Shown here in pieces: positions 1 to 59,459 of a stretch of DNA of 59,459 bases. This DNA is from a virus, in IMG/VR virus record IMGVR_UViG_3300036766_001430, positions 1 through 59,459 of that record, one strand, 5' to 3'. Positions within the stretch are counted from its first letter, which is position 1; each line of letters opens with the position of its first letter. A program made the position numbers and the translations under genes. The notes below the pieces were generated by a model. It saw only the letters and a program-made list of their open reading frames with translations. It was not told where the DNA came from and did no database searches.

Positions 1-127
1 ACGACCATCGCCTTCTCGATCTCCGCCTCCAGCACACGCTCAGCCTTGTAGTACCCCAGGTGCATGAACGGCTGACCCTTCGTGCCGGGGTGGCGGACGT
101 AGCGGAACGATACCTTCACCCCCTTCC
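1..127. repeat. 127-bp end copy of an internal sequence
   Basis: Bases 1-127 are identical to 2140-2266, where they encode the C-terminal end of the gp10-like protein on the minus strand. The identity stops abruptly at 127/128. The sheath gene runs across this junction in another frame, so its last residues are not real sheath sequence. The length 127 is a common final k-mer size in short-read assemblers, so the duplication is most simply an assembly-graph overlap rather than a biological terminal repeat. Confidence 0.9.
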
Positions 128-564
128 GCGAGCGCCATCACAGCACCGACCTCGGCGATCGTGTTCGTAGCGGTTACCGACACCGAGATGGTAACGCCGG
201 CTAGGCGGAAGCGCAGAAGCCCCGAGACAGACCACGTGCCGGCGATGAGGATCGTGAGCGTGGCGGCGGCACCGGCCTCGGTGGAGGCGGCGATCCAAAG
301 ATCCACGCTAGGCACGGTCAACGCCGCGTACCCCATCATGGCGAGCTGCGAGCCGGGGCCCGCTTGCGCGTCGAGGTAGTCGATGTCGGTGACCTTGATT
401 GGCGTCGTGTTCACGACCATCGCACCGGCGGCGGTCTTCTTGCCGACGAGCAGGCACTTGAGGCGCTGACTCGCGGCGCTGACGGCGCCTGCGGCGAGCA
501 AGATCTTGGCGATGTAACGGGGGACTTTGTAGCTGGGCGAGATGCCCGTGTTGCCGATCGACAT
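40..564 (-). CDS. tail sheath protein, N-terminal fragment (Mu gpL-like), chimeric end
   Basis: Contractile tail sheath subunit, N-terminal part only. The start (MSIGNTGISP), the SYKVPRYIAK stretch and the GSQLAMMGYAAL segment match the opening of Mu gpL/FI-type sheath proteins, which carry a conserved N-terminal domain before the long sheath core; the family is normally 400-500 residues. Here only about 145 residues are genuine: from base 127 leftward the reading frame enters the 127-bp repeat and translates gp10-like DNA in the wrong frame until a stop at 40. It starts directly after the 566-1081 gene. It implies a myovirus tail. Sheath assignment is by remembered family pattern. Confidence 0.65.
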   Translation of the reverse strand: MSIGNTGISPSYKVPRYIAKILLAAGAVSAASQRLKCLLVGKKTAAGAMVVNTTPIKVTDIDYLDAQAGPGSQLAMMGYAALTVPSVDLWIAASTEAGAAATLTILIAGTWSVSGLLRFRLAGVTISVSVTATNTIAEVGAVMALAEGGEGIVPLRPPPRHEGSAVHAPGVLQG

Positions 565-565
565 C

Positions 566-1081
566 TCATGCCTCCGTGTTCTTGGCGAGCTTCACCGAAG
601 GGGTGAGCTGAGCCTGTTTGCTGGTGACGGGAACGGGCGAGGTTGCGCCGCGTTCGGTGGGTGTGCGGGGGATCTCGCCGATCGAGGCGCTCTTGTCGGG
701 GCCGTTCTCGTCACCCTTCAAGTCCTGCCAGTACGCGAGCGCCTTGGCTTTCTCCGCGGCCAGTGCCGCGTCCGGGTCGAGGAATGAGGAGTTGGGGCCG
801 AGAACGAAGCCGCAAGCCTTGGCATCCGCTTCCTCGCACACGATCAGCTCACCGGCGTTGATCGCGGTGGAGATCTCCGGCGTAAGCACCACGCGCTTGC
901 GCATGCTCTTCTTCTCGCCCAGCGGATAGTAGAACCGGTTCTTGCCCGTGTCCTGCGACGCGACGAGATCTTGCAGCGCGCCAATGAACAATCCGGGCAA
1001 TCCAGCGCCCACAACGCCCTGCGGAACGCCGTCCTTGTCGAGCGCGATGTAGGGGTTGGGGATGACCTCGATGATCTTCAT
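566..1081 (-). CDS. hypothetical protein upstream of the tail sheath gene
   Basis: A 171-residue protein without a domain I can name. The first 60 residues look globular (MKIIEVIPNP, then GLPGLFIGAL); the middle holds charged YYPLGEKKSMRKR; the last 45 residues are Pro/Thr/Ser-rich and probably disordered. In Mu-like phages the position just before the sheath gene is held by small gp38/DUF2635-type proteins, and the short basic-hydrophobic segment followed by an acidic stretch is reminiscent of them, but the length is greater and I do not claim homology. It lies between the TIG-domain protein and the sheath with short gaps, so it is likely a tail or neck component. Confidence 0.7.
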   Translation of the reverse strand: MKIIEVIPNPYIALDKDGVPQGVVGAGLPGLFIGALQDLVASQDTGKNRFYYPLGEKKSMRKRVVLTPEISTAINAGELIVCEEADAKACGFVLGPNSSFLDPDAALAAEKAKALAYWQDLKGDENGPDKSASIGEIPRTPTERGATSPVPVTSKQAQLTPSVKLAKNTEA

Positions 1082-1104
1082 TTGCCGCTGTCCTCTCTAT
1101 GTTG

Positions 1105-2118
1105 TCAGACGTATGTGAAAGCGCTGGTCAGCGTCTTCGCGACGCCGCCGGGTGCTTGTGTAACGGTGATGTCGACAATACCAGCAGCGTGCCCCGGGGC
1201 ACGCGCGATGATCGTGGACTCATCCACGAACTGAACGAGCAGCGACTGCGTCGCACCAAACGCGACGGTCATGCCGTCGATGAACTGCGTGCCCGTGATC
1301 TCGACGTCCGTGCCGCCAGCGATCGGGCCCGTCGCGGTATCGATGGACACGACCGACATCAGGAACTGCGGGTCGAGCACGTCCAGCGTGGCCCCCTCGT
1401 CGAGACCGGTGACGTTGCGCGTGGGGAGCTTGATCGTATGGTTGGCGGATGTGAGCGCGCTGTACCCGGTCGCGTTGACCGCGGGGATGCCGGACTTGCC
1501 CAAGGTCTCTTGGGACTCGATGGTGAAGAAGATGCACTCGAACGGGGCGCGATCTCCGCGCCCGTCTTCGTTGGCGATGATGAGCTTGTGCGCGCGAGTC
1601 TGGCCTAACCGGCACTTCATGAAGCCGAGCTGGTGCAGGAGCACAGAGCCGTAGTCTTCGGGCTGGAAGTACGTGTCCCCGGCAACGATCCACGCCGGGT
1701 GGCGCCCCTGGCCGATCGCGCCGGTGAGGCTCTTCTTGAGACCGTTGCGGATGCCCGCGCGTGCCGCGCGGTTCTCGAAGGTCGCGGGCGGCGGCACCCA
1801 CAAGGCGTTGAACCCGCCCTCGTCCACGACAAGGTCCTGTGAGATGTGGGAGATGCGGCCGTTGTCGTCCGCGCGCCACATGTAAAGGGCGGGGGTCTTG
1901 TTCGTGTCGAAGTCTTCAAGGTCCGGGTCATGCGCGAAGACGTACGCCACCGGAAGCGGGTCGGCCGCGCAAACCGCGCCCCACGCCGCACCTAGGTCGG
2001 CGTTGATCACGGTCATGCAGAAGTCCAGCAGTATGTCGAGTGCGGGATCTGTAACCGCAGCGCCATCATCGGGCAACGGCGCGGGCAACGACAGGAGGCC
2101 AAAGAGATCTGCGCTCAT
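1105..2118 (-). CDS. virion protein with C-terminal IPT/TIG domain
   Basis: A 337-residue structural protein. Residues about 1-245 are not recognised. The last 85 residues have the pattern of an IPT/TIG immunoglobulin-like fold: repeated beta strands, a GGTDVEITG turn, a F-x-D/G-x-x-V-x-F-G strand and a closing DITVTQ-type strand. Such domains decorate phage heads, tails and fibres and often bind surfaces. It overlaps the preceding gp10-like gene by four bases (start at 2118, upstream stop at 2115), which supports the start and points to co-translation with neck and tail genes. It could be a tail-terminator region protein or a tail decoration protein. Confidence 0.75.
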   Translation of the reverse strand: MSADLFGLLSLPAPLPDDGAAVTDPALDILLDFCMTVINADLGAAWGAVCAADPLPVAYVFAHDPDLEDFDTNKTPALYMWRADDNGRISHISQDLVVDEGGFNALWVPPPATFENRAARAGIRNGLKKSLTGAIGQGRHPAWIVAGDTYFQPEDYGSVLLHQLGFMKCRLGQTRAHKLIIANEDGRGDRAPFECIFFTIESQETLGKSGIPAVNATGYSALTSANHTIKLPTRNVTGLDEGATLDVLDPQFLMSVVSIDTATGPIAGGTDVEITGTQFIDGMTVAFGATQSLLVQFVDESTIIARAPGHAAGIVDITVTQAPGGVAKTLTSAFTYV

Positions 2119-2579
2119 CGGTTGAGGAACTCCTGCGCCACGACCATCGCCTTCTCGATCTCCGCCTCCAGCACACGCTCAGCCTTGTAGTACCCCAGGT
2201 GCATGAACGGCTGACCCTTCGTGCCGGGGTGGCGGACGTAGCGGAACGATACCTTCACCCCCTTCCATACGAAGGAGAGGAACGGGTTGCCGTGGATCTC
2301 GTGCGCTCGCGTCGGGTACTCCACCAGCGACGCGTGGAGTGCGCCCGCGCGGATGTACCCGACGAACGTGTCCCCGCGCCACCCCTCAACAAAACCCACG
2401 ATAGATCGCGACAACTCCCCGGTGCGGTTCTTGTAGGTGTGCTCGCTCTTGATGGCCGCGGCACCGGCGGCCACCGCGATGCCGACGGCGCGACCAACGC
2501 GCTGGCGGATGATGCTCATGGCGCCACCCCAGAGCTTCTCGGTCTCGGCGGCGAAGCCGCTAACGTCCACCGTGAACAT
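2115..2579 (-). CDS. HK97 gp10-like / Mu virion morphogenesis (neck-tail) protein
   Basis: A 154-residue protein of the HK97-gp10/Mu gpG type that joins the connector to the tail. The signature is the C-terminal part: a VEYPTRAHEIHG segment, then FRYVRHPGTKGQPF, the R-x-x-HPGTK-x-QPF motif typical of this family, followed by a helix rich in Glu. The N-terminal half is a long helix, with NRTGELSRSI matching the usual T/NG-x-L-x-x-S. Length fits the family. It follows the DUF1320 protein, the expected neighbour in Mu-like heads. Its C-terminal coding sequence is the one duplicated at the left end of the window. Confidence 0.8.
   Translation of the reverse strand: MFTVDVSGFAAETEKLWGGAMSIIRQRVGRAVGIAVAAGAAAIKSEHTYKNRTGELSRSIVGFVEGWRGDTFVGYIRAGALHASLVEYPTRAHEIHGNPFLSFVWKGVKVSFRYVRHPGTKGQPFMHLGYYKAERVLEAEIEKAMVVAQEFLNR
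2140..2266. repeat. internal copy of the 127-bp left-end sequence
   Basis: This stretch inside the gp10-like gene is identical to bases 1-127 in the same orientation. Here it is in its proper coding context, so this copy is the original and the left-end copy is the odd one. Confidence 0.9.
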
Positions 2580-2600
2580 CGTGCCTTGCGCGCTCCGTTC

Positions 2601-3119
2601 CTACGAGAAGTCGCCCATCTTGCCCCAACGTGTTTCGCGGTCTGCCTCCTCGGTGGCCGAGGAATCGGCGGGGAACACCGCCGTCGGATCGTCCCAGGAC
2701 GAATCCGGGGTAGCGACCCCGCCCTGTGTTCCCCCGCCCAGAGACGTCTTGCCGTCGCGTAGCCTGGCCAGGTCCTTGTCAACCTGCTCCATGAGCTTGA
2801 CCCAGTCCTGCCGCATCACTTCGGGGTGCCGTTGGCAGGCAAGTGCAACGGCGGCATCCAAAGCCAGCCGTGTTACTTCGTCAGGTAGTATCTTACCGGT
2901 GAGAAGCTCACCGGTGGCCTGGTCGAACAGCGCTTCGATCTTGGCCGTGAACAGGTCCATAGGCTCCAGGTAGCTACGCACCTTTGCCGACGCATCGGCA
3001 CGCAACCTGTTCACGGGGTTGGTGTCGGCGTTGCCGTCCGCGTCGTCGTCGTAGAGCCGCTTGACCCGCTTCGCACTGATACGCGCTTCAAACTGCGCCT
3101 TCGTGAAAAAGAAGATCAT
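2601..3119 (-). CDS. Mu gp36-like (DUF1320) head-tail connector protein
   Basis: A 172-residue protein of the Mu gp36/DUF1320 type, a helical head-completion or connector protein. Seen features: an N-terminal F-x-x-R segment, ADASAKVRSYLEPM (the usual A-D-A-S-x-x-I/V-x-x-Y-L), a central ALDAAVALA helix and the closing LARLRDGKTSLG, which matches the family's L-x-x-I-A-x-G-K-x-S-L-G. The last 45 residues are Asp/Ser/Thr-rich and likely flexible. It sits between the capsid operon and the gp10-like gene, the standard position in Mu-like heads. Confidence 0.75.
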   Translation of the reverse strand: MIFFFTKAQFEARISAKRVKRLYDDDADGNADTNPVNRLRADASAKVRSYLEPMDLFTAKIEALFDQATGELLTGKILPDEVTRLALDAAVALACQRHPEVMRQDWVKLMEQVDKDLARLRDGKTSLGGGTQGGVATPDSSWDDPTAVFPADSSATEEADRETRWGKMGDFS

Positions 3120-3146
3120 GACCGGCTCCTAGTTGACAACGTGGGG

Positions 3147-3653
3147 TCAGACCGCGAGCGATACGCACTCGCCGATCGCTTCCGCCTGCGCGAAAGTAAG
3201 ATCCACGAGTCCGCCCGGTTCGGTGAGCACGCCGTTGCAGTGCAACGAGCCGTACTCCCACACGACGTACATCGCCTTGCCTACGTGCGCGGCTTTCTCC
3301 CGCATCACGGCGGCAGCGGTGGATGCCGCGGCTTGCACTGCTTCGCGTTTGGCGCGCTCGCTGTTTGGTTTGGGGTTGCGCCCGAAGCGCTTGTGGTACC
3401 CGCTCGCGTCGTAGCCGGCTTCGGTGTACTCGTCGAACGTTGGAACCTGCGGCTCCTTGTCGTTCGGCGCGTCCTCACCGAACTCGTCGTCGAGCGCGCC
3501 GGCACCAGGCTCGATCGCGGGAAGTAGATCTGCTTCCGGGAACGGGTCGGTCGCCGCGTCGTCGATGACGGGCGTGCTCGCCTCCGCCGGTGAAACCGTA
3601 GTCTCGTCGGCGGAGGCGGCGGCGGCTGAGCCTTCCTTCTTTGACTTGGCCAT
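3147..3653 (-). CDS. hypothetical head-region protein with acidic N-terminus
   Basis: A 168-residue protein. Residues 1-75 are Ala/Asp/Glu-rich and probably disordered; residues 95-120 form a lysine- and alanine-rich helix; the last 40 residues look globular (VGKAMYVVWEYG, then DLTFAQAEAIGE). In Mu-like operons the gene after the capsid gene is often a small gp35/HI1506-like protein with a similar short C-terminal domain, and this may be its counterpart, but I see no decisive motif. It starts six bases after the capsid stop. Confidence 0.65.
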   Translation of the reverse strand: MAKSKKEGSAAAASADETTVSPAEASTPVIDDAATDPFPEADLLPAIEPGAGALDDEFGEDAPNDKEPQVPTFDEYTEAGYDASGYHKRFGRNPKPNSERAKREAVQAAASTAAAVMREKAAHVGKAMYVVWEYGSLHCNGVLTEPGGLVDLTFAQAEAIGECVSLAV

Positions 3654-3658
3654 CTGGG

Positions 3659-4783
3659 TTACGCGCTCGTGGCGGCCTTGATGATGTAGCCGCAGTCGCC
3701 CGCGACGATCTTGGCGTCTTCGGACACACCCACCTTGGCGTAGTTGCCGCCCGTCTTGCCGACGCGCGGGTCATACCACTCGGTGGTGACGGGGTCGCCG
3801 TTCATGCGGAACAACGAGCAGAAGTGCGCGCTGCGCTTGGTCGCTCGGCGTGCGACGCGGACCATGCCGAAGTCCAGGCCCCAGATGCGCGAGAAGCTCG
3901 CGGTCTGGCCCTGGTTCGCGGTCTGCTTGCGGGCCGCGCCCACGAGCAGGTCGGTGAAGCCGAAGAGGTTGGCCAGCTCCGTGCGCTGGGCGATGCCCTC
4001 GCGGCTGTACTTGAGCAGGTCGAGGATGTGCGGGTGACGCGACAGGACGTTGAAGACCTGGAGCGAGCAGTAGGCCATGAGGTCGGTCTGACCGCGGCCC
4101 ATGAACAGCGCGGCCTTGCCGACCTGGATGTCCTTGATCGGGTTGCCGCCCGCGCCCGAGTCCCACTGGTCGGCGCCCGCGAGCGTGACCGTGTTGCCTG
4201 AGAAGTTCGCGGCCGTCGTGAGGATCGACGCAAGGCGAAGCTCGCGCTTGAACGCGATGCCCTCGTTGATGGCGTCGACCAGGTCCATCATCTCGTCGAA
4301 GATCGGGTCCTGGTTCGAGAGCGTCTCGTTGCTCACGAAGTTCTGGAAGCCGAAGTCCTTGACCGAGTAGTTGTCGCTCGTTCGCGACTCGTCCAGCTCG
4401 TTCGCGTGGGTGCGCGCACCCAGCGCGTCATCCGGGTACTCGAAGCGTTCGCGCTTCGGGTAGACGGCGAAGACGTTGGACCGCTTGTCCACGGGCACGT
4501 AGCCCACGAGGCGTTCGCCGATGTACTCGTCGTTCGCGTACTGCACCGACATGTTCGAGAGGAACGTGTTGGAGTGCACGGCCGCGGCAGAGACGCCCTT
4601 CATGGCGAGCATCTCATCGTTGAGCGCCTTCCACTGATCCTTGTGCGTCGCCTGCGACGACTGCCGGATCTTAGTGATGCCCTTCATGAGCGCGTCGTAT
4701 GCGAGCCCCTTGTCGGTGCGCTGCGACGACAAGACGTCGTCGAGCGTGTGCGGTGCGTGGAGGATGGCGGAAGACTGAGACAT
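3659..4783 (-). CDS. major capsid protein
   Basis: The predicted major capsid subunit, 374 residues. It has a helical N-terminal arm (residues 1-70) and a core with the usual capsid sequence style: NTFLSNMSVQYANDEYIG, KRSNVFAVYPKRERF, a long DEMMDLVDAINEG helix, and a late section with LADLFGF-like and VGAARK segments. The HK97 fold is inferred from position and style rather than a diagnostic motif. It follows the protease/scaffold gene and the decoration-like gene, as expected. It does not look like Mu gpT, so the head module is mosaic. Confidence 0.8.
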   Translation of the reverse strand: MSQSSAILHAPHTLDDVLSSQRTDKGLAYDALMKGITKIRQSSQATHKDQWKALNDEMLAMKGVSAAAVHSNTFLSNMSVQYANDEYIGERLVGYVPVDKRSNVFAVYPKRERFEYPDDALGARTHANELDESRTSDNYSVKDFGFQNFVSNETLSNQDPIFDEMMDLVDAINEGIAFKRELRLASILTTAANFSGNTVTLAGADQWDSGAGGNPIKDIQVGKAALFMGRGQTDLMAYCSLQVFNVLSRHPHILDLLKYSREGIAQRTELANLFGFTDLLVGAARKQTANQGQTASFSRIWGLDFGMVRVARRATKRSAHFCSLFRMNGDPVTTEWYDPRVGKTGGNYAKVGVSEDAKIVAGDCGYIIKAATSA

Positions 4784-4885
4784 GGCTGGGGATCCCTTTC
4801 AGGAAAAAACGAACGTTGAGGGTTTCGGTGCCAGTGCGAGAGAGTGCGCCGGCACCGGCCGCGCACGTTGGTTCGAGGTCGTTGG

Positions 4886-5305
4886 TTACGCGGTCACCGC
4901 GGGCATGCGGCAGGGCATCATCTCGACGAAGTCGCTGATGACGCCAGTTTCGAGGAACACACCAACGACGTGCTTGACGACCGTACCGCCGCCAACGGTG
5001 AGGTTCTCGAAGCCGCCAGTGCCGCAGGTCGCGTACTCGCCGGCCGTGGCCGTGCCCGAGCACTTGACCGTGACGGTACCGCCCGCGGCGAGCAGCGCTA
5101 CCTCGTGCTTGGCGGTGCCATCGCCGGTCTGCGCGGCCTGCGAGACGCCGATGCACTTCGAGTTAGCGATGGCAACATCGACTTCGAGCGCGTTGGCCGT
5201 GGTGGTGGAGAAGAAGACGCCGACACCCTTGACGAAGGCGGTGGCGTTCTTGCCCGTGTACTTCGCGTACGTGACGTTGAGCGGCTTGGAACCTGCGGTG
5301 GACAT
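4886..5305 (-). CDS. capsid decoration/cement-like protein
   Basis: A 139-residue beta-rich protein between the scaffold and major capsid genes. The alternating pattern (VTYAKYTGKNATAF, KGVGVFFSTTTANA, GTVTVKCSGTATAGEY, GGTVVKHVVGVFLE) resembles DUF2190-type capsid cement proteins and lambda gpD-like decoration proteins. Position supports a head role. There is no enzymatic motif. Homology is inferred from fold style and context only. Confidence 0.65.
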   Translation of the reverse strand: MSTAGSKPLNVTYAKYTGKNATAFVKGVGVFFSTTTANALEVDVAIANSKCIGVSQAAQTGDGTAKHEVALLAAGGTVTVKCSGTATAGEYATCGTGGFENLTVGGGTVVKHVVGVFLETGVISDFVEMMPCRMPAVTA

Positions 5306-5388
5306 GACTTTGAAACCTTCCGGGGCTGAGAGGATGCGCGCTTGCTAGGCGAGACACGCATCAAACGATGGGATGGGTGACGCTGCGC

Positions 5389-5880
5389 TTACGCGCTCGC
5401 GCCGAGCTTGGTCGCCTCTGCGATGACATCGTCGGTGCCCGTCATGAGCGCCTTGGCGTTGCCGGCTTCGTCGCCGTTGCCCGCGAGCACGGCGGTACCG
5501 AGCTTGAGGGTGGAGCGCTGCTCGATCATCTTCGAGAAGAGCGCGGGGTTGGTCTTGCGCAGCTCGACGAAGTCGGCCTTCTCGGCGGGCAAGATCTTGA
5601 CGCCCACGTGGGCCTCGACCTCCAGCTCCACGAGCTTCTCTTCCGCGTCGACGGCACGCTTCGCCTGCGTGTCGCGGTCGGTCGCGAGCGTGACGGTCTG
5701 CGCCACGGCAGCGTCGCGCTCCGTGGTGAGCGTCTTGACCTGCGCCTCGTGGGCGACAGCCTGCGTCTTGGCGACACTCAGCTCGTGGATCGCGTTCGTC
5801 GCGGCCAGCTTGGCCTCGGCAACGTTGAGCAGCGACTTCTCGTGGGCGGCCTGCAGGGCCAAGATCTCGACTTCGGTCAT
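5389..5880 (-). CDS. scaffold protein nested in the protease gene
   Basis: Internal start MTEVEILALQ at 5880, preceded by a very good GAAGGAGAA site four bases away, gives a 163-residue alanine/glutamate-rich helical protein. A long coiled-coil stretch (residues 10-95, with KTLTTERDAAV and VDAEEKLVELE) is what a capsid scaffold looks like. Independent initiation here would make scaffold in excess of protease, as in Mu gpZ and lambda Nu3. Confidence 0.7.
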   Translation of the reverse strand: MTEVEILALQAAHEKSLLNVAEAKLAATNAIHELSVAKTQAVAHEAQVKTLTTERDAAVAQTVTLATDRDTQAKRAVDAEEKLVELEVEAHVGVKILPAEKADFVELRKTNPALFSKMIEQRSTLKLGTAVLAGNGDEAGNAKALMTGTDDVIAEATKLGASA

Positions 5881-6582
5881 GACGTTCTCCTTCTTCTTCA
5901 ATACGGTGACGGGGGTTGATCCCCCGGCCGTAGCCGTGGGAGCGGGGTGAGTCGGGGATGCGGCCTTGCCGCGCAGTCGATCGGTGAGGTTCGCGCCGAG
6001 CACGAGCCCCTTCATCTTGGCGAGCGCTTCGGGGTTGGCGGGGACCGGAGTGACGGAGATCTCCTTGAGCACGCAGTCGGCCCACACCCAGACCTCCACG
6101 CCATCGCGCATCTCGTAACGGTAGGAGCGCGGGATGAACCCGACGCTGACGGCGCGCAGGAACTTGCCCACGACCATCTTCCACACCTGCTCCGCGAGCG
6201 GGTTCATGTCCTCAGGGCAGAACTCCACGCGGCATTCGAGCTGCGCGCCGCGCGGTCCGTTGACGAGCTGAAGGTCGATGGTCTTACCGATCGGCAGCTC
6301 TCGCGAGCAGTGCGCGAAGAGCACGACGGGGTTCTTGAGGTAGTCGTCCAGCACCCACGTGCCCTGGTCCACGATCTCGTCATGAGCGTCGATGACGCCG
6401 GTGCTCGCAACAAAGTCCGCGGTACGCTTGGTGATGTCGAAGCTCTTGACCTCGAACGCGCGCGTGAGCAGCCCACCCGTGGGAGCCTCGATGAGCGGCG
6501 CGTTCGCGTCTCGCACAACGAGCCCCTGCTTCGCGCGGTCGAGCACTTGCTGGGACACGGTCTTCTGCGAGATGAGGCTCAT
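5389..6582 (-). CDS. prohead protease with C-terminal scaffold (internal start)
   Basis: Internal start at 6582 with an AAGGAGAA ribosome site five bases upstream, giving 397 residues. Residues about 35-190 are a caudovirus prohead serine protease: RAFEVKSFD, DRD-like STGVIDAHDEIV, the catalytic His in NPVVLFAHCSRELPIGK (H91) and the catalytic Ser in RAVSVGF (S146). After a Pro/Thr-rich linker (residues about 205-233) comes the scaffold. The protease would free the scaffold and mature the capsid. The nested design is the same as Mu I/Z and lambda C/Nu3. Confidence 0.8.
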   Translation of the reverse strand: MSLISQKTVSQQVLDRAKQGLVVRDANAPLIEAPTGGLLTRAFEVKSFDITKRTADFVASTGVIDAHDEIVDQGTWVLDDYLKNPVVLFAHCSRELPIGKTIDLQLVNGPRGAQLECRVEFCPEDMNPLAEQVWKMVVGKFLRAVSVGFIPRSYRYEMRDGVEVWVWADCVLKEISVTPVPANPEALAKMKGLVLGANLTDRLRGKAASPTHPAPTATAGGSTPVTVLKKKENVMTEVEILALQAAHEKSLLNVAEAKLAATNAIHELSVAKTQAVAHEAQVKTLTTERDAAVAQTVTLATDRDTQAKRAVDAEEKLVELEVEAHVGVKILPAEKADFVELRKTNPALFSKMIEQRSTLKLGTAVLAGNGDEAGNAKALMTGTDDVIAEATKLGASA

Positions 6583-7224
6583 ACAAACTTCTCCTTCGGG
6601 GGCTGCCTTGACCTCGGTAATGACGAGGCAACGGCACATCACGTGTAGCGGGGGGAAGTCGACGTCGCCAGGGAACTTGCCCTTGTCGTTGGCGTACGTG
6701 CCGTCCATCTTCTTGCACGCCTTGCAGACGTCGGTGTCGTGGAGCGTCGCCCAGCGCTGAGCAAAAGCCTTCTCCGTCTTCGCCGTTGCGGCGTTGACGC
6801 GGTGCTCGTCGTTCCACGTGCGACAGACCTCGTATGCAGCGATGCGCGCCAGGACCGGCTCGCACGCCGCACGCGCGGCCTCGATAACCGAGCGCCACTC
6901 GCCCGGCAGCTCACCGATCGCCTTGGCCCATGCCTTCGCGTACCACGCCGCGGCCTTCGCCCCGCTGGCGCTGTCGTCGGTATTCGACGCGGCAACGGCC
7001 ACGCCGGTCTCGACCGCGAACTGCTTGGCGGCTTCGTCGCGCACCGTGCGGCAGATCTCGATGACGCGAGCCGAGATGGCCGCGCCCAACGTGGCGAGCG
7101 CGCCGTCGAAGCTCGTGGCGTCCTTGACGAGCACGATCGCGTCCTTCGTCGCTGCATCGAGACGAACGACGGCCACGGCCTCGCAGGCGAGCATGCGCTC
7201 CAAGGCTTGCGCGTCGAGTGACAT
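5389..7224 (-). CDS. MuF-type head protein fused in frame to prohead protease and scaffold
   Basis: One uninterrupted 611-residue frame. Residues 1-213 form a MuF/SPP1 gp7-like head morphogenesis protein; its C-terminal signature is visible: LHDTDVCKACKKMDG, then DFPPLHVMCRC (paired Cys, PP-x-H-x-x-C-x-C). The frame continues without a stop into a prohead protease (from 6582) and a scaffold (from 5880). The start at 7224 has a strong GGGAGGG ribosome site and lies 15 bases after the previous stop. MuF and protease are normally separate genes, so this is either a true fusion or three nested products from one frame. See the two nested entries. Confidence 0.75.
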   Translation of the reverse strand: MSLDAQALERMLACEAVAVVRLDAATKDAIVLVKDATSFDGALATLGAAISARVIEICRTVRDEAAKQFAVETGVAVAASNTDDSASGAKAAAWYAKAWAKAIGELPGEWRSVIEAARAACEPVLARIAAYEVCRTWNDEHRVNAATAKTEKAFAQRWATLHDTDVCKACKKMDGTYANDKGKFPGDVDFPPLHVMCRCLVITEVKAAPEGEVCMSLISQKTVSQQVLDRAKQGLVVRDANAPLIEAPTGGLLTRAFEVKSFDITKRTADFVASTGVIDAHDEIVDQGTWVLDDYLKNPVVLFAHCSRELPIGKTIDLQLVNGPRGAQLECRVEFCPEDMNPLAEQVWKMVVGKFLRAVSVGFIPRSYRYEMRDGVEVWVWADCVLKEISVTPVPANPEALAKMKGLVLGANLTDRLRGKAASPTHPAPTATAGGSTPVTVLKKKENVMTEVEILALQAAHEKSLLNVAEAKLAATNAIHELSVAKTQAVAHEAQVKTLTTERDAAVAQTVTLATDRDTQAKRAVDAEEKLVELEVEAHVGVKILPAEKADFVELRKTNPALFSKMIEQRSTLKLGTAVLAGNGDEAGNAKALMTGTDDVIAEATKLGASA

Positions 7225-7238
7225 CCCTCCCTTGGTCC

Positions 7239-8603
7239 CTACAGCATTCGCGCGCGCTGCGCGAGGAAGGATGCGCGTTCGCTCATGCGTGCTGCTAGAC
7301 GCCACGCATCTCGCCCATCTCGAAGGTCCGCACGGAAGCGCGTCGCGATGCCTTCGTCGGTCTGCGCCGGCGCAAGCTCGCGCGCTTCGAGCGCGCTGGC
7401 AACGGAGGCGAGCGCGCGACCCTCTTGGGGTGCTTGAGTCTCGGTGACGCGAGCGGCGTGCGCGGCTCGCGCGGTGGTCGCGCCGTGCTGCGCGGGACTG
7501 GCTTCGAGGAGCGCACCGGCCTGGGCGGTGACGGCGCGCGCTTCGTCGGTCTGGGCGGGTGCCTCGGTGGCGAGGTGCGCGTGGGGAGCGGTCTGGAGGA
7601 CCGCGAGCCCGGTCTGGGCCGGCGCTTCGTTGAGGCTGATGCTCGCGTGGTTGAGGACCGCGATGGCGATCGACTCGTCCTGCGCGGGCTGCGCTTCGAG
7701 GATGAGCGCGGTCTGGGGAGGACGCTTGAGCGGTGCGCGGCCGGTGCGCTTGGCCTTGCGCTGCTCGGCTCCTGCCCCGCCACCAAGGTTCGGCTGAGGG
7801 GTCGTGCCGTCCAGCGAGCCGGCTGCGCTGAGCGTGCCAACGGCATCGAGCGTCGCGGAGATGGCCCCGGCGGTGACGAGGTCCTGAAGGTCCGCGTTGA
7901 GCGTACCGACCGCATCGAGAGTCGCGGAGATGGCCCCGGCGGTGACGAGGTCCTGAAGGTCCGCGTTGGATATCGCGCCAACGGCGGCGAGCGTCGAGGC
8001 AAGCGCCCCGGTACCCGTGAGCTGCGGCGCAGGTAGGGTGCCCGCCGCGTCGAGCGTCGAAGCGACAGAGCCGACCGCGGCAAGGGAACCGGCGAGAGTG
8101 CCGACCCCCGCGACGGTGCCGGCGAGCGCGCCGGTGCCTACCAGGGACGGCGCGGTGAGAGTGCCGACGCCCGCCAGCGTGGCGGCAAGGGCCCCCGCGC
8201 CGACGAGCGTGGGGGCGGTGACGGTACCGACGCCATCGAGGGTCGATGCGAGGGCGCCGGCCCCAAGGAGGCTGGCCGTGGAGATTGCGCCGACACCATC
8301 GAGGGTCGAGGCGAGCGCACCGATGCCGGTGATGGCCGCGGTGATGGTGCCGACCCCATCGAGGGTGGAGGCAAGGGCGCCGATGCCGGTGATGGCCGCG
8401 GTGATGGTGCCGACACCATCGAGGGTGGCCGATGCTGCGAGGTCGCCGAGGAGTGATGCCTGCGCGACTGCGCCGACCGCGATGAGCGTGGCGACGATGG
8501 CGCCGCCAGCTTCGGGGTCCGCACCTTCGGGGTACAGCCGGACGTCGAGCGTCCCGTCCGGCGGCACGAACTCCGGTCGAAGAAAGACGTCGTTGCCGGC
8601 CAT
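7239..8603 (-). CDS. tandem-repeat structural protein
   Basis: A 454-residue repeat protein of unknown function inside the head operon. Residues 1-40 are a short N-terminal domain (MAGNDVFLRPEF). Residues about 40-265 consist of some eleven repeats of about 20 residues built on ATLDGVGTIT-type glycine-turn units, with a 23-residue variant (ADLQDLVTAGAIS) occurring twice. Residues about 290-420 carry a second, different repeat of about 20 residues marked by APAQT-E. The first type looks like a beta-solenoid or a regular beta-turn array; the second is helical. Similar repeat proteins occur in environmental phages without known function. It lies between the virion protein at 8607 and MuF. Confidence 0.7.
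   Translation of the reverse strand: MAGNDVFLRPEFVPPDGTLDVRLYPEGADPEAGGAIVATLIAVGAVAQASLLGDLAASATLDGVGTITAAITGIGALASTLDGVGTITAAITGIGALASTLDGVGAISTASLLGAGALASTLDGVGTVTAPTLVGAGALAATLAGVGTLTAPSLVGTGALAGTVAGVGTLAGSLAAVGSVASTLDAAGTLPAPQLTGTGALASTLAAVGAISNADLQDLVTAGAISATLDAVGTLNADLQDLVTAGAISATLDAVGTLSAAGSLDGTTPQPNLGGGAGAEQRKAKRTGRAPLKRPPQTALILEAQPAQDESIAIAVLNHASISLNEAPAQTGLAVLQTAPHAHLATEAPAQTDEARAVTAQAGALLEASPAQHGATTARAAHAARVTETQAPQEGRALASVASALEARELAPAQTDEGIATRFRADLRDGRDAWRLAARMSERASFLAQRARML
7852..7968. repeat. 69-bp tandem duplication in the repeat-protein gene
   Basis: Bases 7852-7899 and 7921-7968 are identical over 48 bases with a period of 69, equal to 23 codons. The high identity, compared with the more diverged 60-bp units nearby, suggests a recent duplication. 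Confidence 0.85.
8161..8440. repeat. 60-bp tandem repeats in the repeat-protein gene
   Basis: Successive blocks near 8161, 8221, 8281, 8341 and 8401 repeat with a period of 60 bases (20 codons). The units at 8281-8340 and 8341-8400 share long identical runs, including the CGATGCCGGTGATGGCCGCG segment. They encode the repeated GVGTITAAITGIGALAS-type unit. The period is coding, so this is not a CRISPR array. Confidence 0.85.
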
Positions 8604-8606
8604 GGG

Positions 8607-9179
8607 TCAGGCTCCGAACAGCGTGTTTTTCGTCGTCCCGAAAACGGGCGTCCCGTTCTTGTAGCTCACGACGAAGTAGGCCGTGGTCGTATTGCTGACC
8701 ATGAAGGTGAAGGCGCCCGTCGTCGCGTCGCTGACCGTCGCGCCTGCGCGCGTCTTGTTGCCGCCGGAGAAGAACAAGTCCACGTCGCAGCCTCCGAGCA
8801 CGGCGCCCGTAGCGTCGCGCGTGATGCCGGCGATCGTGTAGAGCGCAGGCGCCCAAACAGGCTGGAGGAAGCTACGGATAGGTCCGTCCGTGAACCCCAC
8901 ACCCATCGAAGGCCCGATCGGAGGCGCTACCGCGTTGCCGTTATCGAACGGATTCGGCGGCGTGTAGAGGGCGTCTACGTCGGCGACGATGCGCCGCGGA
9001 AACTGGATCGCGGGGGGAACTCCGAGTGCGAGGAGCAGTCCCGCTCGCGCCGAGCCGTTGTCGAACGGATTCGGCGGGATGTAGAGATCGTCGAGTTGGG
9101 CGGGTGGTCGGACCACCCGCCCAAGGCTGAGCACCTCAGGACCGAAGGGAGCCGCGCCGCTGGGGCCGACAAGCGGCAC
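8607..9179 (-). CDS. virion protein with C-terminal carboxypeptidase-regulatory/CnaB-like domain
   Basis: A 190-residue protein starting at GTG 9179, two bases beyond the upstream stop. Residues 30-80 contain the segment LY-I/T-PPNPFDNG twice, about 40 residues apart. Residues about 115-190 have the pattern of a carboxypeptidase-regulatory or CnaB-like beta sandwich (GITRDATGAVLGGCDVDLF, then SDATTGAFTF and a closing YKNGTPVFG). Such domains are common on phage fibres and decoration proteins. A longer frame upstream is a shadow of the next gene. Confidence 0.65.
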   Translation of the reverse strand: MPLVGPSGAAPFGPEVLSLGRVVRPPAQLDDLYIPPNPFDNGSARAGLLLALGVPPAIQFPRRIVADVDALYTPPNPFDNGNAVAPPIGPSMGVGFTDGPIRSFLQPVWAPALYTIAGITRDATGAVLGGCDVDLFFSGGNKTRAGATVSDATTGAFTFMVSNTTTAYFVVSYKNGTPVFGTTKNTLFGA

Positions 9180-9180
9180 G

Positions 9181-9417
9181 TCAGCGTCCCGTGATGCCCT
9201 TGTCCGCGATGGCGGATAGCGCCGCAATGGCCCCGCGGTACTGGAGCTTGTCGACGAGTCCTGCGTCCACGTGCATGAAGAGCGCGCCACCAGCACCCAC
9301 GCCGACGAACGCGATACCGCGGATCTTCCCGACCTCGACCTGCTTGAGGAGTTCCTTCACGGCGGCAATGGCCACGAGATCGACGGGGAGGCCGATGAGG
9401 GGGGCATGGCTGTTCAT
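9181..9417 (-). CDS. small hypothetical virion-region protein
   Basis: A 78-residue, Ala/Gly/Val-rich protein (LVAIAAVKELLKQVEVGK, GVGAGGALFMHVDAG). It sits between two probable virion proteins with one-base gaps on both sides. No family recognised. Its composition fits a small soluble alpha/beta protein rather than a membrane protein. Confidence 0.6.
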   Translation of the reverse strand: MNSHAPLIGLPVDLVAIAAVKELLKQVEVGKIRGIAFVGVGAGGALFMHVDAGLVDKLQYRGAIAALSAIADKGITGR

Positions 9418-9418
9418 C

Positions 9419-9982
9419 TCAATTCATCTCTTGGATCGAAAACTGCTGAATGGCGATGGCGTTCGCGTTGCTCAGCGAGAATGTTCCGAAGATGTCGATC
9501 GCGTTGAGGATGGTCGAGTCAAAGCCAGTCGAGACGACGGGCGTGATGTTGGGCACCATCAACACGGAGTGACCCGTGGTGGCGTCGGCACCGGAGATCG
9601 AGATGCACTGCGAGACCATCATGCCGACTGCCATGAGATTCGCCGTGCTACCTGCGCCGATCGCGCGCATCGTCATGTCGACCTCGAGCCAGAACGGAAG
9701 CGTCGTATGCGCCGTGGTCGACAACTGGATCGCGCCGCTGTTCCAGACCTGGACAGCCGCGAACGTAATGTCGAGCGTGAGCGTGCCCGGCGTCGTGACG
9801 ATGTTGCCGAGTTGGCCCGCGACGCGGAAGCGGATGTGCTTGCCTGGCGCAGAGAAGAAGTTCGTCGGCACCGTTTGCTTGGAGGCCGTCGGCATGATCG
9901 TCGTTCGCGTGAGCGACGCCGTAAGGATCGGCCCGATGGCGGCCGAGGGAACGCCGACAATATTTGAATATCCGAGGCCCAT
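9419..9982 (-). CDS. beta-rich structural protein, tail or head fibre candidate
   Basis: A 187-residue protein with alternating Thr/Ser/Ile strands throughout (GTLTLDITFAAVQVWNSG, PFWLEVDMTMRAIGAG, LNAIDIFGTFSLSNANA). No catalytic motif. It resembles beta-rich virion surface proteins of environmental phages. It belongs to the 8607-10672 cluster of probable virion accessory proteins between portal and MuF. Confidence 0.65.
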   Translation of the reverse strand: MGLGYSNIVGVPSAAIGPILTASLTRTTIMPTASKQTVPTNFFSAPGKHIRFRVAGQLGNIVTTPGTLTLDITFAAVQVWNSGAIQLSTTAHTTLPFWLEVDMTMRAIGAGSTANLMAVGMMVSQCISISGADATTGHSVLMVPNITPVVSTGFDSTILNAIDIFGTFSLSNANAIAIQQFSIQEMN

Positions 9983-9994
9983 GATTCTCTCCTA

Positions 9995-10225
9995 TCAGCC
10001 GAGCGTGCACGTGAGAGCGTTGATGGCGAAGCTCGGCGTGATGCCGATGTTCACGACGAGCGAGGCATTCAACACGCCCCAATAGATTAGGTCGCCCGCA
10101 GCGACGCCCGAGATGAGCCCGACGCCCACGTCGGTCTCCGTCTCCGGTCCGCTGCCCGACGCCGGGAAGGTGACGGCCGCGGCGTTCTTTGCCGTGGCCG
10201 GGTTCACGCCCGCAACGCTCGCCAC
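9995..10225 (-). CDS. small virion protein, start uncertain
   Basis: From the GTG at 10225 the product has 76 residues. Homology-like sequence appears to begin earlier: the in-frame codons upstream, back to about 10285, read TTPYTSYTRVGVARSGAGWT, which looks like the N-terminal strand of this beta-rich family. That stretch has no usual start codon and follows directly, in the same frame, the TGA of the 10295-10672 gene. Either a one- or two-base error has separated it from the ATG at 10289 or the gene uses an unusual start. Function: probable virion decoration or fibre protein. Confidence 0.6.
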   Translation of the reverse strand: MASVAGVNPATAKNAAAVTFPASGSGPETETDVGVGLISGVAAGDLIYWGVLNASLVVNIGITPSFAINALTCTLG

Positions 10226-10294
10226 GGTCCAGCCCGCACCCGAACGAGCTACGCCAACGCGCGTATAGCTCGTGTATGGCGTGGTGCATCCCGA

Positions 10295-10672
10295 TCAGCT
10301 CGCGGGTTGGGTGTGGGACCAGGACACGACGTGCACGACCTGCTTGGCGGCGATGCTCGTGTTGTCGAGCATCAGGTTGCCGGGCACGTCACCCGACCAG
10401 ACCACGCGCCCGCTCGAATCGCAGACGTCGTACTTGGTCGCCTTGGTGCCCTCGCCGGCCGCGGCGGTGCCGATGCCTTGCTTGGGCAAGCCCAGTGCCG
10501 TGGCCGTGCCGTCCTCGGCAGGCGAGAACGCCGGGTCATCCAGCTCCACGACGCAGAGCACGATGCCGGCCGCGCTCTTGATCTGAAGCGAGCCCGCACC
10601 GCCGGCCGCGTCGATGAGCCCGGTGACCCCGTCGACTGCGGCGTTGCGCGCGGGCACTTGGAGCGTGAGCAT
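10295..10672 (-). CDS. small virion protein (tail or head accessory)
   Basis: A 125-residue protein with a style common in phage virion modules: RNAAVDGVTGLIDAAGG, then SLQIKS, a DDPAFSPAEDGTATALGL segment and a closing VWSGDV and LDNTSIAAKQVV. The family appears in many phages next to fibre genes without known function. It overlaps the portal stop by one base and is therefore co-translated with it. Confidence 0.65.
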   Translation of the reverse strand: MLTLQVPARNAAVDGVTGLIDAAGGAGSLQIKSAAGIVLCVVELDDPAFSPAEDGTATALGLPKQGIGTAAAGEGTKATKYDVCDSSGRVVWSGDVPGNLMLDNTSIAAKQVVHVVSWSHTQPAS

Positions 10673-12420
10673 CAGGCAGCTTCCTGGGTGAGCGTGAGGG
10701 TGGGCACGCCGTAGCGGGCTGCGAGGTCGTCCACGAAGGACTGCGTCACGTCCAGCTTGAGCGAGCGAGCCTCACGTATATCAGCGATGAGCGCGGCTGT
10801 CATGCGTGAAGCATGCTCGTGCTTCTCTACGTCGGTGGGCGCGCGAGGAGTTGCGAGCGCGCGCACCTTGGGGTCGATGACGTCGTGGAGGTCGGCCAGA
10901 GCATCGACGTGGTCCTGGGTCATGTCCAGGCCGGCCGCACGCGCCTCGGTCACCGCGCGCAGGAACTCCTCGTGCGCCTTCTTGGGCTTCTTCTTCGGCG
11001 CGACCTCGCCGGCCGGCGTGGGCTCGGCTTCGGGTCCTGGAGCGACTGGCGTTTCCGGGGTCTCGCCGGGCTCGCCTTCGGGCCCTGCGCCGCCGGGTCC
11101 ACCCGAGGGCGCGCCGGGGGGCGCGACCGGTTCGGGGCGTTCGAGGATAGACTCGCCTCCCTGGGGCTCCGGGATGCCGGCCTGGTCACGCGCCCACTTC
11201 TGCGGGATGTCGAGCCCGGCTTCGGTGAGCGAGAGCAACGCCTCACCGAATGCCTTGAGGTCGACGGCATCGTCGGTGATGAACTCGAAGCGCGGCACCG
11301 CAATGTCCGGGCCGAAGTTGAGCTGAATGAGCGCGGTAACGAGGTCGCGCGTGATGTCGGAGGCGATCTGGCTCGCGCGCGAGTCGCGCAGGTCCTTGCG
11401 CACGCCGTCGTGCACCTTGGCTTGAGCGTATCCGCTCGATGCGGACGATTGGGTGGACTCGGTTTGGCCGAGCGTCGCCTTGGACATCTCGTTGCCGAGC
11501 ATCGTGACGAACTCGCCGTGCGTACTGTTGGAGCGCGCGGCACCGCCGGGCCACTCCACGGCGATCGAGCAGTTGTCCGGGATGACCGCTGCGCCGTCGG
11601 TGGTGAGCCGGCGCATGATGTCCTCCAACGCTTCCTTGTTGGAGGCGTCGCTGACCCCCGCCTTGAACGAGCCGATGCGCCACGGCTTCCAGGAGATCTC
11701 TGCCGTCTTGAGCCAGTCCCCTATGACCCAGTTGCGGAAGACGCTCATCCACACCAGCGGGCGACAGAGCCCCTCGCGGTTGGCGATGTCGCCGGTGACA
11801 CGCGGCTGCGACACGACGAACTTGTACGGGTTGTCCGCGCGGAAGTCGGTGCCTTCGGTGGACGATTGCCACGGTTCGCGGAAGACGAAGGAGCCGTCGT
11901 GGAGGAGGAATCCGAAGCGTCGCGGGGCGATGGGCTTGAAGTCGGTCGGCACCAGCCGACCGTCCGACTTGGTCCACATGATCTCGCTGACGGCGTACGA
12001 GTAGTACACGGCGCCGGCGAGGTGCCCGAGCAAGCGCTGAAGCGCCGGAGTCGCGCGCAGCACATTTACACACCACTCGCGCGCACGCCGATCTTTAGCG
12101 CGTTCGTTTGTCGGGGAGGAGCTAACGAGTTGCCACGGCAGGGAAGCGATCGTCTCTTCGTGCGTCGCGAGCACCGCGTGCAGGTGCGCGTCGCGCTGGC
12201 GACACTCGTTGGCCAGGTCCATGAGCTGACGCATGTCGCCCGAGTCGGCCGCGCGCAGGATGGCGCTGATGCGGTCGGGCGTGACCCCGCCGCCGATGCG
12301 CGCGCTCTGGTTCCAGAGCGCGAGATCTCCCACCACAGAACCGCGCGCAGCAGCACCCAAGCGCGCAAGACGCTTGGACTGCGAGGTAAACGCACTCGCT
12401 ATGGAGGCGAGAAAGCTCAT
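10672..12420 (-). CDS. portal protein, Mu gp29-like (DUF935)
   Basis: Portal subunit of the Mu gp29/DUF935 family, 582 residues. Seen: the N-terminal GGVTPDRISAILRAADSGDMRQLMDL, where the family has its conserved opening; HLHAVLATHEETIASLPWQL; WKPWRIG; the late ALIQLNFGPDIAVPRFEF; and DIPQKWARDQAGIPEP with GGESIL, which match the family's C-terminal portal core. Residues about 425-475 are a Pro/Gly/Glu-rich linker and the last 100 residues an extra helical tail. The ring forms the DNA entry and exit channel and docks the terminase encoded just upstream. Confidence 0.88.
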   Translation of the reverse strand: MSFLASIASAFTSQSKRLARLGAAARGSVVGDLALWNQSARIGGGVTPDRISAILRAADSGDMRQLMDLANECRQRDAHLHAVLATHEETIASLPWQLVSSSPTNERAKDRRAREWCVNVLRATPALQRLLGHLAGAVYYSYAVSEIMWTKSDGRLVPTDFKPIAPRRFGFLLHDGSFVFREPWQSSTEGTDFRADNPYKFVVSQPRVTGDIANREGLCRPLVWMSVFRNWVIGDWLKTAEISWKPWRIGSFKAGVSDASNKEALEDIMRRLTTDGAAVIPDNCSIAVEWPGGAARSNSTHGEFVTMLGNEMSKATLGQTESTQSSASSGYAQAKVHDGVRKDLRDSRASQIASDITRDLVTALIQLNFGPDIAVPRFEFITDDAVDLKAFGEALLSLTEAGLDIPQKWARDQAGIPEPQGGESILERPEPVAPPGAPSGGPGGAGPEGEPGETPETPVAPGPEAEPTPAGEVAPKKKPKKAHEEFLRAVTEARAAGLDMTQDHVDALADLHDVIDPKVRALATPRAPTDVEKHEHASRMTAALIADIREARSLKLDVTQSFVDDLAARYGVPTLTLTQEAA

Positions 12421-12422
12421 GC

Positions 12423-12926
12423 TCAGGGCGTAGCCGCGAACGGGAGGTTGAGCCGGCGGTCACCGCGCACGCGGCCGGGTCGTCCCAGGATCTTGCTCGA
12501 CGTGGTGCCGCCGCTGTTGAGCACGGCGGTCACACGGAAGAAGACCTGGGGATGGCCGAAGACGCGCAGCTCAGCGAACTGGGTCTCCTGCCCCGGCAAC
12601 GCGCCGGTGGTCTCGGCAGCGAGCGCGCCGATGGTCGTGATGCCCGGCGGCGCACCGAGGAGCACGCGCGACAGCTTCTGGTCGACGGCTCCGTCAGGGT
12701 CGAAGAACAGCGCCTCGATGGTCATGCTCGACGTGCCGGGCACCACCACCTCCACGCCGATGAGCACGGTGTCGTACCCAGAGCAGTCGATGCCGCCCGT
12801 GAGCTTGCCCGCGACCGCAGGATAGTTCGCGTCGCTGAGCGTCGCGCTGTCGATGGCGATGGCGCCCGCGATGGCTCGCAGCTCCGTCGTCTCGCCCGTG
12901 CGGAATCCACCTGCTTTGCGCGCCAT
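12423..12926 (-). CDS. hypothetical virion-region protein
   Basis: A 167-residue beta-rich protein starting with a basic MARKAGGFRTGE segment and ending PFAATP. Central strands (DTVLIGVEVVVPGTSS, TIEALFFDPDG, ELRVFGHPQVFFRVTAVL) look like a jelly-roll or decoration protein. It lies two bases upstream of the portal gene. No family recognised. Confidence 0.6.
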   Translation of the reverse strand: MARKAGGFRTGETTELRAIAGAIAIDSATLSDANYPAVAGKLTGGIDCSGYDTVLIGVEVVVPGTSSMTIEALFFDPDGAVDQKLSRVLLGAPPGITTIGALAAETTGALPGQETQFAELRVFGHPQVFFRVTAVLNSGGTTSSKILGRPGRVRGDRRLNLPFAATP

Positions 12927-13041
12927 GTCGTTGCTCCTCGACGAAGTGATGAACGCGCGCGCAGGGTCAGAGCGTTTCGCTCGCCTGCGCGCGCCGCGTG
13001 CTCTCGAAGGGCGGCACGCGTACTAGCCCGAGCAGCGTAGC

Positions 13042-13692
13042 TTACGCGCCGAGGTTCTTCATGAGGTTGCCGAGCAGCACGACGTTGCCCGTGCCCGCCG
13101 TGAACGCGCTCGTGATGCGGTCGTGGCGGATGGTCTCGGCGGCCTTCCAGAAGACGCGTCGCTGCGCGAGCGTCGCGAAGAGCGTGCCGATGGTGCCGAA
13201 GTTCGGCGCGCCTGCGGCCGTGAGCGCAGCGAGCGCATCGCCTACTGCACCGCCGAGCAGGTCGCCCTTGGTCGTGAGGGACGCCTTGTTGGACGAGGAC
13301 AGGCCGATGGTCGAGGCCGCGCCGCCGGTGAAGTCGGCGGTCACCTCGCGGTAGACCTCCTGGAGATGGAACTCGGCGCCGGTCGGCATCGTCAGGAGGA
13401 TGGCCGCGTCAGCGGTCGCGAACGTGAAGGGGATGACGATCTTGCACGCACCCGGCGCGCGCAGCCACCGACCCAGCGACGCGTCGGCAGGCGTCGCCAC
13501 GAGCAGGTCATCGCCGGTGAGCGCGCTGGTCGCGTCGAACTGCCAGATCGTGTCGTCAGCGAGCACGTGGCAGTACATGCCGTCCACCTGGCGCGAGCCG
13601 GGGATGGCCTTGAGCGCGGTCATCGTCGTGACCGGGGCCGCGATGCGCTCGGACACGAGACGGGCAGCGGTATCGCCATAGAGCAGCTTCAT
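13042..13692 (-). CDS. hypothetical structural protein
   Basis: A 216-residue protein. The N-terminal half contains LKAIPGSRQVDGMYCHVLAD and IWQFDATSALTGDD followed by LGRWLRAPG, a pattern seen in small phage virion and fibre-associated proteins (a short beta domain ending G-R-W-L-R). The rest alternates Ala-rich strands and helices. It lies upstream of the portal in the packaging-head operon. Confidence 0.6.
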   Translation of the reverse strand: MKLLYGDTAARLVSERIAAPVTTMTALKAIPGSRQVDGMYCHVLADDTIWQFDATSALTGDDLLVATPADASLGRWLRAPGACKIVIPFTFATADAAILLTMPTGAEFHLQEVYREVTADFTGGAASTIGLSSSNKASLTTKGDLLGGAVGDALAALTAAGAPNFGTIGTLFATLAQRRVFWKAAETIRHDRITSAFTAGTGNVVLLGNLMKNLGA

Positions 13693-13768
13693 GATCGTTC
13701 TCTTCTGCGGCTGGGCCGCGTCTCGATGTTGAACAGCGGGCGCGCACGCGCAAGGCGCGTGGCGTCTT

Positions 13769-14068
13769 TCACTCCGTCATCCAGCATCCAGCGCGGACCA
13801 CGGACGAAAACTGAGGGGGCGCAGCACACGCGGTGAACGCGGCGCGCTGGGCGGGGGTCATGTCGAGCACGACCTTGGCGAGCACGACCGGCGGCATCCC
13901 ACCGAGCGACGTGAACGTGGGCACCGGGGCGCAGCCCACGGCCGTCATCGGGAGCATCGGCGCGTTGAGCGTGCGCATCAGAGAGCGAGGCGCGTGCGCA
14001 TCGAGCTGCTCGGCCACGTGCTTGCTCGCGTCGTCCTTGGACCCCGTGACTTCGATCGACCAGCTCAT
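13769..14068 (-). CDS. hypothetical protein
   Basis: A 99-residue protein. Its first 22 residues (MSWSIEVTGSKDDASKHVAE) match the opening of a small, widespread phage protein family of unknown role that begins MSWSV-x-x-x-G. The rest, with several Met-Pro-x-Thr segments and MTPAQRAAFTACA, does not help. Codon use fits its neighbours. Confidence 0.5.
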   Translation of the reverse strand: MSWSIEVTGSKDDASKHVAEQLDAHAPRSLMRTLNAPMLPMTAVGCAPVPTFTSLGGMPPVVLAKVVLDMTPAQRAAFTACAAPPQFSSVVRAGCWMTE

Positions 14069-14087
14069 GCTCGTGCTCCTCGTTGAG

Positions 14088-14243
14088 TCACGCGTACAGA
14101 CGCGCGGTGGCCGCTTGAGCGGCCTTGAACGAAGCGACCGTACCAGAGCCCGTCTGTCGGCGCACGGTGAACGTAGCCCACCAGAGCCACATGTGCACGA
14201 CGACAGCGCGCGCCAGCTGAGTCTCCTTGCCCGGTCTGCTCAT
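14088..14243 (-). CDS. small hypothetical protein after the terminase gene
   Basis: A 51-residue peptide starting MSRPGKETQL. The start at 14243 overlaps the terminase stop as ATGA, which decides it. It has an aromatic core (VVHMWLWWATFTV) and a helical alanine-rich end. The core may be a short membrane-associated helix. No family recognised. Confidence 0.5.
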   Translation of the reverse strand: MSRPGKETQLARAVVVHMWLWWATFTVRRQTGSGTVASFKAAQAATARLYA

Positions 14244-15979
14244 CCGAACCCTCGTGAATCCGATCCCCATCGGTACTTGTCCTGACGCTGCCCGCCGTTA
14301 CCGACGTCGATGCGCGGCTTCGACAGCACGGTCCACGCGATGATGTGCGTGAGCACGCGATCGTCGTGCGCCCCGGGAGCCGCGGCCGGCTTGCCTGTCT
14401 TGGTAATGACGAAGCGCTGCATCTCGACCAGGGCATCCCGATCGGGCGACGACCACTTGGCCGTGCGGTGCGCCATCTCGAACGCTTCGCATGCGGTAGC
14501 ACGCTGTACCTCGCCCGTCTTCCACCCCGGCTTCTCGTCGTCGGGGTCGTGGTACACGCTGGGGTAGGCACGCGTCACGTCCGTGCCGACGCCCAGCCGA
14601 AGCAACGCGTTGAGCACGGCGTGGCCGTGGTTGATACGCTCCACGATGATCTGCGCCTTGTTGAACCGGAAGCCGACCGTCTCCAACGCAGCGGCGAACT
14701 CGTGCGTGCGCCAAAGACCGTGCAACGACGCGACGTGCTCGCCGGTGTCGCGTCGATAGACGGCGGCAGCGCACGGGTCCCCGCCCACGACGCCCTCCGA
14801 AGGGTCAGCCACGACCACGTACGGAGCTTGCGCAATCGCGTCGACCCAAACGCGTAGTTCGTTCGTCACCGCCGAGTCGCCCACGCTCCCAGGCATCGCC
14901 TCGATCGCGATCGGCGCGCGGGTCTCGGTGAGGAGGACCTTGAGCCGCTCCGCGTTGAAGAAGAGCCGGCCGGCTATCAGCCAGCATGTCTCCTCGTCCA
15001 TCGGGTACTCCTGGTCTGCGAGGTCTTGCGTCTTGTCCGCGACCTTCGCCCGGTACCACTTCACCTGCTCGGAGCTGGCGTTGTACTTCCGAACCATCTC
15101 CCGCTCCCGCGGGGAGCTGACGCGGATGACTTCCCCTGGCGCCAGGCCAAGCCGGTACTCGGGATGGCTCAGCCAGGCGAAGAAGAATGCGCGGAAGCTG
15201 TTCGCCTTGTGCTTGGCGGCATCGTACAGCGCGTAGAACAACCCGGCACCGCCCTGGGGCGTGGACTCGATCGTGACCTCGTTGCGCACGCCCGTCGGCA
15301 CGCACGCCTCGACGGCGTTCCACGTCTCCTCAGCGAACTCGAACGAAGAGATCTCCGTGATGTGGAGCCGCTGGATCGTGCCCGACCTGCCGACCTTGCG
15401 CGCCGCAGCCGCGCTTGCCCCCGCGCCCTTGATCTCCAGCCGCGCCGAGCCGAACCGTAGCTCCCCCTCTTCCCATCGAAGCATATCGTCGCCGGAGGGA
15501 CCGCCGGCAGAGGCATTGGGCGCGAGCCACGGGTGCCGCCCCGCGAGACCTTCGCCCGGCTTGTCCAGACCGAGCATGACGTTCACGCGCATCACCATCT
15601 CGCGAATCGCGTTGTTGTCCGAGTCCGACGGACACACGAGCACGACGTGGGCGTTGTCCTGCGTCAGCAACCACCAAAGGTCCCGCGCCAGCTCCCACGT
15701 CGTGAACCAGACCTGGCGCGGCTTGAGCACAATGTCCCTGCCGGACCGCGTGGACTCGAACTGAGTGAGCATCCCGGTCGGCCGCACGCGAACGCGCATG
15801 CCGTCCTTGTCGAGAACGTCCAGCTCAGAGGCGAACGCCGTGAAGTCGTCCCGCCAACGGTCAATGATCGCGCGATGAGTCGCGACCCTCGCGCGATGAC
15901 GCGACCGCATCTCCAGCTCCAGCGCCATTGCGAGCGTTGTCCCGGATAGAAGCGGTGAGGGCGCGCTTGAGCTGGTCAT
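14240..15979 (-). CDS. terminase large subunit
   Basis: The packaging motor, 579 residues. The N-terminal ATPase shows VLKPRQVWFTTWELA in place of a classic Walker A (the K-x-R-Q form is usual in this family), followed by AHVVLVCPSDSDN and the Walker B-like IQRLHITEISSFE. The C-terminal RNase H-like nuclease shows VVVADPSEGVVGGD, then IIVERINHGH and the late acidic pair in HDDRVL. The start at 15979 overlaps the upstream small-subunit gene by about 120 bases; a downstream start is possible. Neighbours (small subunit, portal) confirm the role. Confidence 0.88.
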   Translation of the reverse strand: MTSSSAPSPLLSGTTLAMALELEMRSRHRARVATHRAIIDRWRDDFTAFASELDVLDKDGMRVRVRPTGMLTQFESTRSGRDIVLKPRQVWFTTWELARDLWWLLTQDNAHVVLVCPSDSDNNAIREMVMRVNVMLGLDKPGEGLAGRHPWLAPNASAGGPSGDDMLRWEEGELRFGSARLEIKGAGASAAAARKVGRSGTIQRLHITEISSFEFAEETWNAVEACVPTGVRNEVTIESTPQGGAGLFYALYDAAKHKANSFRAFFFAWLSHPEYRLGLAPGEVIRVSSPREREMVRKYNASSEQVKWYRAKVADKTQDLADQEYPMDEETCWLIAGRLFFNAERLKVLLTETRAPIAIEAMPGSVGDSAVTNELRVWVDAIAQAPYVVVADPSEGVVGGDPCAAAVYRRDTGEHVASLHGLWRTHEFAAALETVGFRFNKAQIIVERINHGHAVLNALLRLGVGTDVTRAYPSVYHDPDDEKPGWKTGEVQRATACEAFEMAHRTAKWSSPDRDALVEMQRFVITKTGKPAAAPGAHDDRVLTHIIAWTVLSKPRIDVGNGGQRQDKYRWGSDSRGFG

Positions 15980-16628
15980 CGGTCATGGACTTGAGGTCTG
16001 TAAGATTCACCTCTAGCAGAGGTGCCCCGTCGCGTCCCGTCAGCTCGTTGCGCGTGGGCGCGTACGTCCCGCAGAGCGCGGCCTCCAGCTTCACGGCGTT
16101 GTGCAGCCGGTCGATCGCCAAGAGCTTCTCGCGTGCGGTGCTCTCCTTGGAGCCCATGACCGCGTGCGCCGTGCGCTTGGTCGTCGCAACCTCGCCCAGC
16201 TGCTTCTCGCGCAGCTCCACGGCCGACAGCGAGCACTCGCGGTGCAACTCGTCGAGCCGGCGCTTGACCGCGCGATGCGCGTTCTGCCGCGAACCGTACT
16301 GGAGCTGGTCGTTGATCTGGTCGTACGTTAGACCGGCCTGACAGAGCTGCAACGCCTTGGTGTCCCGCGCGTAGCTCTCGACCGTCTGCTTCACGACCTT
16401 GGGCTTGCCCGCGATCCCCCTCGCGTGCACCGGCCGCTTGGCCGGGCCGACCTTGAGCGCCGCAGCTATCTTCGGCCGGCGACCTGGCGACCGAGGGCGC
16501 GGGGCCCCACCCGTCGTCACTCCATGCGGCGTCAGTGACCCCTTGCCGCTGGATACGTGTGATGCGTGATACACGTCCACACCGTTCACCGTCTTGTCCC
16601 CCTTGGGGGGAGCACTCTCGTCAGCCAT
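15861..16628 (-). CDS. terminase small subunit (putative)
   Basis: A 255-residue protein just before the large terminase gene. Residues 1-85 are basic, Pro/Lys-rich and likely disordered; residues about 85-125 contain a helix-turn-helix (QLCQAGLTYDQINDQL, then SRQNAHRAVKRRL); the rest is helical and could form the oligomerisation core. The last 30 residues are charged. This arrangement suits a DNA-recognising small subunit. The assignment rests on position and the HTH, not on sequence identity. Confidence 0.6.
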   Translation of the reverse strand: MADESAPPKGDKTVNGVDVYHASHVSSGKGSLTPHGVTTGGAPRPRSPGRRPKIAAALKVGPAKRPVHARGIAGKPKVVKQTVESYARDTKALQLCQAGLTYDQINDQLQYGSRQNAHRAVKRRLDELHRECSLSAVELREKQLGEVATTKRTAHAVMGSKESTAREKLLAIDRLHNAVKLEAALCGTYAPTRNELTGRDGAPLLEVNLTDLKSMTDDQLKRALTASIRDNARNGAGAGDAVASSREGRDSSRDH

Positions 16629-17180
16629 CTACCCTTGCCCCCGCAAGAGCCGCTGACCTGGCGATTCCATGCGGTTCTTCGCGCGAGGACGCGACCTGGA
16701 TCGTGCGCAGACTTTGCGGTCCCCTCGCCCCGGCGAGCCTTGGCAGGAGGCCTGCCTTCGTCCTCGCGTGGTCGTCGCCTAGCACCCTCGTTTGATTATC
16801 GCATCCATCTCATCGAGACTGCGCGATGAGCGGTGATTACCGGTTCCAAGTAGCCGTGCTCTGCGAAGGGTGCGTGTGGGGAGGCGTTCCCTGGGGAGGT
16901 GACGACAGCGGGCGCTGTCCTCAGCCGTATATTGGCGGCGGGAGCGAGCCGGTGCATGCGTGCCCATCCCCAGTGCCCGCCTGCCACGCCGTCCGGCCAC
17001 ACCTGGGGCGGTGACGCTTCACCCACGCGGGTGGTCGCTGGATGCTTTGGCCGCGGTGTCTTGCCGTGCGAGTCGGTCGTCTTGGTAGCGTGCGGGATTG
17101 GGTGGTTGGAGTTGGTCTTCATGGCCGATGCGTGTGCACATCGTCTGGGCTCATGACCGCCCAGCGGCGCTTCGAACGTG
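16629..17180. other. 552-bp gap between packaging operon and upstream gene
   Basis: No convincing gene. Two weak alternatives overlap: a 62-codon plus-strand frame at 16826-17014 with several cysteines (VLCEGCVWGG), and a minus-strand frame ending at 16796 with possible start at 17122; neither has a clear ribosome site. Because the packaging and head operon begins at 16628, this gap is the natural place for a late promoter, but I cannot point to one. Confidence 0.5.
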
Positions 17181-17525
17181 TCATCGGCGCCGACCCGTCG
17201 CCCGCTCCAACTCCGCGAGCCGTGCGTAGGCTTCGCCGAGGTCGCGCTCGAACGCCGCGAGCCGGCGTTCGAGCACTTCATCGCGTCGGCCGCGGGGCAT
17301 GTACTGGTCGATGATGGCGATGGTCGTGCAAAGCTGCCCCTGCTTGCCGCGAGGGAACACGCGCAGGGGTCCGCCCGCTTGCTGTTCGTCGAACCACATC
17401 TGCAGCATCGAGCGGCCCCATTCGCGCGACTTCTTGAACATGCGCCCGAAGCGCGTTGCCCCTACGATGAATGACGCGTCGGGCGGAGGCACCGCACCAG
17501 GAGCGTGACGCGTGCGCTCGCTCAC
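17181..17525 (-). CDS. hypothetical protein, possible DNA-binding
   Basis: A 114-residue protein with an N-terminal disordered segment, a central MLQMWFDEQQAGG helix followed by LRVFPRGKQGQLCTTIAIIDQYMPRG, and a C-terminal coiled-coil rich in Arg, Glu and Leu. The helix followed by a basic R-V-F-x-R-G turn and a second helix resembles small winged-helix phage proteins. Overlaps the upstream stop by four bases. No family named. Confidence 0.55.
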   Translation of the reverse strand: MSERTRHAPGAVPPPDASFIVGATRFGRMFKKSREWGRSMLQMWFDEQQAGGPLRVFPRGKQGQLCTTIAIIDQYMPRGRRDEVLERRLAAFERDLGEAYARLAELERATGRRR

Positions 17526-18223
17526 GGCGTCTTACGCGCTAGGCACGCCTCACGGCATTGCCGGCAGGTGCATAGGCACTTGTCGAGCGCGCGGCACCCG
17601 GCCGACCCGCAGCCGGCGCGCGCGTCCTTGACCTTGAACTGCGGCCCTTGTTGCAGGGGTCGGCGTGCCTTGGCGCGGGCTTCATCGAGGGCTTTGCGCC
17701 GATCCACCCCGACAGGGAGCAGCCCCCCGCACGCGGCAATCGTGAGCATCGACGCTGCCGCCCCTAGCTGCCGCTTCCGGCTCTCTGGGGTTGGGCTGCT
17801 GGGGCAGGAGTCGGCATCCTCATCGGGGGGCAGATGACTTTCAGCTTCGAGCTGGGTGAGCGTGTCGAGGTGGTAGCGCGTCTTACCTACGGCGATCTGG
17901 TCCGCCAACGCGGGGTTGGGTGTACCGTTGAGAGTCTCGTCCTCCGTGGGTAGGCGCGGCCCCTCGCCCCCGTGCAGGGTAATCGAGTTGGGGGGGTGGA
18001 TGGGCGCGGGGTTTCGCTTCGCGATCTCGCGCAACATGTCGAGCGCCTGCTGATCGGTCTCCACCTCAGGGCGCACGTGGAGGAACGCCTGCGCGACCGA
18101 CTCCTTCGAGGAGCCAGTGGATGCGGCTATCTTGTCGATCTCGCCCATGATGGCGGCCGTGTATGCGAGCGACTCCGCCGCGGGTAGATCGCCGATCGGC
18201 GGCGCGGAAGCGGCGGTCATCAA
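17522..18223 (-). CDS. hypothetical protein with Cys-rich C-terminus
   Basis: A 233-residue protein. The first 65 residues are helical (IMGEIDKIAASTGSSKESV), the middle is Pro/Thr-rich, and residues about 150-170 contain a hydrophobic segment (LGAAASMLTIAACGG). The end has six cysteines in 25 residues (CGSAGCRALDKCLCTCRQC), a likely zinc-binding knot. Start may be at 18223 or 18220. It overlaps the upstream gene. Unknown function. Confidence 0.55.
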   Translation of the reverse strand: MMTAASAPPIGDLPAAESLAYTAAIMGEIDKIAASTGSSKESVAQAFLHVRPEVETDQQALDMLREIAKRNPAPIHPPNSITLHGGEGPRLPTEDETLNGTPNPALADQIAVGKTRYHLDTLTQLEAESHLPPDEDADSCPSSPTPESRKRQLGAAASMLTIAACGGLLPVGVDRRKALDEARAKARRPLQQGPQFKVKDARAGCGSAGCRALDKCLCTCRQCREACLARKTP

Positions 18224-19026
18224 GGCACCTCCATCCAGGCGGCGTGGTACTGCCGCTCTGCGTGATTTAGTACGCGGGAAGTAGCGAGCTTCACGTCCAA
18301 CGCAAACGCCTCCCGGCGCGCGTCATGCGCCTGGCGGCGGAGCGTGCGCGCGGTGACTCGCCCTTGGTAAACGTGGTCTGGCTCACTTCTATGCTGCATC
18401 GGCATGTCCTCCGTGTAGGGCGCTACTGCGTCCCGCAGCGCGTCGCTGCTCGTGACGATTCCATCGAGCCAAGCGAACCGTTCGCGTGTCGGTGACGACA
18501 GCGCGACCTCCGTGCGGACCAGATCCATGCGCCGATCTTCGACCGGTGCGGTGTACCGTGCGAGCGAGGCAAGCGGGCAGACCGGCCACCTCTCCCCGAG
18601 CAGCTCAGGCAGTAGCGGCAGCACGTCGAGCAAGATCGGGTCGGGCTGGCCGTAGCTCACGTACAGCACAGCCACGTCTTCGTGCGCGCCAATGCTACGC
18701 ATTCGCGCGAGGGCTCGCCGGCACCGCTTGATGCGCATCCGCCAAGTCGCCACGACGGGGTGGCGCCAGACCTCGAATCGATCGCAGAACCGCTCGACCG
18801 ATTCGAGGTGGTTGATGTAGCCGTCCTCGTCGATGTCCGCGCGGCCCGAGCACGCTAGCTGGTCCACGAGGTAGCGTGTGCACACGCCTGCGTTGGTCTC
18901 CTCGACCCCGCGCGCAACGTCCCCCAGGTCGGCCGCGTGGTGTGCGGGAAGACGCCACGGCGCGTCGGCGCGTCGCGGTGCGTCACGCAAGCTGGATCGA
19001 TACGTAACCGGCGCGTCAACGGACAT
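18220..19026 (-). CDS. hypothetical protein
   Basis: A 268-residue protein from the start MSVDAPVTYR at 19026; a longer start at 19062 is possible. Mixed helical protein with a basic MRIKRCRRALARM segment and a tyrosine-rich VAVLYVSYGQPDP motif; a charged TARTLRRQAHDARREA helix near the end. No catalytic motif recognised. It precedes the Cys-rich gene with a four-base overlap. Confidence 0.55.
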   Translation of the reverse strand: MSVDAPVTYRSSLRDAPRRADAPWRLPAHHAADLGDVARGVEETNAGVCTRYLVDQLACSGRADIDEDGYINHLESVERFCDRFEVWRHPVVATWRMRIKRCRRALARMRSIGAHEDVAVLYVSYGQPDPILLDVLPLLPELLGERWPVCPLASLARYTAPVEDRRMDLVRTEVALSSPTRERFAWLDGIVTSSDALRDAVAPYTEDMPMQHRSEPDHVYQGRVTARTLRRQAHDARREAFALDVKLATSRVLNHAERQYHAAWMEVP

Positions 19027-19155
19027 GAACACGACCTCCACCCCGGCCCGCGGGCGAGGCACCGGTTTCTACCCGTCCGGGCGAGGCGTGGAGAGGCTTT
19101 TGCCCGTGAGTGGGTCGAGGGTGACCAGGGACGGCAGAGGGCATCACGGGGGCGC

Positions 19156-19371
19156 CTACACGCCGCTTCCGCCGAGCAGGTCGGCAAACGTCAGCCCCTC
19201 GCGTTCGGCAACACGTCGCAGCTTGGCGAGGGCCTGCTGTTCGAGCTGCCCGACACGAGCCCTGGAGATACCGAGGCGCGCGGCAATCTGCTTGTGCGTT
19301 AGCGCGACACCCATGTCTTCTTTGGCGACGGGCACGAGCACGACCTTGGCGGTGCGGTACTGGCGAGCCAC
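19156..19371 (-). CDS. small sigma-region-4-like helix-turn-helix protein
   Basis: Translated from GTG 19371 it gives 71 residues. It contains a textbook sigma-70 region 4 helix-turn-helix: ALTHKQIAARLGISRARVGQLEQ followed by QALAKLRRVAERE. It lacks regions 2 and 3, so it cannot act as a full sigma factor; it may bind the -35 region or the RNA polymerase flap as a phage co-regulator. It follows a winged-helix gene, suggesting a small regulatory pair. Confidence 0.65.
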   Translation of the reverse strand: MARQYRTAKVVLVPVAKEDMGVALTHKQIAARLGISRARVGQLEQQALAKLRRVAEREGLTFADLLGGSGV

Positions 19372-19376
19372 GGCCT

Positions 19377-19646
19377 TTACGCGTTCGCCTTCTCGGTGAA
19401 GCGCTCGCGCATCTCCGTCGGCACCACCCTCGCGTACCTTGACACCGCACCCGTCCGCGCGTCGTGCGACTGCGTGATGAGCGCCTGGCCTATGAGACGC
19501 TGCAGCGAGCGCGACAGTGCCGTGCGGTCGGGTGCCTGCGCGAAGTGCAGCAACGCGTCGAACGTCGTTCCCTCGTCTCCAAGCGGGTAAAGCACCGCCA
19601 GCACCGCCTTGTCGATCTTTTCCTGCCCCGCCCACTTGCTCGTCAT
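19377..19646 (-). CDS. winged-helix regulatory protein (putative)
   Basis: An 89-residue protein starting at 19646, chosen because GAGGAG lies six bases upstream. The pattern of a helix (IDKAVLAVLYPLG), a helix-turn-helix (TFDALLHFAQAPDRTALSRSLQRLIGQ) and a basic beta wing (ITQSHDARTGAVSRYARVV) is that of a small MarR- or replication-type winged helix. Probably binds DNA. The sigma-like gene follows five bases later. Confidence 0.55.
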   Translation of the reverse strand: MTSKWAGQEKIDKAVLAVLYPLGDEGTTFDALLHFAQAPDRTALSRSLQRLIGQALITQSHDARTGAVSRYARVVPTEMRERFTEKANA

Positions 19647-19656
19647 CACCAACTCC

Positions 19657-19770
19657 TCATGCACGCGCGCGACACGGGAACGAGATCACACCGCACGCGA
19701 GGAGCGCGAACCCACCTACCACGAACGGCGCGAGAATAGCAATCGCGGCTAGCCCACGCACGATCCTCAC
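19657..19770 (-). CDS. 37-residue membrane peptide
   Basis: A short gene starting at GTG 19770 that overlaps the upstream stop as GTGA, and ending before the next gene's ribosome site. The product (RIVRGLAAIAILAPFVVGGF, then ALLACGVISFPCRARA) is a single hydrophobic segment with basic ends. FALLAC could act as a lipoprotein processing site, though the second lipobox residue is not the usual one. Function unknown. Confidence 0.55.
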   Translation of the reverse strand: MRIVRGLAAIAILAPFVVGGFALLACGVISFPCRARA

Positions 19771-20063
19771 GTGCCGTCCTTCGTCACAAGCACCGTCGTA
19801 CCCTCGCGAAGTCGCACGAGCCGTGTGAGCAGCTCCAGCTCATCCCCCGGGCGGGCCGGGATGCCGCTGATCTCCCAGAGCCCGTCATTGCGTCGGTCGA
19901 CCATGATGTAGGCACCGCGAAAGTCGATGATCGCGCGGCCCTCGCCCCACGCCTTCACGACCGCGAAGGGCTGGTCCGCGGACATTCCGCAGTCGCGCGA
20001 GTTGAGTAGGATCGTCAAAGCGGTCATGGGGCCTGGCGTAGCAGTCTCATGGTCGGTGTTCAA
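19767..20063 (-). CDS. hypothetical protein
   Basis: A 98-residue protein that looks like a small beta barrel (QPFAVVKAWGEGRAIIDF, YIMVDRRNDGLWEISG, EGTTVLVTKDG). No family recognised. It overlaps the next membrane-peptide start by four bases. The true start could be the internal Met at residue 13. Confidence 0.55.
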   Translation of the reverse strand: MNTDHETATPGPMTALTILLNSRDCGMSADQPFAVVKAWGEGRAIIDFRGAYIMVDRRNDGLWEISGIPARPGDELELLTRLVRLREGTTVLVTKDGT

Positions 20064-20067
20064 GGAC

Positions 20068-20415
20068 TCAAAGGGCGTGAACGCTTTCGGCGCCTGGGCA
20101 TGCGCGTAGCTCTGTCACGCCTGCGTAGTAGCGGCCGCCGGCATCGAGCTGGATGACGTACTCCACACCGTTCTTCACACGCACAACCGACCCCGCGAGC
20201 ACGGAGCCGATCGCGAGCCCGCGCCGTTCGCGCTCCTTCTCGCGCGGCGCCACGAGCACGCGGTCCTGCGTGCAGAACCGCCGCGCGGCGATGCTCGACG
20301 CGATGAGCGGCACCGGCGACAGCAGCGCGCGAGCACGCTGGTAAGCATGCTCGAAGCAACGGAGCCAGTGGGGCCCAGCAACGCCACCGCCGCAGTCGGT
20401 GCATCGAGTCGTCAT
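20068..20415 (-). CDS. hypothetical protein with N-terminal zinc motif
   Basis: A 115-residue protein from MTTRCTDCGG at 20415. Two cysteines in CTDCGGG and a third in WLRCFEH suggest a zinc site at the N-terminus. The C-terminal half (AIGSVLAGSVVRVKNG, EYVIQLDAGGRYYAGV) looks like a small SH3-like barrel. Unknown role. Confidence 0.55.
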   Translation of the reverse strand: MTTRCTDCGGGVAGPHWLRCFEHAYQRARALLSPVPLIASSIAARRFCTQDRVLVAPREKERERRGLAIGSVLAGSVVRVKNGVEYVIQLDAGGRYYAGVTELRACPGAESVHAL

Positions 20416-20428
20416 CGTGGCATGACCA

Positions 20429-20641
20429 TCAGTGCTTTGCCTCCCCTGGCGGGGGGTGCTCGGCCGCGACAAACTCGCCGCACGCTTGCGCGAGCGCGGC
20501 GGTGTCCTTGTCAAGCATGACCTCCGTGCCATCCGGGATTGCGTTGAACAAGCACCCCAGCGCGCGCTTCAGCAAGTCTCGCTCTGCCGTGCGAAGCACG
20601 AGCGTCTTCTCCAACCGACTCTGCTTCATCGAGCCGGTCAC
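20429..20641 (-). CDS. small hypothetical protein
   Basis: A 70-residue helical protein. The GTG at 20641 overlaps the upstream stop (GTGA) and is preferred over the ATG at 20629. Sequence: RLEKTLVLRTAERDLLKRAL then a charged middle. No family recognised. Confidence 0.5.
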   Translation of the reverse strand: MTGSMKQSRLEKTLVLRTAERDLLKRALGCLFNAIPDGTEVMLDKDTAALAQACGEFVAAEHPPPGEAKH

Positions 20642-20841
20642 GTCGCCCCGCCCAGGAGCACGAGCGACGTGACCGGCCACCAGATGCCCGAGACGCGTGC
20701 CACCTCCACCGCGTCCTCGCCGATGTACTGTCGAGGCGAGCTAGCGACGGTCCGGCACTTGCCGCAGACGAACGCCGCGATCTCGTCCTTACCCTTCACG
20801 GTGAGCGCGATGGGCTCCACGATCTCTTCCGGGTTGCTCAT
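20638..20841 (-). CDS. small hypothetical protein with CxxC
   Basis: A 67-residue protein starting at 20841, where ATGA overlaps the upstream stop. It has one CGKC pair and a hydrophobic end (WWPVTSLVLLGG). Possibly a zinc-binding or membrane-associated peptide. Confidence 0.5.
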   Translation of the reverse strand: MSNPEEIVEPIALTVKGKDEIAAFVCGKCRTVASSPRQYIGEDAVEVARVSGIWWPVTSLVLLGGAT

Positions 20842-21401
20842 GTCTTCCACGATCCTTTGATGTCGGTGTACGAGGGTAGCACGCCGTCGCGTTCAGCGAT
20901 GCGCCGCGCGGCCCACGCGCGCGTGTCTGCTTCGAGAAAGCGCATCGCGTCGTGCTCCTTCATGACGTCGAGCACGTGCTCTTCGAGCATGTCGTCGGGT
21001 GCTCCCATCGTGACGAGGGACACGAGGTAGTCACGCACGTCCGTTGTGCAGGCGGTGATCGTGTACGCGGCCGTGACCAGCTCTTGCGGCGTGCGTCGTT
21101 CGACGAACTGCGCGGCCAGCTCCTTGACCCACGTGGGCACGTACACGGTGTCCACGCCGTTCGCGCCGGGGCGCAACCGCAGCACGGGCACGTTCGGGAG
21201 CCAGCGCGGGGTGCTGCCCGACCGCTCCCAAGAGGGGAGGGGGACACCCCGCCGCTCGCAGCGCTGGCAGAGCGTCACGCGCACGTGCGGCGCGGGAAGG
21301 AGCTGCGTACGGGCGAACGTGCAGTTCGCGCACCGCCGCGGCGGAAAGATCTCATCGAGCCACGCAGGGAATTGCACGGGATAGCCGACCAGGTCGCTCA
21401 T
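20838..21401 (-). CDS. hypothetical protein with zinc ribbon
   Basis: A 187-residue protein. Residues 20-55 carry a treble-clef-like pattern with CANC and CQRCERR; the rest is helical, including EELVTAAYTIT-like and EEHVLDVMKEHDAM segments and a final SYTDIKGSWKT. The zinc ribbon suggests nucleic-acid or protein binding. It overlaps both neighbours by a few bases. Confidence 0.6.
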   Translation of the reverse strand: MSDLVGYPVQFPAWLDEIFPPRRCANCTFARTQLLPAPHVRVTLCQRCERRGVPLPSWERSGSTPRWLPNVPVLRLRPGANGVDTVYVPTWVKELAAQFVERRTPQELVTAAYTITACTTDVRDYLVSLVTMGAPDDMLEEHVLDVMKEHDAMRFLEADTRAWAARRIAERDGVLPSYTDIKGSWKT

Positions 21402-21525
21402 AGCTTGCCCTGCCTCGATGCGACGTACGCCTGGCGCGCGCGACCTTCGAGGACCGCACCGAGCGAGCCGAGGACCGCACCGAGCGAGCCGATGACCGCG
21501 GCGTTGCCCCCGATAATCTTGTCCG
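21400..21525 (-). other. short open frame without a usual start codon
   Basis: Between the zinc-ribbon gene and the glycosyltransferase, the minus strand stays open from about 21537 to the TGA that overlaps the ATG at 21401. It would encode IIGGNAAVIGSLGAVLGSLG and a basic end. Two direct 21-base copies encode GSLGAVL twice. No ATG, GTG or TTG precedes it in frame; the ATT in AAGATTATC is the only candidate. A short membrane-active peptide is possible, or the frame is a remnant. Confidence 0.35.
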
Positions 21526-21542
21526 CTCGCTGAGTTTTTACG

Positions 21543-22304
21543 TCAGCCCTTGACCAGCTTCACTTCGGCGTGCCCGCCCTTTCGCGACGGTGCCGCCCTG
21601 CACCACTTCGGGTACGTCTTGACGAGGTAGTCTGCGGCCTCCTTCGAGAGCGCGAGCGTGCGCGTTCCCGTCTGGTGCCCGCCGGGCTCCGACCGCGCGC
21701 GCTGCTTGGGCGCGATGCCGTTGTACCGCACGACCACGCGGTCATCCTGCCAGTAGAGCAGCGTGCGCTCGATGTCGCTCTTGATCGCGCACACGAGCCG
21801 GTGCTTCTTGTCGTTCACGTTCCCGTACAGCGTGCCGATGATCGGACGCAGATCGAACGTCACGTTGCCGCTCATGAAGAAGCCGTTGCACAACGGGTAC
21901 AGCCCCCAGATGCGGGCCTTGGTCTCGGTGCACGCCTCGAAGCCGGCGTTGAACAGCTCGACCAAGTCGGTCACGCGGCTCATGTCGTTCGAGCCCTTGA
22001 CCGGCGATGCCCACACGCCATCCACGTCATCGTCGGACTGCACGAGCCGCGCGCCGTCGGGATAGTGGTCGGTGATGAAGTTGCGCTGCGCACCGAGCCC
22101 CGGCACGCCGACGATGATCTTGCCGTACGTGCTCGCGTCGAGCCCGGCTGCGTAGGACGCGCGCTCTGCCTCGCTTGCGACGAAGAGGTGGATGAGCGCC
22201 GCAGGCACGCCCCCCTCGCGTAGCGTCGTGAGCGTGCGACGCGCGATCGTCTCCACTCGCTGGTATGTCGGAATGGCAACTACCCAGTCGTTCGGTTCGG
22301 TCAT
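21543..22304 (-). CDS. TET-associated glycosyltransferase (putative)
   Basis: A 253-residue GT-A-like glycosyltransferase. Residues 7-15 (WVVAIPTYQR) are the nucleotide-binding opening strand; LGAQRNFITDHYPDGARLV precedes the acidic D-D-D-V-D-G metal motif at 91-96. This layout matches the TET-associated glycosyltransferases that add a sugar to 5-hydroxymethylcytosine in phage DNA. Start at 22304: ATGA overlap with the deacetylase stop and GAGG upstream. It is the last gene of the cassette. Donor sugar cannot be read from the sequence; the adjacent deacetylase suggests an N-acetylated hexosamine. Confidence 0.78.
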   Translation of the reverse strand: MTEPNDWVVAIPTYQRVETIARRTLTTLREGGVPAALIHLFVASEAERASYAAGLDASTYGKIIVGVPGLGAQRNFITDHYPDGARLVQSDDDVDGVWASPVKGSNDMSRVTDLVELFNAGFEACTETKARIWGLYPLCNGFFMSGNVTFDLRPIIGTLYGNVNDKKHRLVCAIKSDIERTLLYWQDDRVVVRYNGIAPKQRARSEPGGHQTGTRTLALSKEAADYLVKTYPKWCRAAPSRKGGHAEVKLVKG

Positions 22305-22963
22305 AGGAGTCCTCTCACTAGCCAGAATGCTTCTGCCGCCGGCACGCCGATCTCTGCCCCGCGCATCCTCGCCCACGTCTCTGCGCGAGCGACATCGAGC
22401 CACGTGCCCGGCCGACCCACCTGCGAGTCGTACGCTGCGAGCGTGAGGAGCTTCGCCGCCAGCACGCGCTCGCTCAACGGCAGGTGGAACTTCCCGCCGG
22501 GCAGCTCTGGCGGGGGCCAGCTCGCTGCGTATGGGTACTCGTACAGCGCCACGAGCCGGATGCCGATCGTGGATGCCCGCGGGCGCAACGCTGCGAGCGT
22601 CGCGCGGTACACGGCCTGGTGGTCCTGGTGGTGGGACGCGTAGGGCACGAAGAGCGAGGTCGGGCGGAAGTCGTCGATGGCTTGGTCGATCACCCTCACG
22701 AGCGACGCCAGCGGCAGCGTGTCGAGCAGGCCCTGGCTGCCGGGGAACGCGACGGTCGCGCCGCGCACGCCCAAGCGCTGCATCGCCAGGTCCATCTCGG
22801 CGCGCGTCTGCTCGCCGGGGCTGGGCGGTGTCTTGCCAAGCGACATCACGAGCACGCGGTGCTCGCGCGAGTCGCGCGAGATGAGCAGACCGCCGCACCC
22901 TAAAGTTTCATCATCCGCATGGGGAGCGACAACCAGGATTCTTTCATCCCACCCAGTGGTCAT
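22301..22963 (-). CDS. PIG-L/LmbE family N-acetylhexosamine deacetylase
   Basis: A 220-residue zinc-dependent deacetylase. The PIG-L signature A-P-H-A-D-D-E at residues 13-19 gives the first zinc ligand and catalytic Asp, and HHQDH at 111-115 gives the second histidine cluster; SLFVPYAS precedes it. Known family members remove acetyl groups from N-acetylglucosamine derivatives. Here it is translationally linked on both sides (ATGA with the radical SAM stop upstream and with the glycosyltransferase start downstream), so the likely substrate is the sugar on modified DNA or its nucleotide precursor. Length is normal. Confidence 0.85.
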   Translation of the reverse strand: MTTGWDERILVVAPHADDETLGCGGLLISRDSREHRVLVMSLGKTPPSPGEQTRAEMDLAMQRLGVRGATVAFPGSQGLLDTLPLASLVRVIDQAIDDFRPTSLFVPYASHHQDHQAVYRATLAALRPRASTIGIRLVALYEYPYAASWPPPELPGGKFHLPLSERVLAAKLLTLAAYDSQVGRPGTWLDVARAETWARMRGAEIGVPAAEAFWLVRGLL

Positions 22964-23841
22964 GCGGATCGCGGGTCCTTCAGCAGTCCAAGGCGGAAGC
23001 CGCCGTTGTAGTCGCAGCGCGCGCACGGCGGTCCGCTGCGGTCCTTGACGTAGATCGCGCGCAGCGCTGCGGCGTGGCGCTCGCCGAACCAGATGTCGCG
23101 CACGCTCTGCTCGGGGAACTTCCCGAGCACGTACTCTTCCTTCCAGTCGTGGCAGCAGAGGACCACGGTACCGTCGTAATACAGGATGAACTCGCGGAAC
23201 GGTCGCGCGCATCCCTTGTCCAGCGGCTCGGTGAGCTGCTCGACGCCGAACTTGTCGAGCATCGTCTTGGGGTCGGAGTTTCCGGCCATGTTGTGCAGCA
23301 CGCGCACCTTCACGAGCCTCGCAGGGTCAGCGACGTCAGGCACGAGCGACACGACCGCAAGCTTCTCGCCGTTGGGGTGGCGCTGGTACGCGGAGAAGTC
23401 GCGGAAGTCCTTGAGCTGGATGTCGGTGCCGGCGGTGACGCGCGCGACCAGCTCCTTGAAGCGGTCGTACGTCCCGTTGTAGCAGTCGATGTTGAGGATG
23501 TTGACCCCCGACTCGAAGAGCCGGATGAGCAGCTCTGGCTCGCGCAGGATGCGCACGCCGTTCGAGAACATCGACACCTGGCTCATCGGCGCGCGGTGAC
23601 GGAACGTGGAGAGCAGCTCCTCCACCTTCGGGTTGAGCGTGGGCTCGCCTCGCAGCGCCAGCTCCACGCGCGGCTTGGGCACCATGCGCACGTAGTCTTG
23701 GAGGAACGCGTCGAGCAGCGCCAGCTCCAGAAAGCGCTTCACCTCGTACTCAGCGGGGTCAGCGTAGATGGGGCAGAACTTGCACGCGAGGTTGCACCCA
23801 CGTGAGAACTCGACCTTGAGCGTCCAGGGGTTCGCGATCAC
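22960..23841 (-). CDS. radical SAM enzyme with SPASM-like C-terminus
   Basis: A 293-residue radical SAM protein. The [4Fe-4S] motif C-x3-C-x2-C is at C16, C20 and C23 (RGCNLACKFC). ELALRGEPTLNP fits the GGEP-like SAM-binding motif. The end has a cysteine cluster (CARPF, VVLCCHDW, GPPCARCDYN) typical of SPASM domains that hold extra iron-sulfur clusters. Start is GTG 23841, overlapping the TET stop (GTGA). Radical SAM enzymes recur in phage TET clusters and are proposed to rearrange or epimerise the attached sugar; the reaction here is unknown. Confidence 0.85.
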   Translation of the reverse strand: MIANPWTLKVEFSRGCNLACKFCPIYADPAEYEVKRFLELALLDAFLQDYVRMVPKPRVELALRGEPTLNPKVEELLSTFRHRAPMSQVSMFSNGVRILREPELLIRLFESGVNILNIDCYNGTYDRFKELVARVTAGTDIQLKDFRDFSAYQRHPNGEKLAVVSLVPDVADPARLVKVRVLHNMAGNSDPKTMLDKFGVEQLTEPLDKGCARPFREFILYYDGTVVLCCHDWKEEYVLGKFPEQSVRDIWFGERHAAALRAIYVKDRSGPPCARCDYNGGFRLGLLKDPRSA

Positions 23842-24779
23842 GACTGGTCGACCGGCACGTCTTCGTCGTCGTCGCGAGCGGCGTTGAGGTCGGTGATGTT
23901 GCCGCGAAGGTGCTGCGCGCGTGCCAGCTCCTCGGCCGGCGACAAGCACTCCACCATGCGCTCGCGGTAGTAGCAGACCACCGAGATGCGTTCGTGCCCC
24001 GCGGGGTCTGCCTCTTCCCCGACAGCGTCCTCGAAGGGCGTGTTGCCGTGGACCTCGTGCACGTCGAACAGGATGAGGTCGCGATCGCCAAGGTCCACGC
24101 CCACGCCGTACGCGGGCACGACCAGGTTGCATCCGCGGTAGGAGCCGCGGCGCAGCACCGCCATCACGCCGAAGCCGGCGTGGAGGTCGCCGCCATCCTT
24201 GTGGTACCCACCCGCGTAGGTGTTGTTGACCGTCATCGTCGTGAACGGTGACTCGGGGATGACGTACGCGGGATGCGTCTTCGCGCACGCGTCCATCTGC
24301 GCCTTGAAGCGACCGGGCACGTGCTCCGCGAGCAGCTTGCCTGCCTCCTGCGCGAGCGGCTTCACCTTGTCCCAGCCCTCGTGGTTGTTGACGATGATCG
24401 GGCTCGTGCCGCAGTACGGGTACCGCGGGTAACGATCGAAGAAGCCGATGACGCACGAGCGGATGGGCAGCGTCTCGCTCGTGTGACCCTTGGTCCCGTC
24501 CTTCTTTACACGGAAGAAGCGCGGCTCACCGGAGAAGACCCCGCGGTTCTTCGTGACGTGCTTCTTGAGCGAGTGCAGGAACGGGTACGCGCCGTTGGCC
24601 GTCTCTTCGGAGATGGCCTTGCGCAGCACCGTGAGCAGTCGCGTGCCGTCAGGCTTGAAGACGGTGACGTCGAGGTCACCCGTAAGCAGCATGCCGTAGT
24701 CGGCCGCGCGAGCGCGCCGGCCGATGACCGCCTTCACCTTCTCCGCATCAACTCGCGCCCGTAGCTGAACTATCTGCAC
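23838..24779 (-). CDS. TET/JBP-like 5-methylpyrimidine dioxygenase
   Basis: A 313-residue Fe(II)/2-oxoglutarate dioxygenase of the TET/JBP class. The iron ligands are H193 and D195 in GGYHKDGGD and H244 in VHEVHGNTP, with the 2-oxoglutarate arginine R264 in RISVVCYYRERM. Upstream, FFDRYPRYPYCGTS and TTMTVNNTYAGGYH match the phage family. Phage TETs oxidise 5-methylcytosine in DNA to 5-hydroxymethylcytosine. GTG start at 24779 with GGAGG about nine bases upstream; it overlaps the ParB-fold gene by 32 bases. It is the key marker of the hypermodification cassette. Confidence 0.88.
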   Translation of the reverse strand: MQIVQLRARVDAEKVKAVIGRRARAADYGMLLTGDLDVTVFKPDGTRLLTVLRKAISEETANGAYPFLHSLKKHVTKNRGVFSGEPRFFRVKKDGTKGHTSETLPIRSCVIGFFDRYPRYPYCGTSPIIVNNHEGWDKVKPLAQEAGKLLAEHVPGRFKAQMDACAKTHPAYVIPESPFTTMTVNNTYAGGYHKDGGDLHAGFGVMAVLRRGSYRGCNLVVPAYGVGVDLGDRDLILFDVHEVHGNTPFEDAVGEEADPAGHERISVVCYYRERMVECLSPAEELARAQHLRGNITDLNAARDDDEDVPVDQS

Positions 24780-25461
24780 GTCGGATCGCCTCCATCGTGG
24801 TGTCGGTCACCGTCTTCGTTCCGTAGACAGCCGCGAGCTTCTTCATGTGCTCCATGAACTCGCCGTGCGTCGTGTCGTTGAGGAATAGCTGCACCATGCG
24901 CACGTTCGACGTCGGCACCGCATCCGACGGCCCATCCGCCGGACCCCTGGCCGTGGGGTCGAGATCCGTGCCCATGTCGACCTCGGGCACCGCGAGCAGC
25001 GCCATCAGCACGTCGTCCTGGAAGCCGAGGTCGAGTGCGAGGTTGGAGCCGTCTCCTTCGGCGAACTGGATGTCGCGCACCAGCTCGGCCAACGCCGTCT
25101 CATCCCACGCACCGCGCTTCTGATTCATCTTGACGGTGAGCGCCTTGGCCTGCGCCTCGGTGAGCTTGTGCAGGAAGACCATCGGTCCGTCCTTGAACCC
25201 AAGCTCGCGCGCGACGAGCAGCCGGTGCTCCCCGTCGATGACGACGTTCTTCGTCGCACCCTCCTGATCCGTGCCCCAGATGAGGAGTGCCTGGGACGCA
25301 AGCCACCCGTCCTCTTCGAGCCCGTGCTTGAGAGACGCTCGGATGAACGGCGTCATCCGATTCGGGTTCCACGTGTTGGGCTCCACCTTGGAGAGCAACG
25401 TCATCGCGGCTTTGCCGACGACGCGGGGGGCCTTGGGAGTCTCGGTGGCTTCGTCGTTCAT
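24748..25461 (-). CDS. ParB-fold nuclease-domain protein of the modification cassette
   Basis: A 237-residue protein with a ParB/sulfiredoxin-fold domain: EPNTWNPNRMTPFI, then VVIDGEHRLLVARELG (the ParB box-like D-G-x-H-R) and ALTVKMNQKRGAWD. ParB-fold proteins accompany phage DNA-base modification genes and may act as DNA-binding or nucleotide-handling components; many are not partition proteins. The start MNDEATETPK at 25461 is preferred over a longer one. It immediately precedes and overlaps the TET gene. Confidence 0.8.
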   Translation of the reverse strand: MNDEATETPKAPRVVGKAAMTLLSKVEPNTWNPNRMTPFIRASLKHGLEEDGWLASQALLIWGTDQEGATKNVVIDGEHRLLVARELGFKDGPMVFLHKLTEAQAKALTVKMNQKRGAWDETALAELVRDIQFAEGDGSNLALDLGFQDDVLMALLAVPEVDMGTDLDPTARGPADGPSDAVPTSNVRMVQLFLNDTTHGEFMEHMKKLAAVYGTKTVTDTTMEAIRRADSSATGAS

Positions 25462-25615
25462 GCTCTTCTGCGTACCAGGCGACGACTCACGCAGCAATAC
25501 CAGACGTCTCACGCGTCACATTACGTGTGCCCATGATTCTCGGCGCACGGCCAACACGCGTTGGGACCTCCCGACCTGTCGACTCGGTGGAGCACGTCGC
25601 CTTCAGTGTTAGGCC

Positions 25616-27247
25616 TCACCGCGCGATCCCTCCTTCGACACGTATCACTTTCGAGGGCCGCAGCGCGGAGACCAACGCCTTGGAGTGGGAGATGACGAGG
25701 ACGCAGCGATTGCGCCCCAGCTCCTCGATCGCGTCCACCGCGCAGTCTACACCGCTTTCGTCCAAAGCATCGAGGCACTCATCGAAGAAGAGCGTGCCAG
25801 GGGGCAGGCCGTACGCGGCTGCCGCGACCTCGGCCAGAGCGAGCATCAGCGCGATGTCGATGCGCCGTCGCTCACCCCCGCTCGATGCCTTGTACCCGAA
25901 GCCGCCACCGGCGCCGGTCACCTCCATCGCGATGACCTCGCTGGTCGCGCCGCTCTTGCGCGTGGCGTATGGATTCAGCTTCAGGCGCATGTCCTTCGAC
26001 GCGAGCCGGCCGAGCCAGTCGTTGGCGACCGCCTCGATGCCCGACAGCGCCTCACCCAGCACTGTCGCGCGCACGCCGCGCAGCGATAGCACCTTGTCAC
26101 ACGCTTGGAGGAGCGCGAGGTTCGTCTCAGCATCGTTGAGGATGGCGATCGAGTCGTTGGCGCTCTGGCTCGCGGCCTCGTGAGCGTCGTGCGCGGCTTG
26201 CTTCTGCGCCGTGAGCTGCTTCACGCGCCGCATCGCCTGCTCGACCTGCTGCACCTTCGAGCGCGCCTCGATCGCCTTCTTCGCGATGAGGTCGCGCTCC
26301 TCGCGCAGCTCCCCAAGCATCGTGAGCGTGCCCGCCGCTTCCACCAGAGCACGCTCGTGCGCCTGGCGAGACTTCTCGCCGGCCGCATCGGCATCGCGCG
26401 TGAGCTTGAGCCGCATGTCCGTGGGGATGGGCTGGGTGCAGGTCGGGCAGGTGTCGGCGCGCAGTCGTGCGAGCGTCGCGGTGATCTGCCGCGCGAGCGC
26501 TGCCTCTTCCCCGCCGGCCGCATCCGCCTTGCGCATCTCGATCTCCGCTGCGCGGATGTCCGTGTCGGCCGCGCGCACGAGACCTTCGAGACGGTTCGCC
26601 GTCGCAGCCTCCACCGTGGCGTCTGGGATCTCCGGTTCCGCGTCGAGCAAGCGCGCGGCGTCCTGGATGCGCACCGCTTCGTTGTCGCGACGCGCGATCG
26701 ACGTCGCTAGAGCGAGCTTGTGGCGCGCGACCTCCTGCTCTGCGAGACGCAGCTCAGCGCGGCACTTCTCGCTGCCGATGTCGAAGCGATCGAGCCCGAG
26801 CACCTGCTCCAAGAGCCGCTTGCGCTCGCCGTCAGTGGCGAGTGAGAAGTGCGCCGCGTCGTGCGAGCTGAACACGCACGTGCGCCGCCACACGTCCCAA
26901 GAGCCGATGACGTGCTCCAGTGCGTCCTGCGCCTTGCCGGTCGTCTCATACGTCGTGGCCTCACCGCCGGCCGACCACACGAGCTTCTTCGTGCTCTTGG
27001 TCCGCGTGCGTATGACGTCGAGATCTTCGAGCGTCTTGAACCCGGCCCAGCTCTTGGCCGCCGACTCCTGCCACGGCTCGGAGCCGCGCAGCGTCACGCC
27101 CCACCCGGCCACCGACACGGCTTCGATGATCGAAGACTTGCCGCTGCCGTTCTCGCCGACCACTAGCACGACGCCGGTGCGCGGGAGCTTCACGACGGTC
27201 TTGGCGTGCGACATGAAGCCGGCCAGCGAGATGGTGGACACGTTCAC
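25616..27247 (-). CDS. SbcC/Rad50-like recombination ATPase (T4 gp46-like)
   Basis: A 543-residue Rad50/SbcC-type ATPase that pairs with the nuclease next door to process DNA ends. Visible motifs: Walker A GENGSGKSS, a coiled-coil middle with the zinc hook CPTC, the ABC signature ASSGGERRRID, and Walker B GTLFFDECLDALD. The start is GTG 27247, with AGGAGG seven bases upstream. It is short for SbcC but normal for phage gp46 proteins. The complex (gp46/gp47) makes recombination ends for replication. Confidence 0.9.
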   Translation of the reverse strand: MNVSTISLAGFMSHAKTVVKLPRTGVVLVVGENGSGKSSIIEAVSVAGWGVTLRGSEPWQESAAKSWAGFKTLEDLDVIRTRTKSTKKLVWSAGGEATTYETTGKAQDALEHVIGSWDVWRRTCVFSSHDAAHFSLATDGERKRLLEQVLGLDRFDIGSEKCRAELRLAEQEVARHKLALATSIARRDNEAVRIQDAARLLDAEPEIPDATVEAATANRLEGLVRAADTDIRAAEIEMRKADAAGGEEAALARQITATLARLRADTCPTCTQPIPTDMRLKLTRDADAAGEKSRQAHERALVEAAGTLTMLGELREERDLIAKKAIEARSKVQQVEQAMRRVKQLTAQKQAAHDAHEAASQSANDSIAILNDAETNLALLQACDKVLSLRGVRATVLGEALSGIEAVANDWLGRLASKDMRLKLNPYATRKSGATSEVIAMEVTGAGGGFGYKASSGGERRRIDIALMLALAEVAAAAYGLPPGTLFFDECLDALDESGVDCAVDAIEELGRNRCVLVISHSKALVSALRPSKVIRVEGGIAR

Positions 27248-27363
27248 TTGGAAGCCTCCTCGATGTACGCGATAGCGCGTCGAAGACTCTCGACATCTTC
27301 GCCGACGGCGAGCCCTGCCTGCGCGTTGCGGAGGTCGGCCAACGCCTCTTTCTCGTCGGTCAT
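27244..27363 (-). CDS. 39-residue protein between SbcD and SbcC
   Basis: A very short gene, coupled on both sides: ATGA with the SbcD stop and GTGA with the SbcC start. Its end, SLRRAIAYIEEASK, closely resembles the C-terminal tails of the two EndoVII-like HNH genes nearby (LRSAIAYLEKHSS and LRSAIHYLKEHA). It may be a remnant of an HNH endonuclease reduced to its tail, or a small protein that uses the same helix. No catalytic residues remain. Confidence 0.6.
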   Translation of the reverse strand: MTDEKEALADLRNAQAGLAVGEDVESLRRAIAYIEEASK

Positions 27364-28484
27364 CGTAGGAACTCCTGGCACTTCGCAAGCACGCGGTCCT
27401 TGGTCAGCTCATCGGGCAGGTCGAGCGGCGCGTTGGCGATGTAGCTCGCCAGCGCTTCATCGAGCGTGGTCGCGCTACGCGCGATGCCCGCGGCCTTGTG
27501 CGCTTGCTCGCGCGCTTCCTCGGCTCCTGTCGTGAGCACCTCGAAGGACGTGACCGTGCCGTTCTCCTTCGCTACTTCGAGCAGTCGCGAGCCCGTGGCA
27601 ACCTCGTCACGAGGCAGGTGCGCGCTGACGTAGATCGCTAGGTTGTCGCGGTGCGGAGCGTTCGCCATGCGCGGGTGCTTGAGCATCTCGCGCAGCTCCG
27701 CAGGTCCGTCCACACGCACGAAGCGCGGGCCGGCGACGCTCTGGATCGTGACGCGCTCCTCGGCTGCGTCGTCCCAGATCGCGACCCCGCCATACCCCTC
27801 GAAGCCGGGGTTGTCCCAGCCGGTCGGGCAGAGCGCGCCGATCTGCAAGATGCCCGGCCACTGCCGCCGGTCGTGCCAGTCGCCCGCGAACGAGTAGTTG
27901 ATGTGGTACTCGATCATGAGCTTGAGCAGCACCGTCGCTTCGATCGACCCGCGCGAGCCTTGCAAGAACGCCGCAGTCTTCTCGTCCGCGATGCCGGCGT
28001 GGATGCCTAGCAACCGCGCCCGACCGCGCACCGCGGGTGGCAACGCAGCGAGGGCACACGTAATGCGCTCGGCAGCAGGCGCGCTCGCTGCGTGCGGCAC
28101 GAGAACCAGCTCCACGCGACCCGAGGCCAGCGTGATGACTTCGGGAGTGTCCACGACGCGGCACACGGTCGCGAACGGCGCCAGCGAGTTGTCGCCGGGC
28201 TCGTCACTCGTCATCTCGTGGTTGCCGGCGATGAGGATCGAGTCGAGCGGCGAGCCCTTGATGATCGCGAGCGCGTCAGCGAGGAGCTGCGGTTCGGGAC
28301 GGTCCCCATCGAGCAAGTCGCCCAACACGACCATCGTGGTCGCACCGGCTGCCTCGGCGCGCTCGTACGCTCCACGCAACGCGGCCAGCGTCGCGAAGCA
28401 CCGCGCGTTGAGCGAGCGCTCGGATGCGCCACCGTGGCGTCGATGGTTGCCCAGGTGACAATCCGCGATCCATGCAATCTTCAT
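27360..28484 (-). CDS. SbcD/Mre11-like nuclease (T4 gp47-like)
   Basis: A 374-residue metallophosphoesterase of the SbcD/Mre11 class. Motifs: DCHLGNH (residues 8-14), GDLLDG, GNHEM, a later H-x-G-I-A-D segment and FAGDWHDR, all metal ligands of this fold. It partners with the SbcC-like gene two genes downstream. Start at 28484, in ATGA overlap with the HNH stop. A typical phage gp47 is about 340 residues. Confidence 0.9.
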   Translation of the reverse strand: MKIAWIADCHLGNHRRHGGASERSLNARCFATLAALRGAYERAEAAGATTMVVLGDLLDGDRPEPQLLADALAIIKGSPLDSILIAGNHEMTSDEPGDNSLAPFATVCRVVDTPEVITLASGRVELVLVPHAASAPAAERITCALAALPPAVRGRARLLGIHAGIADEKTAAFLQGSRGSIEATVLLKLMIEYHINYSFAGDWHDRRQWPGILQIGALCPTGWDNPGFEGYGGVAIWDDAAEERVTIQSVAGPRFVRVDGPAELREMLKHPRMANAPHRDNLAIYVSAHLPRDEVATGSRLLEVAKENGTVTSFEVLTTGAEEAREQAHKAAGIARSATTLDEALASYIANAPLDLPDELTKDRVLAKCQEFLR

Positions 28485-28918
28485 GAGGAGTGCTTCTCCA
28501 GATACGCGATGGCCGAGCGCAGCACGCGCACGCTCTCGCGTAACGAACCGATGCCCGAGTTGCATTGCCGACAGAGCAGCTCGCGTATCTGCCCCGTCGT
28601 GTGGTTATGGTCGACACACCAAAGACGGCCGATGCCTTGGTGCGGTCTAGGAGCTTCACCGCAGATAGCGCAGAGACCTTCCTGCGCTGCGATCATCGCG
28701 TCGAGCTGCGCGACGGTGAGCCGGTACGCTCGCCAGTAGTATTCGTTCCGCTTCGCGACCACGGGGTCGAAGTTCGCGGGGTCAGCGTGACGCCGTACAT
28801 GATGCCCCTTTTTCCAGAGTTGCCCGCGCCCCACGCTGACTGGCTCGCCGCATCCGCACTTGCAGAGCAACGGTCGGGCGTCTGCGATGAAGGCGATACG
28901 AGTCACGCGCGCTCCCAT
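28481..28918 (-). CDS. EndoVII-like HNH endonuclease
   Basis: A 145-residue protein of the recombination endonuclease VII type. CKCGCGEPV at the N-terminus and the paired motifs LCAICGEAP, the catalytic CVDHNHTTGQIR and LLCRQCNSGIG hold the zinc and the active-site His. It probably nicks branched or specific DNA. The gene sits between SSB and SbcD and looks like an insertion of a free-standing endonuclease. Start at 28918 (GGGGGAGG upstream) or GTG 28908. Its ribosome site lies within a hairpin (see separate entry). Confidence 0.82.
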   Translation of the reverse strand: MGARVTRIAFIADARPLLCKCGCGEPVSVGRGQLWKKGHHVRRHADPANFDPVVAKRNEYYWRAYRLTVAQLDAMIAAQEGLCAICGEAPRPHQGIGRLWCVDHNHTTGQIRELLCRQCNSGIGSLRESVRVLRSAIAYLEKHSS

Positions 28919-28942
28919 TCGCCTCCCCCGGACGAGGGGAGG
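28919..28942 (-). promoter_or_regulatory. hairpin covering the HNH gene ribosome site
   Basis: On the minus strand the leader reads CTCCCC, loop TCGTCC, GGGGAG, followed by GCGAATG. The six-pair GC stem includes the GGGGGAGG Shine-Dalgarno sequence of the HNH gene at 28918, so folding should block translation. This kind of control is known for phage T4 homing-endonuclease genes. Confidence 0.5.
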
Positions 28943-28977
28943 GCTGTACCCAAAAACACCGCAATCCTGGACCCCAC

Positions 28978-29007
28978 CCTTCCGGGCCCGAAGATGGGCC
29001 TGGAAGG
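28978..29007. terminator. GC-rich hairpin downstream of SSB
   Basis: A 12-base near-perfect inverted repeat (CCTTCCGGGCCC and GGGCCTGGAAGG with a short loop) in the SSB-HNH gap. Likely reduces or shapes transcription beyond the SSB gene. There is no run of T after it on the minus strand, so it is not a classic intrinsic terminator. Confidence 0.4.
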
Positions 29008-29066
29008 GGCTCGTGCGGAGGACGCAGACCGGGCCGACCCCGGCCCCAAAAGGACCGAGAAGGGGT

Positions 29067-29082
29067 GGGCCCGGCCGGGCCC
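29067..29082. promoter_or_regulatory. 16-bp palindrome just after the SSB stop
   Basis: GGGCCCGGCCGGGCCC is a perfect 16-base palindrome located immediately after the SSB stop codon. It could act as a transcript end structure or a protein site. A perfect inverted repeat without a loop is more like a binding site than a terminator. Confidence 0.45.
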
Positions 29083-29874
29083 TCAGCCGAGGTCGTCTGC
29101 GGCCGTCCGGCGAGTCTTCCCGGTCCCGCCCGTGGGAGCGAGCTGGCGCCGGCCGGCCTGGGGCGACTCCCCGGTGTCGCCGGACGGGGCCAGCGACAGC
29201 GTCTTGCGGATCTCATCGATCGAGGGAACGCGGCCGAAGCTGCGCACATCGGTCTGCGACTCGATCCACGCGTTCATCGTGTCCACCGAGTCAGCCAGCG
29301 GGGTGTTCTCACGTGCGGCCTTGACCGAATAGCTTGTGTCGTTCTTGCCGGTGCCCACGCGCGTGATCGTGACGTCGAACCCGCTGATGGGGTCGGTGAA
29401 GTCACCGTCCTCGCGAATGGAGAGCAGCTCCTCGTGGATCGACTTGCCGAACGCACACACGCGCGGCCCCTTGTCCTCTTCACCTCGCACGATACCTCGC
29501 ACGATGATGCTGCCGTAGATGCGGAGCCTCGGCAGGTAGTCGCCTGCGAGATCGTAGTCGGCCGGGTTGCCCGACGCACGCAGCGCGCTGACCTTCTGGC
29601 AGACGGGGCACGGCTTGCCGAGCATCTTGAGCGGGCAGTTGAAGCTCGCGGGGTTGCTCATGCCGGGAAGCTGCACGAAGTGCTGCCACACGACCATGAA
29701 CGGCGAGGAGCACCCGACCGCGGGCGGCAGGATGCGGATAACGTTCTTGCCGACGGAGAACTTGTAGAAGTCGCCGCCACCCTTCTCTGCTTCCTCGCGC
29801 TCGTGCTGCGCGGCTTCCTCGGAATACGAACCGTACTTGACGAGATTCTGTCGAGGGTCTGCTTCGTTGCTCAT
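29083..29874 (-). CDS. single-stranded DNA-binding protein, T4 gp32-like
   Basis: A 263-residue gp32-type SSB. The zinc-binding core is visible: FNCPLKMLGKPCPVCQKV, followed by PRLRIYGSIIVRG and an OB-fold-like stretch. The N-terminal SNEADPRQNLVKYGSYSEE and the FYKFSVGKNVIRILPP strand also fit. The C-terminal 40 residues are disordered and end TAADDLG, an acidic protein-interaction tail. Start at 29874 with AAGGACA upstream. It coats single-stranded DNA for the polymerase and recombination genes around it. Confidence 0.85.
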   Translation of the reverse strand: MSNEADPRQNLVKYGSYSEEAAQHEREEAEKGGGDFYKFSVGKNVIRILPPAVGCSSPFMVVWQHFVQLPGMSNPASFNCPLKMLGKPCPVCQKVSALRASGNPADYDLAGDYLPRLRIYGSIIVRGIVRGEEDKGPRVCAFGKSIHEELLSIREDGDFTDPISGFDVTITRVGTGKNDTSYSVKAARENTPLADSVDTMNAWIESQTDVRSFGRVPSIDEIRKTLSLAPSGDTGESPQAGRRQLAPTGGTGKTRRTAADDLG

Positions 29875-29911
29875 GATGCGTGTCCTTCGTTGGATGTGGT
29901 TGAGAGGTAAG

Positions 29912-30409
29912 CTAGCCGCGTCGGTTGGCCCGGTCGGTCTTGAGGACCGGGTCGCCTTGAAGCTCGGCGCGCATGTGAGCGCCGAGAGAGATAAGCATGT
30001 CACGCTTCGTACGAATCGCGTCCACGATGCCGCCGATGTGGTGCTTGCGCGCTTCGGCCGCGATGTACTTGATGCGCACCTCGCGGATGCTCGGGTCGCA
30101 CGTCACCGCCGCGTCCACCTGCGACTCGGTAGCCTTGCCGCCGGCCGCCAGCAAGATCTCCCGATGCAGGATGCGCTGCCGTGCCTCGTGCTCCTCGGCG
30201 TTCATCTTCGCCGTGAGGAACGCCTGCACGCTTTCGGAGAAGCGCGCGTTCCAGTACGCGAGGTCAGCGGGCAGCCGCACATACTCTTCTTCAATGACGA
30301 GCGGCTCGATGCGGACGCAATCACGTAGGTACTCACCGACATCGGTAATCCCCGCCGGGTAGTCCACGCCGGGGTCGAGTGTAGTGGTCGGTTCGGGGAT
30401 GATATTCAT
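29912..30409 (-). CDS. conserved phage recombination-module protein
   Basis: A 165-residue helical protein. Signature: YVRLPADLAYWNARFSESVQ, then a long charged helix and IVDAIRTKRDMLISLGAHMRAE with GDPVL. Proteins with this L-P-x-x-L-A-Y-W-N and AIRAKRDML-x-S-L-G pattern occur beside SSB and recombination genes in other phages, and may act as accessory factors for annealing or helicase loading; the function is unproven. Start at 30409, ATGA overlap with the HNH stop. Confidence 0.6.
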   Translation of the reverse strand: MNIIPEPTTTLDPGVDYPAGITDVGEYLRDCVRIEPLVIEEEYVRLPADLAYWNARFSESVQAFLTAKMNAEEHEARQRILHREILLAAGGKATESQVDAAVTCDPSIREVRIKYIAAEARKHHIGGIVDAIRTKRDMLISLGAHMRAELQGDPVLKTDRANRRG

Positions 30410-30816
30410 GCGTGCTCCTTCAGGTAGTGAATAGCGCTCCGCAAGAGCGCGGCGCTGTCGTTGAACATCCCCAGAGCGCGATTGCATCGCGAGCAGAGAA
30501 GACCCCGCACCTTCCCGGTAACGTGGTCGTGGTCGACGCTCCAGACTTTGATCTGGCCCTTCGGCCGCTCATCCACACCGCAAGGTGTGTCGACGAAGCA
30601 GATGGAGCAGCAGAACCCCTGCTCGGCCAACATGCTCTCGTAATCCGTGAGAGATATGCCGTACAGCTTCCGCAGGTACCTGTCCCGACCCTGCGGGGAT
30701 GAGGCGTGCTTCATCCCGGCGGCACGAATACCTGCACGCCCTTCGGGTGACGCGCGACGCTCGCGAGCTTTCTCCCGTTGGTACACGCGGTTATTCTCTC
30801 TGTCCTTGTACGGCAT
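30406..30816 (-). CDS. EndoVII-like HNH endonuclease
   Basis: A 136-residue EndoVII-type protein. N-terminal basic region (DRENNRVYQREKARERR) and ISLTDYESMLAEQGFCC with the zinc and catalytic motifs CCSICFVD, WSVDHDHVTGKVRG and LLCSRCNRALGMF. It is a second, clearly diverged copy of the family at 28481 and is inserted between a small Cys gene and the recombination-module gene. It is not required by the operon logic, so it is likely a mobile endonuclease. Confidence 0.82.
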   Translation of the reverse strand: MPYKDRENNRVYQREKARERRASPEGRAGIRAAGMKHASSPQGRDRYLRKLYGISLTDYESMLAEQGFCCSICFVDTPCGVDERPKGQIKVWSVDHDHVTGKVRGLLCSRCNRALGMFNDSAALLRSAIHYLKEHA

Positions 30817-30825
30817 TGGTCCGTC

Positions 30826-31011
30826 CTACCGGGGCGACTTGTTAGCGAGAGATCTTTTTACGGCGATACACAACGAAAGCTCCGTCCCATATGCGCGTTT
30901 CTGACACACGTGGTACCCGTTGTGCTTCCTGCACGTCTTCGCGCAGATGTAACCATCCTTGCCGCGAGCGACGCACGGCGCGTTGAAGATCCAAGCGAGC
31001 ACACGCCTCAC
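30826..31011 (-). CDS. small Cys-rich hypothetical protein
   Basis: A 61-residue protein starting at GTG 31011, overlapping the polymerase stop (GTGA). It has five cysteines (NAPCVARGKDGYICAKTCRK, YHVCQKRA, LSLCIAVK), possibly a zinc site. No family recognised. Confidence 0.5.
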   Translation of the reverse strand: MRRVLAWIFNAPCVARGKDGYICAKTCRKHNGYHVCQKRAYGTELSLCIAVKRSLANKSPR

Positions 31012-33590
31012 GCTGCCGCCTCGAACTTGTACTTCGAGAGCGAGCCCCACGACGGTCCGACCTCCACGTCCACCTCCAGCACGCAGAGGCACGGCCACGA
31101 GACCATGATCTGCCTCACCTCGTACGCGACCTCATCCACCGCGTCATCGCGCACTTCGAGCAGCAGCGCGTCGTGCACGGGGAGCACGAGCTTGGCGGGC
31201 ACCGCGTTGTCGCGGATCCACGAGACGGTCGCATGGACCGACGCGAGCCCGTAGTCACTCGCCGTGCCCTGCACCGGCGTGTTGGTCGCGCCGTTCTCGG
31301 CGGTGCGACGCGTCTGCTCATCCGAGTCAGCGATGCGCCACATGGGCCGACGACGCGCGCGGTGGCCGTCCCACTCCGTCCAGATCTCTCCCGTCTTGCG
31401 CGCTTCGAGCACGAGGTTCTCGCTCCACTTGGCGAGCTGCTTGAAGTGCCCGAGGATAGCTTCGCGGATGCGGCCGGCTTCCTTCACGGTCACGCCGATC
31501 TTCACCGCCAGCGCTCCGTCGCCCATGCCGTAGAGCAGACCGAAGTTCACGATCTTCGCTGCGGTCCGGTGCATCTTGAGCACCTGGGACGGGTCGATGC
31601 CCCACGCGGTCTTCGAGATCAGCTCCGCAGTGCGCTGGTGGTAGTCGACGCCGGCCGCGAAGATCGCGAGCATGTCCGGGTCACGCGACAGCGCTGCGGC
31701 GATGCGCAGTTCGAGCTGGCTGTAGTCGAGCTGGACGAGCTTGTGCCCCGGCGAGGCACGGAAGACGTCGCGCGCCATCTTGCCCTCGATCGAGTCGGCA
31801 CGAGGGATCTGCTGCAGGTTCGGCGACTCGCACGAGAGTCGACCGGACCGCGCGCCGTCCAGCTTCAGGTTCGGGTGGATGCGCCCATCGCTCCGAATGT
31901 GCGGGAGCATCCCGGCCGCGAACGAGCCGCGCATCTTCGCGAACCCTCGGTGGTCGAGGATGAGCCCCGGCAGCGGGTGATGCTTGCGCAGTTGGTCGAG
32001 CGTCGCTTCGGACGTGCTCGGTTGCTCGCTGGCCGTGCGCTCCAGGATGGGCAGGCCCAGCTTGTTGTAGAGAAGCTCCCCGACCTGGATGGGTGAGTCC
32101 CAGTTGATGGTCGTGCTGTAGAGGGCGAGCCGCTGCTGGATCTCTGCGATCTGTCCCTGGAGGTGCGTGTCGAACGCTTCAAGCGCGTCTCGCGACGCGG
32201 GCACGCCCCACGCCTCGACTTCGGCGACTGCCTCAGCGGCCGGCCCCACGAGCACGTCCCACGTGCGCCGCAGGTCGGGCTGCGTGTCGAGGTCGGCTTC
32301 GAGCTTCTCACCGAGCAGCGCCGTCACGTACGCATCGCGCGCGTTGTACCGGTACAGCACCGGCTTGGGGATGAGCCCGTACACGTACTTGCCCTTCTCG
32401 GTCGGGTCATCCCGGATGACCTTCTCCAAGAGCGCGTCCGGCGCGAGCGCGGCCGGCTGGACGAAGAAGAACGCCAAGTTCTTGGTCTTGGCGTCCTTCT
32501 TCTCCTGCGCGAGCACGAGACGGATCTTCGCCATCGCGTCCTCGATGGCCTGCTCTGCCTCGCCCTTGTGTCCACCGAGCCCGAGCAGGTCGGCCATCGC
32601 ACCGAGCGCGCCGTTCGCTTCGGGTTCGAGCAGCTTGCGCCAGAGCCGTGTGTCGCCGTAGCTACCGCGCGTGAGCACACCGAAGCACGCGAGCACGGCC
32701 GTGCGATCGTACTTCTCGTTCTGCCCGACCTTGCGGTGCGCCGGGTCGGCCAGCCACGCGAGCAGCAGCTTGCGTGCGCCGGCGTCAGCGAGACCTTCCG
32801 AGGTCCACACGTAGACGTCGCTCTGGCCGCGCCCGCAGACCGCGAGCGACAGCATGCGGAACGACGGGTCGAACATCAGCCCCGCGGTCTCCACGTCCCA
32901 CGCCGCCCACGCCGCCTCGGTAAACGCCGCGATGGCGGTGCGCGCTTCGGTGGCGTTCGTAACGAGGTACGCCTTGGGCTCCTCCCACGCAGGCACCGTG
33001 ACCGGCGCGGTGCACGCCCACTCCACATCCTCCTCGAAGTGCCCGCGAAGGAAGCGATTACGTGAGGCGATACCCGGGTGGAGCACGGCGAACACAGGCA
33101 CGGGCGCAATGCCCTTGGTCGAGCAGAGCCACGCGAAGCCGCGGCGCGTCTGTTGCGGGGAGATGCCCCGGCCGAGCAGCGAATGCGTGGCGGGCGTGCC
33201 TAACGCGATGATGCGCTGCGGCTGCACCTCGCGAATGACCTGCACGAGATACGTACGGCACGCGCTCAGTTCCTTCTCACCGACGGTGCGCGCGCCTGGA
33301 AAGCACTTCACACCGTGGTCCAGGGCCAGCGGTCCGGCCCAAGTACGCGCGATGACACGGCGGAGGTAAGCCCCATTCGCGCCCACAAGCGGCCGACCGC
33401 GGGTGTCTTCCTCGCGCCCTGGAGAGTCAGTCACGACGAGCAGGCCGCCGGGCTCGCCCTCTGGCGACATGCACGGCGACTTCACCCCCTCGCTCAGCTT
33501 GCACCGCGTGCATGCGGTGTTGATATCGGTGCCGTGCTCGACCTCGACAGCGAAGCGTGGCGGTTCGGGGAAGAGCGGAAGTGACTTCAT
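31008..33590 (-). CDS. family A DNA polymerase fused to an N-terminal uracil-DNA glycosylase-like domain
   Basis: An 860-residue replicative polymerase. Residues 20-205: UDG superfamily, type 4-like, with CTRCKLSEGVKSPC (C27, C30, C40), TDSPGREEDTRGRPLVGANG and IIALGTPATHSLLG. Residues about 230-420: 3'-5' exonuclease (AAWDVETAG). Residues about 430-860: polymerase with motif A LDYSQLELR, motif B TAAKIVNFGLLYGMG and motif C VLPVHDALLLEV. UDG-PolA fusions are known in phages, including SPO1-like ones with modified pyrimidines. The UDG part may have structural or base-screening roles. Confidence 0.88.
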   Translation of the reverse strand: MKSLPLFPEPPRFAVEVEHGTDINTACTRCKLSEGVKSPCMSPEGEPGGLLVVTDSPGREEDTRGRPLVGANGAYLRRVIARTWAGPLALDHGVKCFPGARTVGEKELSACRTYLVQVIREVQPQRIIALGTPATHSLLGRGISPQQTRRGFAWLCSTKGIAPVPVFAVLHPGIASRNRFLRGHFEEDVEWACTAPVTVPAWEEPKAYLVTNATEARTAIAAFTEAAWAAWDVETAGLMFDPSFRMLSLAVCGRGQSDVYVWTSEGLADAGARKLLLAWLADPAHRKVGQNEKYDRTAVLACFGVLTRGSYGDTRLWRKLLEPEANGALGAMADLLGLGGHKGEAEQAIEDAMAKIRLVLAQEKKDAKTKNLAFFFVQPAALAPDALLEKVIRDDPTEKGKYVYGLIPKPVLYRYNARDAYVTALLGEKLEADLDTQPDLRRTWDVLVGPAAEAVAEVEAWGVPASRDALEAFDTHLQGQIAEIQQRLALYSTTINWDSPIQVGELLYNKLGLPILERTASEQPSTSEATLDQLRKHHPLPGLILDHRGFAKMRGSFAAGMLPHIRSDGRIHPNLKLDGARSGRLSCESPNLQQIPRADSIEGKMARDVFRASPGHKLVQLDYSQLELRIAAALSRDPDMLAIFAAGVDYHQRTAELISKTAWGIDPSQVLKMHRTAAKIVNFGLLYGMGDGALAVKIGVTVKEAGRIREAILGHFKQLAKWSENLVLEARKTGEIWTEWDGHRARRRPMWRIADSDEQTRRTAENGATNTPVQGTASDYGLASVHATVSWIRDNAVPAKLVLPVHDALLLEVRDDAVDEVAYEVRQIMVSWPCLCVLEVDVEVGPSWGSLSKYKFEAAA

Positions 33591-33964
33591 GCCTCGGCTA
33601 GCTCCTCGGGTGACGCGGGGCGACCGCGGTGCGCGTGCTCATCGAGCGCGCTCTGCATCTCGCGTGCGCCGTACGGCCACTGCATCCAGGGCGCACGTAC
33701 GAAGCGTGCGGAGAACGGTGCCCAGCCTGGGTCGTTGTCGGTCATGAAGCGCCAGTCTATAGGTACGTGGCCGAGGTCGTGAGCCGCGTGGATGATGGCC
33801 CACGCTTCGGTCTCGTCGGCGGCCATGACCGCGCAGCAGATCGCGTACAGCGTCACGCCCAGGTCCGTCTCGCGCGTCTGCGTCACCCACCACGGCCCGC
33901 GGTACTCCCACTTGGTCGGGTCGGCTGACCAGAAGCTCGCCCAGAACGGGAGCAGCGCACTCAC
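33587..33964 (-). CDS. hypothetical protein
   Basis: A 125-residue protein starting at GTG 33964 (GTGA overlap with the methyltransferase stop). Aromatic-rich (PFWASFWSADPTKWEYRGPW, WAIIHAAHDLGHVPIDWRF). The frequent Trp and final acidic PEELAEA suggest a small globular protein. No family recognised; it overlaps the polymerase start. Confidence 0.55.
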   Translation of the reverse strand: MSALLPFWASFWSADPTKWEYRGPWWVTQTRETDLGVTLYAICCAVMAADETEAWAIIHAAHDLGHVPIDWRFMTDNDPGWAPFSARFVRAPWMQWPYGAREMQSALDEHAHRGRPASPEELAEA

Positions 33965-34659
33965 TTCGGCACCGCCACGTAACCTTGCTCGGAGAAGATC
34001 GACTTGAACGCGGCAACGCACGTCTCGTCATCGAGGTCATCGGCGACGCGTCGAGGCAGGTACACCACCGCGCTCGCGTTGGGAGGTGAGTCGCCGGCGG
34101 TGAGCGTGTCTCCGTCACGGACGAGGTAGCGCACGCGCGTGCGGGGAACGCAGAACGGGAACGCCTGCGGAGGAAGCACGCCGCGAGGCTGCGCGGTCTG
34201 CATCAGCTCCAGCGAGTAGGCGACGAAGATCGCCTGCGTGACCGCGCCCACCGCGTACTCGTGCAGGAGCTTCGCCCACCAGATGCCCGCGTTGGACTTG
34301 CCGCCGATCCTGCCGCCCGGCGGGTTCAGGAAGACGCTCCCAGCCCAGGCTTGTGCCAGACCATCGTCCTCCTGCGAGTGGAGGCGCGTCGCCTTGACCG
34401 TGCTCCGGTTCACGAACGCGTTGCTCGCGGGGTCGAGGTCGATGCCGCCCATGACGGCGCGCGCCTTGTCGATGATCCACGGTGGCGTGTAGTGCTCGGC
34501 GCTCTTTGCTGAGTGCTTGGCGACAGCCGGTAGCACTCGCTCAGCAAGGGAGCGCCAGCAACCCGGGTCACCCTCGCGATGCCGGCCGGGGCCTAGACCC
34601 GCTGCGTGCCCCGACGGGCAATCGCACCCGCCATCACCGTCCGACCAGTTCGGGCTCAT
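33961..34659 (-). CDS. phage N6-adenine DNA methyltransferase (Dam-like, PF05869 type)
   Basis: A 232-residue adenine methyltransferase of the phage DNA N6-adenine-MTase type. SAEHYTPPWIIDKARAVMG, then GIDLDPASNAF, and the catalytic N-P-P motif in VFLNPPGG identify it; YSLELMQTAQ follows the pattern. It can protect phage DNA against host restriction. The first 40 residues are Cys/Gly-rich and variable. Start at 34659, overlapping the upstream stop as ATGA. This is not a cytosine-C5 methyltransferase. Confidence 0.82.
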   Translation of the reverse strand: MSPNWSDGDGGCDCPSGHAAGLGPGRHREGDPGCWRSLAERVLPAVAKHSAKSAEHYTPPWIIDKARAVMGGIDLDPASNAFVNRSTVKATRLHSQEDDGLAQAWAGSVFLNPPGGRIGGKSNAGIWWAKLLHEYAVGAVTQAIFVAYSLELMQTAQPRGVLPPQAFPFCVPRTRVRYLVRDGDTLTAGDSPPNASAVVYLPRRVADDLDDETCVAAFKSIFSEQGYVAVPK

Positions 34660-34859
34660 GCGTTTTCTACCCACTCATCCGGCACCCATAGGCGCGCCTT
34701 GACCCAGTACCCGCCGGGTACACGCTCGGGTGGATCGGGCATCACGAGCACATCCGCATGCCCGGACTCGTCGCCCCAAGCCTCTTGGGCTAGAGAACGA
34801 ACTTTGTCAGCAAGTTCAGCGCCGCACCTAAGCCGCGGCTTGAGCACACGAGCGCTCAT
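34656..34859 (-). CDS. small hypothetical protein
   Basis: A 67-residue protein with a helix (CGAELADKVRSLAQEAWG), a strand (ADVLVMPDPPERVPG) and an aromatic end (YWVKARLWVPDEW). ATGA-type overlaps with both neighbours. No family recognised. Confidence 0.5.
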   Translation of the reverse strand: MSARVLKPRLRCGAELADKVRSLAQEAWGDESGHADVLVMPDPPERVPGGYWVKARLWVPDEWVENA

Positions 34860-35548
34860 GACGCCTCCAACGCTTCGAGCGCGCGGCCCAACCTATCGTC
34901 GATGTTCGAGACGCGCTGTAGCGCGGGCACGACCTTCTTGTGTTGCTTACATATCGCGACGATCTCGTTCCGGTCGGTGAGCCCGTTGTCGAAGAAGTGC
35001 TTGATGAGATCGCGGATGCTCTTCGACGCGACCAGCCCTGTGAGGAACGCTGTCTTGACGTCCTCGGGATCGCCCGCTGCTTCTGGATCATCGACGGCTG
35101 CTTCGCTCACCACACACACCGCGCCGGGCTTCTCGTCCCCACCGAACGGAATATCGTCACTGGGTCCGGCCGGTGTCACCGCAGCGAGGTCGGAGGCCTT
35201 GCGCGCGGCAAGCGACGCAGCCGCGCGCTCCTTCGCTTCGGCGCGTGCGCGCTCAGTTGCAGCCTGCGCACGTTCGTTCTGCGATTTGAAATCCTGCGGC
35301 ATGTCGTACGGCAACGCCGCACCCGTCGTGATGTTCGGGCGGGTCGCGCTGGCGGGCTCGGGAGCAACGAGCTTGGCCGGCGCCTCCTGCGCATCCCAGT
35401 CGGCCGGGTACCCTCGATCGATAGATAGGAGCTTGAGCGCATCCTCGTACGTCTCAACCGAGAAGATCGTCAAGGTCTCGCCATCCCACTGCACGCGCCG
35501 CATCAAGCCGGCGACTTCAACCTCACTCGTAAACGTTCGTAATCGCAT
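34856..35548 (-). CDS. hypothetical protein of the replication module
   Basis: A 230-residue protein. Residues 1-60 form a small beta-rich domain; residues 80-140 are an alanine/arginine/glutamate-rich helix; the C-terminal 60 residues have a DVKTAFLTGLVASKSIRDL helix and GLTDRNEIVAICKQHK, helix-turn-helix-like. The leader upstream (ACCAAAGGAGCACGAACA) contains a good ribosome site. Unknown function. Confidence 0.55.
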   Translation of the reverse strand: MRLRTFTSEVEVAGLMRRVQWDGETLTIFSVETYEDALKLLSIDRGYPADWDAQEAPAKLVAPEPASATRPNITTGAALPYDMPQDFKSQNERAQAATERARAEAKERAAASLAARKASDLAAVTPAGPSDDIPFGGDEKPGAVCVVSEAAVDDPEAAGDPEDVKTAFLTGLVASKSIRDLIKHFFDNGLTDRNEIVAICKQHKKVVPALQRVSNIDDRLGRALEALEAS

Positions 35549-35577
35549 TGTTCGTGCTCCTTTGGTTTCGAGACTTG

Positions 35578-36417
35578 TTAGGCGTAGAGAGAATTACGTG
35601 CGGCTTGCATGAGATCGTCTGCACCGTAGTCGTTCGGATCTGTCGCCGGGGGAAGGCGCACCGCGGATGCGTTCACGCCTTCGAGCGCGAGCCTCCACGC
35701 GAACGCTTCACCCTCCTCCCACGCGTCCCCGTCGAGCACGACGCAGATCGGCCGGCGCGCGAGCAGTAACCGCTCGAAGTGCGGCTCGGTGGGTTTGCCG
35801 AGAAACGCCGCGGCGTGGGGCCAGTGCGGGAGAGCATCGAAGCACCCCTCCACGACGAGCAACGGCACATCGGTGTCGATGTCGAGCGCGGCGCTGTTGA
35901 ACATGACACCCACGCGCCCCCCACTCGGGTATAGGTAGCGGCGTTCGGCGCGGTCGGTGAAGTCGCGCCCCACGTACCACTGCCACGTGCCGTGCGCATC
36001 GAGCACCGGCACGACGATGCGGTTGAACATCCGGCCGCGCGTACACGCACCGATCTTCACTTCTCGCGCGACCTGCTCCGGGATGCCGCGCCAAAGCACG
36101 TACCGGCGCGCGCGTTCGAGCGCGTGGGAAGTCGCGCCTGGTCCGTCGAACAACTCGAAGAACGCTTCGGGCTGCTCGATAGCTGGCGTGGGCTCGACCT
36201 CGTCCACCTCGTGCTCGAAGCCGTCGCTGGCGACGTGCCCGCGCGACGCGCAGCGGAAGCAGTGCCAGCGGCCGGTGGGCAGGTGGACGCCCATCGAGAA
36301 CTTGCGGTCTGGTGTGCCTTGGCGCGTCTCGCACGCCGGGCAGTTCACGCGCACCCAGCCCGTGCGCGATGGCCGCTTGCCGTTGATGAGGTAGGTGATG
36401 TCTTCGCGCAGACTCAC
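35578..36417 (-). CDS. DnaG-like primase with CHC2-type zinc finger and TOPRIM
   Basis: A 279-residue primase. Zinc finger: NCPACETRQG with WHCFRCASRGH (two CxxC pairs). TOPRIM: VVEGCFDALPHW and VVLDGDAWEEGE, the acidic metal motifs. Short for a bacterial DnaG and without a C-terminal helicase-binding domain, as common in phages. The helicase gene ends next to it (36414), so both are co-translated. It makes RNA primers. Confidence 0.85.
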   Translation of the reverse strand: MSLREDITYLINGKRPSRTGWVRVNCPACETRQGTPDRKFSMGVHLPTGRWHCFRCASRGHVASDGFEHEVDEVEPTPAIEQPEAFFELFDGPGATSHALERARRYVLWRGIPEQVAREVKIGACTRGRMFNRIVVPVLDAHGTWQWYVGRDFTDRAERRYLYPSGGRVGVMFNSAALDIDTDVPLLVVEGCFDALPHWPHAAAFLGKPTEPHFERLLLARRPICVVLDGDAWEEGEAFAWRLALEGVNASAVRLPPATDPNDYGADDLMQAARNSLYA

Positions 36418-37808
36418 GGGATCTGGTACTGCGACGGGTGCGCGACAACGATTCGACCGTGAGCGAAGTCGGTCTGGATCGGCCCTACGGTCTTACGCGA
36501 GACGCCGCGACGGTTCTTGGCGACGAAGAGGTTGATGAGCGCGAACTCCTCGTCCTCCGGGTTGATGGTGATGATCTGATCCGCCGCGCGAACCTTCTCC
36601 ATCGAGTCGGCGATGTCCCCGATGTCGAGCTTCGATCGCTTACCGCTCTTCTGGCGCTGCGACTGCGACGCCGTGTAGATCCACTTCTGCTCGCGCTCGC
36701 CCCACACACGGATCGTCTCGTACACGTCGCCCATCGCCGCGTACGTGTTGCTATGCTCGATCGCCTTCATCTTCACGGGCTTGATCTTGTCCATGTAGTC
36801 GATCACAAGCACGTCCACCGGCTCGCCGATCTCCTTCTCGATGTCGCGGACGAGGTTGATTACGTCCGTCGTCGTCGTGGCCTTGGGCGCGGCCCAGCCC
36901 ACGGTCAGACGTAGCACCGTGCCAAACCACGACGGGTGTATAAGCATCCGCGCTTCGAGCTTGGCGAGGATGCTCGCCTCGTGGATGACGTCGCTGAGCG
37001 CCTCGCCGTACAGGTTGGCGAGGATGCGCGCGTGGATCTCGGCTTCGGGTAGCTCCAACGTCAGGTAGTGGACACGCTGCCCCATGAGCGCGGCGTGCAC
37101 CGCAGCGTGCACCAGCGCCATCGACTTGCCGCCGCCTGAGTCCGCGACGAAGCAGCACTCACTGCCGCGGGGCACGCCGCCTTCTAGCACGTCATCCAGC
37201 TCCAGGATGCCCGTCGACAGGCGCGAGACCGCGCGAGCCGCGTCCACGATCGCAACGCTCCGCACGCCGACCTGCTGCGCGACCTGTCCCGTGTCGGCGC
37301 CGATGCTCCGCGCCTTCTCAACGATGTCCACGACGCGGTCCATGTCGGCGTCGTGCTTGCCGATCTCCTGGGCCATCGTGCGCGCAGCGTCCTTGTGCGC
37401 GCGCCGCTGGAGCACGGGTTTCATCGCCTCGGCCATCGCGTCTTCGTCGGGTAGCTCTTCCTCGATCGCGAGGAGCACCCACGCGCGAACGTCCTCGCGC
37501 TGCTCGTGGGTGACCTTGCCGTCGTGCTCCATCCGCGCGATGCGCTGGTTGATGAGCGTAAACGAGTCGGGCGGCTGACCTGTCTCGACGGCGTGCGCGC
37601 GAGCCGCTTGCGTCACGAGCTTCGCCGCGGCGTGCGCGAGCGCGTCCGGGTCGAGGTGGCGACCGATGCGGTGCCACATGCGCGGCTTGATCGCGCAGAG
37701 GTACACCAGCGCCATCTCGAACTGTGCGTCCAGCGCGTACGGCTCGTGCTTGCCGCCTCCCGTGAGAGGCCGCATGAACGGAATGACCTTGCCTCCGGTG
37801 TTGCTCAC
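36414..37808 (-). CDS. DnaB-like replicative helicase
   Basis: A 464-residue RecA-fold helicase. Walker A ADSGGGKSMA, Walker B VDVLVIDYMD, then YTASQSQRQKSG and an arginine-finger region (FVAKNRRG). The N-terminal 160 residues are helical, like the DnaB N-terminal domain. Start is GTG 37808, GTGA overlap with the upstream gene. It unwinds the fork with the adjacent primase and UDG-PolA polymerase. Confidence 0.85.
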   Translation of the reverse strand: MSNTGGKVIPFMRPLTGGGKHEPYALDAQFEMALVYLCAIKPRMWHRIGRHLDPDALAHAAAKLVTQAARAHAVETGQPPDSFTLINQRIARMEHDGKVTHEQREDVRAWVLLAIEEELPDEDAMAEAMKPVLQRRAHKDAARTMAQEIGKHDADMDRVVDIVEKARSIGADTGQVAQQVGVRSVAIVDAARAVSRLSTGILELDDVLEGGVPRGSECCFVADSGGGKSMALVHAAVHAALMGQRVHYLTLELPEAEIHARILANLYGEALSDVIHEASILAKLEARMLIHPSWFGTVLRLTVGWAAPKATTTTDVINLVRDIEKEIGEPVDVLVIDYMDKIKPVKMKAIEHSNTYAAMGDVYETIRVWGEREQKWIYTASQSQRQKSGKRSKLDIGDIADSMEKVRAADQIITINPEDEEFALINLFVAKNRRGVSRKTVGPIQTDFAHGRIVVAHPSQYQIP

Positions 37809-39382
37809 CGCCAGACCCACACGCCGTGCTTCACGTCTGCATTCACCTTCGCCTGCCCCTCGTTGACCTCGACTCGGATCGCCTCAAGCGCGGCATCGCG
37901 CTCAGCACGCGGGTACTCCCGTAGACCCAAGCTGGAAAACTTCTCCCGCGTCATATGCTCGAACGCACTATCGGTGTACTGCTCACGTGCGCACGTCCTG
38001 CCTTCCTCGTCGTACGTCTTACACTCGGCTTCTAGTTTTTTGGTCGAAAGTACAAGCATCAACGGAGGCGCTTTGTCGTGGTCCATATGCCGCCACTGGC
38101 TCACGACGTAGTGAATCCAAGCAGCCGGCCGAACTTCGAGCGCGAGGCACGCGGCAGCAAACGAAACGAGTCGCGCATGGTACTTGGTGCGCTGCGTCGG
38201 TTTGTTCTTCACCGCCCACACGGTTCGCTTGTCCTTCGGGAAGATGCGCTCACACGCGCCCACGTACCAATCGCGCACGAGTGCGGCGTGACGTTCGGGT
38301 GAATCGTCGGGGTTGAGGAGCGGCGCGTGGGGCACACGAACCACGAGGTGCTCGACGCTGAGCGATCGATACGATCGGGTGGGCGAGCGAGGCTCTGGTC
38401 TCTCGAAAGAAGATCGTGGGAGCCCGGCCGGCGCTTCGACGGCGGTATTCTCCGAAGGAGAATTAGACCCAGACGAGAGAAGAGAAAGAGATCTGAGATC
38501 GTCCCTCGTTTGATTACCAAGGGTCACCTCGTTTGATTCGACAACCCCTCGTTCGGTTTGCGGGCGCAAGTGCGCGGAACCACGAGACGCGCGAGACCTC
38601 GCGAGCGCGTCACCGAGGGGGTCGCGAGGGCCCCGATCTGCCGGTCCCCAGTCGCCTGCTCCGTGCCTGACCATGCCCTTGCCACTGCCCTTCGGCCGAC
38701 CCGAGCCGACGCGCTTGCCCCCGCGGTGCCCCGCGCCGGTGGCGACGGCGCGTTCCCACGCGAGCGCGAGCGGCGCAAACGACGCAGCGGGCACGCACGC
38801 CGCATCGAGCGACGTGCGCAAGATGCCGTACGCGCGGCGCCAGAACAGGCTTCGATCGCGAGAGTTGAGTTGCCATCCGAGCACTTCGAGCAACCCGACC
38901 TTGCGCAGTTTGCCCAACGCGCGCTCGATCGCGGCATGACCCGCGCGCACGCCGCGCGCCTTGAGCATCCTCGACATCCCGTCGATGCCTGCGAAGAGAG
39001 CACCGCGCGCCTCGACCAATGATCGCGACGTCTCACGCATGTCGGTGAGCAGCGCCCAGACGCCGAACGCCGTGGGCCCTAGCGCGGTCACGAGCGCGGC
39101 GTGGCGAACGACGAGCTGTCCCGCGTGCTCCGGGGCGCGCACCCCAGCTAGGAGCATCGACCGCGACGGCAGCCCGCGGCCCTTATCGGGCCGCAGGGCT
39201 TCACGGCCGGTGTCGTAGCGCTCGCCCTCCTGGAGAGGGCGCGGCCGGGGGTTCGAGGCAGGAGTAGCGACACGACTTTGACCGCGGGGCCCAAAGAGAG
39301 CGAGATCGAAGGGATCCGCAGTCGTGTCGCTGCTCATACCCGGAACAAGAGAAGCCGTAGACGAGTCCAGCATAGCTAACAC
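37805..39382 (-). CDS. putative replication initiator or helicase loader
   Basis: A 525-residue protein with a winged-helix region (residues about 115-180: AFGVWALLTDMRETSRSL, then AIERALGKLRKVGLLEVLG). The middle 120 residues are Arg/Gly/Pro/Ser-rich and disordered. The C-terminal 180 residues are helical (HYVVSQWRHMDHD, then REQYTDSAFEHM). Position between the UvsW-like helicase and DnaB fits an initiator or loader. The start could also be the Met at 39337. Function is inferred. Confidence 0.5.
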   Translation of the reverse strand: MLAMLDSSTASLVPGMSSDTTADPFDLALFGPRGQSRVATPASNPRPRPLQEGERYDTGREALRPDKGRGLPSRSMLLAGVRAPEHAGQLVVRHAALVTALGPTAFGVWALLTDMRETSRSLVEARGALFAGIDGMSRMLKARGVRAGHAAIERALGKLRKVGLLEVLGWQLNSRDRSLFWRRAYGILRTSLDAACVPAASFAPLALAWERAVATGAGHRGGKRVGSGRPKGSGKGMVRHGAGDWGPADRGPRDPLGDALARSRASRGSAHLRPQTERGVVESNEVTLGNQTRDDLRSLSLLSSGSNSPSENTAVEAPAGLPRSSFERPEPRSPTRSYRSLSVEHLVVRVPHAPLLNPDDSPERHAALVRDWYVGACERIFPKDKRTVWAVKNKPTQRTKYHARLVSFAAACLALEVRPAAWIHYVVSQWRHMDHDKAPPLMLVLSTKKLEAECKTYDEEGRTCAREQYTDSAFEHMTREKFSSLGLREYPRAERDAALEAIRVEVNEGQAKVNADVKHGVWVWR

Positions 39383-39501
39383 CGCTCCACCGTCCAGGGT
39401 TACGTTGTCGAGCGCGCGCGGTGGTCAAAAGCCCGCGCACGCTCCTTGCCCCCAGTCAGGGCTCCCCGCGGCGCATTGTTACGCGACGGGGGACGAGTCT
39501 T

Positions 39502-41004
39502 CTACTTGGCTGCTCCACTTTCGTCGAGGGGATAGTGCGCTTTCTTTTTGGGGAGCATCGCGGGCACCGTAAGTGCTTGATCGATCGTGATTGTGTGCCC
39601 TTCGGCAGCGTACGCACGCAGCCGATCGGCCGTGTGCTTCGCTAGCCACTTGCACCCCTTGTGCGCGAGCCCACGGCACCCGCAGCCCTTGTCCGCGATG
39701 TCCCATACCTCGAACGTCGTCTTGTCCTTCGTCGTTCGCATTCCGCGTCCGATGCGCTGGAGAGTCGCGATGACGCTCTTGCCCGCGCTCGCGACGACGA
39801 CAGAGCGCAAGTCTGGGATGTCGGTGCCCTCCTGGAAGATCACCGAGCACACCAGCACGTCGATGCGGCCGGCGATGAGGTCGCGCACCTTCGTGTCGCG
39901 TTGCACGCCTGCCGAGTCTCCCCAGACGAATGCCGTCTTGATGCCGGCGCGCCAGAGCGCCTTCTCCACGAGCTTGCCGTGCGAGATCTCCTTGACGAAG
40001 ACCAAGCACGGCTTCTCCGCGCGTGACGCGCAGTCGACCACGACCGCGTTGCGCACCTTCGACTTGACGACGCCTCTGCTGTACGCGCGGGCGAACGTCG
40101 TGTCGGTGCGCTGGTCCCCAAGGTCGTTCACGTCCACGATGGCCTCGTGCACCTCGACCATGCGGATGTGCGGCTTGGCGAGCACGCCTTCGTCGATGAG
40201 CTTCTCCGTCGCGAGCCGGTAGATCACCGGCCCCAACGCACCGACCGCGAGCAGTGAGCGCTTGTCCCCACGCGCGAGCGGCGTGCCCGAGAGACCCACG
40301 CGCCAGTACGCGCGAGGGGTCGCCATCGACACGCGGTAGAAGCTCGCAGCCGGGAGCACGTGGCACTCGTCCACGATGAGCCCTTCGGTGCGAGCGAGGA
40401 GCGCGAGCGCGCGAGGGTCGGCCTTCTCCAAGAGCCGCGACAACGTCTGGAACGTCGCGCAGACGAACGTGGCGTCGTCGGGAACGTTCCACACGCCCTC
40501 GCCGATGCGCCCGGTGGGTAGCTTGGTTCGCGTTTCGTAGCGGTCAGCCGCCTGCGTGCCGAGCGTCGTGCGGTGGACGAGGAAGAGCCACGTCACCGGG
40601 AAGCGCTGCGCGAGGGCCGCAGCCACCTCCGTCTTGCCCGAGCCCGTGGGCATCCAGAGGATGCCCCTGGTCTTGGCTTCGACCGCCGCCACGGCGTCGT
40701 GCTGGTAGTCACGCAGCCACGCGATGTCCGCGGTGAGGTCGGGCGGCACCGGCTCCACGCGCTTGTCGAGCACCTGGACGTTGAACCCTTCCTCCGTGCC
40801 CGCCTTGATCACCATCGGCATGAAGCCGGTGGGGAAGGTCTGCGCGAAGATGTTGAAGAGCCTGATGCGCCCGTCGGTGGCCCCCGCCTTGCGACGGTAG
40901 TGCGACGTGCTGTCCTCGAAGGCGAGGTACTCAGAGAGCCACGAGCGCTCATCGTCGCTGGCCTGGATGATGCGCGCGTGCAGGTTGCCCGTCTCGATGA
41001 TCAC
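39502..41004 (-). CDS. SF2 DNA helicase, T4 UvsW-like
   Basis: A 500-residue superfamily 2 helicase. Walker A WMPTGSGKTEVA, DEAH-box variant VDECHVL, VGLSGTPLARGD, then motif VI in QRIGRGMRT. The start is GTG 41004, with AAGGAG seven bases upstream. UvsW-like helicases act on branched DNA during late replication and recombination. The last 40 residues end with GCGCRGLAHKGCKWLA, a possible zinc site. Confidence 0.85.
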   Translation of the reverse strand: MIIETGNLHARIIQASDDERSWLSEYLAFEDSTSHYRRKAGATDGRIRLFNIFAQTFPTGFMPMVIKAGTEEGFNVQVLDKRVEPVPPDLTADIAWLRDYQHDAVAAVEAKTRGILWMPTGSGKTEVAAALAQRFPVTWLFLVHRTTLGTQAADRYETRTKLPTGRIGEGVWNVPDDATFVCATFQTLSRLLEKADPRALALLARTEGLIVDECHVLPAASFYRVSMATPRAYWRVGLSGTPLARGDKRSLLAVGALGPVIYRLATEKLIDEGVLAKPHIRMVEVHEAIVDVNDLGDQRTDTTFARAYSRGVVKSKVRNAVVVDCASRAEKPCLVFVKEISHGKLVEKALWRAGIKTAFVWGDSAGVQRDTKVRDLIAGRIDVLVCSVIFQEGTDIPDLRSVVVASAGKSVIATLQRIGRGMRTTKDKTTFEVWDIADKGCGCRGLAHKGCKWLAKHTADRLRAYAAEGHTITIDQALTVPAMLPKKKAHYPLDESGAAK

Positions 41005-41174
41005 GTGCGCTCCTTCAGAATGACTCGCTGGTCGTTGTAGAATGCAGCCAGATAGGTGCAGTACGAGCACCCCAGGTGCGTCGTGCCCATCCGGCTCCGC
41101 TCGCTGCATAGCGCGGCCATCGCGTCGAGTCGAAGGTGGTGCAGCCGCTCGCGTTCGAGCTGCGCCGCGGTCAC
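41001..41174 (-). CDS. small hypothetical protein with CxxC
   Basis: A 57-residue helical protein starting at GTG 41174 (GTGA overlap). It contains one CSYC pair in a tail motif, GTTHLGCSYCTYLAAFYN. Unknown function. Confidence 0.5.
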   Translation of the reverse strand: MTAAQLERERLHHLRLDAMAALCSERSRMGTTHLGCSYCTYLAAFYNDQRVILKERT

Positions 41175-41434
41175 GCTCCACCTCGCCGGTCGAGAGATGC
41201 ACGCCGACGTCGGCTGCTCCGACGTATCGCCCGGCCGTTGGGGCAGATGCAGGTCGCTCGAATGCCGCACGGTACACCGCGCGGGCTTAGCACGTGCGCG
41301 GTAGTGTCGACCCACCCGCTGTTACCGCAGAGACCGCAGAGCGGGATGGCTATGCCCATCGTGGCTTGCGGAACGAGCACCGTGAACTCTAGCCAGAGCG
41401 GCCTGCGCTTCTCGCGCACTTTGCGGGAGGTCAT
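41171..41434 (-). CDS. small zinc-ribbon protein
   Basis: An 87-residue protein with an LCGLCGNSGWVDT pair and GIRATCICPNGRA, a likely four-cysteine zinc ribbon, followed by a strongly basic tail rich in Arg and Ser. It probably binds nucleic acid. Start at 41434, ATGA overlap. Confidence 0.55.
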   Translation of the reverse strand: MTSRKVREKRRPLWLEFTVLVPQATMGIAIPLCGLCGNSGWVDTTAHVLSPRGVPCGIRATCICPNGRAIRRSSRRRRASLDRRGGA

Positions 41435-41565
41435 GCCGTCCTCCTGGAGCGACGGCGCTGCGTACGGATGGCGTGGAGGTTCGCCTTGATCATCAGCGCG
41501 ACGGACCTCCAGAGCAGAAGCCCCTCGCTGGTGGCTACGTACTTCGGGAGGACGCGCGCGGTCAT
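41431..41565 (-). CDS. 44-residue basic protein
   Basis: A short gene from 41565, ATGA overlaps on both sides (stop of the 41562 gene and start of the zinc-ribbon gene). Product contains EGLLLWRSVALMIKANL and a basic QRRRSRRT end. Unknown function; the overlap pattern is the evidence that it is real. Confidence 0.55.
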   Translation of the reverse strand: MTARVLPKYVATSEGLLLWRSVALMIKANLHAIRTQRRRSRRTA

Positions 41566-41984
41566 CGCGCACCTCCTTCGGCGAGGGGCAGGTAAAGGTA
41601 GCGCACGCCCTCAGACCACGCGTCGATGAGCGCGCGGGCGCTCTTGTCCCGGCGCTTGATGTCGTCATCGTCCGGTTTGCGGTCGGCTCGCACGACGAAG
41701 CCGCTCGCGCGCTCGCGCAGCAACGCCACGACGTGATCCGGGATGCTGACAATGCGCACAAACACGACCTTATCAACCGCGAACACCGCGGCACACAAGC
41801 ACTCGATGCGCGCGTTGTCGTGGTCGATCGCCTGCGACGCGACCGTCGTGAGTAGCTTGCACCGGATGCAGTCTGCATCCGTCGCGTGCGGGAGGTGATC
41901 GCCTGAGCGGTCGTACTCGCGGATGAGCGCGAGCACGCCGCTGACGAGGAGGTCGAGAGACGTGGAGCGTGATTCGTTGGTCAT
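41562..41984 (-). CDS. hypothetical protein
   Basis: A 140-residue helical protein (LDLLVSGVLALIREYDRSG, ADCIRCKLLTTVASQAIDH, DHVVALLRERASGF). Leader CCAAAGGACCAAGTACC contains a weak ribosome site. No family recognised. It begins a run of overlapping genes to its left. Confidence 0.55.
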   Translation of the reverse strand: MTNESRSTSLDLLVSGVLALIREYDRSGDHLPHATDADCIRCKLLTTVASQAIDHDNARIECLCAAVFAVDKVVFVRIVSIPDHVVALLRERASGFVVRADRKPDDDDIKRRDKSARALIDAWSEGVRYLYLPLAEGGAR

Positions 41985-42016
41985 GGTACTTGGTCCTTTG
42001 GTCGTGGAGAGGGTCG

Positions 42017-42274
42017 TCAGGTTTTTTTCTTCGGGGTCGGGCGCGCGTGCAGCGTGTCGGCCACCGCGCGCATCGGCGGGTTGTCCGCGTAGAACGTGAG
42101 GAGCGAGGCGATGAGGATGTAGAGCACCCTCCCCTCCTTCGTTCCGACGATGTCGCCGTCACCCGCCATGCGGTGGATCGTCTGGAGCGACTTGTTGAGC
42201 ACTTCGGCGACTCGCTTGGCCGGCGCGTAGCCTGCGGCGATCATGATGGGGTTGGTCTTGGTCGACACGTTCAT
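42017..42274 (-). CDS. small helix-turn-helix protein
   Basis: An 85-residue protein with an excisionase/MerR-like helix-turn-helix (YAPAKRVAEVLNKSLQTIHRM, then a wing GDGDIVGTKEGRVLYI). It may be a transcription regulator. Start at 42274, in ATGA overlap with the HNH gene stop. Confidence 0.6.
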   Translation of the reverse strand: MNVSTKTNPIMIAAGYAPAKRVAEVLNKSLQTIHRMAGDGDIVGTKEGRVLYILIASLLTFYADNPPMRAVADTLHARPTPKKKT

Positions 42275-42777
42275 TCTCCTTCGGTCCATCGCAGACCGCG
42301 GATGGTAAGCGAGATGGTTGTTTGCGAAACGCGTAGCTTGCGAGCGATGGCGTCCTGCGCCATCCCGCGGAGTGCGAGAGCGCGCGCCTGGTCGGCGGTC
42401 TTCGGTGTTAGCTTCGCGCTCGGGTTCGACGTGCCTGGCATGCGCCAGACGCGTCCGGTCGATCGGCGATCAAGCAGGTTCTCGCGACGCGTACCCCACA
42501 CCAGATTGGTGAGGCGGTTGTCGGCTCCGACGTCGTTGCGATGACGGCACTCCAGGCCCCTCGGGCAAGGTCCGACGAACGCTTCGAGCACGAGCCGGTG
42601 CACCTTCTCGACTCCGTCAGGGAGGGTGACCGTCACGTGCCCAGAGCGCTGCGTTCTGCCGACCATGATGCGTCCGGCGCGAGTGCCCTTGCCTGCCGTC
42701 GCTCGGCGAACGCGTCCGAGGTCTGAGACCTCGTATCGCGAATCACGCGGGCACGCACGCCATCGTTCGCGCTTCAC
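42271..42777 (-). CDS. NUMOD4/HNH-type homing endonuclease-like protein
   Basis: A 168-residue protein. N-terminal W-x-x-x-P-x-x-x-x-YEVSDLGRVR is the NUMOD4 signature; VHRLVLEAFVGP, CRHRNDVGADNRLTNL and GTRRENLLD form the HNH core; the end has a NUMOD-like helix-turn-helix (QARALALRGMAQDAIARKL). A free-standing HNH homing endonuclease inserted between the ParB-like gene and the HTH gene. The catalytic core looks intact. Confidence 0.82.
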   Translation of the reverse strand: MKRERWRACPRDSRYEVSDLGRVRRATAGKGTRAGRIMVGRTQRSGHVTVTLPDGVEKVHRLVLEAFVGPCPRGLECRHRNDVGADNRLTNLVWGTRRENLLDRRSTGRVWRMPGTSNPSAKLTPKTADQARALALRGMAQDAIARKLRVSQTTISLTIRGLRWTEGE

Positions 42778-43412
42778 TCACCCTCGATGAGCACGAGCAG
42801 AGCGGTGCCGAGCGAGCCCCCGGCGGCAGCACGACGAAGCCGGCGCTTCGCCTTCGCCATGTCGGCCTTCGTCTCGAAGGCGACCTCCAAGATGAACTCG
42901 GAGGGGGTCGGCCGCACGGCCGTCTCGTCACCGAGGTGCTGCCCCATGAGGTCGTCCGCATCGGGGTCGGTGTTGGCCGCGCGCAGCAGCGCGTTGACCT
43001 CGTCCTCGCTGTAGCCGGTGAGCAGCAGCTCCTCGTGCGTGTGCCCGGCGTTCACCATCTCGGCGAGCACTTCAGCGACGATGCCCAGGTCCAGCTCGCC
43101 ACGCAGGCGGTTCATGCTGATCCGAAGCATCTTCTCGTCCTCCAACGGATAGTCCGGTGGGAGGACGACGGCAGCGATCTCCACGCGCTCGGCAACGAGC
43201 GCGGCCTTCGAGCGGTGGTGCCCGTCCACGATGCGGAAGCGGCCGGGGGGCGCGCCGTTCGTCGCAACCAAGATCGGCTGCAGCTCCCCGAACCGTCCCA
43301 TCGCCTTCGCCAACGTGGCGACGTCCTTGTCCCCCATCACGTTGGGGTTGTTCTCGCAGGCGTCGAGTGCGTCGAGCGCAACGACCTGCTGAGTGGTCTC
43401 GTACCTTGTCAT
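42774..43412 (-). CDS. ParB-fold protein (second copy)
   Basis: A 212-residue ParB/sulfiredoxin-fold protein: LDACENNPNVMGDKDVATL, then VDGHHRSKAAL (ParB box) and YPLEDEKMLRISMNRLRGE. C-terminal 90 residues are helical, with a basic KAKRRLRRAA segment. It is a different subtype from the one in the modification cassette. Start at 43412 with AGGAG upstream and ATGA overlap with the sigma-like gene. Role unknown: DNA-binding or nucleotide-processing. Confidence 0.75.
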   Translation of the reverse strand: MTRYETTQQVVALDALDACENNPNVMGDKDVATLAKAMGRFGELQPILVATNGAPPGRFRIVDGHHRSKAALVAERVEIAAVVLPPDYPLEDEKMLRISMNRLRGELDLGIVAEVLAEMVNAGHTHEELLLTGYSEDEVNALLRAANTDPDADDLMGQHLGDETAVRPTPSEFILEVAFETKADMAKAKRRLRRAAAGGSLGTALLVLIEGE

Positions 43413-43963
43413 GTCTTCGTCTCCTCTGATAGAAGCCATAGAGCCTCATCGGACACGATGCTAGTGCGGAGTCTCGCTGATGCCGCGTAGACATCGCGCA
43501 GGGGCACGCCGGTCTCGCTCGCGATCTCGCGCGGCGTTCCTTCGCCGAGGAGCACGGGCAGCGCGAGCGCGTCCTGCTCCGCGACAGCGAGCGCGCGAGC
43601 CCGCACCCGCTCCGTCCAGCGCAGCTCATCGAGCAACGCTTCGGGAGTGGGCGTGGTGCATGGGAGCGATTCGTCGAGGTCTGCCCGACGCGAGACGCGC
43701 AAGCGCCACGGGTCGCTCATCCCCCCAGACACCGGCGATGACTCCTTCCAGAGCCAACGCCTCATCGAGAACGTCACCGCCCTCCAGACGTACCCGGCTT
43801 CGGGTACGCCCACGCGCGGCTCGAACGTACCGCGCGCGAGGATGGCCGCTTCCCACCCGGACTGCGCGAGGTCATCCCGGTCGGCCCACCAGCACCGGCG
43901 CGCGTAGCGGGCTGCTACGCGGCGCACGATGAGGTCCACCTGCGCGTCCGTTAGGCGCGTCAC
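43409..43963 (-). CDS. ECF-like sigma factor (putative)
   Basis: A 184-residue protein. Region 2: RRCWWADRDDLAQSGWEAAI, the typical D-D-L-x-Q core; region 4: GTPREIASETGVPLRDVYA with ASARLRTS, a helix-turn-helix. Spacing between the two is right for an extracytoplasmic-type sigma factor. It may direct host RNA polymerase to phage promoters. Start GTG 43963, GTGA overlap. Confidence 0.65.
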   Translation of the reverse strand: MTRLTDAQVDLIVRRVAARYARRCWWADRDDLAQSGWEAAILARGTFEPRVGVPEAGYVWRAVTFSMRRWLWKESSPVSGGMSDPWRLRVSRRADLDESLPCTTPTPEALLDELRWTERVRARALAVAEQDALALPVLLGEGTPREIASETGVPLRDVYAASARLRTSIVSDEALWLLSEETKT

Positions 43964-44475
43964 GGCTTCACCCAGAGCAAGCGCTCGACCAGCTTGACGA
44001 GGTCGGCCGGTGCCGCGTCGCGCGGTGGCGCGACGCGAGTGCCCGGCTTCTGGCAGGTGCGGATCACCGACCACTTGCCGTTCGGCAGCTTGTGGTTCAC
44101 GAGAGGGTGCTTGCATCGCACGTGGCACATCCCCGCAGGGGGCGGTTTGCCCGGCGAGACGCGTGCCTTGCGCAAGCCATCCTCGGCCTGCGCCGCGAGC
44201 CAGAGCAAGCGGCACTTCTCGTCGCGCTCGATGTCGCGTGCTCGGCGCGCTGCGTATTCGCCGGACAGGACGTCATCGAGCACGCTCAGCTCGCACGCCG
44301 CGCGTGACCCCGCGGCTCGCGCCTCGGCATCATCCGACCCCTTGGACTTGTAGAGGTCGCGCGCCGCGTCCAGCTCGATGCGGAGCGCGGGCAGCGCGGC
44401 GGTGTCGCCGCTCTGCTTGGCGGCGTCGATGATCTGGCGAGCTGCGTCGAACCACGCCTTGAGCGCGGGGTTCAT
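43960..44475 (-). CDS. hypothetical protein with Cys/His cluster
   Basis: A 171-residue protein. Helical N-terminal half (FDAARQIIDAAKQSGD, ALRIELDAARDLYKSKG), then a basic region and GMCHVRCKHPLVNHKLPNGKW with RTCQKPG, a probable zinc site. No family recognised. Overlaps both neighbours. Confidence 0.55.
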   Translation of the reverse strand: MNPALKAWFDAARQIIDAAKQSGDTAALPALRIELDAARDLYKSKGSDDAEARAAGSRAACELSVLDDVLSGEYAARRARDIERDEKCRLLWLAAQAEDGLRKARVSPGKPPPAGMCHVRCKHPLVNHKLPNGKWSVIRTCQKPGTRVAPPRDAAPADLVKLVERLLWVKP

Positions 44476-44882
44476 CGCGACACCGCCGGGCTCGTGTCGT
44501 GCACGGGGCACGGCTTCGTGTGCGGGCACGAGGGCGACTCACCGTGCTTCGTGATGAAGAGAATGCGCCCGCACGGCTCGGGTGCGTCGGGCTCCTCGGC
44601 ATCGAGACCGGGCTGGCCGACCGTGACCGCCCAGATGATCGCTTCCTCGATCGTCAGCGCATCGTCGATGATGCCCTGCTTCCTGCGCGGATCAGTCTCG
44701 TGGGAGCAGACCGAGTCGACCGACCCCACGCCAGGACCGGCGCTTAGGATGACGGCCACCCCGGTCGCGATGTCGATGGCCTCTTCCTCCGTCGCCGCAC
44801 CGATGTGGATGCGGCGCGTCTCGACCGGCGTGCCGGCTGCGCGCTCGAACGAGACGAGGACCGTGAACCGGCGCGCGCTCAT
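44472..44882 (-). CDS. hypothetical protein
   Basis: A 136-residue protein with an N-terminal ferredoxin-like strand pattern (RRFTVLVSFERAAG, ATEEEAIDIATGVAVILS), a middle helix and a final Cys-containing tail (SCPHTKPCPVHDTS). Overlaps the upstream stop by four bases. Confidence 0.55.
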   Translation of the reverse strand: MSARRFTVLVSFERAAGTPVETRRIHIGAATEEEAIDIATGVAVILSAGPGVGSVDSVCSHETDPRRKQGIIDDALTIEEAIIWAVTVGQPGLDAEEPDAPEPCGRILFITKHGESPSCPHTKPCPVHDTSPAVSR

Positions 44883-45745
44883 CGCGCACCGCCCGTCTTG
44901 AGCGCGGCGATGGCTGCGGCCTTCGTGTCGTACGTGCTCTGGATGAGCGCCGGTGCGCGCGCGATCATGTACGCGTGGAACTGCTGCACGTCCGCGCTGA
45001 GCAGCGACAGCGCGAAGTCGCGCTCGTCCAAGTCGGCCTGGGCGGTCTTGAGCAGGTCGCTCGCGAGGTCGGACGCGAGCACCTCAGCGACCATGCGCCA
45101 AGGGGACGAGTAGGTGTTGCGGTCGACCAGGCACGTTGCTCCGCGCTCGCGCAGCGCGACGCACACCAGGTCCATGGACGTGCCGTACGACGACACTTCG
45201 GCGAGGATGCGCGCGGCCCAGGTCGGGATGGTCTTGGCGTCCACCAGCATCTCCTTCGAGCCGCGCTTCTTCTTCGTGATCTGGACGACCTTCACGATCG
45301 CCTGCGGCACCTCCTGGCGCGTGGCCTCGTCGAACGTGTAGTCACGGCGCGTCGTGAGGAGTCGGCTCGTGGCCGAGATGCACCTCATCCCGTGCTGGTG
45401 ATGCCCGACGCCAGCGCGGCGCACCGTGCGCTCGCAGCGCGAGCAGCGGACGAGGACGCCGTTGAAGCCGAACGCGGCCTTCGTCGCGGCGACGAAGCGC
45501 GGCCGGGCAGCCTCGGTGAGCCGGATGATGTCGCGCTCCTCCAACGCGACCTTGCGGGACACGCCGACGGATTCGAGATGGCAGGTGGTCGGGCGGTTCG
45601 CCGTGCCCCAGCGATCGTTCTCGTTGACCGTGCCGTGCACGATGGCGGCCGAGTCGGACGTGTAGCAGGTGAACATCCCAGGTTGGCCGGGGATGGGGCG
45701 GCAGCTTTTGCAGCGTGAGAGACCTCGGTGCGAGTGTCGTGACAT
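44879..45745 (-). CDS. hypothetical protein with two zinc-like clusters
   Basis: A 288-residue protein. N-terminal CKSCRPIPG and a central VRCSRCERTVRRAGVGHHQHGMRC look like zinc sites. The rest is helical. Leader contains GGAGAAGAAACC before the start at 45745. Unknown function; the leader shares the CTTGGTTCGTGG element with other genes of this block. Confidence 0.55.
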   Translation of the reverse strand: MSRHSHRGLSRCKSCRPIPGQPGMFTCYTSDSAAIVHGTVNENDRWGTANRPTTCHLESVGVSRKVALEERDIIRLTEAARPRFVAATKAAFGFNGVLVRCSRCERTVRRAGVGHHQHGMRCISATSRLLTTRRDYTFDEATRQEVPQAIVKVVQITKKKRGSKEMLVDAKTIPTWAARILAEVSSYGTSMDLVCVALRERGATCLVDRNTYSSPWRMVAEVLASDLASDLLKTAQADLDERDFALSLLSADVQQFHAYMIARAPALIQSTYDTKAAAIAALKTGGAR

Positions 45746-45842
45746 TGGTTTCTTCTCCGTGGGTACTTGGTTCGTGGTTTTCGGTCGTGGGCTCTGCAGC
45801 TCCACGGCACGCGACCCCCGCAGGGAGCGCGTACCGTGCCGC

Positions 45843-46736
45843 TCAGGTCTTCATGTCGGGGGCTGCGGCGAGGAGCGCAGCAGCGATCGTCGCGCGCACG
45901 TCATCGAGCTTGTCGCGCAGGCCACCCAGGCGCGTGCCGAGGATGCCTTCGTACCGCGCGAGCTTGCTCTCCAGCTCCGTCGCGCGTCCCTCGTACCGCT
46001 TGCCGCTGAGCGCCTTGGCGCCCAGCTCGTTCTCGGTGATCTCCTTCTGCATCGTCGTCACCGCCTCGCTCGCTTCGACGGTGATCGCGTCGAGCACCGC
46101 TTCGATTGTCTCCTCGCAGCGCATCGCCGGGATGCGCTGGATGCGGTGGTTCGTCGCCGCGTGGATCGCTCGGCGCATCGCCTCCCAGACGGGCACCGCG
46201 TGGGGCGGTACGTAGTATGCGCCGCCCGTGTCCTTGAGCGAGACGGCGTCACACGAGTGGACCATCTTGGAGAGCCAGGTGCCCGCCTTGCTCGAAGAGA
46301 TCGTGTCGAGGTTCGCGAAGTACGAAGCGGTGATCGCCTCGACCAGCTTCTCGTCCGTGCTCGTGATGACCGGCCGGCCGGCGACATCGAGCTTGGCGAC
46401 CAGTCCCACGTCGTACGCCAGGTCATCGCCGGCTGCCGTCTCCTTGACCGAGCCCCAGCCCTTGCGCCCCTCCAGCGGGCGCAGCATCCGGCGCACCGAG
46501 CGCTCCACGTTGCGCCGCACCGCGGCCTTGAGCGCGGCGGCAGGCGTCTCGCTCTCGCAGAGCATCGCCTCATCGAGCGCTTCCGCCACCCAAGCCTCGC
46601 GCAGCTTGTCCAGGCTCATCTCCCCATCGAGGCGCCAGAGCGTGATCCGCCCAGCCGCGCCGTTGAGCGCGCTGTCGATCGCGATGAGCCCGTCCATGTC
46701 CGTCTTCGCCGCGGTGCCGTTGTTCGTCGTGTTCAT
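45843..46736 (-). CDS. hypothetical protein upstream of MoxR/VWA genes
   Basis: A 297-residue helical protein. KLREAWVAEALDEAML, GAYYVPPHAVPVWEAMRRAIH and a long C-terminal coiled coil (ESKLARYEGILGTRLGGL). It has the feel of the DUF6744 phage family that often accompanies MoxR-VWA pairs; this is from memory and not decisive. It lies next to the VWA gene on the same strand with its own leader. Confidence 0.55.
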   Translation of the reverse strand: MNTTNNGTAAKTDMDGLIAIDSALNGAAGRITLWRLDGEMSLDKLREAWVAEALDEAMLCESETPAAALKAAVRRNVERSVRRMLRPLEGRKGWGSVKETAAGDDLAYDVGLVAKLDVAGRPVITSTDEKLVEAITASYFANLDTISSSKAGTWLSKMVHSCDAVSLKDTGGAYYVPPHAVPVWEAMRRAIHAATNHRIQRIPAMRCEETIEAVLDAITVEASEAVTTMQKEITENELGAKALSGKRYEGRATELESKLARYEGILGTRLGGLRDKLDDVRATIAAALLAAAPDMKT

Positions 46737-46831
46737 GATCTTATCCGTTGTTTGTTGTTGTTCGTATCGTGCTCAGGCGCACGAGCCGCAGCGCGAAGGG
46801 CGAGCCCCTCGCATCGCGGCGGTCCTGCGTC

Positions 46832-48412
46832 TCAGTCGTCTACTTCGATGTACGTGCCCCACGTGATTCGGGACGAGTAGCCTTGCCCCTCTGCGCTGGG
46901 CTTGCGCTTGTAGGGTCCGACGAGCAGCCAGATGACCGCCATGCCGGGGGGACACGTGACCGGCGCATCGCCATCGCCGTCGGTGACGAAGATAACGACC
47001 TCTGGACGCTGCTCCCCCTTGAGCGCGTCGAGTGCTTTGAACGCGGGCACGAAGCTCGTCCCGCCACCGCCCTTGAGCAGCTTGACGAGGTCGCTCACGC
47101 TCGTGATCTTCTGGAGCGTGTGCACCGCGCAGTCGCACGTGCCGTAGAGCAAGGGTGCGTTGAGCGTCTTGATCACGGCAGCCGACTCGCGCAACGCAGC
47201 GGTCATCTCTGTCCTGCCCATCGACCCAGAGGTGTCGATCATGAGCGCGACGTTGGGGACCACCGCACGAGGTCGAGGCATCAACGCTCGACCCACGCCA
47301 TAGCCGATGCCGGCCTGACGCTTGGACGGTCCGTCGAAGCGGTACACGTTCGCTCCAGAGCGAACCCGCGCCGCTCGCTTGACCGCTTGCTGGAGCTTCT
47401 GCTGCCAGCGCACCTTCGCGATGCCCGTCACCGCGTCAGCGAGGAGCCGCAGACCCGCAGGCAGTCCGCCACGACCCGCAGCAGCGTGCTCCTGGATCGC
47501 CATCGCCATCTGCTTCGCGATGCGCTGCATCTCTGCCTCGCTGCGCTCGTCTTCCGGGTTGATGTTCGCCTCGTCATCGAGCGCGTTCCCCGCGCACGAC
47601 CCGCACTGCCCACGACCCACGCCGTGGGGGTCGCCCGGCTTCACCTCGCCGGGCTCCTCGTCCTCTGAGGAGGGGTCGCCCCCCTCGCCGGACCCAGAGC
47701 CCTCGCCGGACCCTTCCGAGGGCTCCTCAGCGTCTTCGGAGCCATCCCCGTCCTCGCCGGGCTCCTCGCCGGACCCTTCGGTGGGGTCGCCCCCATCCTC
47801 GTCCTCGCCGGGCTCGCCTTCCGAGCCCTCGCCGGGCTCCTCGTCCTGCGCGCCCTCGCCGGGCTCGCCTGCGGGCTCCTCGCCGGGCTCCTCGTCCTCG
47901 TCCTCGCCGGGCTCGCCTTGCGGCTGCTTCGCCTTCTTCGCAGCCTCCTGCTGCAAGTCCAGCTCGTGGTACTGCTCGGCGGTGAGACCTTCGGGGGTGC
48001 CGGGCCCAAGGTCGCTCGGCCAGCATCCGGTGTCCGGGCCATCGGGCAGTTTGAAGCCCATGTCGCGCACGATGGTGTTGATCGCGCGGTCAGCGTTGCG
48101 GTTCCACCGCGCGGGGTCGCGCGACCCTCGCCGGTCACCGTGGTGATCGAGGATGTGCAGCGCTTCGTGGACGAGGAGCCCGGCCGACTTCTCGATGCCC
48201 TGCTGAGCGACCCAGGCAGGGTCATAGATGAGCACGCCGCGGTAGGTAACGCCGATCGTGTTCAGACCGGGACGAGCGACGAAGGTGAGCTTCGTCAGAC
48301 CCGTCGCGAAGAACGGCGCCTTGGCACGCACCATGAGGCGCGCGGTGCCCAAGATCGCTTCGGCTTCCTCTTGCACATCGATCGTGGCAACGACTCGCGC
48401 CGCGCCCGACAT
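46832..48412 (-). CDS. DUF2201-like metallopeptidase / VWA-like protein
   Basis: A 526-residue protein of three parts. Residues 1-150: DUF2201-type domain with the metal motif HEALHILDHHGDR. Residues about 165-290: an acidic Gly/Glu/Pro/Asp linker. Residues about 345-526: VWA-like domain with the MIDAS motif MIDTSGSMG and later FVTDGDGDAP. Such proteins pair with a MoxR ATPase, here directly upstream with one-base overlap. Likely a chaperone-like complex acting on a metal or protein substrate; target unknown. Confidence 0.8.
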   Translation of the reverse strand: MSGAARVVATIDVQEEAEAILGTARLMVRAKAPFFATGLTKLTFVARPGLNTIGVTYRGVLIYDPAWVAQQGIEKSAGLLVHEALHILDHHGDRRGSRDPARWNRNADRAINTIVRDMGFKLPDGPDTGCWPSDLGPGTPEGLTAEQYHELDLQQEAAKKAKQPQGEPGEDEDEEPGEEPAGEPGEGAQDEEPGEGSEGEPGEDEDGGDPTEGSGEEPGEDGDGSEDAEEPSEGSGEGSGSGEGGDPSSEDEEPGEVKPGDPHGVGRGQCGSCAGNALDDEANINPEDERSEAEMQRIAKQMAMAIQEHAAAGRGGLPAGLRLLADAVTGIAKVRWQQKLQQAVKRAARVRSGANVYRFDGPSKRQAGIGYGVGRALMPRPRAVVPNVALMIDTSGSMGRTEMTAALRESAAVIKTLNAPLLYGTCDCAVHTLQKITSVSDLVKLLKGGGGTSFVPAFKALDALKGEQRPEVVIFVTDGDGDAPVTCPPGMAVIWLLVGPYKRKPSAEGQGYSSRITWGTYIEVDD

Positions 48413-49770
48413 CAGAGCACCCCCTTCGTGCCGGCCAGCTCCATCGGCATGCGGAGCGCGATCATGACTGGGCGCGCTTCCGGCGAGAACGCGAGCCCGG
48501 CCTTCGTGAGCGTCTGCGCGGCCGGCGCGATGATGTCGAAGTTCTTGGACGCACCAAGAGCCCTCCAGAGACGCGCTGAGCGCTCCTCTCGATTAGCTGC
48601 GGTGACCGGCTTCACGAGCGCGGCCCAGGCGTTGATGATAGCCGCGCAGCGATCTAGACGGCGCGCGTCCCAGGTGAACGGCACCTTGCCGTCGGCGACA
48701 TCGAGGATGGACGGCATGTCCGCCTGCTCGCAGAAGATCGCGAACGCCTCGTACGCCTTCTGTCCGACGAACGAAGACACGAACGTGTCGCGGTCCGTCG
48801 CGCTCAGGCCGTGGACGATGCTCGATGCGTAGGCACGCGTCGCCATCTCCCAGGTCCGGTCGCTCGCCCACGCCAGCTCCGTCGTGATCTCGCCCTCCTT
48901 CGGGCACATGTTCTTGAAGCCAGGCATCGCGCGGTGGAACGAGGTCTCCAGGCCGACCGCGGTGGCCCACGCGCCGTTCTTCCACGCCGCCATTACGCGG
49001 GCTTCCTCGGCGTCACCGTCGATCGTGTCGTCGGTGGTCGCTTCGTCGTCGATGCCGAGCATGTAGTCGCAGTGCTGCTCGTTGCTCATGTTCCCCCACT
49101 GGATGTGACCGAAGCGATTGGCGAGGGGCAACGAGAGGTCTTGCCCGCCGGCTGCCTGGTGCACGGGGTTCATCGCACCGAGGACGCGCACCCGGCCGTT
49201 GAGCATGAAGCCGGCGATCGTCCGCTCGGAGCAGAGCGTGAGCTGCGGTGCCTGGATGTGACCGGGTGCCGTGCTCATCTCATCGTTGAACACGATGCCC
49301 GGTCGGCCACCGTCGAACATACGCGTCCAGTCGGGGCGAGGATGCGCCAGCGTCATGTCGTCGTTCGCGAAGGCGCGAACCTGCTCGGCGAGGGCGACGC
49401 TGTACTCTGCGCCGTTCTGCACCGCGGTGATGACGCGGTCGATGCACGTCCCCACGTCGCCACCGCCACGCGGCACCGGCACGACGCCGAACTGCCCCTC
49501 ACCGTCACCAGGCACGAGCACCTTACACTGCCAGGGAGCGACGATGCCGTTGGAGAGCGAGGTGATGCCCGCGGCCTTCGACTTGAGCACCGCGGTCTTG
49601 CCGCCACCGGGGTCGCCGCAGAAGAGAATGTTCAGGCCCCAGCGGACCTCGTACGCAGCGAGCTGGTGGACTTTGCCCGAGGGCACGGTGAAGGCTCTAC
49701 GCTGCCGGCCCGCCGGCGTGAAGAGCATCGCGTGGATGATAGAGGCGTTCACGTGATTGAGATTGTTCAT
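48412..49770 (-). CDS. MoxR-type AAA+ ATPase
   Basis: A 452-residue AAA+ ATPase. Walker A CGDPGGGKTAVL, Walker B-like GIVFNDEMSTAPG, then VLGAMNPVHQAAGG and an arginine-finger region. It partners with the VWA protein that follows. C-terminal half is helical. In bacteria MoxR-VWA pairs mature other proteins; in a phage the target is unknown. Confidence 0.8.
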   Translation of the reverse strand: MNNLNHVNASIIHAMLFTPAGRQRRAFTVPSGKVHQLAAYEVRWGLNILFCGDPGGGKTAVLKSKAAGITSLSNGIVAPWQCKVLVPGDGEGQFGVVPVPRGGGDVGTCIDRVITAVQNGAEYSVALAEQVRAFANDDMTLAHPRPDWTRMFDGGRPGIVFNDEMSTAPGHIQAPQLTLCSERTIAGFMLNGRVRVLGAMNPVHQAAGGQDLSLPLANRFGHIQWGNMSNEQHCDYMLGIDDEATTDDTIDGDAEEARVMAAWKNGAWATAVGLETSFHRAMPGFKNMCPKEGEITTELAWASDRTWEMATRAYASSIVHGLSATDRDTFVSSFVGQKAYEAFAIFCEQADMPSILDVADGKVPFTWDARRLDRCAAIINAWAALVKPVTAANREERSARLWRALGASKNFDIIAPAAQTLTKAGLAFSPEARPVMIALRMPMELAGTKGVL

Positions 49771-49829
49771 GGTCGTAGCTCCGTGGTTCGTGTGGTTTGG
49801 TTTCAGCGAGTCGTGCGAGGCCGCACGCA

Positions 49830-49862
49830 GAGAGGAGCGAACCGCGGGGGCTCGCTCCTCTC
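49830..49862. promoter_or_regulatory. hairpin between two block genes
   Basis: An 11-base inverted repeat (GAGAGGAGCGA at 49830-49840 and TCGCTCCTCTC at 49852-49862), just after the stop of the 49874 gene on the minus strand, before the MoxR leader. It has no T run. A smaller stem lies at about 49813-49828. Confidence 0.55.
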
Positions 49863-49873
49863 AACGCGATGTC

Positions 49874-50173
49874 TCAGGTGAGGACGAAGACGGTGACGTA
49901 GCGGATGCCGTCGTCGGCACCGACCTTCGAGCGGAAGTGCTCCGTCGCGAGCTTCTTGGCCTCACCGTAGGTCGTGGAGCCGGGCGTCCAGAAGATGCTC
50001 TCGGCATCGCGCTGGCAGTTCATGTCGGGGTTGCGTCGCTTCGAGAAGGCCCAGGAGCCGCGACCCCGCGGCGCGTGGCCGTAGCTGATGACGTAGTCGG
50101 TCGTGCTGAAGTCGACGACGATGCGAGCCTTGCGCTGAGCGGCGTTGGTACGGGTGACGATCGAGCTGTTCAT
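49874..50173 (-). CDS. hypothetical protein
   Basis: A 99-residue protein, basic at the N-terminus (SIVTRTNAAQRKARIVVDF). It looks like a small beta-alpha protein (TTDYVISYGHAPRGRGSWAF, GEAKKLATEHFRS, RYVTVFVL). No family recognised. Its leader is the 25-base element shared with the 50269 gene. Confidence 0.55.
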   Translation of the reverse strand: MNSSIVTRTNAAQRKARIVVDFSTTDYVISYGHAPRGRGSWAFSKRRNPDMNCQRDAESIFWTPGSTTYGEAKKLATEHFRSKVGADDGIRYVTVFVLT

Positions 50174-50181
50174 GGTCGGTC

Positions 50182-50206
50182 TGCTTTCTGTTCTTGGTTA
50201 CGTGGA
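50182..50206 (-). promoter_or_regulatory. shared 25-bp leader element
   Basis: This 25-base stretch upstream of the 49874 gene is identical to 50946-50970 upstream of the 50269 gene. On the minus strand it reads TCCACGTAACCAAGAACAGA then AAGCA. It directly precedes the two starts and may be a ribosome-site or regulator element. Confidence 0.6.
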
Positions 50207-50217
50207 GGGCGGCACGA

Positions 50218-50255
50218 GCAGAGGGACGAGGAGCCGAAGCCCCTCGTCCCTCTGC
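50218..50255. promoter_or_regulatory. 14-bp perfect hairpin after the 50269 gene
   Basis: GCAGAGGGACGAGG at 50218-50231 pairs with CCTCGTCCCTCTGC at 50242-50255, a perfect 14-base stem with a 10-base loop. It lies 13 bases after the stop of the 50269 gene, before the next leader element. It has no T run. Confidence 0.7.
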
Positions 50256-50268
50256 GGTCCTACTGCTC

Positions 50269-50940
50269 TCAGGCTTCGGCGGTGATCGGGTCCTTGGGCT
50301 CGCCGTCGAACGACGTCGTCAGGACGCGCCGTGCGACCACGAGCTTCGTCACGCCACCGTCCTCGGTGCCGGCCATGACGACGACGTTCGCTCCAGCGGC
50401 GCGAACGACGGTCAGCTCATCGGTGAGAGAGATGATGCCGGTGAAGTCCGCGGCGAACTTCGCGCGCAGCCACATCGTGGCGCCGGGCTCGATGCCCTTC
50501 TTCGGCGCCACGACCTTGTCGCCGTCCGTGCGCTGCCAGTCGGTCGCGCGCAACGCGGTGAGCGTGACGGCCACGCCATCGAGGTCGGCCAGGCTCGCCT
50601 TGATCGCGGACTGGGCCGTGTCGATGACCGTCCGCGCACCGACATTGCAGCGCAGCGCGGTCTTGGATAGGCGAGCGATCGTGTCGTGGAGGAGCTTCGA
50701 CGTGCGGCGCAGCGCGCGCACCTCGCGGTCAGCTAGGAGCTGAGCCTTGCGCGTCTTCGCCGGCTTTCCCGCGGTGCGCTCGCTGAGCGCGACGGTAGCC
50801 TTGGCCTTGTTCTCTTCAAAGGTCGGGTCCACCGAGGACGGCGTGAGGGCGACGTTCGGCAGCGTCGCGTCCTTCACCATCATCGAGCGGAGCAGAGCGG
50901 TCTTGGAGGAGGACGCGGCAGACTTGGTAGAGGTCTTCAT
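50269..50940 (-). CDS. hypothetical protein, first gene of the minus-strand operon
   Basis: A 223-residue protein with a basic, helical N-terminal part (AKTRKAQLLADREVRALRRT) and a beta-rich end (ATMWLRAKFAADFTGIISL, NVVVMAGTEDGG). It is the first minus-strand gene left of the divergent control region and so probably an early gene. No family recognised. Confidence 0.6.
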   Translation of the reverse strand: MKTSTKSAASSSKTALLRSMMVKDATLPNVALTPSSVDPTFEENKAKATVALSERTAGKPAKTRKAQLLADREVRALRRTSKLLHDTIARLSKTALRCNVGARTVIDTAQSAIKASLADLDGVAVTLTALRATDWQRTDGDKVVAPKKGIEPGATMWLRAKFAADFTGIISLTDELTVVRAAGANVVVMAGTEDGGVTKLVVARRVLTTSFDGEPKDPITAEA

Positions 50941-50945
50941 GATCT

Positions 50946-50970
50946 TGCTTTCTGTTCTTGGTTACGTGGA
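50946..50970 (-). promoter_or_regulatory. shared 25-bp leader element (second copy)
   Basis: Identical to 50182-50206. It ends five bases upstream of the start codon of the 50269 gene. Confidence 0.6.
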
Positions 50971-50989
50971 TCGGTTCGAGGCGTTGCCG

Positions 50990-51063
50990 TCTCGCATCGA
51001 AGGTCGGGCAGTCCGTCCCTCGATGCGAGACGAGGAGTGAGCCAGCGGCGCACTCCTCGTCTC
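50990..51063. promoter_or_regulatory. two overlapping hairpins, mutually exclusive
   Basis: Stem one: TCTCGCATCGA (50990-51000) with TCGATGCGAGA (51020-51030). Stem two: GAGACGAGGAGTG (51027-51039) with CACTCCTCGTCTC (51051-51063), a perfect 13-base stem. The 3' arm of stem one and the 5' arm of stem two share four bases, so only one can form fully; this resembles an attenuator-like switch. Confidence 0.6.
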
Positions 51064-51406
51064 TCCTGTCGTCCGTCGTCGGCACGGCACCCGTCGGTGC
51101 TCGTCCTCGTCCGGTGCTGAGCGAGCGGCGCATCGAAGCGCAGCGCTCGTCATCGTGTCAGCGGTACCGGGTTCCCGCGCATCCTCCGCAGAGGCTTTCT
51201 TCCGGCAGCATCCTCGTCCTCGTCACCGTGCTTAGAATCCCCGTTGATGTCATCTCGTTGATACCGGCCTCTTGCCTCGCTGGGAGGCGTCCGTTTGGAC
51301 CGCCGAGTCTCTCGACTCGCTCGTGTCCTCTTCTGGAGGTGGTTACTGGGGACCGCCGATGCGATCGCGAGTAGCTGATTCAGTTTTCAAAGAGCGAGGG
51401 GACTAG

Positions 51407-51607
51407 ATGAGAGCGGACACGGCTCGACTGGCCGCGCTGATCGAGGTCATCGCGCTCGCGCGCTCGCTCGATGTCCGACGATCGGTAAGGGAGGTCATCG
51501 CGCTCGCGCGCTCGCTCCGTCCGTACGTCTCTCTCATCTCGTTACCCATCACTCCTCTAGTATCTCCTACGTATCGCGTTCGGTCGACTTTTCCTTTGGG
51601 CGGATAA
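51407..51607 (+). CDS. doubtful small frame in the control region
   Basis: A 66-residue frame with GAGGGGAC upstream. Its sequence contains the unit EVIALARSL twice because of the 27-base repeat. A minus-strand frame overlaps it. It is probably a by-product of the repeat, but a small early protein cannot be excluded. Confidence 0.25.
   Translation: MRADTARLAALIEVIALARSLDVRRSVREVIALARSLRPYVSLISLPITPLVSPTYRVRSTFPLGG
51443..51517. repeat. 27-bp direct repeat pair
   Basis: Bases 51443-51469 and 51491-51517 are identical over 27 bases, 48 bases apart. The unit contains the self-complementary-like GCGCTCGCGCGC. This could be an operator pair or an origin iteron. Confidence 0.75.
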
Positions 51608-51955
51608 TCCATCGGAATTATAGGTGGTTTACGGTCACTGGCGTCGCGCTGCCGCAGGCTTCCCAGGGATTCACGGCGAAATAAAAAACCGTGGCTAAAT
51701 ACTCGGGATAATTAGGGTTTAGTACCCATCGAGCGCTTCAAGCTCTTTCCTTCACTTTTCCCTGCTTTTTGCTGCACGTGGCGTCGCGACCACGGCGTTT
51801 CCTTGCTCTTCCTGGAATCGACCGCGCACGAGCACTTTGGTCGTCCGGCGAGGTCGGCCGGGCTCCTCGTCCCTCGTCCTCGTCCTCGCCGGGCTCCTCG
51901 TCCTCGCTCGCGCGCTGGCATCGACGCGCGAGCGAGGACGCGCGATGCTGCGTCG

Positions 51956-52297
51956 ATGGGCGCGATGAGCAGACGGAAGGGAGCGTCGTGGGAGCGTGAC
52001 GTCGCAACGACGTTCCGCGAACGCGGGGCAGCGAGCGCGAAGCGCGGGCTGGGCCAGGCGCGATGCGCGCGCGAGTGCGCGGATGTCGAGGGTCTGCCGT
52101 GGTGGGTGGAGTGCAAGGTCGGCGCACGATTGAACGTCGTGGCCGCGTTGCGCCAGGCACGCGAGGCATCGGATGGCCGTGTGCCCATCGTGGTCGCGAA
52201 GCTCGATCGCTGCGAGCCGATCGTGACGCTGTCGCTAGCAGACTTCCTCGACCTCGTGCTGCCGCGTGCGCCCAAGACCCCTGGCGATGGTGCGTAA
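51956..52297 (+). CDS. putative PDDEXK-type nuclease / Holliday-junction resolvase-like
   Basis: A 113-residue protein from ATG 51956 (SRRKGASWERDVA at the N-terminus). ECADVEGLPWWVECKVG holds the acidic D...E-x-K motif of the PD-(D/E)XK superfamily; SDGRVPIVVAKLDR follows as the next strand. Small size and style match phage resolvase-like nucleases. Exact start (51956 or 51965) uncertain. It is the first plus-strand gene. Confidence 0.6.
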   Translation: MGAMSRRKGASWERDVATTFRERGAASAKRGLGQARCARECADVEGLPWWVECKVGARLNVVAALRQAREASDGRVPIVVAKLDRCEPIVTLSLADFLDLVLPRAPKTPGDGA

Positions 52298-52326
52298 AAA
52301 CACAGCGACCTGGTAAGTCATCCGGT

Positions 52327-52611
52327 ATGCCGCTCAAGCTACATAACGAAAGCGCGTGGAGGACGCGCGACATCCGTTCGATCTTGCTCGTCGGGATGCG
52401 GGCCCACGACATCAAGCACGTGAGCGCAGGGGTCATCGCTGACGGAGCGAAGTTCGCAACAATCGCGCCAATCTCGGCGTGGATGAGGATCGTGCTCCCT
52501 GCGCGTGTGGGCGACATCGGCATCGCGGGCGTGTGGCTCCCGCACGAGTGCGATGACGACCTCCAAGCGCGCGTCGCCAAGCGCTTCGCGGCGCAGGTCG
52601 ATAGCGGCTGA
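52327..52611 (+). CDS. hypothetical protein
   Basis: A 94-residue protein from MPLKLHNESAWRTRD. The start resembles SprT/metallopeptidase-like phage proteins (K-L-H-N-x-S-x-W-R-T), but the HExxH motif is absent. Not assigned. Confidence 0.5.
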   Translation: MPLKLHNESAWRTRDIRSILLVGMRAHDIKHVSAGVIADGAKFATIAPISAWMRIVLPARVGDIGIAGVWLPHECDDDLQARVAKRFAAQVDSG

Positions 52612-52613
52612 TC

Positions 52614-53594
52614 ATGAAAGAGTTCAATTACAAGAAGGCGTGGCAGAAGGTGGCGCTCCCCGGATGGGAGTCGCTCCCGCGTGACGTGAGGCAGCTCGTC
52701 TACATGACGTGTTGCGCGCTCCCGTACGGACAGAGCGCAAGTCTCGACATGGAGTGGCCCGACAAGCGGGTCGACCGTGGCGAGTCGATCGAGCTGCCGA
52801 GCGAGTGCGCGGCGCAGGTCATCACCGGCACGAAGTGCTGCGAGGACATCGGACACCATATGTTCAGTCTCCAGCGCCGCTTCGAGAACATCGACACGAG
52901 CTGGCTCTCGCAAGCCGCGCGAGTCGTCTTCGACTACGGACACTGGGCGCCTGGTTGCCCCCAGCAGCCGACGTTCGATGACGCTCCGTTCGTGAAGGCG
53001 TACGCGGAGGCCAACGTGGTCCAGAAGACGGGCGGCCACTGGAAGTTCTCCAACCTCGCCGACCAGATCCTTACCGCGAAGATCGGCATGCCGCGCGTGC
53101 GATCGCCGAAGGGCAACGGCGTCTCGTTCGTGGTTCTCGAAGGCGCGCTCCGGTGCTGCTTCGCGTCCCGCGGCATGCGCGTGGTCATCGTCGCGTCGGA
53201 CAAGGACCTGATGCAGCTAGTGGACGGGCAGTGCGTGCTCTGGGACGGCAAGGACACGGTCACCGGCATCGAGGAAGTGGAGAAGCGCTTCGGCGTTCAC
53301 GTCTACCAGCTCCGCGACTATCTCGCGATCTGCGGCGACAGCTCCGACAACGTGCCCGGCCTCAAGGGCGCGGGGCCCAAGGCCGCGGTTGCGATCTTGA
53401 ACAAGTTCGGCACGCTCCAAGCCGCCCTCGACTCGGCGTGCACCGACCTATTGGAGCCCTTCTGGGCTCGACACACTAAGTACCGCTCGATGCTCCGTGC
53501 GCAACACGACGCCGTGCTGCTGAGCCAGCGACTTGTTACACTCGCGCACGATGCGCCCGTCGCATTGAACACTGAGGAGACGCAACGCCTATGA
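52614..53594 (+). CDS. fusion of an unknown domain with the C-terminal part of a 5'-3' exonuclease
   Basis: A 326-residue protein. Residues 1-170 (FNYKKAWQKVALPGWESLP, ARVVFDYGHWAPG) resemble a stand-alone phage protein family. From about residue 185 it becomes a FEN/5'-3' exonuclease: VVIVASDKDLMQLVDGQCV, then HVYQLRDYLAICGDSSDNVPGLKGAGPKAA, the H3TH DNA-binding region. The N-terminal catalytic part of the exonuclease (with most metal-binding Asp residues) is missing, so nuclease activity is doubtful. The fusion looks like a deletion. It overlaps the next gene by four bases. Confidence 0.7.
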   Translation: MKEFNYKKAWQKVALPGWESLPRDVRQLVYMTCCALPYGQSASLDMEWPDKRVDRGESIELPSECAAQVITGTKCCEDIGHHMFSLQRRFENIDTSWLSQAARVVFDYGHWAPGCPQQPTFDDAPFVKAYAEANVVQKTGGHWKFSNLADQILTAKIGMPRVRSPKGNGVSFVVLEGALRCCFASRGMRVVIVASDKDLMQLVDGQCVLWDGKDTVTGIEEVEKRFGVHVYQLRDYLAICGDSSDNVPGLKGAGPKAAVAILNKFGTLQAALDSACTDLLEPFWARHTKYRSMLRAQHDAVLLSQRLVTLAHDAPVALNTEETQRL

Positions 53595-54226
53595 GCGTAG
53601 GGAAGAACGAGCAGAAGTCGGCGGAGTACGTGCCTTACGGGCCGGTGCGCGTTAGCCGCAAGCTCGGCGAGCGTCGTGGTGGAACGGCGTCGGCATCTAC
53701 CTCCGCTGCCGTCGCAGAGAATGTGCCAGCGGCTCACGTCGATGACACGGAGCGAATGCGGCAGGCCCACGCTAAGCGAATGGAGGCGACGCTTGGATCG
53801 CCAGACCACTTCGTGGGCACACTACCTGCTTCAACGAGCGCGCAATCGTCGCCAGAGAGTGCGGATATAGGGCTCACTCCGGCCGGCCGCGAACCGGTCA
53901 TCATGGTTGACGTACTAGGGTTGTCGGACGAAGCGAAGCTAAGCGCCGACAATGTGCGCGGACTCATCGTGCAGGAGTGCCGCGCGACAGAAGCGCTGCT
54001 GCTCGCGAAGAACGCCGGCTACGGTAGCTCCGCGTTCGATCCTCTGCGCGTGTTCTCGAAAGTATCGGCCGTGACAGGGATTCTCGTACGCATTGACGAC
54101 AAGCTGTCGCGTATCGCGCGCGGCGATTTGACCGCCGTGGACGACGAGAAGCTACCGCAGACGGTGGACGACCTCATCGGCTACCTCACGCTACTCAAAG
54201 TCGCTTGGAGGCTCAAGCTCACATGA
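53591..54226 (+). CDS. DUF1599 / nucleotide modification associated domain 1 protein
   Basis: A 211-residue protein. Residues 1-105 are disordered and Ser/Ala-rich. Residues about 110-211 match the DUF1599 (Nmad1) family: AKNAGYGSSAFDPLRVFSK, then RIDDKLSRIARG and DDLIGYLTLLKV. The family was named for its association with phage DNA-base modification genes and may handle modified nucleotides. Its presence supports the TET cassette at 21.5-25.5 kb. Start 53591, ATGA-type overlap. Confidence 0.75.
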   Translation: MSVGKNEQKSAEYVPYGPVRVSRKLGERRGGTASASTSAAVAENVPAAHVDDTERMRQAHAKRMEATLGSPDHFVGTLPASTSAQSSPESADIGLTPAGREPVIMVDVLGLSDEAKLSADNVRGLIVQECRATEALLLAKNAGYGSSAFDPLRVFSKVSAVTGILVRIDDKLSRIARGDLTAVDDEKLPQTVDDLIGYLTLLKVAWRLKLT

Positions 54227-54277
54227 ACTATCACGAATATCCTTGCGATGCTCGCATCTCGTTGTCATCTTTACACG

Positions 54278-54481
54278 ATGGAGTACGTAGGACTCCACCC
54301 GATTTCGCAGGTAGCCGCGCGCACTGCAGCGAGGGAGGTGGCGACGTTCGATTGCCTGGAGTGCTCGTACGGTCTGTACGCTGCCACACCGTTCGGCGAC
54401 GCACGCCCAGCGTGCACGGTTTGTGGAGGACGGTGCCCCGACGCAATCTGGATCCTTATGTGCGAGTTGCTCGTCGCATAG
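54278..54481 (+). CDS. small zinc-binding protein
   Basis: A 67-residue protein with two pairs of cysteines, FDCLECSYG and PACTVCGG, likely a zinc ribbon. A start at 54248 is possible. Unknown function. Confidence 0.5.
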   Translation: MEYVGLHPISQVAARTAAREVATFDCLECSYGLYAATPFGDARPACTVCGGRCPDAIWILMCELLVA

Positions 54482-54491
54482 GAGGTGCCTC

Positions 54492-54671
54492 GTGAAGGGT
54501 CCGTTCGAGATAGCGTTCACCGATCTACACGCAGCAGCCGAGGCGCGAGATCTCGCCAAGCAGGCTCGCGAGGACGAGCGGCGTGGGTTCATAGCGTTCG
54601 GGCTCATCTGGCTCGTGTCGTCGTTCGTGGCTTTCACCATTGGCGCACTCGTCGGGTACGGGTGCCGGTGA
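54492..54671 (+). CDS. small membrane protein (holin candidate)
   Basis: A 59-residue protein from GTG 54492, with AGGAGG six bases upstream. A charged helix (LAKQAREDERRG) precedes a 25-residue hydrophobic segment (FIAFGLIWLVSSFVAFTIG) and a short tail. It lies two genes before the muramidase-like protein and could be a holin. Confidence 0.55.
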   Translation: MKGPFEIAFTDLHAAAEARDLAKQAREDERRGFIAFGLIWLVSSFVAFTIGALVGYGCR

Positions 54672-55069
54672 TGGGCGCGCAAGACGCCACGATGTGGAAG
54701 CAGGTTTTGTACAACGAGATCGGTGCACGCGTTCGCGCGCGGGAGGATGAAGACACTCGCGCGCGGACGTATCCCTTCGCATCAGAAGGGACTACAGAAA
54801 CAGTGCCCAGGCAGCGGCAAGGTCCCCGCGTGACCCCGCGCGCGCAACTAGCACGCGAGAAGCGTGCAGATGCTAAGCGCCATCGTGCGCGCGAACGCGC
54901 GCACATGCACTCGCTTCGATACGCAATTCGGCACGGGCTGTACGACATGGCATTCCGCGAGTTGATGTGGGCCTTTCAGCAGTCAACGATCGCTGACTTG
55001 AAAGAGCGAACGCAAGACGTCAACGACCTCGACAGGACCGCAAAGCGGTGCCACGGTGGCGCCTTATGA
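54671..55069 (+). CDS. hypothetical basic protein
   Basis: A 132-residue, Arg-rich protein (AREKRADAKRHRARERAHMH). Start at 54671, one-base overlap with the upstream stop. Possibly nucleic-acid binding. No family recognised. Confidence 0.55.
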   Translation: MGAQDATMWKQVLYNEIGARVRAREDEDTRARTYPFASEGTTETVPRQRQGPRVTPRAQLAREKRADAKRHRARERAHMHSLRYAIRHGLYDMAFRELMWAFQQSTIADLKERTQDVNDLDRTAKRCHGGAL

Positions 55070-55494
55070 ACCCATTTCTAATTGTGCTGTATCAGATGAT
55101 TATGCTCGCGCCGCTGCGCGGCGATGCGGACACGTTACTTCGATCGCAGCTTGCGAACGCAATCGTAGAAGGCACCGACGACGCCAGGGAGCAGACAATC
55201 CTCGCGCGGCTCGCGTACTTCGAGGGTAGCTATTCGCGACACGTCGCTAGTTGCGCGGTCAAGGGTGACAACGGGCGGTCCCTAGGGTTGTTCCAGGTGC
55301 AGCCTCGCTCGACAGAGGACAAGCGCGAGGCGTGCGGCACGCTCGCTGCGCAGGTGCGCGTCGCGCTCCGCTTCATTCGACGCAGTGTCGAGGTGTGCAG
55401 CGGCAACGTAGGTAGCGCCGTTCTCAATCTGTACGTGAGCGGAGATTGCACCCGCGGGCACGCGGCGTCGGCGCTGCGGTGGGGTGCACCGTGA
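55066..55494 (+). CDS. muramidase / lytic transglycosylase-like endolysin
   Basis: A 142-residue protein with a hydrophobic N-terminus (PFLIVLYQMIMLAP), which may be a signal-anchor. RLAYFEGSYSRHVAS holds the probable catalytic Glu, and DNGRSLGLFQVQPR is the G-x-x-G-L-F-Q-x-x-P-like motif of the lytic transglycosylase/goose-type fold; CGTLAAQVRVALRF and NLYVSGDC follow. It likely cuts peptidoglycan for release. Start at 55066, ATGA overlap. Confidence 0.7.
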   Translation: MNPFLIVLYQMIMLAPLRGDADTLLRSQLANAIVEGTDDAREQTILARLAYFEGSYSRHVASCAVKGDNGRSLGLFQVQPRSTEDKREACGTLAAQVRVALRFIRRSVEVCSGNVGSAVLNLYVSGDCTRGHAASALRWGAP

Positions 55495-55610
55495 GCGGGT
55501 GCTGGGACGCTCTAGACTCGGCATCAGCGCCGCAGTTCTATTTCGTGATCGGTGCCATTCTCGTCACACTGGCGGCGACCGAGCACCTACGATTACGGTG
55601 GTGGTCGTGA
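55491..55610 (+). CDS. 39-residue membrane peptide (lysis group)
   Basis: A short gene at GTG 55491, GTGA overlap with the endolysin stop, and its TGA overlaps the next start. Product has one hydrophobic segment (FYFVIGAILVTLAATEH) and a basic WWS end. It is a candidate small lysis membrane protein. Confidence 0.6.
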   Translation: MSGCWDALDSASAPQFYFVIGAILVTLAATEHLRLRWWS

Positions 55611-55801
55611 TTCTGTACGTCAACGATCGCGTAATATTCTTCGCGAAGTGGAGCACGTGGCGCGGCATGCGCGGACGTGTGACCAAGACGACGCCGGGGG
55701 TGTGGGTACTCGTCGACGGCGACACGCATCCTGTCGCCGTGAGCGGGAGCGAGATTGTGCGAGATGAGGTGAGCCAGATCAACATGACGGGCTGCGAATG
55801 A
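55607..55801 (+). CDS. small SH3-like protein
   Basis: A 64-residue protein from GTG 55607, GTGA overlap. Strand pattern (VNDRVIFFAKWSTW, GVWVLVDGDTHPVAVSG) resembles an SH3-like barrel. Unknown function. Confidence 0.5.
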   Translation: MILYVNDRVIFFAKWSTWRGMRGRVTKTTPGVWVLVDGDTHPVAVSGSEIVRDEVSQINMTGCE

Positions 55802-56091
55802 TGGTGGACGCGGACGACTGCAACAAATCTGCGGATAGCTCGTGCGTTGCCGAGACGGGGGCCGACAAGCTGATCGACTTCTACCATCGCCTCGACATTC
55901 TGCCCGGTGGGACGTACGAGCCGCAGTTTCGCAAGTCGATGGTGGCCGCATTCGACGAGGTCCGCCGCGAGACCATTGAGGAGTGCATCAAGGCCGTTAC
56001 GACGGTGACGAGCACCCCAGACGGAATGCTCACTACCGCGCTGGACCGCCTGTCGGCGCTGTTCACAGGCGCAGACAAGGGGGAGCCGTGA
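55798..56091 (+). CDS. hypothetical protein
   Basis: A 97-residue protein from 55798 with a helical middle (AAFDEVRRETIEECIKAV). ATGA overlap with the previous stop. No family recognised. Confidence 0.55.
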   Translation: MMVDADDCNKSADSSCVAETGADKLIDFYHRLDILPGGTYEPQFRKSMVAAFDEVRRETIEECIKAVTTVTSTPDGMLTTALDRLSALFTGADKGEP

Positions 56092-56252
56092 CCGACCCGT
56101 ATGACAAGATCGTGATGCGTGACCTCGTCGACGAATGCCGGAAAGAGCGCGAGCGCGCCGAGAATGCCGAGGCAGAGCTGGAACGATTGCGAAATGGCTT
56201 CTGCCCCTGGTGCGAGGGCCCGCTACGCTCTACTTCGGACCAACCAAAATGA
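56088..56252 (+). CDS. small CPWC protein
   Basis: A 54-residue protein from GTG 56088 (GTGA overlap) with a coiled-coil (CRKERERAENAEAELERL) and CPWCEGPL at the end. It resembles the 58181 gene, which also has a coiled coil and CPWC, so these may be related small zinc proteins. Confidence 0.55.
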   Translation: MTDPYDKIVMRDLVDECRKERERAENAEAELERLRNGFCPWCEGPLRSTSDQPK

Positions 56253-56902
56253 CGGTCGCTGACCCGGCCCAGCAGCGAGGTCACGCCTCGAACGGCGGAT
56301 CGTCCTCGTCGTCCATGACAGACAAGGTCGCGCCTGGTGTTCCTGGAGGAGTGACGCCGAACGCGTCCGTCGACGAGCGCACGTGCGAGTTCTGCGACGT
56401 CCTCCACCCGGCTGTCCACTGCGCGCGAAAGGACGTCCGGACCGCCTGCGATGACTGTGGACAGGCGTTACCCCGTGCCACGCCTAGCTCGGGCGATGCC
56501 GAGCGGTACGCGGGGTACCTCGCTTTGGCCGATGCCATAGACGCGAACGGCAGCGCGGATCCGTTTGACCCTGAACTAAACCTCGCGCAGACCGCTTTTG
56601 CGGCGACCATCATCCGGATACTGGTCCGCGAGGCGGCGCTGTTCACACGCGTAGCCGAGGAGGAGAAGCCATGCGCGACGTTTCCGAGATGCAGAAGGTC
56701 AGGGCGCGTGACGTGGTGCCCTACGAGTGGGCGGTCTGGTGCACCGTGGACGGCTACCCGAAAGCCTTTGCGAACAGCATCGAGCACGTGTCGTGGAGCG
56801 AGGACGGCCAGCACCTCTGGTTCATGCTCGGCACACACAATTTCTACAAGGCGTTGCCCGACGAGGAGATCGAGCTGGTCCCCTGCGGACCGTCCACGAT
56901 GA
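56249..56902 (+). CDS. zinc-containing hypothetical protein, 3' end uncertain
   Basis: A frame of 217 codons from ATG 56249 (ATGA overlap). Residues about 40-75 have CEFCDVLHPAVHC and CDDCGQA, likely zinc. The last 75 residues run across the 56671 gene in another frame without a stop and look non-genuine. The real end is probably near 56671, so the stop codon may have been lost. Confidence 0.5.
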   Translation: MTVADPAQQRGHASNGGSSSSSMTDKVAPGVPGGVTPNASVDERTCEFCDVLHPAVHCARKDVRTACDDCGQALPRATPSSGDAERYAGYLALADAIDANGSADPFDPELNLAQTAFAATIIRILVREAALFTRVAEEEKPCATFPRCRRSGRVTWCPTSGRSGAPWTATRKPLRTASSTCRGARTASTSGSCSAHTISTRRCPTRRSSWSPADRPR

Positions 56903-57024
56903 GCGCCGACTACCAGGCGAAGGTCCGCAAAGAGCACGCTGAGACGATCGCCAAGCGTCCGACACCCAAGGCGGATTGCCCGCTCTGCGATGGGACGTGT
57001 CACACGAAAGGACCCGCCCGGTGA
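56671..57024 (+). CDS. hypothetical protein with C-terminal CPLC motif
   Basis: A 117-residue protein with GAGGAGAAG upstream. Beta-rich, aromatic N-terminal half (VPYEWAVWCTVDGYPKAF, DGQHLWFMLGTHNFYKAL). The end has CPLCDGTCH. No family recognised. Confidence 0.6.
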   Translation: MRDVSEMQKVRARDVVPYEWAVWCTVDGYPKAFANSIEHVSWSEDGQHLWFMLGTHNFYKALPDEEIELVPCGPSTMSADYQAKVRKEHAETIAKRPTPKADCPLCDGTCHTKGPAR

Positions 57025-57236
57025 GGCTGCCTTGTCCGCACAATCCACCGGGGCTGACCGAGGTATGCGCCTACTGCAACATCAACCTCAGGCTGCGATG
57101 CGAGCGGTACGAGGGGGCCCTTCGTTACATTGCGGTCGGCAAGATATCGTCCGACAACGAGAACCCGTGCGGCGAAGGGCACAGCATGGCTGGTAGGTTC
57201 ATCACGGCCGCTCAGACTGCGCTTTCTGGAAGCTAG
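57021..57236 (+). CDS. small zinc-binding protein
   Basis: A 71-residue protein from GTG 57021 (GTGA overlap). LPCPHNPPG, EVCAYCNINLRLRC and ENPCGEG suggest several zinc ligands. Unknown function. Confidence 0.55.
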   Translation: MRLPCPHNPPGLTEVCAYCNINLRLRCERYEGALRYIAVGKISSDNENPCGEGHSMAGRFITAAQTALSGS

Positions 57237-57299
57237 GCCCCGAAATGAGTGCGAAGGGAGTCATTGGGTGGTGCGTCGCGATCGTAGTGTAAGGCGCTG

Positions 57300-57368
57300 A
57301 TGAAGGCGCACCCTCAGCTCAGGTTCGTCGAGCGCGATGCGAAGCGGCAGGGCAAGGAGGTCACGTGA
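57300..57368 (+). CDS. 22-codon open frame in a short gap
   Basis: A very short frame (MKAHPQLRFVERDAKRQGKE) ending in a TGA that overlaps the next start. It may be a leader peptide or a by-product. The gap 57237-57367 also holds a 15-codon frame at 57245. Confidence 0.3.
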   Translation: MKAHPQLRFVERDAKRQGKEVT

Positions 57369-57661
57369 TGGCTCTGCGAAACCACCATGTGCAACTTGAG
57401 GACGGCACGGGCTGGGCCGTCGATCGCGAAGTCGCGGGCGTGTCCCTGGAGTGGATACTTCGGTACGGCTCCCGTGACGACGTTTGGGAGCATCGGATGG
57501 CGATCGCGAGCATCGTCAGCAGCTACATGGCGTTGCTCCACAAGCCACAAAAGCGACGCAATCAGGTCGTGCGCGAGCTGCAGAACGCGCTTGAAGAATG
57601 GGGCCGGGTTGGTCAGGAACCGTGCGCCGATTCTGGCAACGCATCGAAGGAGGAGGCATGA
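57368..57661 (+). CDS. hypothetical protein
   Basis: A 97-residue protein with GGAGGTCACGTG as leader. Helical C-terminal half (AIASIVSSYMALLHKP, VRELQNALEEWG). No family recognised. Confidence 0.55.
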   Translation: MALRNHHVQLEDGTGWAVDREVAGVSLEWILRYGSRDDVWEHRMAIASIVSSYMALLHKPQKRRNQVVRELQNALEEWGRVGQEPCADSGNASKEEA

Positions 57662-57951
57662 GACCCGACGAATACCTGGGCGCCGCAACGCTCAAGAAGA
57701 TGAAGCAAAACAAGTGGTACGTCCTCGCCCGATTCATCGATCAGCTCCTCTACGACGGGCGCACCGGGCTGCGCGACCCGACGAACCCCCACACGATGGG
57801 CTTCCTCACGTCCGAGAAGGTGTACGTCGGTGAGGCGGTGCCTGCGCACGTGAAGATCCTGGGCCACGAGGGCGCCTACATCAACACGGAGAGGGGACTG
57901 CGCGAGCTGATGCACGAGTGCGAGCGCATGGCGATCAGGGAGGTCACGTGA
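57658..57951 (+). CDS. hypothetical protein
   Basis: A 97-residue protein from ATG 57658 (GGAGGAGG leader, ATGA overlap). Regions: EYLGAATLKKMKQNKWYV, then SEKVYVGEAVPAHVKI. No family recognised. Confidence 0.55.
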   Translation: MRPDEYLGAATLKKMKQNKWYVLARFIDQLLYDGRTGLRDPTNPHTMGFLTSEKVYVGEAVPAHVKILGHEGAYINTERGLRELMHECERMAIREVT

Positions 57952-58184
57952 TGACCGGGGACGCATCGGACGGCGAGCGCATCGCCGACGTCATTGCGTG
58001 GGCCGAGTCTCGCGTTCGCTGCTGCCGGCAGCAGGAGGAGAAATTCGGGGCGTCCTGGACCCACCGCGAGAAGCACCAACATGGGCCGCCGCAGGCGCTC
58101 ATCGAGGCGTGGACAGAGCGGCGAGCACTCCAGGCCGTGATCGACGTGCTGCGCCCCACCTCTGCGAAGCCGGAGGAGCCGTGA
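57951..58184 (+). CDS. hypothetical protein
   Basis: A 77-residue helical protein from ATG 57951 (preceded by GGAGGTCACGTG, same leader as at 57356). Contains RCCRQQEEKFG and EAWTERRALQAVIDVLRP. No family recognised. Confidence 0.5.
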   Translation: MTGDASDGERIADVIAWAESRVRCCRQQEEKFGASWTHREKHQHGPPQALIEAWTERRALQAVIDVLRPTSAKPEEP

Positions 58185-58399
58185 CGTGCGGCATTCACCG
58201 GCTCTGCGCGGAGGATGCCCCCACGCGCTGCCCTTGGTGCGAAATCGGCGTGCAACTTGCGGAGGTCGCTCGGCTGCGCGATGCTCTGGAGGAGATCCGT
58301 CGCTACCCCACGCTCGCGCCCGGGTGGCAGGACATCGCCCGCGAGGCGCTACGCACTACTTCGGCAAGGCCCGTGGCCGGTGGTAAGGATGAGCGATGA
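58181..58399 (+). CDS. small CPWC protein (second)
   Basis: A 72-residue protein from GTG 58181 (GTGA overlap), with TRCPWCEIG and a coiled helix (EVARLRDALEEIRR). Related in style to the 56088 gene. Confidence 0.55.
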   Translation: MTCGIHRLCAEDAPTRCPWCEIGVQLAEVARLRDALEEIRRYPTLAPGWQDIAREALRTTSARPVAGGKDER

Positions 58400-58710
58400 G
58401 CGACGAGTACCAGCGCGTAGCAGGCGGCTGCTCGTGGCTCGGCCGCTCGCTCGGCCTGCGGGTGATCGAGGCTTCCGCGCAGCAGGTCCGCAAGGTGCTT
58501 GCCGGCAAGAGCAATGCGGATGACCGAGACGTCCAGCGCGTCGTCGAGTCGAACGTCTTCGGGGCGGCCGCTGCGTCGAACAGCCGCGCGCGTGACGCTG
58601 CCGCCATCGGGCTGCTCGCCGGCTGGATTCTCGCCGGCCGCGCAGTGCTCCCGGCGCCTCCCCCGCCCAAGCCGAAGAAGTCTCGCGCCCCGAAGGCGGT
58701 GACGGCGTGA
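58396..58710 (+). CDS. RuvC-like resolvase, C-terminal fragment
   Basis: A 104-residue protein. GLRVIEASAQQVRKVLAGKSNADDRDVQRVV and ARDAAAIGLLAGWIL match the second half of RuvC-like Holliday junction resolvases, including the D-x-x-D/A-type acidic end. The N-terminal half with the first catalytic Asp is missing, so the product is likely inactive or a dimer partner. The last 25 residues are basic and Pro-rich. Start 58396, ATGA overlap. Confidence 0.6.
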   Translation: MSDEYQRVAGGCSWLGRSLGLRVIEASAQQVRKVLAGKSNADDRDVQRVVESNVFGAAAASNSRARDAAAIGLLAGWILAGRAVLPAPPPPKPKKSRAPKAVTA

Positions 58711-58934
58711 GGCAAAGCAGCAAAGTCTTTCTCCCGCTCGCCGTCGGCGCGGCCGTTCGCGCAGCTGATTCGATTCAGCGAGGACCACGACGCGTGGCCT
58801 CTCACCCGAGCACACGGGGAAGAAGCCGCACATCATCCGGTAACGAGTGCACGCATTCGGTGAGCGAGTCGACGATCGATGACGGTACTCGGTACGAGTG
58901 CAAGACGAAGCAACACGAGGAGCTGAGCGAATGA
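58707..58934 (+). CDS. hypothetical protein
   Basis: A 75-residue protein from GTG 58707 (GTGA overlap), Ser/Arg/Thr-rich, no clear domain. It may be a true gene because of its overlaps, or a by-product. Confidence 0.4.
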   Translation: MRQSSKVFLPLAVGAAVRAADSIQRGPRRVASHPSTRGRSRTSSGNECTHSVSESTIDDGTRYECKTKQHEELSE

Positions 58935-59233
58935 AATCCAAAAAAAGCATACTGAAGTTCGACGCGAAGACCGGGTTCCCGTTCACTAAAGGGGATGCGA
59001 TTCTGATCCGCACGGTGACCATGTATCAGGTGGGCCGTGTCGTAAACGTGGGGCCGGACTCGATCACACTTACCGATGCGTCGTGGATCGCGGATATCGG
59101 TCGCCTCAACGTCGCCCTTTCGACAGGTTCGCTGAACGAGATTGAACGTGCGCCGTCGTGGGTGGTTACCGGGCGGGGCGCCATCGTCGACATCTACCCG
59201 TGGAGTCACGACCTACCGCAAGCGACCAAATGA
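58931..59233 (+). CDS. conserved small phage protein (KOW/SH3-like)
   Basis: A 100-residue protein: FTKGDAILIRTVTMYQVGRVV, then SITLTDASWIADIGRLNVAL and SWVVTGRGAIVDIYPWSHDLP. The DASW-I/V-AD-x-GR motif belongs to a widespread, uncharacterised phage family. Start 58931, ATGA overlap. Confidence 0.65.
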   Translation: MKSKKSILKFDAKTGFPFTKGDAILIRTVTMYQVGRVVNVGPDSITLTDASWIADIGRLNVALSTGSLNEIERAPSWVVTGRGAIVDIYPWSHDLPQATK

Positions 59234-59459
59234 ACGCAGCGATGCTCAGCGCAGGTTTCGACTCGTCGTGGTCGCGGTCGTGGTCGGGGTCGCGGTCGTG
59301 GTCGGGGTCGCGGTCGTGGTCGTTGTCGCGGTCGGGGTCGCGGTCGGGGTCGGGGTCGTGGTCGGGGTCGCGGTCGTGGTCGCGGTCGCGGTCGCGGTCG
59401 TGGTCGCGGTCGTGGTCGGGGTCGGGGTCGTGGTCGGGGTCGTGGTCGTGGTTGCGGTC
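59230..59459 (+). CDS. serine-alternating repeat protein, cut by window end
   Basis: A gene starting MNAAMLSAGFDSS at 59230 and running off the right end. From residue 12 every second residue is Ser and the other is Trp, Arg or Gly, with single Leu exceptions. The coding DNA is a hexamer repeat. It overlaps the previous stop by four bases (ATGA). Similar serine-alternating proteins occur in some phages with no known role. Confidence 0.6.
   Translation, partial: MNAAMLSAGFDSSWSRSWSGSRSWSGSRSWSLSRSGSRSGSGSWSGSRSWSRSRSRSWSRSWSGSGSWSGSWSWLR
59266..59459. repeat. (TCGNGG)n hexanucleotide repeat
   Basis: About 32 copies of a hexamer TCG-NGG, where N is T, C or G but almost never A. Each hexamer encodes Ser plus Trp (TGG), Arg (CGG) or Gly (GGG). 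The assembly stops within it, which is expected for such a repeat. The length in the genome is unknown. Confidence 0.95.

Follow-up and report, generated by a model that had tools for sequence, protein, structure and literature searches.

What does the five-gene cassette in this virus place on its DNA, on which base, and what would a radical SAM enzyme contribute? The window, by which we mean the whole linear virus record of 59,459 bases, contains portal, capsid, head-maturation, and replication genes; because its left end runs off among the structural genes, it probably represents an incomplete genome. On the minus strand, from 25461 to 21543, genes for a ParB-like protein, a TET/JBP oxygenase, a radical SAM enzyme, a PIG-L deacetylase, and a TET-associated glycosyltransferase (TAGT) follow one another with head-to-tail overlaps. 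The first two share 32 bases (ParB, 25461–24748; TET, 24779–23838), the TET gene meets the radical SAM gene (23841–22960) at a shared GTGA, and a shared ATGA forms both remaining joints, from radical SAM to PIG-L (22963–22301) and from PIG-L to the glycosyltransferase (22304–21543). A sequence-only reading of this stretch had reported these genes, coordinates, and overlaps, as well as the key family residues of the four enzymes. Checked against the sequence and its translations, the genes, coordinates, and overlaps are all correct, and the residues are present and conserved in relatives. No nucleotide-level match to the cassette was found among the known phages of the phage collection. A chance run of open frames was considered and rejected, as all five products match families and four of them recur in order elsewhere.

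Family matches were judged by the curated Pfam cut-offs, which the Tet_JBP, TAGT, PIG-L, and Radical_SAM/SPASM matches all pass. The product of the first gene matches Pfam ParB_N weakly (E = 0.25), while PHROG ParB families reach 1e-14, and phrog_498, labeled as ParB plus DNA methyltransferase, reaches 1e-17. As a ParB gene lies directly upstream of the TET gene in 46 loci, the window counted, this protein probably serves the oxygenase as a partner for DNA binding or targeting. The TET product itself matches Tet_JBP at 7.4e-18 (64.7 bits against a cut-off of 34.9) and phrog_24024 at 2.9e-46. Its residues H193, D195, H244, and R264, comprising the HxD...H iron ligands and the 2-oxoglutarate-binding arginine, are invariant among seven phage TETs. 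From these features, it is predicted to be an Fe(II)/2-oxoglutarate oxygenase that hydroxylates a 5-methylpyrimidine in DNA.

The glycosyltransferase matches Pfam TAGT (PF20691) at 7.4e-11 (42.8 bits against a cut-off of 27.5) and phrog_25200 at 6e-25, and is predicted to glycosylate a 5-hydroxymethyl base. It has a DDDVDG motif, two aspartates of which are invariant among nine homologues, and its AlphaFold model (pLDDT 86.7) adopts a GT-A fold with matches to GT-A glycosyltransferases at 1e-6. A pattern search with TAGT alone returned no viral relatives. In T-even phages, TAGT adds a second glucose, as described in two papers from 2026 (PMC13390438, PMC13216743), one of which also notes many solitary TAGTs that are perhaps novel transferases. 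As the matches to our model include fucosyl-, GlcNAc-, and galactosyltransferases at a TM of about 0.5, the sugar donor is not readable from the model; given the deacetylase, an N-acetylated donor is the simplest guess. That deacetylase matches Pfam PIG-L at 2e-14 (54.6 bits against a cut-off of 28.2), has PDB relatives in TT1542, an LmbE-like protein, Dbv21, and BshB, and is predicted to be a PIG-L/LmbE-type zinc N-deacetylase of an N-acetylhexosamine. Both of its zinc motifs (PHxDD and HxDH), represented by H15/D17/D18 and H112-Q-D-H115, are invariant in five homologues. The frame is open further upstream; two features, the overlap and a conserved zinc motif at the N terminus, fix the start.

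Collectively, the TET, the TET-associated glycosyltransferase, and the deacetylase support a real phage DNA hypermodification cassette, and the amino sugar that had been proposed as the likely substituent on the base also gains support. A profile search run on the question of whether the oxygenase or the glycosyltransferase belongs to a non-DNA family placed neither in one. It is very improbable that the cassette acts on a surface glycan or any other non-DNA target: relatives of the PIG-L and radical SAM enzymes are indeed found in glycan clusters, but TET/JBP and TAGT, both matched above cut-off, are DNA-base families, and the operon is headed by a ParB-like DNA-binding gene both here and in 45 other loci. 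A surface-glycan operon was rejected on the strength of TET, TAGT, and ParB.

The core of this cassette recurs elsewhere. A search with the deacetylase led to two sister contigs, L060 (IMGVR_UViG_3300036715_002961, 88.8 kb) and L062 (IMGVR_UViG_3300005758_000132, 109 kb), both of which have ParB, TET, PIG-L, and TAGT genes in the same order as the window. The L060 counterparts of PIG-L and TAGT are each 59% identical to those of the window. Unlike the window, neither contig has a radical SAM gene anywhere, and none was found in any other TET locus examined. Arthrobacter phage Altadena (genes 60–64) and mycobacteriophage Rich (genes 1–5) likewise carry ParB, TET, TAGT, and PIG-L close together on one strand, with an extra P-loop kinase in Rich. 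These two phages differ from the window in placing TAGT before PIG-L and in lacking the radical SAM gene, their TETs are only about 22–27% identical to the window TET, and their genomes have no C5-methyltransferase. Members of the core are labeled in GenBank as “Tet-like J-binding protein,” “glycosyltransferase,” and “glucosaminyl deacetylase.” TAGT or an FkbM-type methyltransferase often comes after the ParB-TET pair in marine contigs. Recurrence of the core in L060, L062, Altadena, and Rich therefore indicates a known kind of cassette with swapping tailoring genes. The suggestion that the system was undescribed thus fails for the ParB-TET-TAGT-PIG-L part, which is annotated in actinobacteriophages, and holds for the BtrN-like radical SAM gene. 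We regard this gene as the new part of the cassette, within a limited coverage of the literature that an earlier description could have escaped.

We then considered the target base. The sequence-only reading had assumed cytosine, which our searches do not support. A cytosine-type TET requires 5-methylcytosine, and hence a C5-methyltransferase, whereas thymine is already 5-methylated. A C5-methyltransferase (PF00145) was not found in the window contig, itself a genome fragment, nor in the 46 contigs with close relatives of the window TET, the two sister contigs L060 and L062, or six complete ParB-TET phage genomes. As a positive control, the same profile matched Methylophilales phage Melnitz, alone among the complete TET-bearing phage genomes searched, at E = 2.2e-56, in a gene adjoining its TET, and matches in 3 of 28 other records served as a further control. 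Two different TET seeds were used to collect TET loci, which comprised 67 with a C5-methyltransferase and 46 with ParB, including the window, and none with both; loci inside each context are close relatives, making this a contrast of clades rather than 113 independent events. In the TET tree, the methyltransferase-linked TETs form one fully supported group on a long branch, and the window TET lies outside it, at a position that is loose owing to long branches. Since thymine is 5-methylated without a methyltransferase, a TET lacking one is most simply interpreted as a JBP-like enzyme acting on thymine. The target is thus more likely thymine, yielding 5-hydroxymethyluracil (5hmU), than 5-methylcytosine.

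Genes neighboring other ParB-TET pairs also bear on this question. In Gordonia phage Wooper, an actinobacteriophage that, like Altadena and Rich, can be propagated on laboratory hosts, the pair has a P-loop kinase and an amino-acid:DNA transferase (PF18724) as neighbors, and in mycobacteriophage LilMcDreamy, it has a transferase of that family; both the kinase and the transferase families are known from 5hmU hypermodification. The presence of the transferase would agree with a thymine target, pointing the same way without being proof. Two further candidate indicators were rejected. The P-loop kinase is no mark of 5hmU, as the same family occurs beside methyltransferase-linked TETs at 14 loci, and the HxD+3 residue (D198) does not discriminate thymine from cytosine, being Asp in both TET groups.

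This shared Asp is also compatible with the same chemistry taking place on cytosine, with 5-methylcytosine supplied by a phage or host methyltransferase and then processed by TET, TAGT, PIG-L, and the radical SAM enzyme. Cytosine is the base for which TAGT and phage TETs are best known (for T-even TAGT, see PMC13216743 and PMC13390438), and because the contig is incomplete, a C5-methyltransferase could sit in the missing part; host methylation is also possible. We nonetheless judge a cytosine target somewhat unlikely, given that no C5-methyltransferase was found in the window, its close relatives, the sister contigs, or the six complete ParB-TET phages, and that the TETs linked to a methyltransferase group in a clade of their own, set off by a long branch. 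Thymine remains our preferred target.

The radical SAM enzyme sets the window apart from its relatives. Its product matches Pfam Radical_SAM at 9.5e-11 and SPASM at 6.3e-12, and C16-C20-C23 together with C211/C229/C273/C276 are invariant among six relatives. The radical SAM cysteines were thus as first described, while the end that had been called SPASM-like is better seen as one four-cysteine, twitch-type auxiliary site, aligning with that of BtrN, than as a full two-cluster SPASM domain. Searched alone against solved structures, the protein has BtrN as its best match (E = 2.7e-6), every other match being at 0.08 or above. A profile of its viral relatives and the window protein matches BtrN at 1.2e-33 over the full length, with the next family at 3.5e-10, though much of the BtrN score is contributed by the relatives rather than by the window protein. 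The structure model of the protein is poor (pLDDT 46.9). BtrN is the 2-deoxy-scyllo-inosamine dehydrogenase of butirosin biosynthesis and acts on a free aminocyclitol. In the column of BtrN R152, the catalytic arginine of that enzyme, the window protein has no arginine, with R180 nearby in a gapped region of the alignment. The reaction may therefore differ from that of BtrN: oxidation is not assured and epimerization is possible.

Genomic context also speaks to the substrate of this enzyme. The viral proteins closest to it in phmmer searches (L211, L189, L199, and L205; E from 1e-15 to 2e-17) came to light through nearby PIG-L genes, and the clusters of L189 and L205, read gene by gene, encode nucleotide-sugar epimerases, RmlD-like reductases, and aminotransferases. 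Further relatives lie amid sugar or glycan genes in viral contig L010 and in the planctomycete L063. Defining a window-like radical SAM gene by a phmmer E below 1e-9, we found one at most 6 kb from PIG-L in 12 of 80 viral PIG-L loci and none in 117 TET loci (Fisher p = 1e-5, a value overstated by loci that are near-copies). Kinship with BtrN and the occurrence of relatives in amino-sugar and glycan clusters point to an amino sugar as the most probable substrate, and the enzyme is predicted to alter the sugar attached to the base.

The same clusters, and the free aminocyclitol on which BtrN acts, would also suit an enzyme working before transfer, on a free nucleotide sugar or other small molecule, with only TET, TAGT, and PIG-L modifying the DNA and TAGT receiving a sugar that has been altered beforehand. 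We think this unlikely: the surroundings of the cassette showed no genes for nucleotide-sugar synthesis, and the radical SAM gene overlaps both the gene for the DNA-acting TET and the deacetylase gene. These joints also bear on another reading, in which a ParB-TET-PIG-L-TAGT operon picked up the radical SAM gene only recently, as a passenger that matters little for the base, the final product then being a plain amino-sugar base. Both sister contigs have otherwise the same gene order without it, as a recent arrival would imply, but its motifs are intact, it has four-base overlaps on both sides and a strong codon signal, and its pairing with PIG-L is repeated elsewhere, such that we hold a passenger to be decidedly unlikely.

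With the radical SAM enzyme placed on the DNA-linked sugar, a pathway can be postulated. TET/JBP, perhaps guided by ParB, would hydroxylate the 5-methyl of a pyrimidine already in DNA, making the modification post-replicative. TAGT would glycosylate the hydroxymethyl group so formed, the simplest sugar being N-acetylglucosamine taken from host UDP-GlcNAc, and PIG-L would take off the acetyl group to leave a cationic amino sugar on the DNA. The BtrN-like enzyme, presumably following the deacetylase, would then oxidize or epimerize a hydroxyl-bearing carbon of this amino sugar. Bulky, charged DNA of this kind would be expected to withstand restriction and CRISPR nucleases. Counting against the pathway, TET needs oxygen, and oxygen damages radical SAM clusters; nor did the neighborhood of the cassette show a nucleotide-sugar gene that would point to the donor. 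Taken as a whole, from base hydroxylation through amino-sugar attachment and deacetylation to radical SAM alteration, and with thymine preferred, we put this pathway at about even chances. More tentatively, the end product may be a base known in no DNA: 5hmU with a free amino sugar, which the radical SAM enzyme would have oxidized to a keto-amino form or epimerized on the DNA.

Parts of this scheme have counterparts in known systems. Phage C5-methyltransferase-TET clusters were reportedly described by Burke et al. in PNAS in 2021. Such clusters, exemplified by Melnitz, resemble the window in having a phage TET that acts on a 5-methylpyrimidine and, in some cases, a neighboring TAGT or kinase gene, and differ in their adjacent C5-methyltransferase, the lack of ParB, and a TET from a separate clade. 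For base J of kinetoplastids, JBP1 and JBP2 hydroxylate thymine in DNA and the J-glucosyltransferase glycosylates the resulting 5hmU, with no methyltransferase needed. The window similarly combines a TET/JBP enzyme with a glycosyltransferase, with no C5-methyltransferase found in its contig. It differs in that thymine is here a preferred candidate target, whereas base J involves no deacetylase or radical SAM step and a glycosyltransferase of another family. Finally, the butirosin pathway employs the twitch radical SAM enzyme BtrN and the amino-sugar deacetylase BtrD, which acts after GlcNAc transfer. Both kinds of enzyme occur within one pathway there, as in the window, but on free aminocyclitol antibiotic precursors rather than on DNA.

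If the proposed pathway is true, the known repertoire of DNA alterations would extend to radical chemistry on a DNA-linked sugar. This would bring aminoglycoside-style tailoring to the DNA polymer, within a thymine-directed TET pathway in which ParB replaces the methyltransferase. Phage TETs would then split by their neighbors, with methyltransferase-TET pairs for cytosine and ParB-TET pairs probably for thymine. A general question thereby becomes testable: of the phage TETs whose annotation follows the analogy with 5-methylcytosine oxidation, do many in fact oxidize thymine, as JBP does?

Outside the cassette, the window encodes a family A DNA polymerase that carries an N-terminal uracil-DNA glycosylase superfamily domain within a single protein (31008-33590; PF03167, 3.9e-11; PF00476, 3e-88), an arrangement that is presumably similar to a fusion in the hmU phage SPO1. 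The sole DNA methyltransferase seen in the window is a small protein (33961-34536; phrog_111, 2e-19), which, judged by its motifs, is probably of the N6-adenine type. A second ParB-like gene was found at 42774-43412, ~17 kb away from the cassette, and a putative metallopeptidase/VWA protein (DUF2201) adjoins a gene that by eye resembles a MoxR-type ATPase (46832-49770). Low-complexity repetitive coding stretches were also observed, with Ala/Gly/Thr repeats at 7239-8603 and, where the contig ends, a stretch rich in Val/Gly/Ala (59268-59459).

Among other phage contigs, PIG-L deacetylases with BtrN-like radical SAM genes nearby were observed in L189, L199, L205 (also L207 and L208), and L211, and the L189 and L205 clusters additionally contain amino-sugar-type epimerases and aminotransferases. 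A second kind of cassette, in which PIG-L is followed by one further gene and then by ParB and a TAGT-like glycosyltransferase, was present in viral contigs L143, L145, L148, L151-L153, L159, and L162-L166, and no TET was detected in any of these cassettes. The intervening gene in L145 belongs to the WbqC family (PF08889, 1.9e-60), and L163 and L164 encode a C5-methyltransferase ~4 kb upstream.

Mycobacteriophage TET/JBP proteins (L067 and L069 gene 2; phrog_6059) are annotated as "queuine tRNA-ribosyltransferase," a label that appears to be wrong. Finally, in contig L065 and 13 related contigs, the C5-methyltransferase-TET pair is followed by a P-loop kinase resembling the kinase of Gordonia phages that is annotated as a 5-hmU DNA kinase, which suggests a 5hmC kinase.
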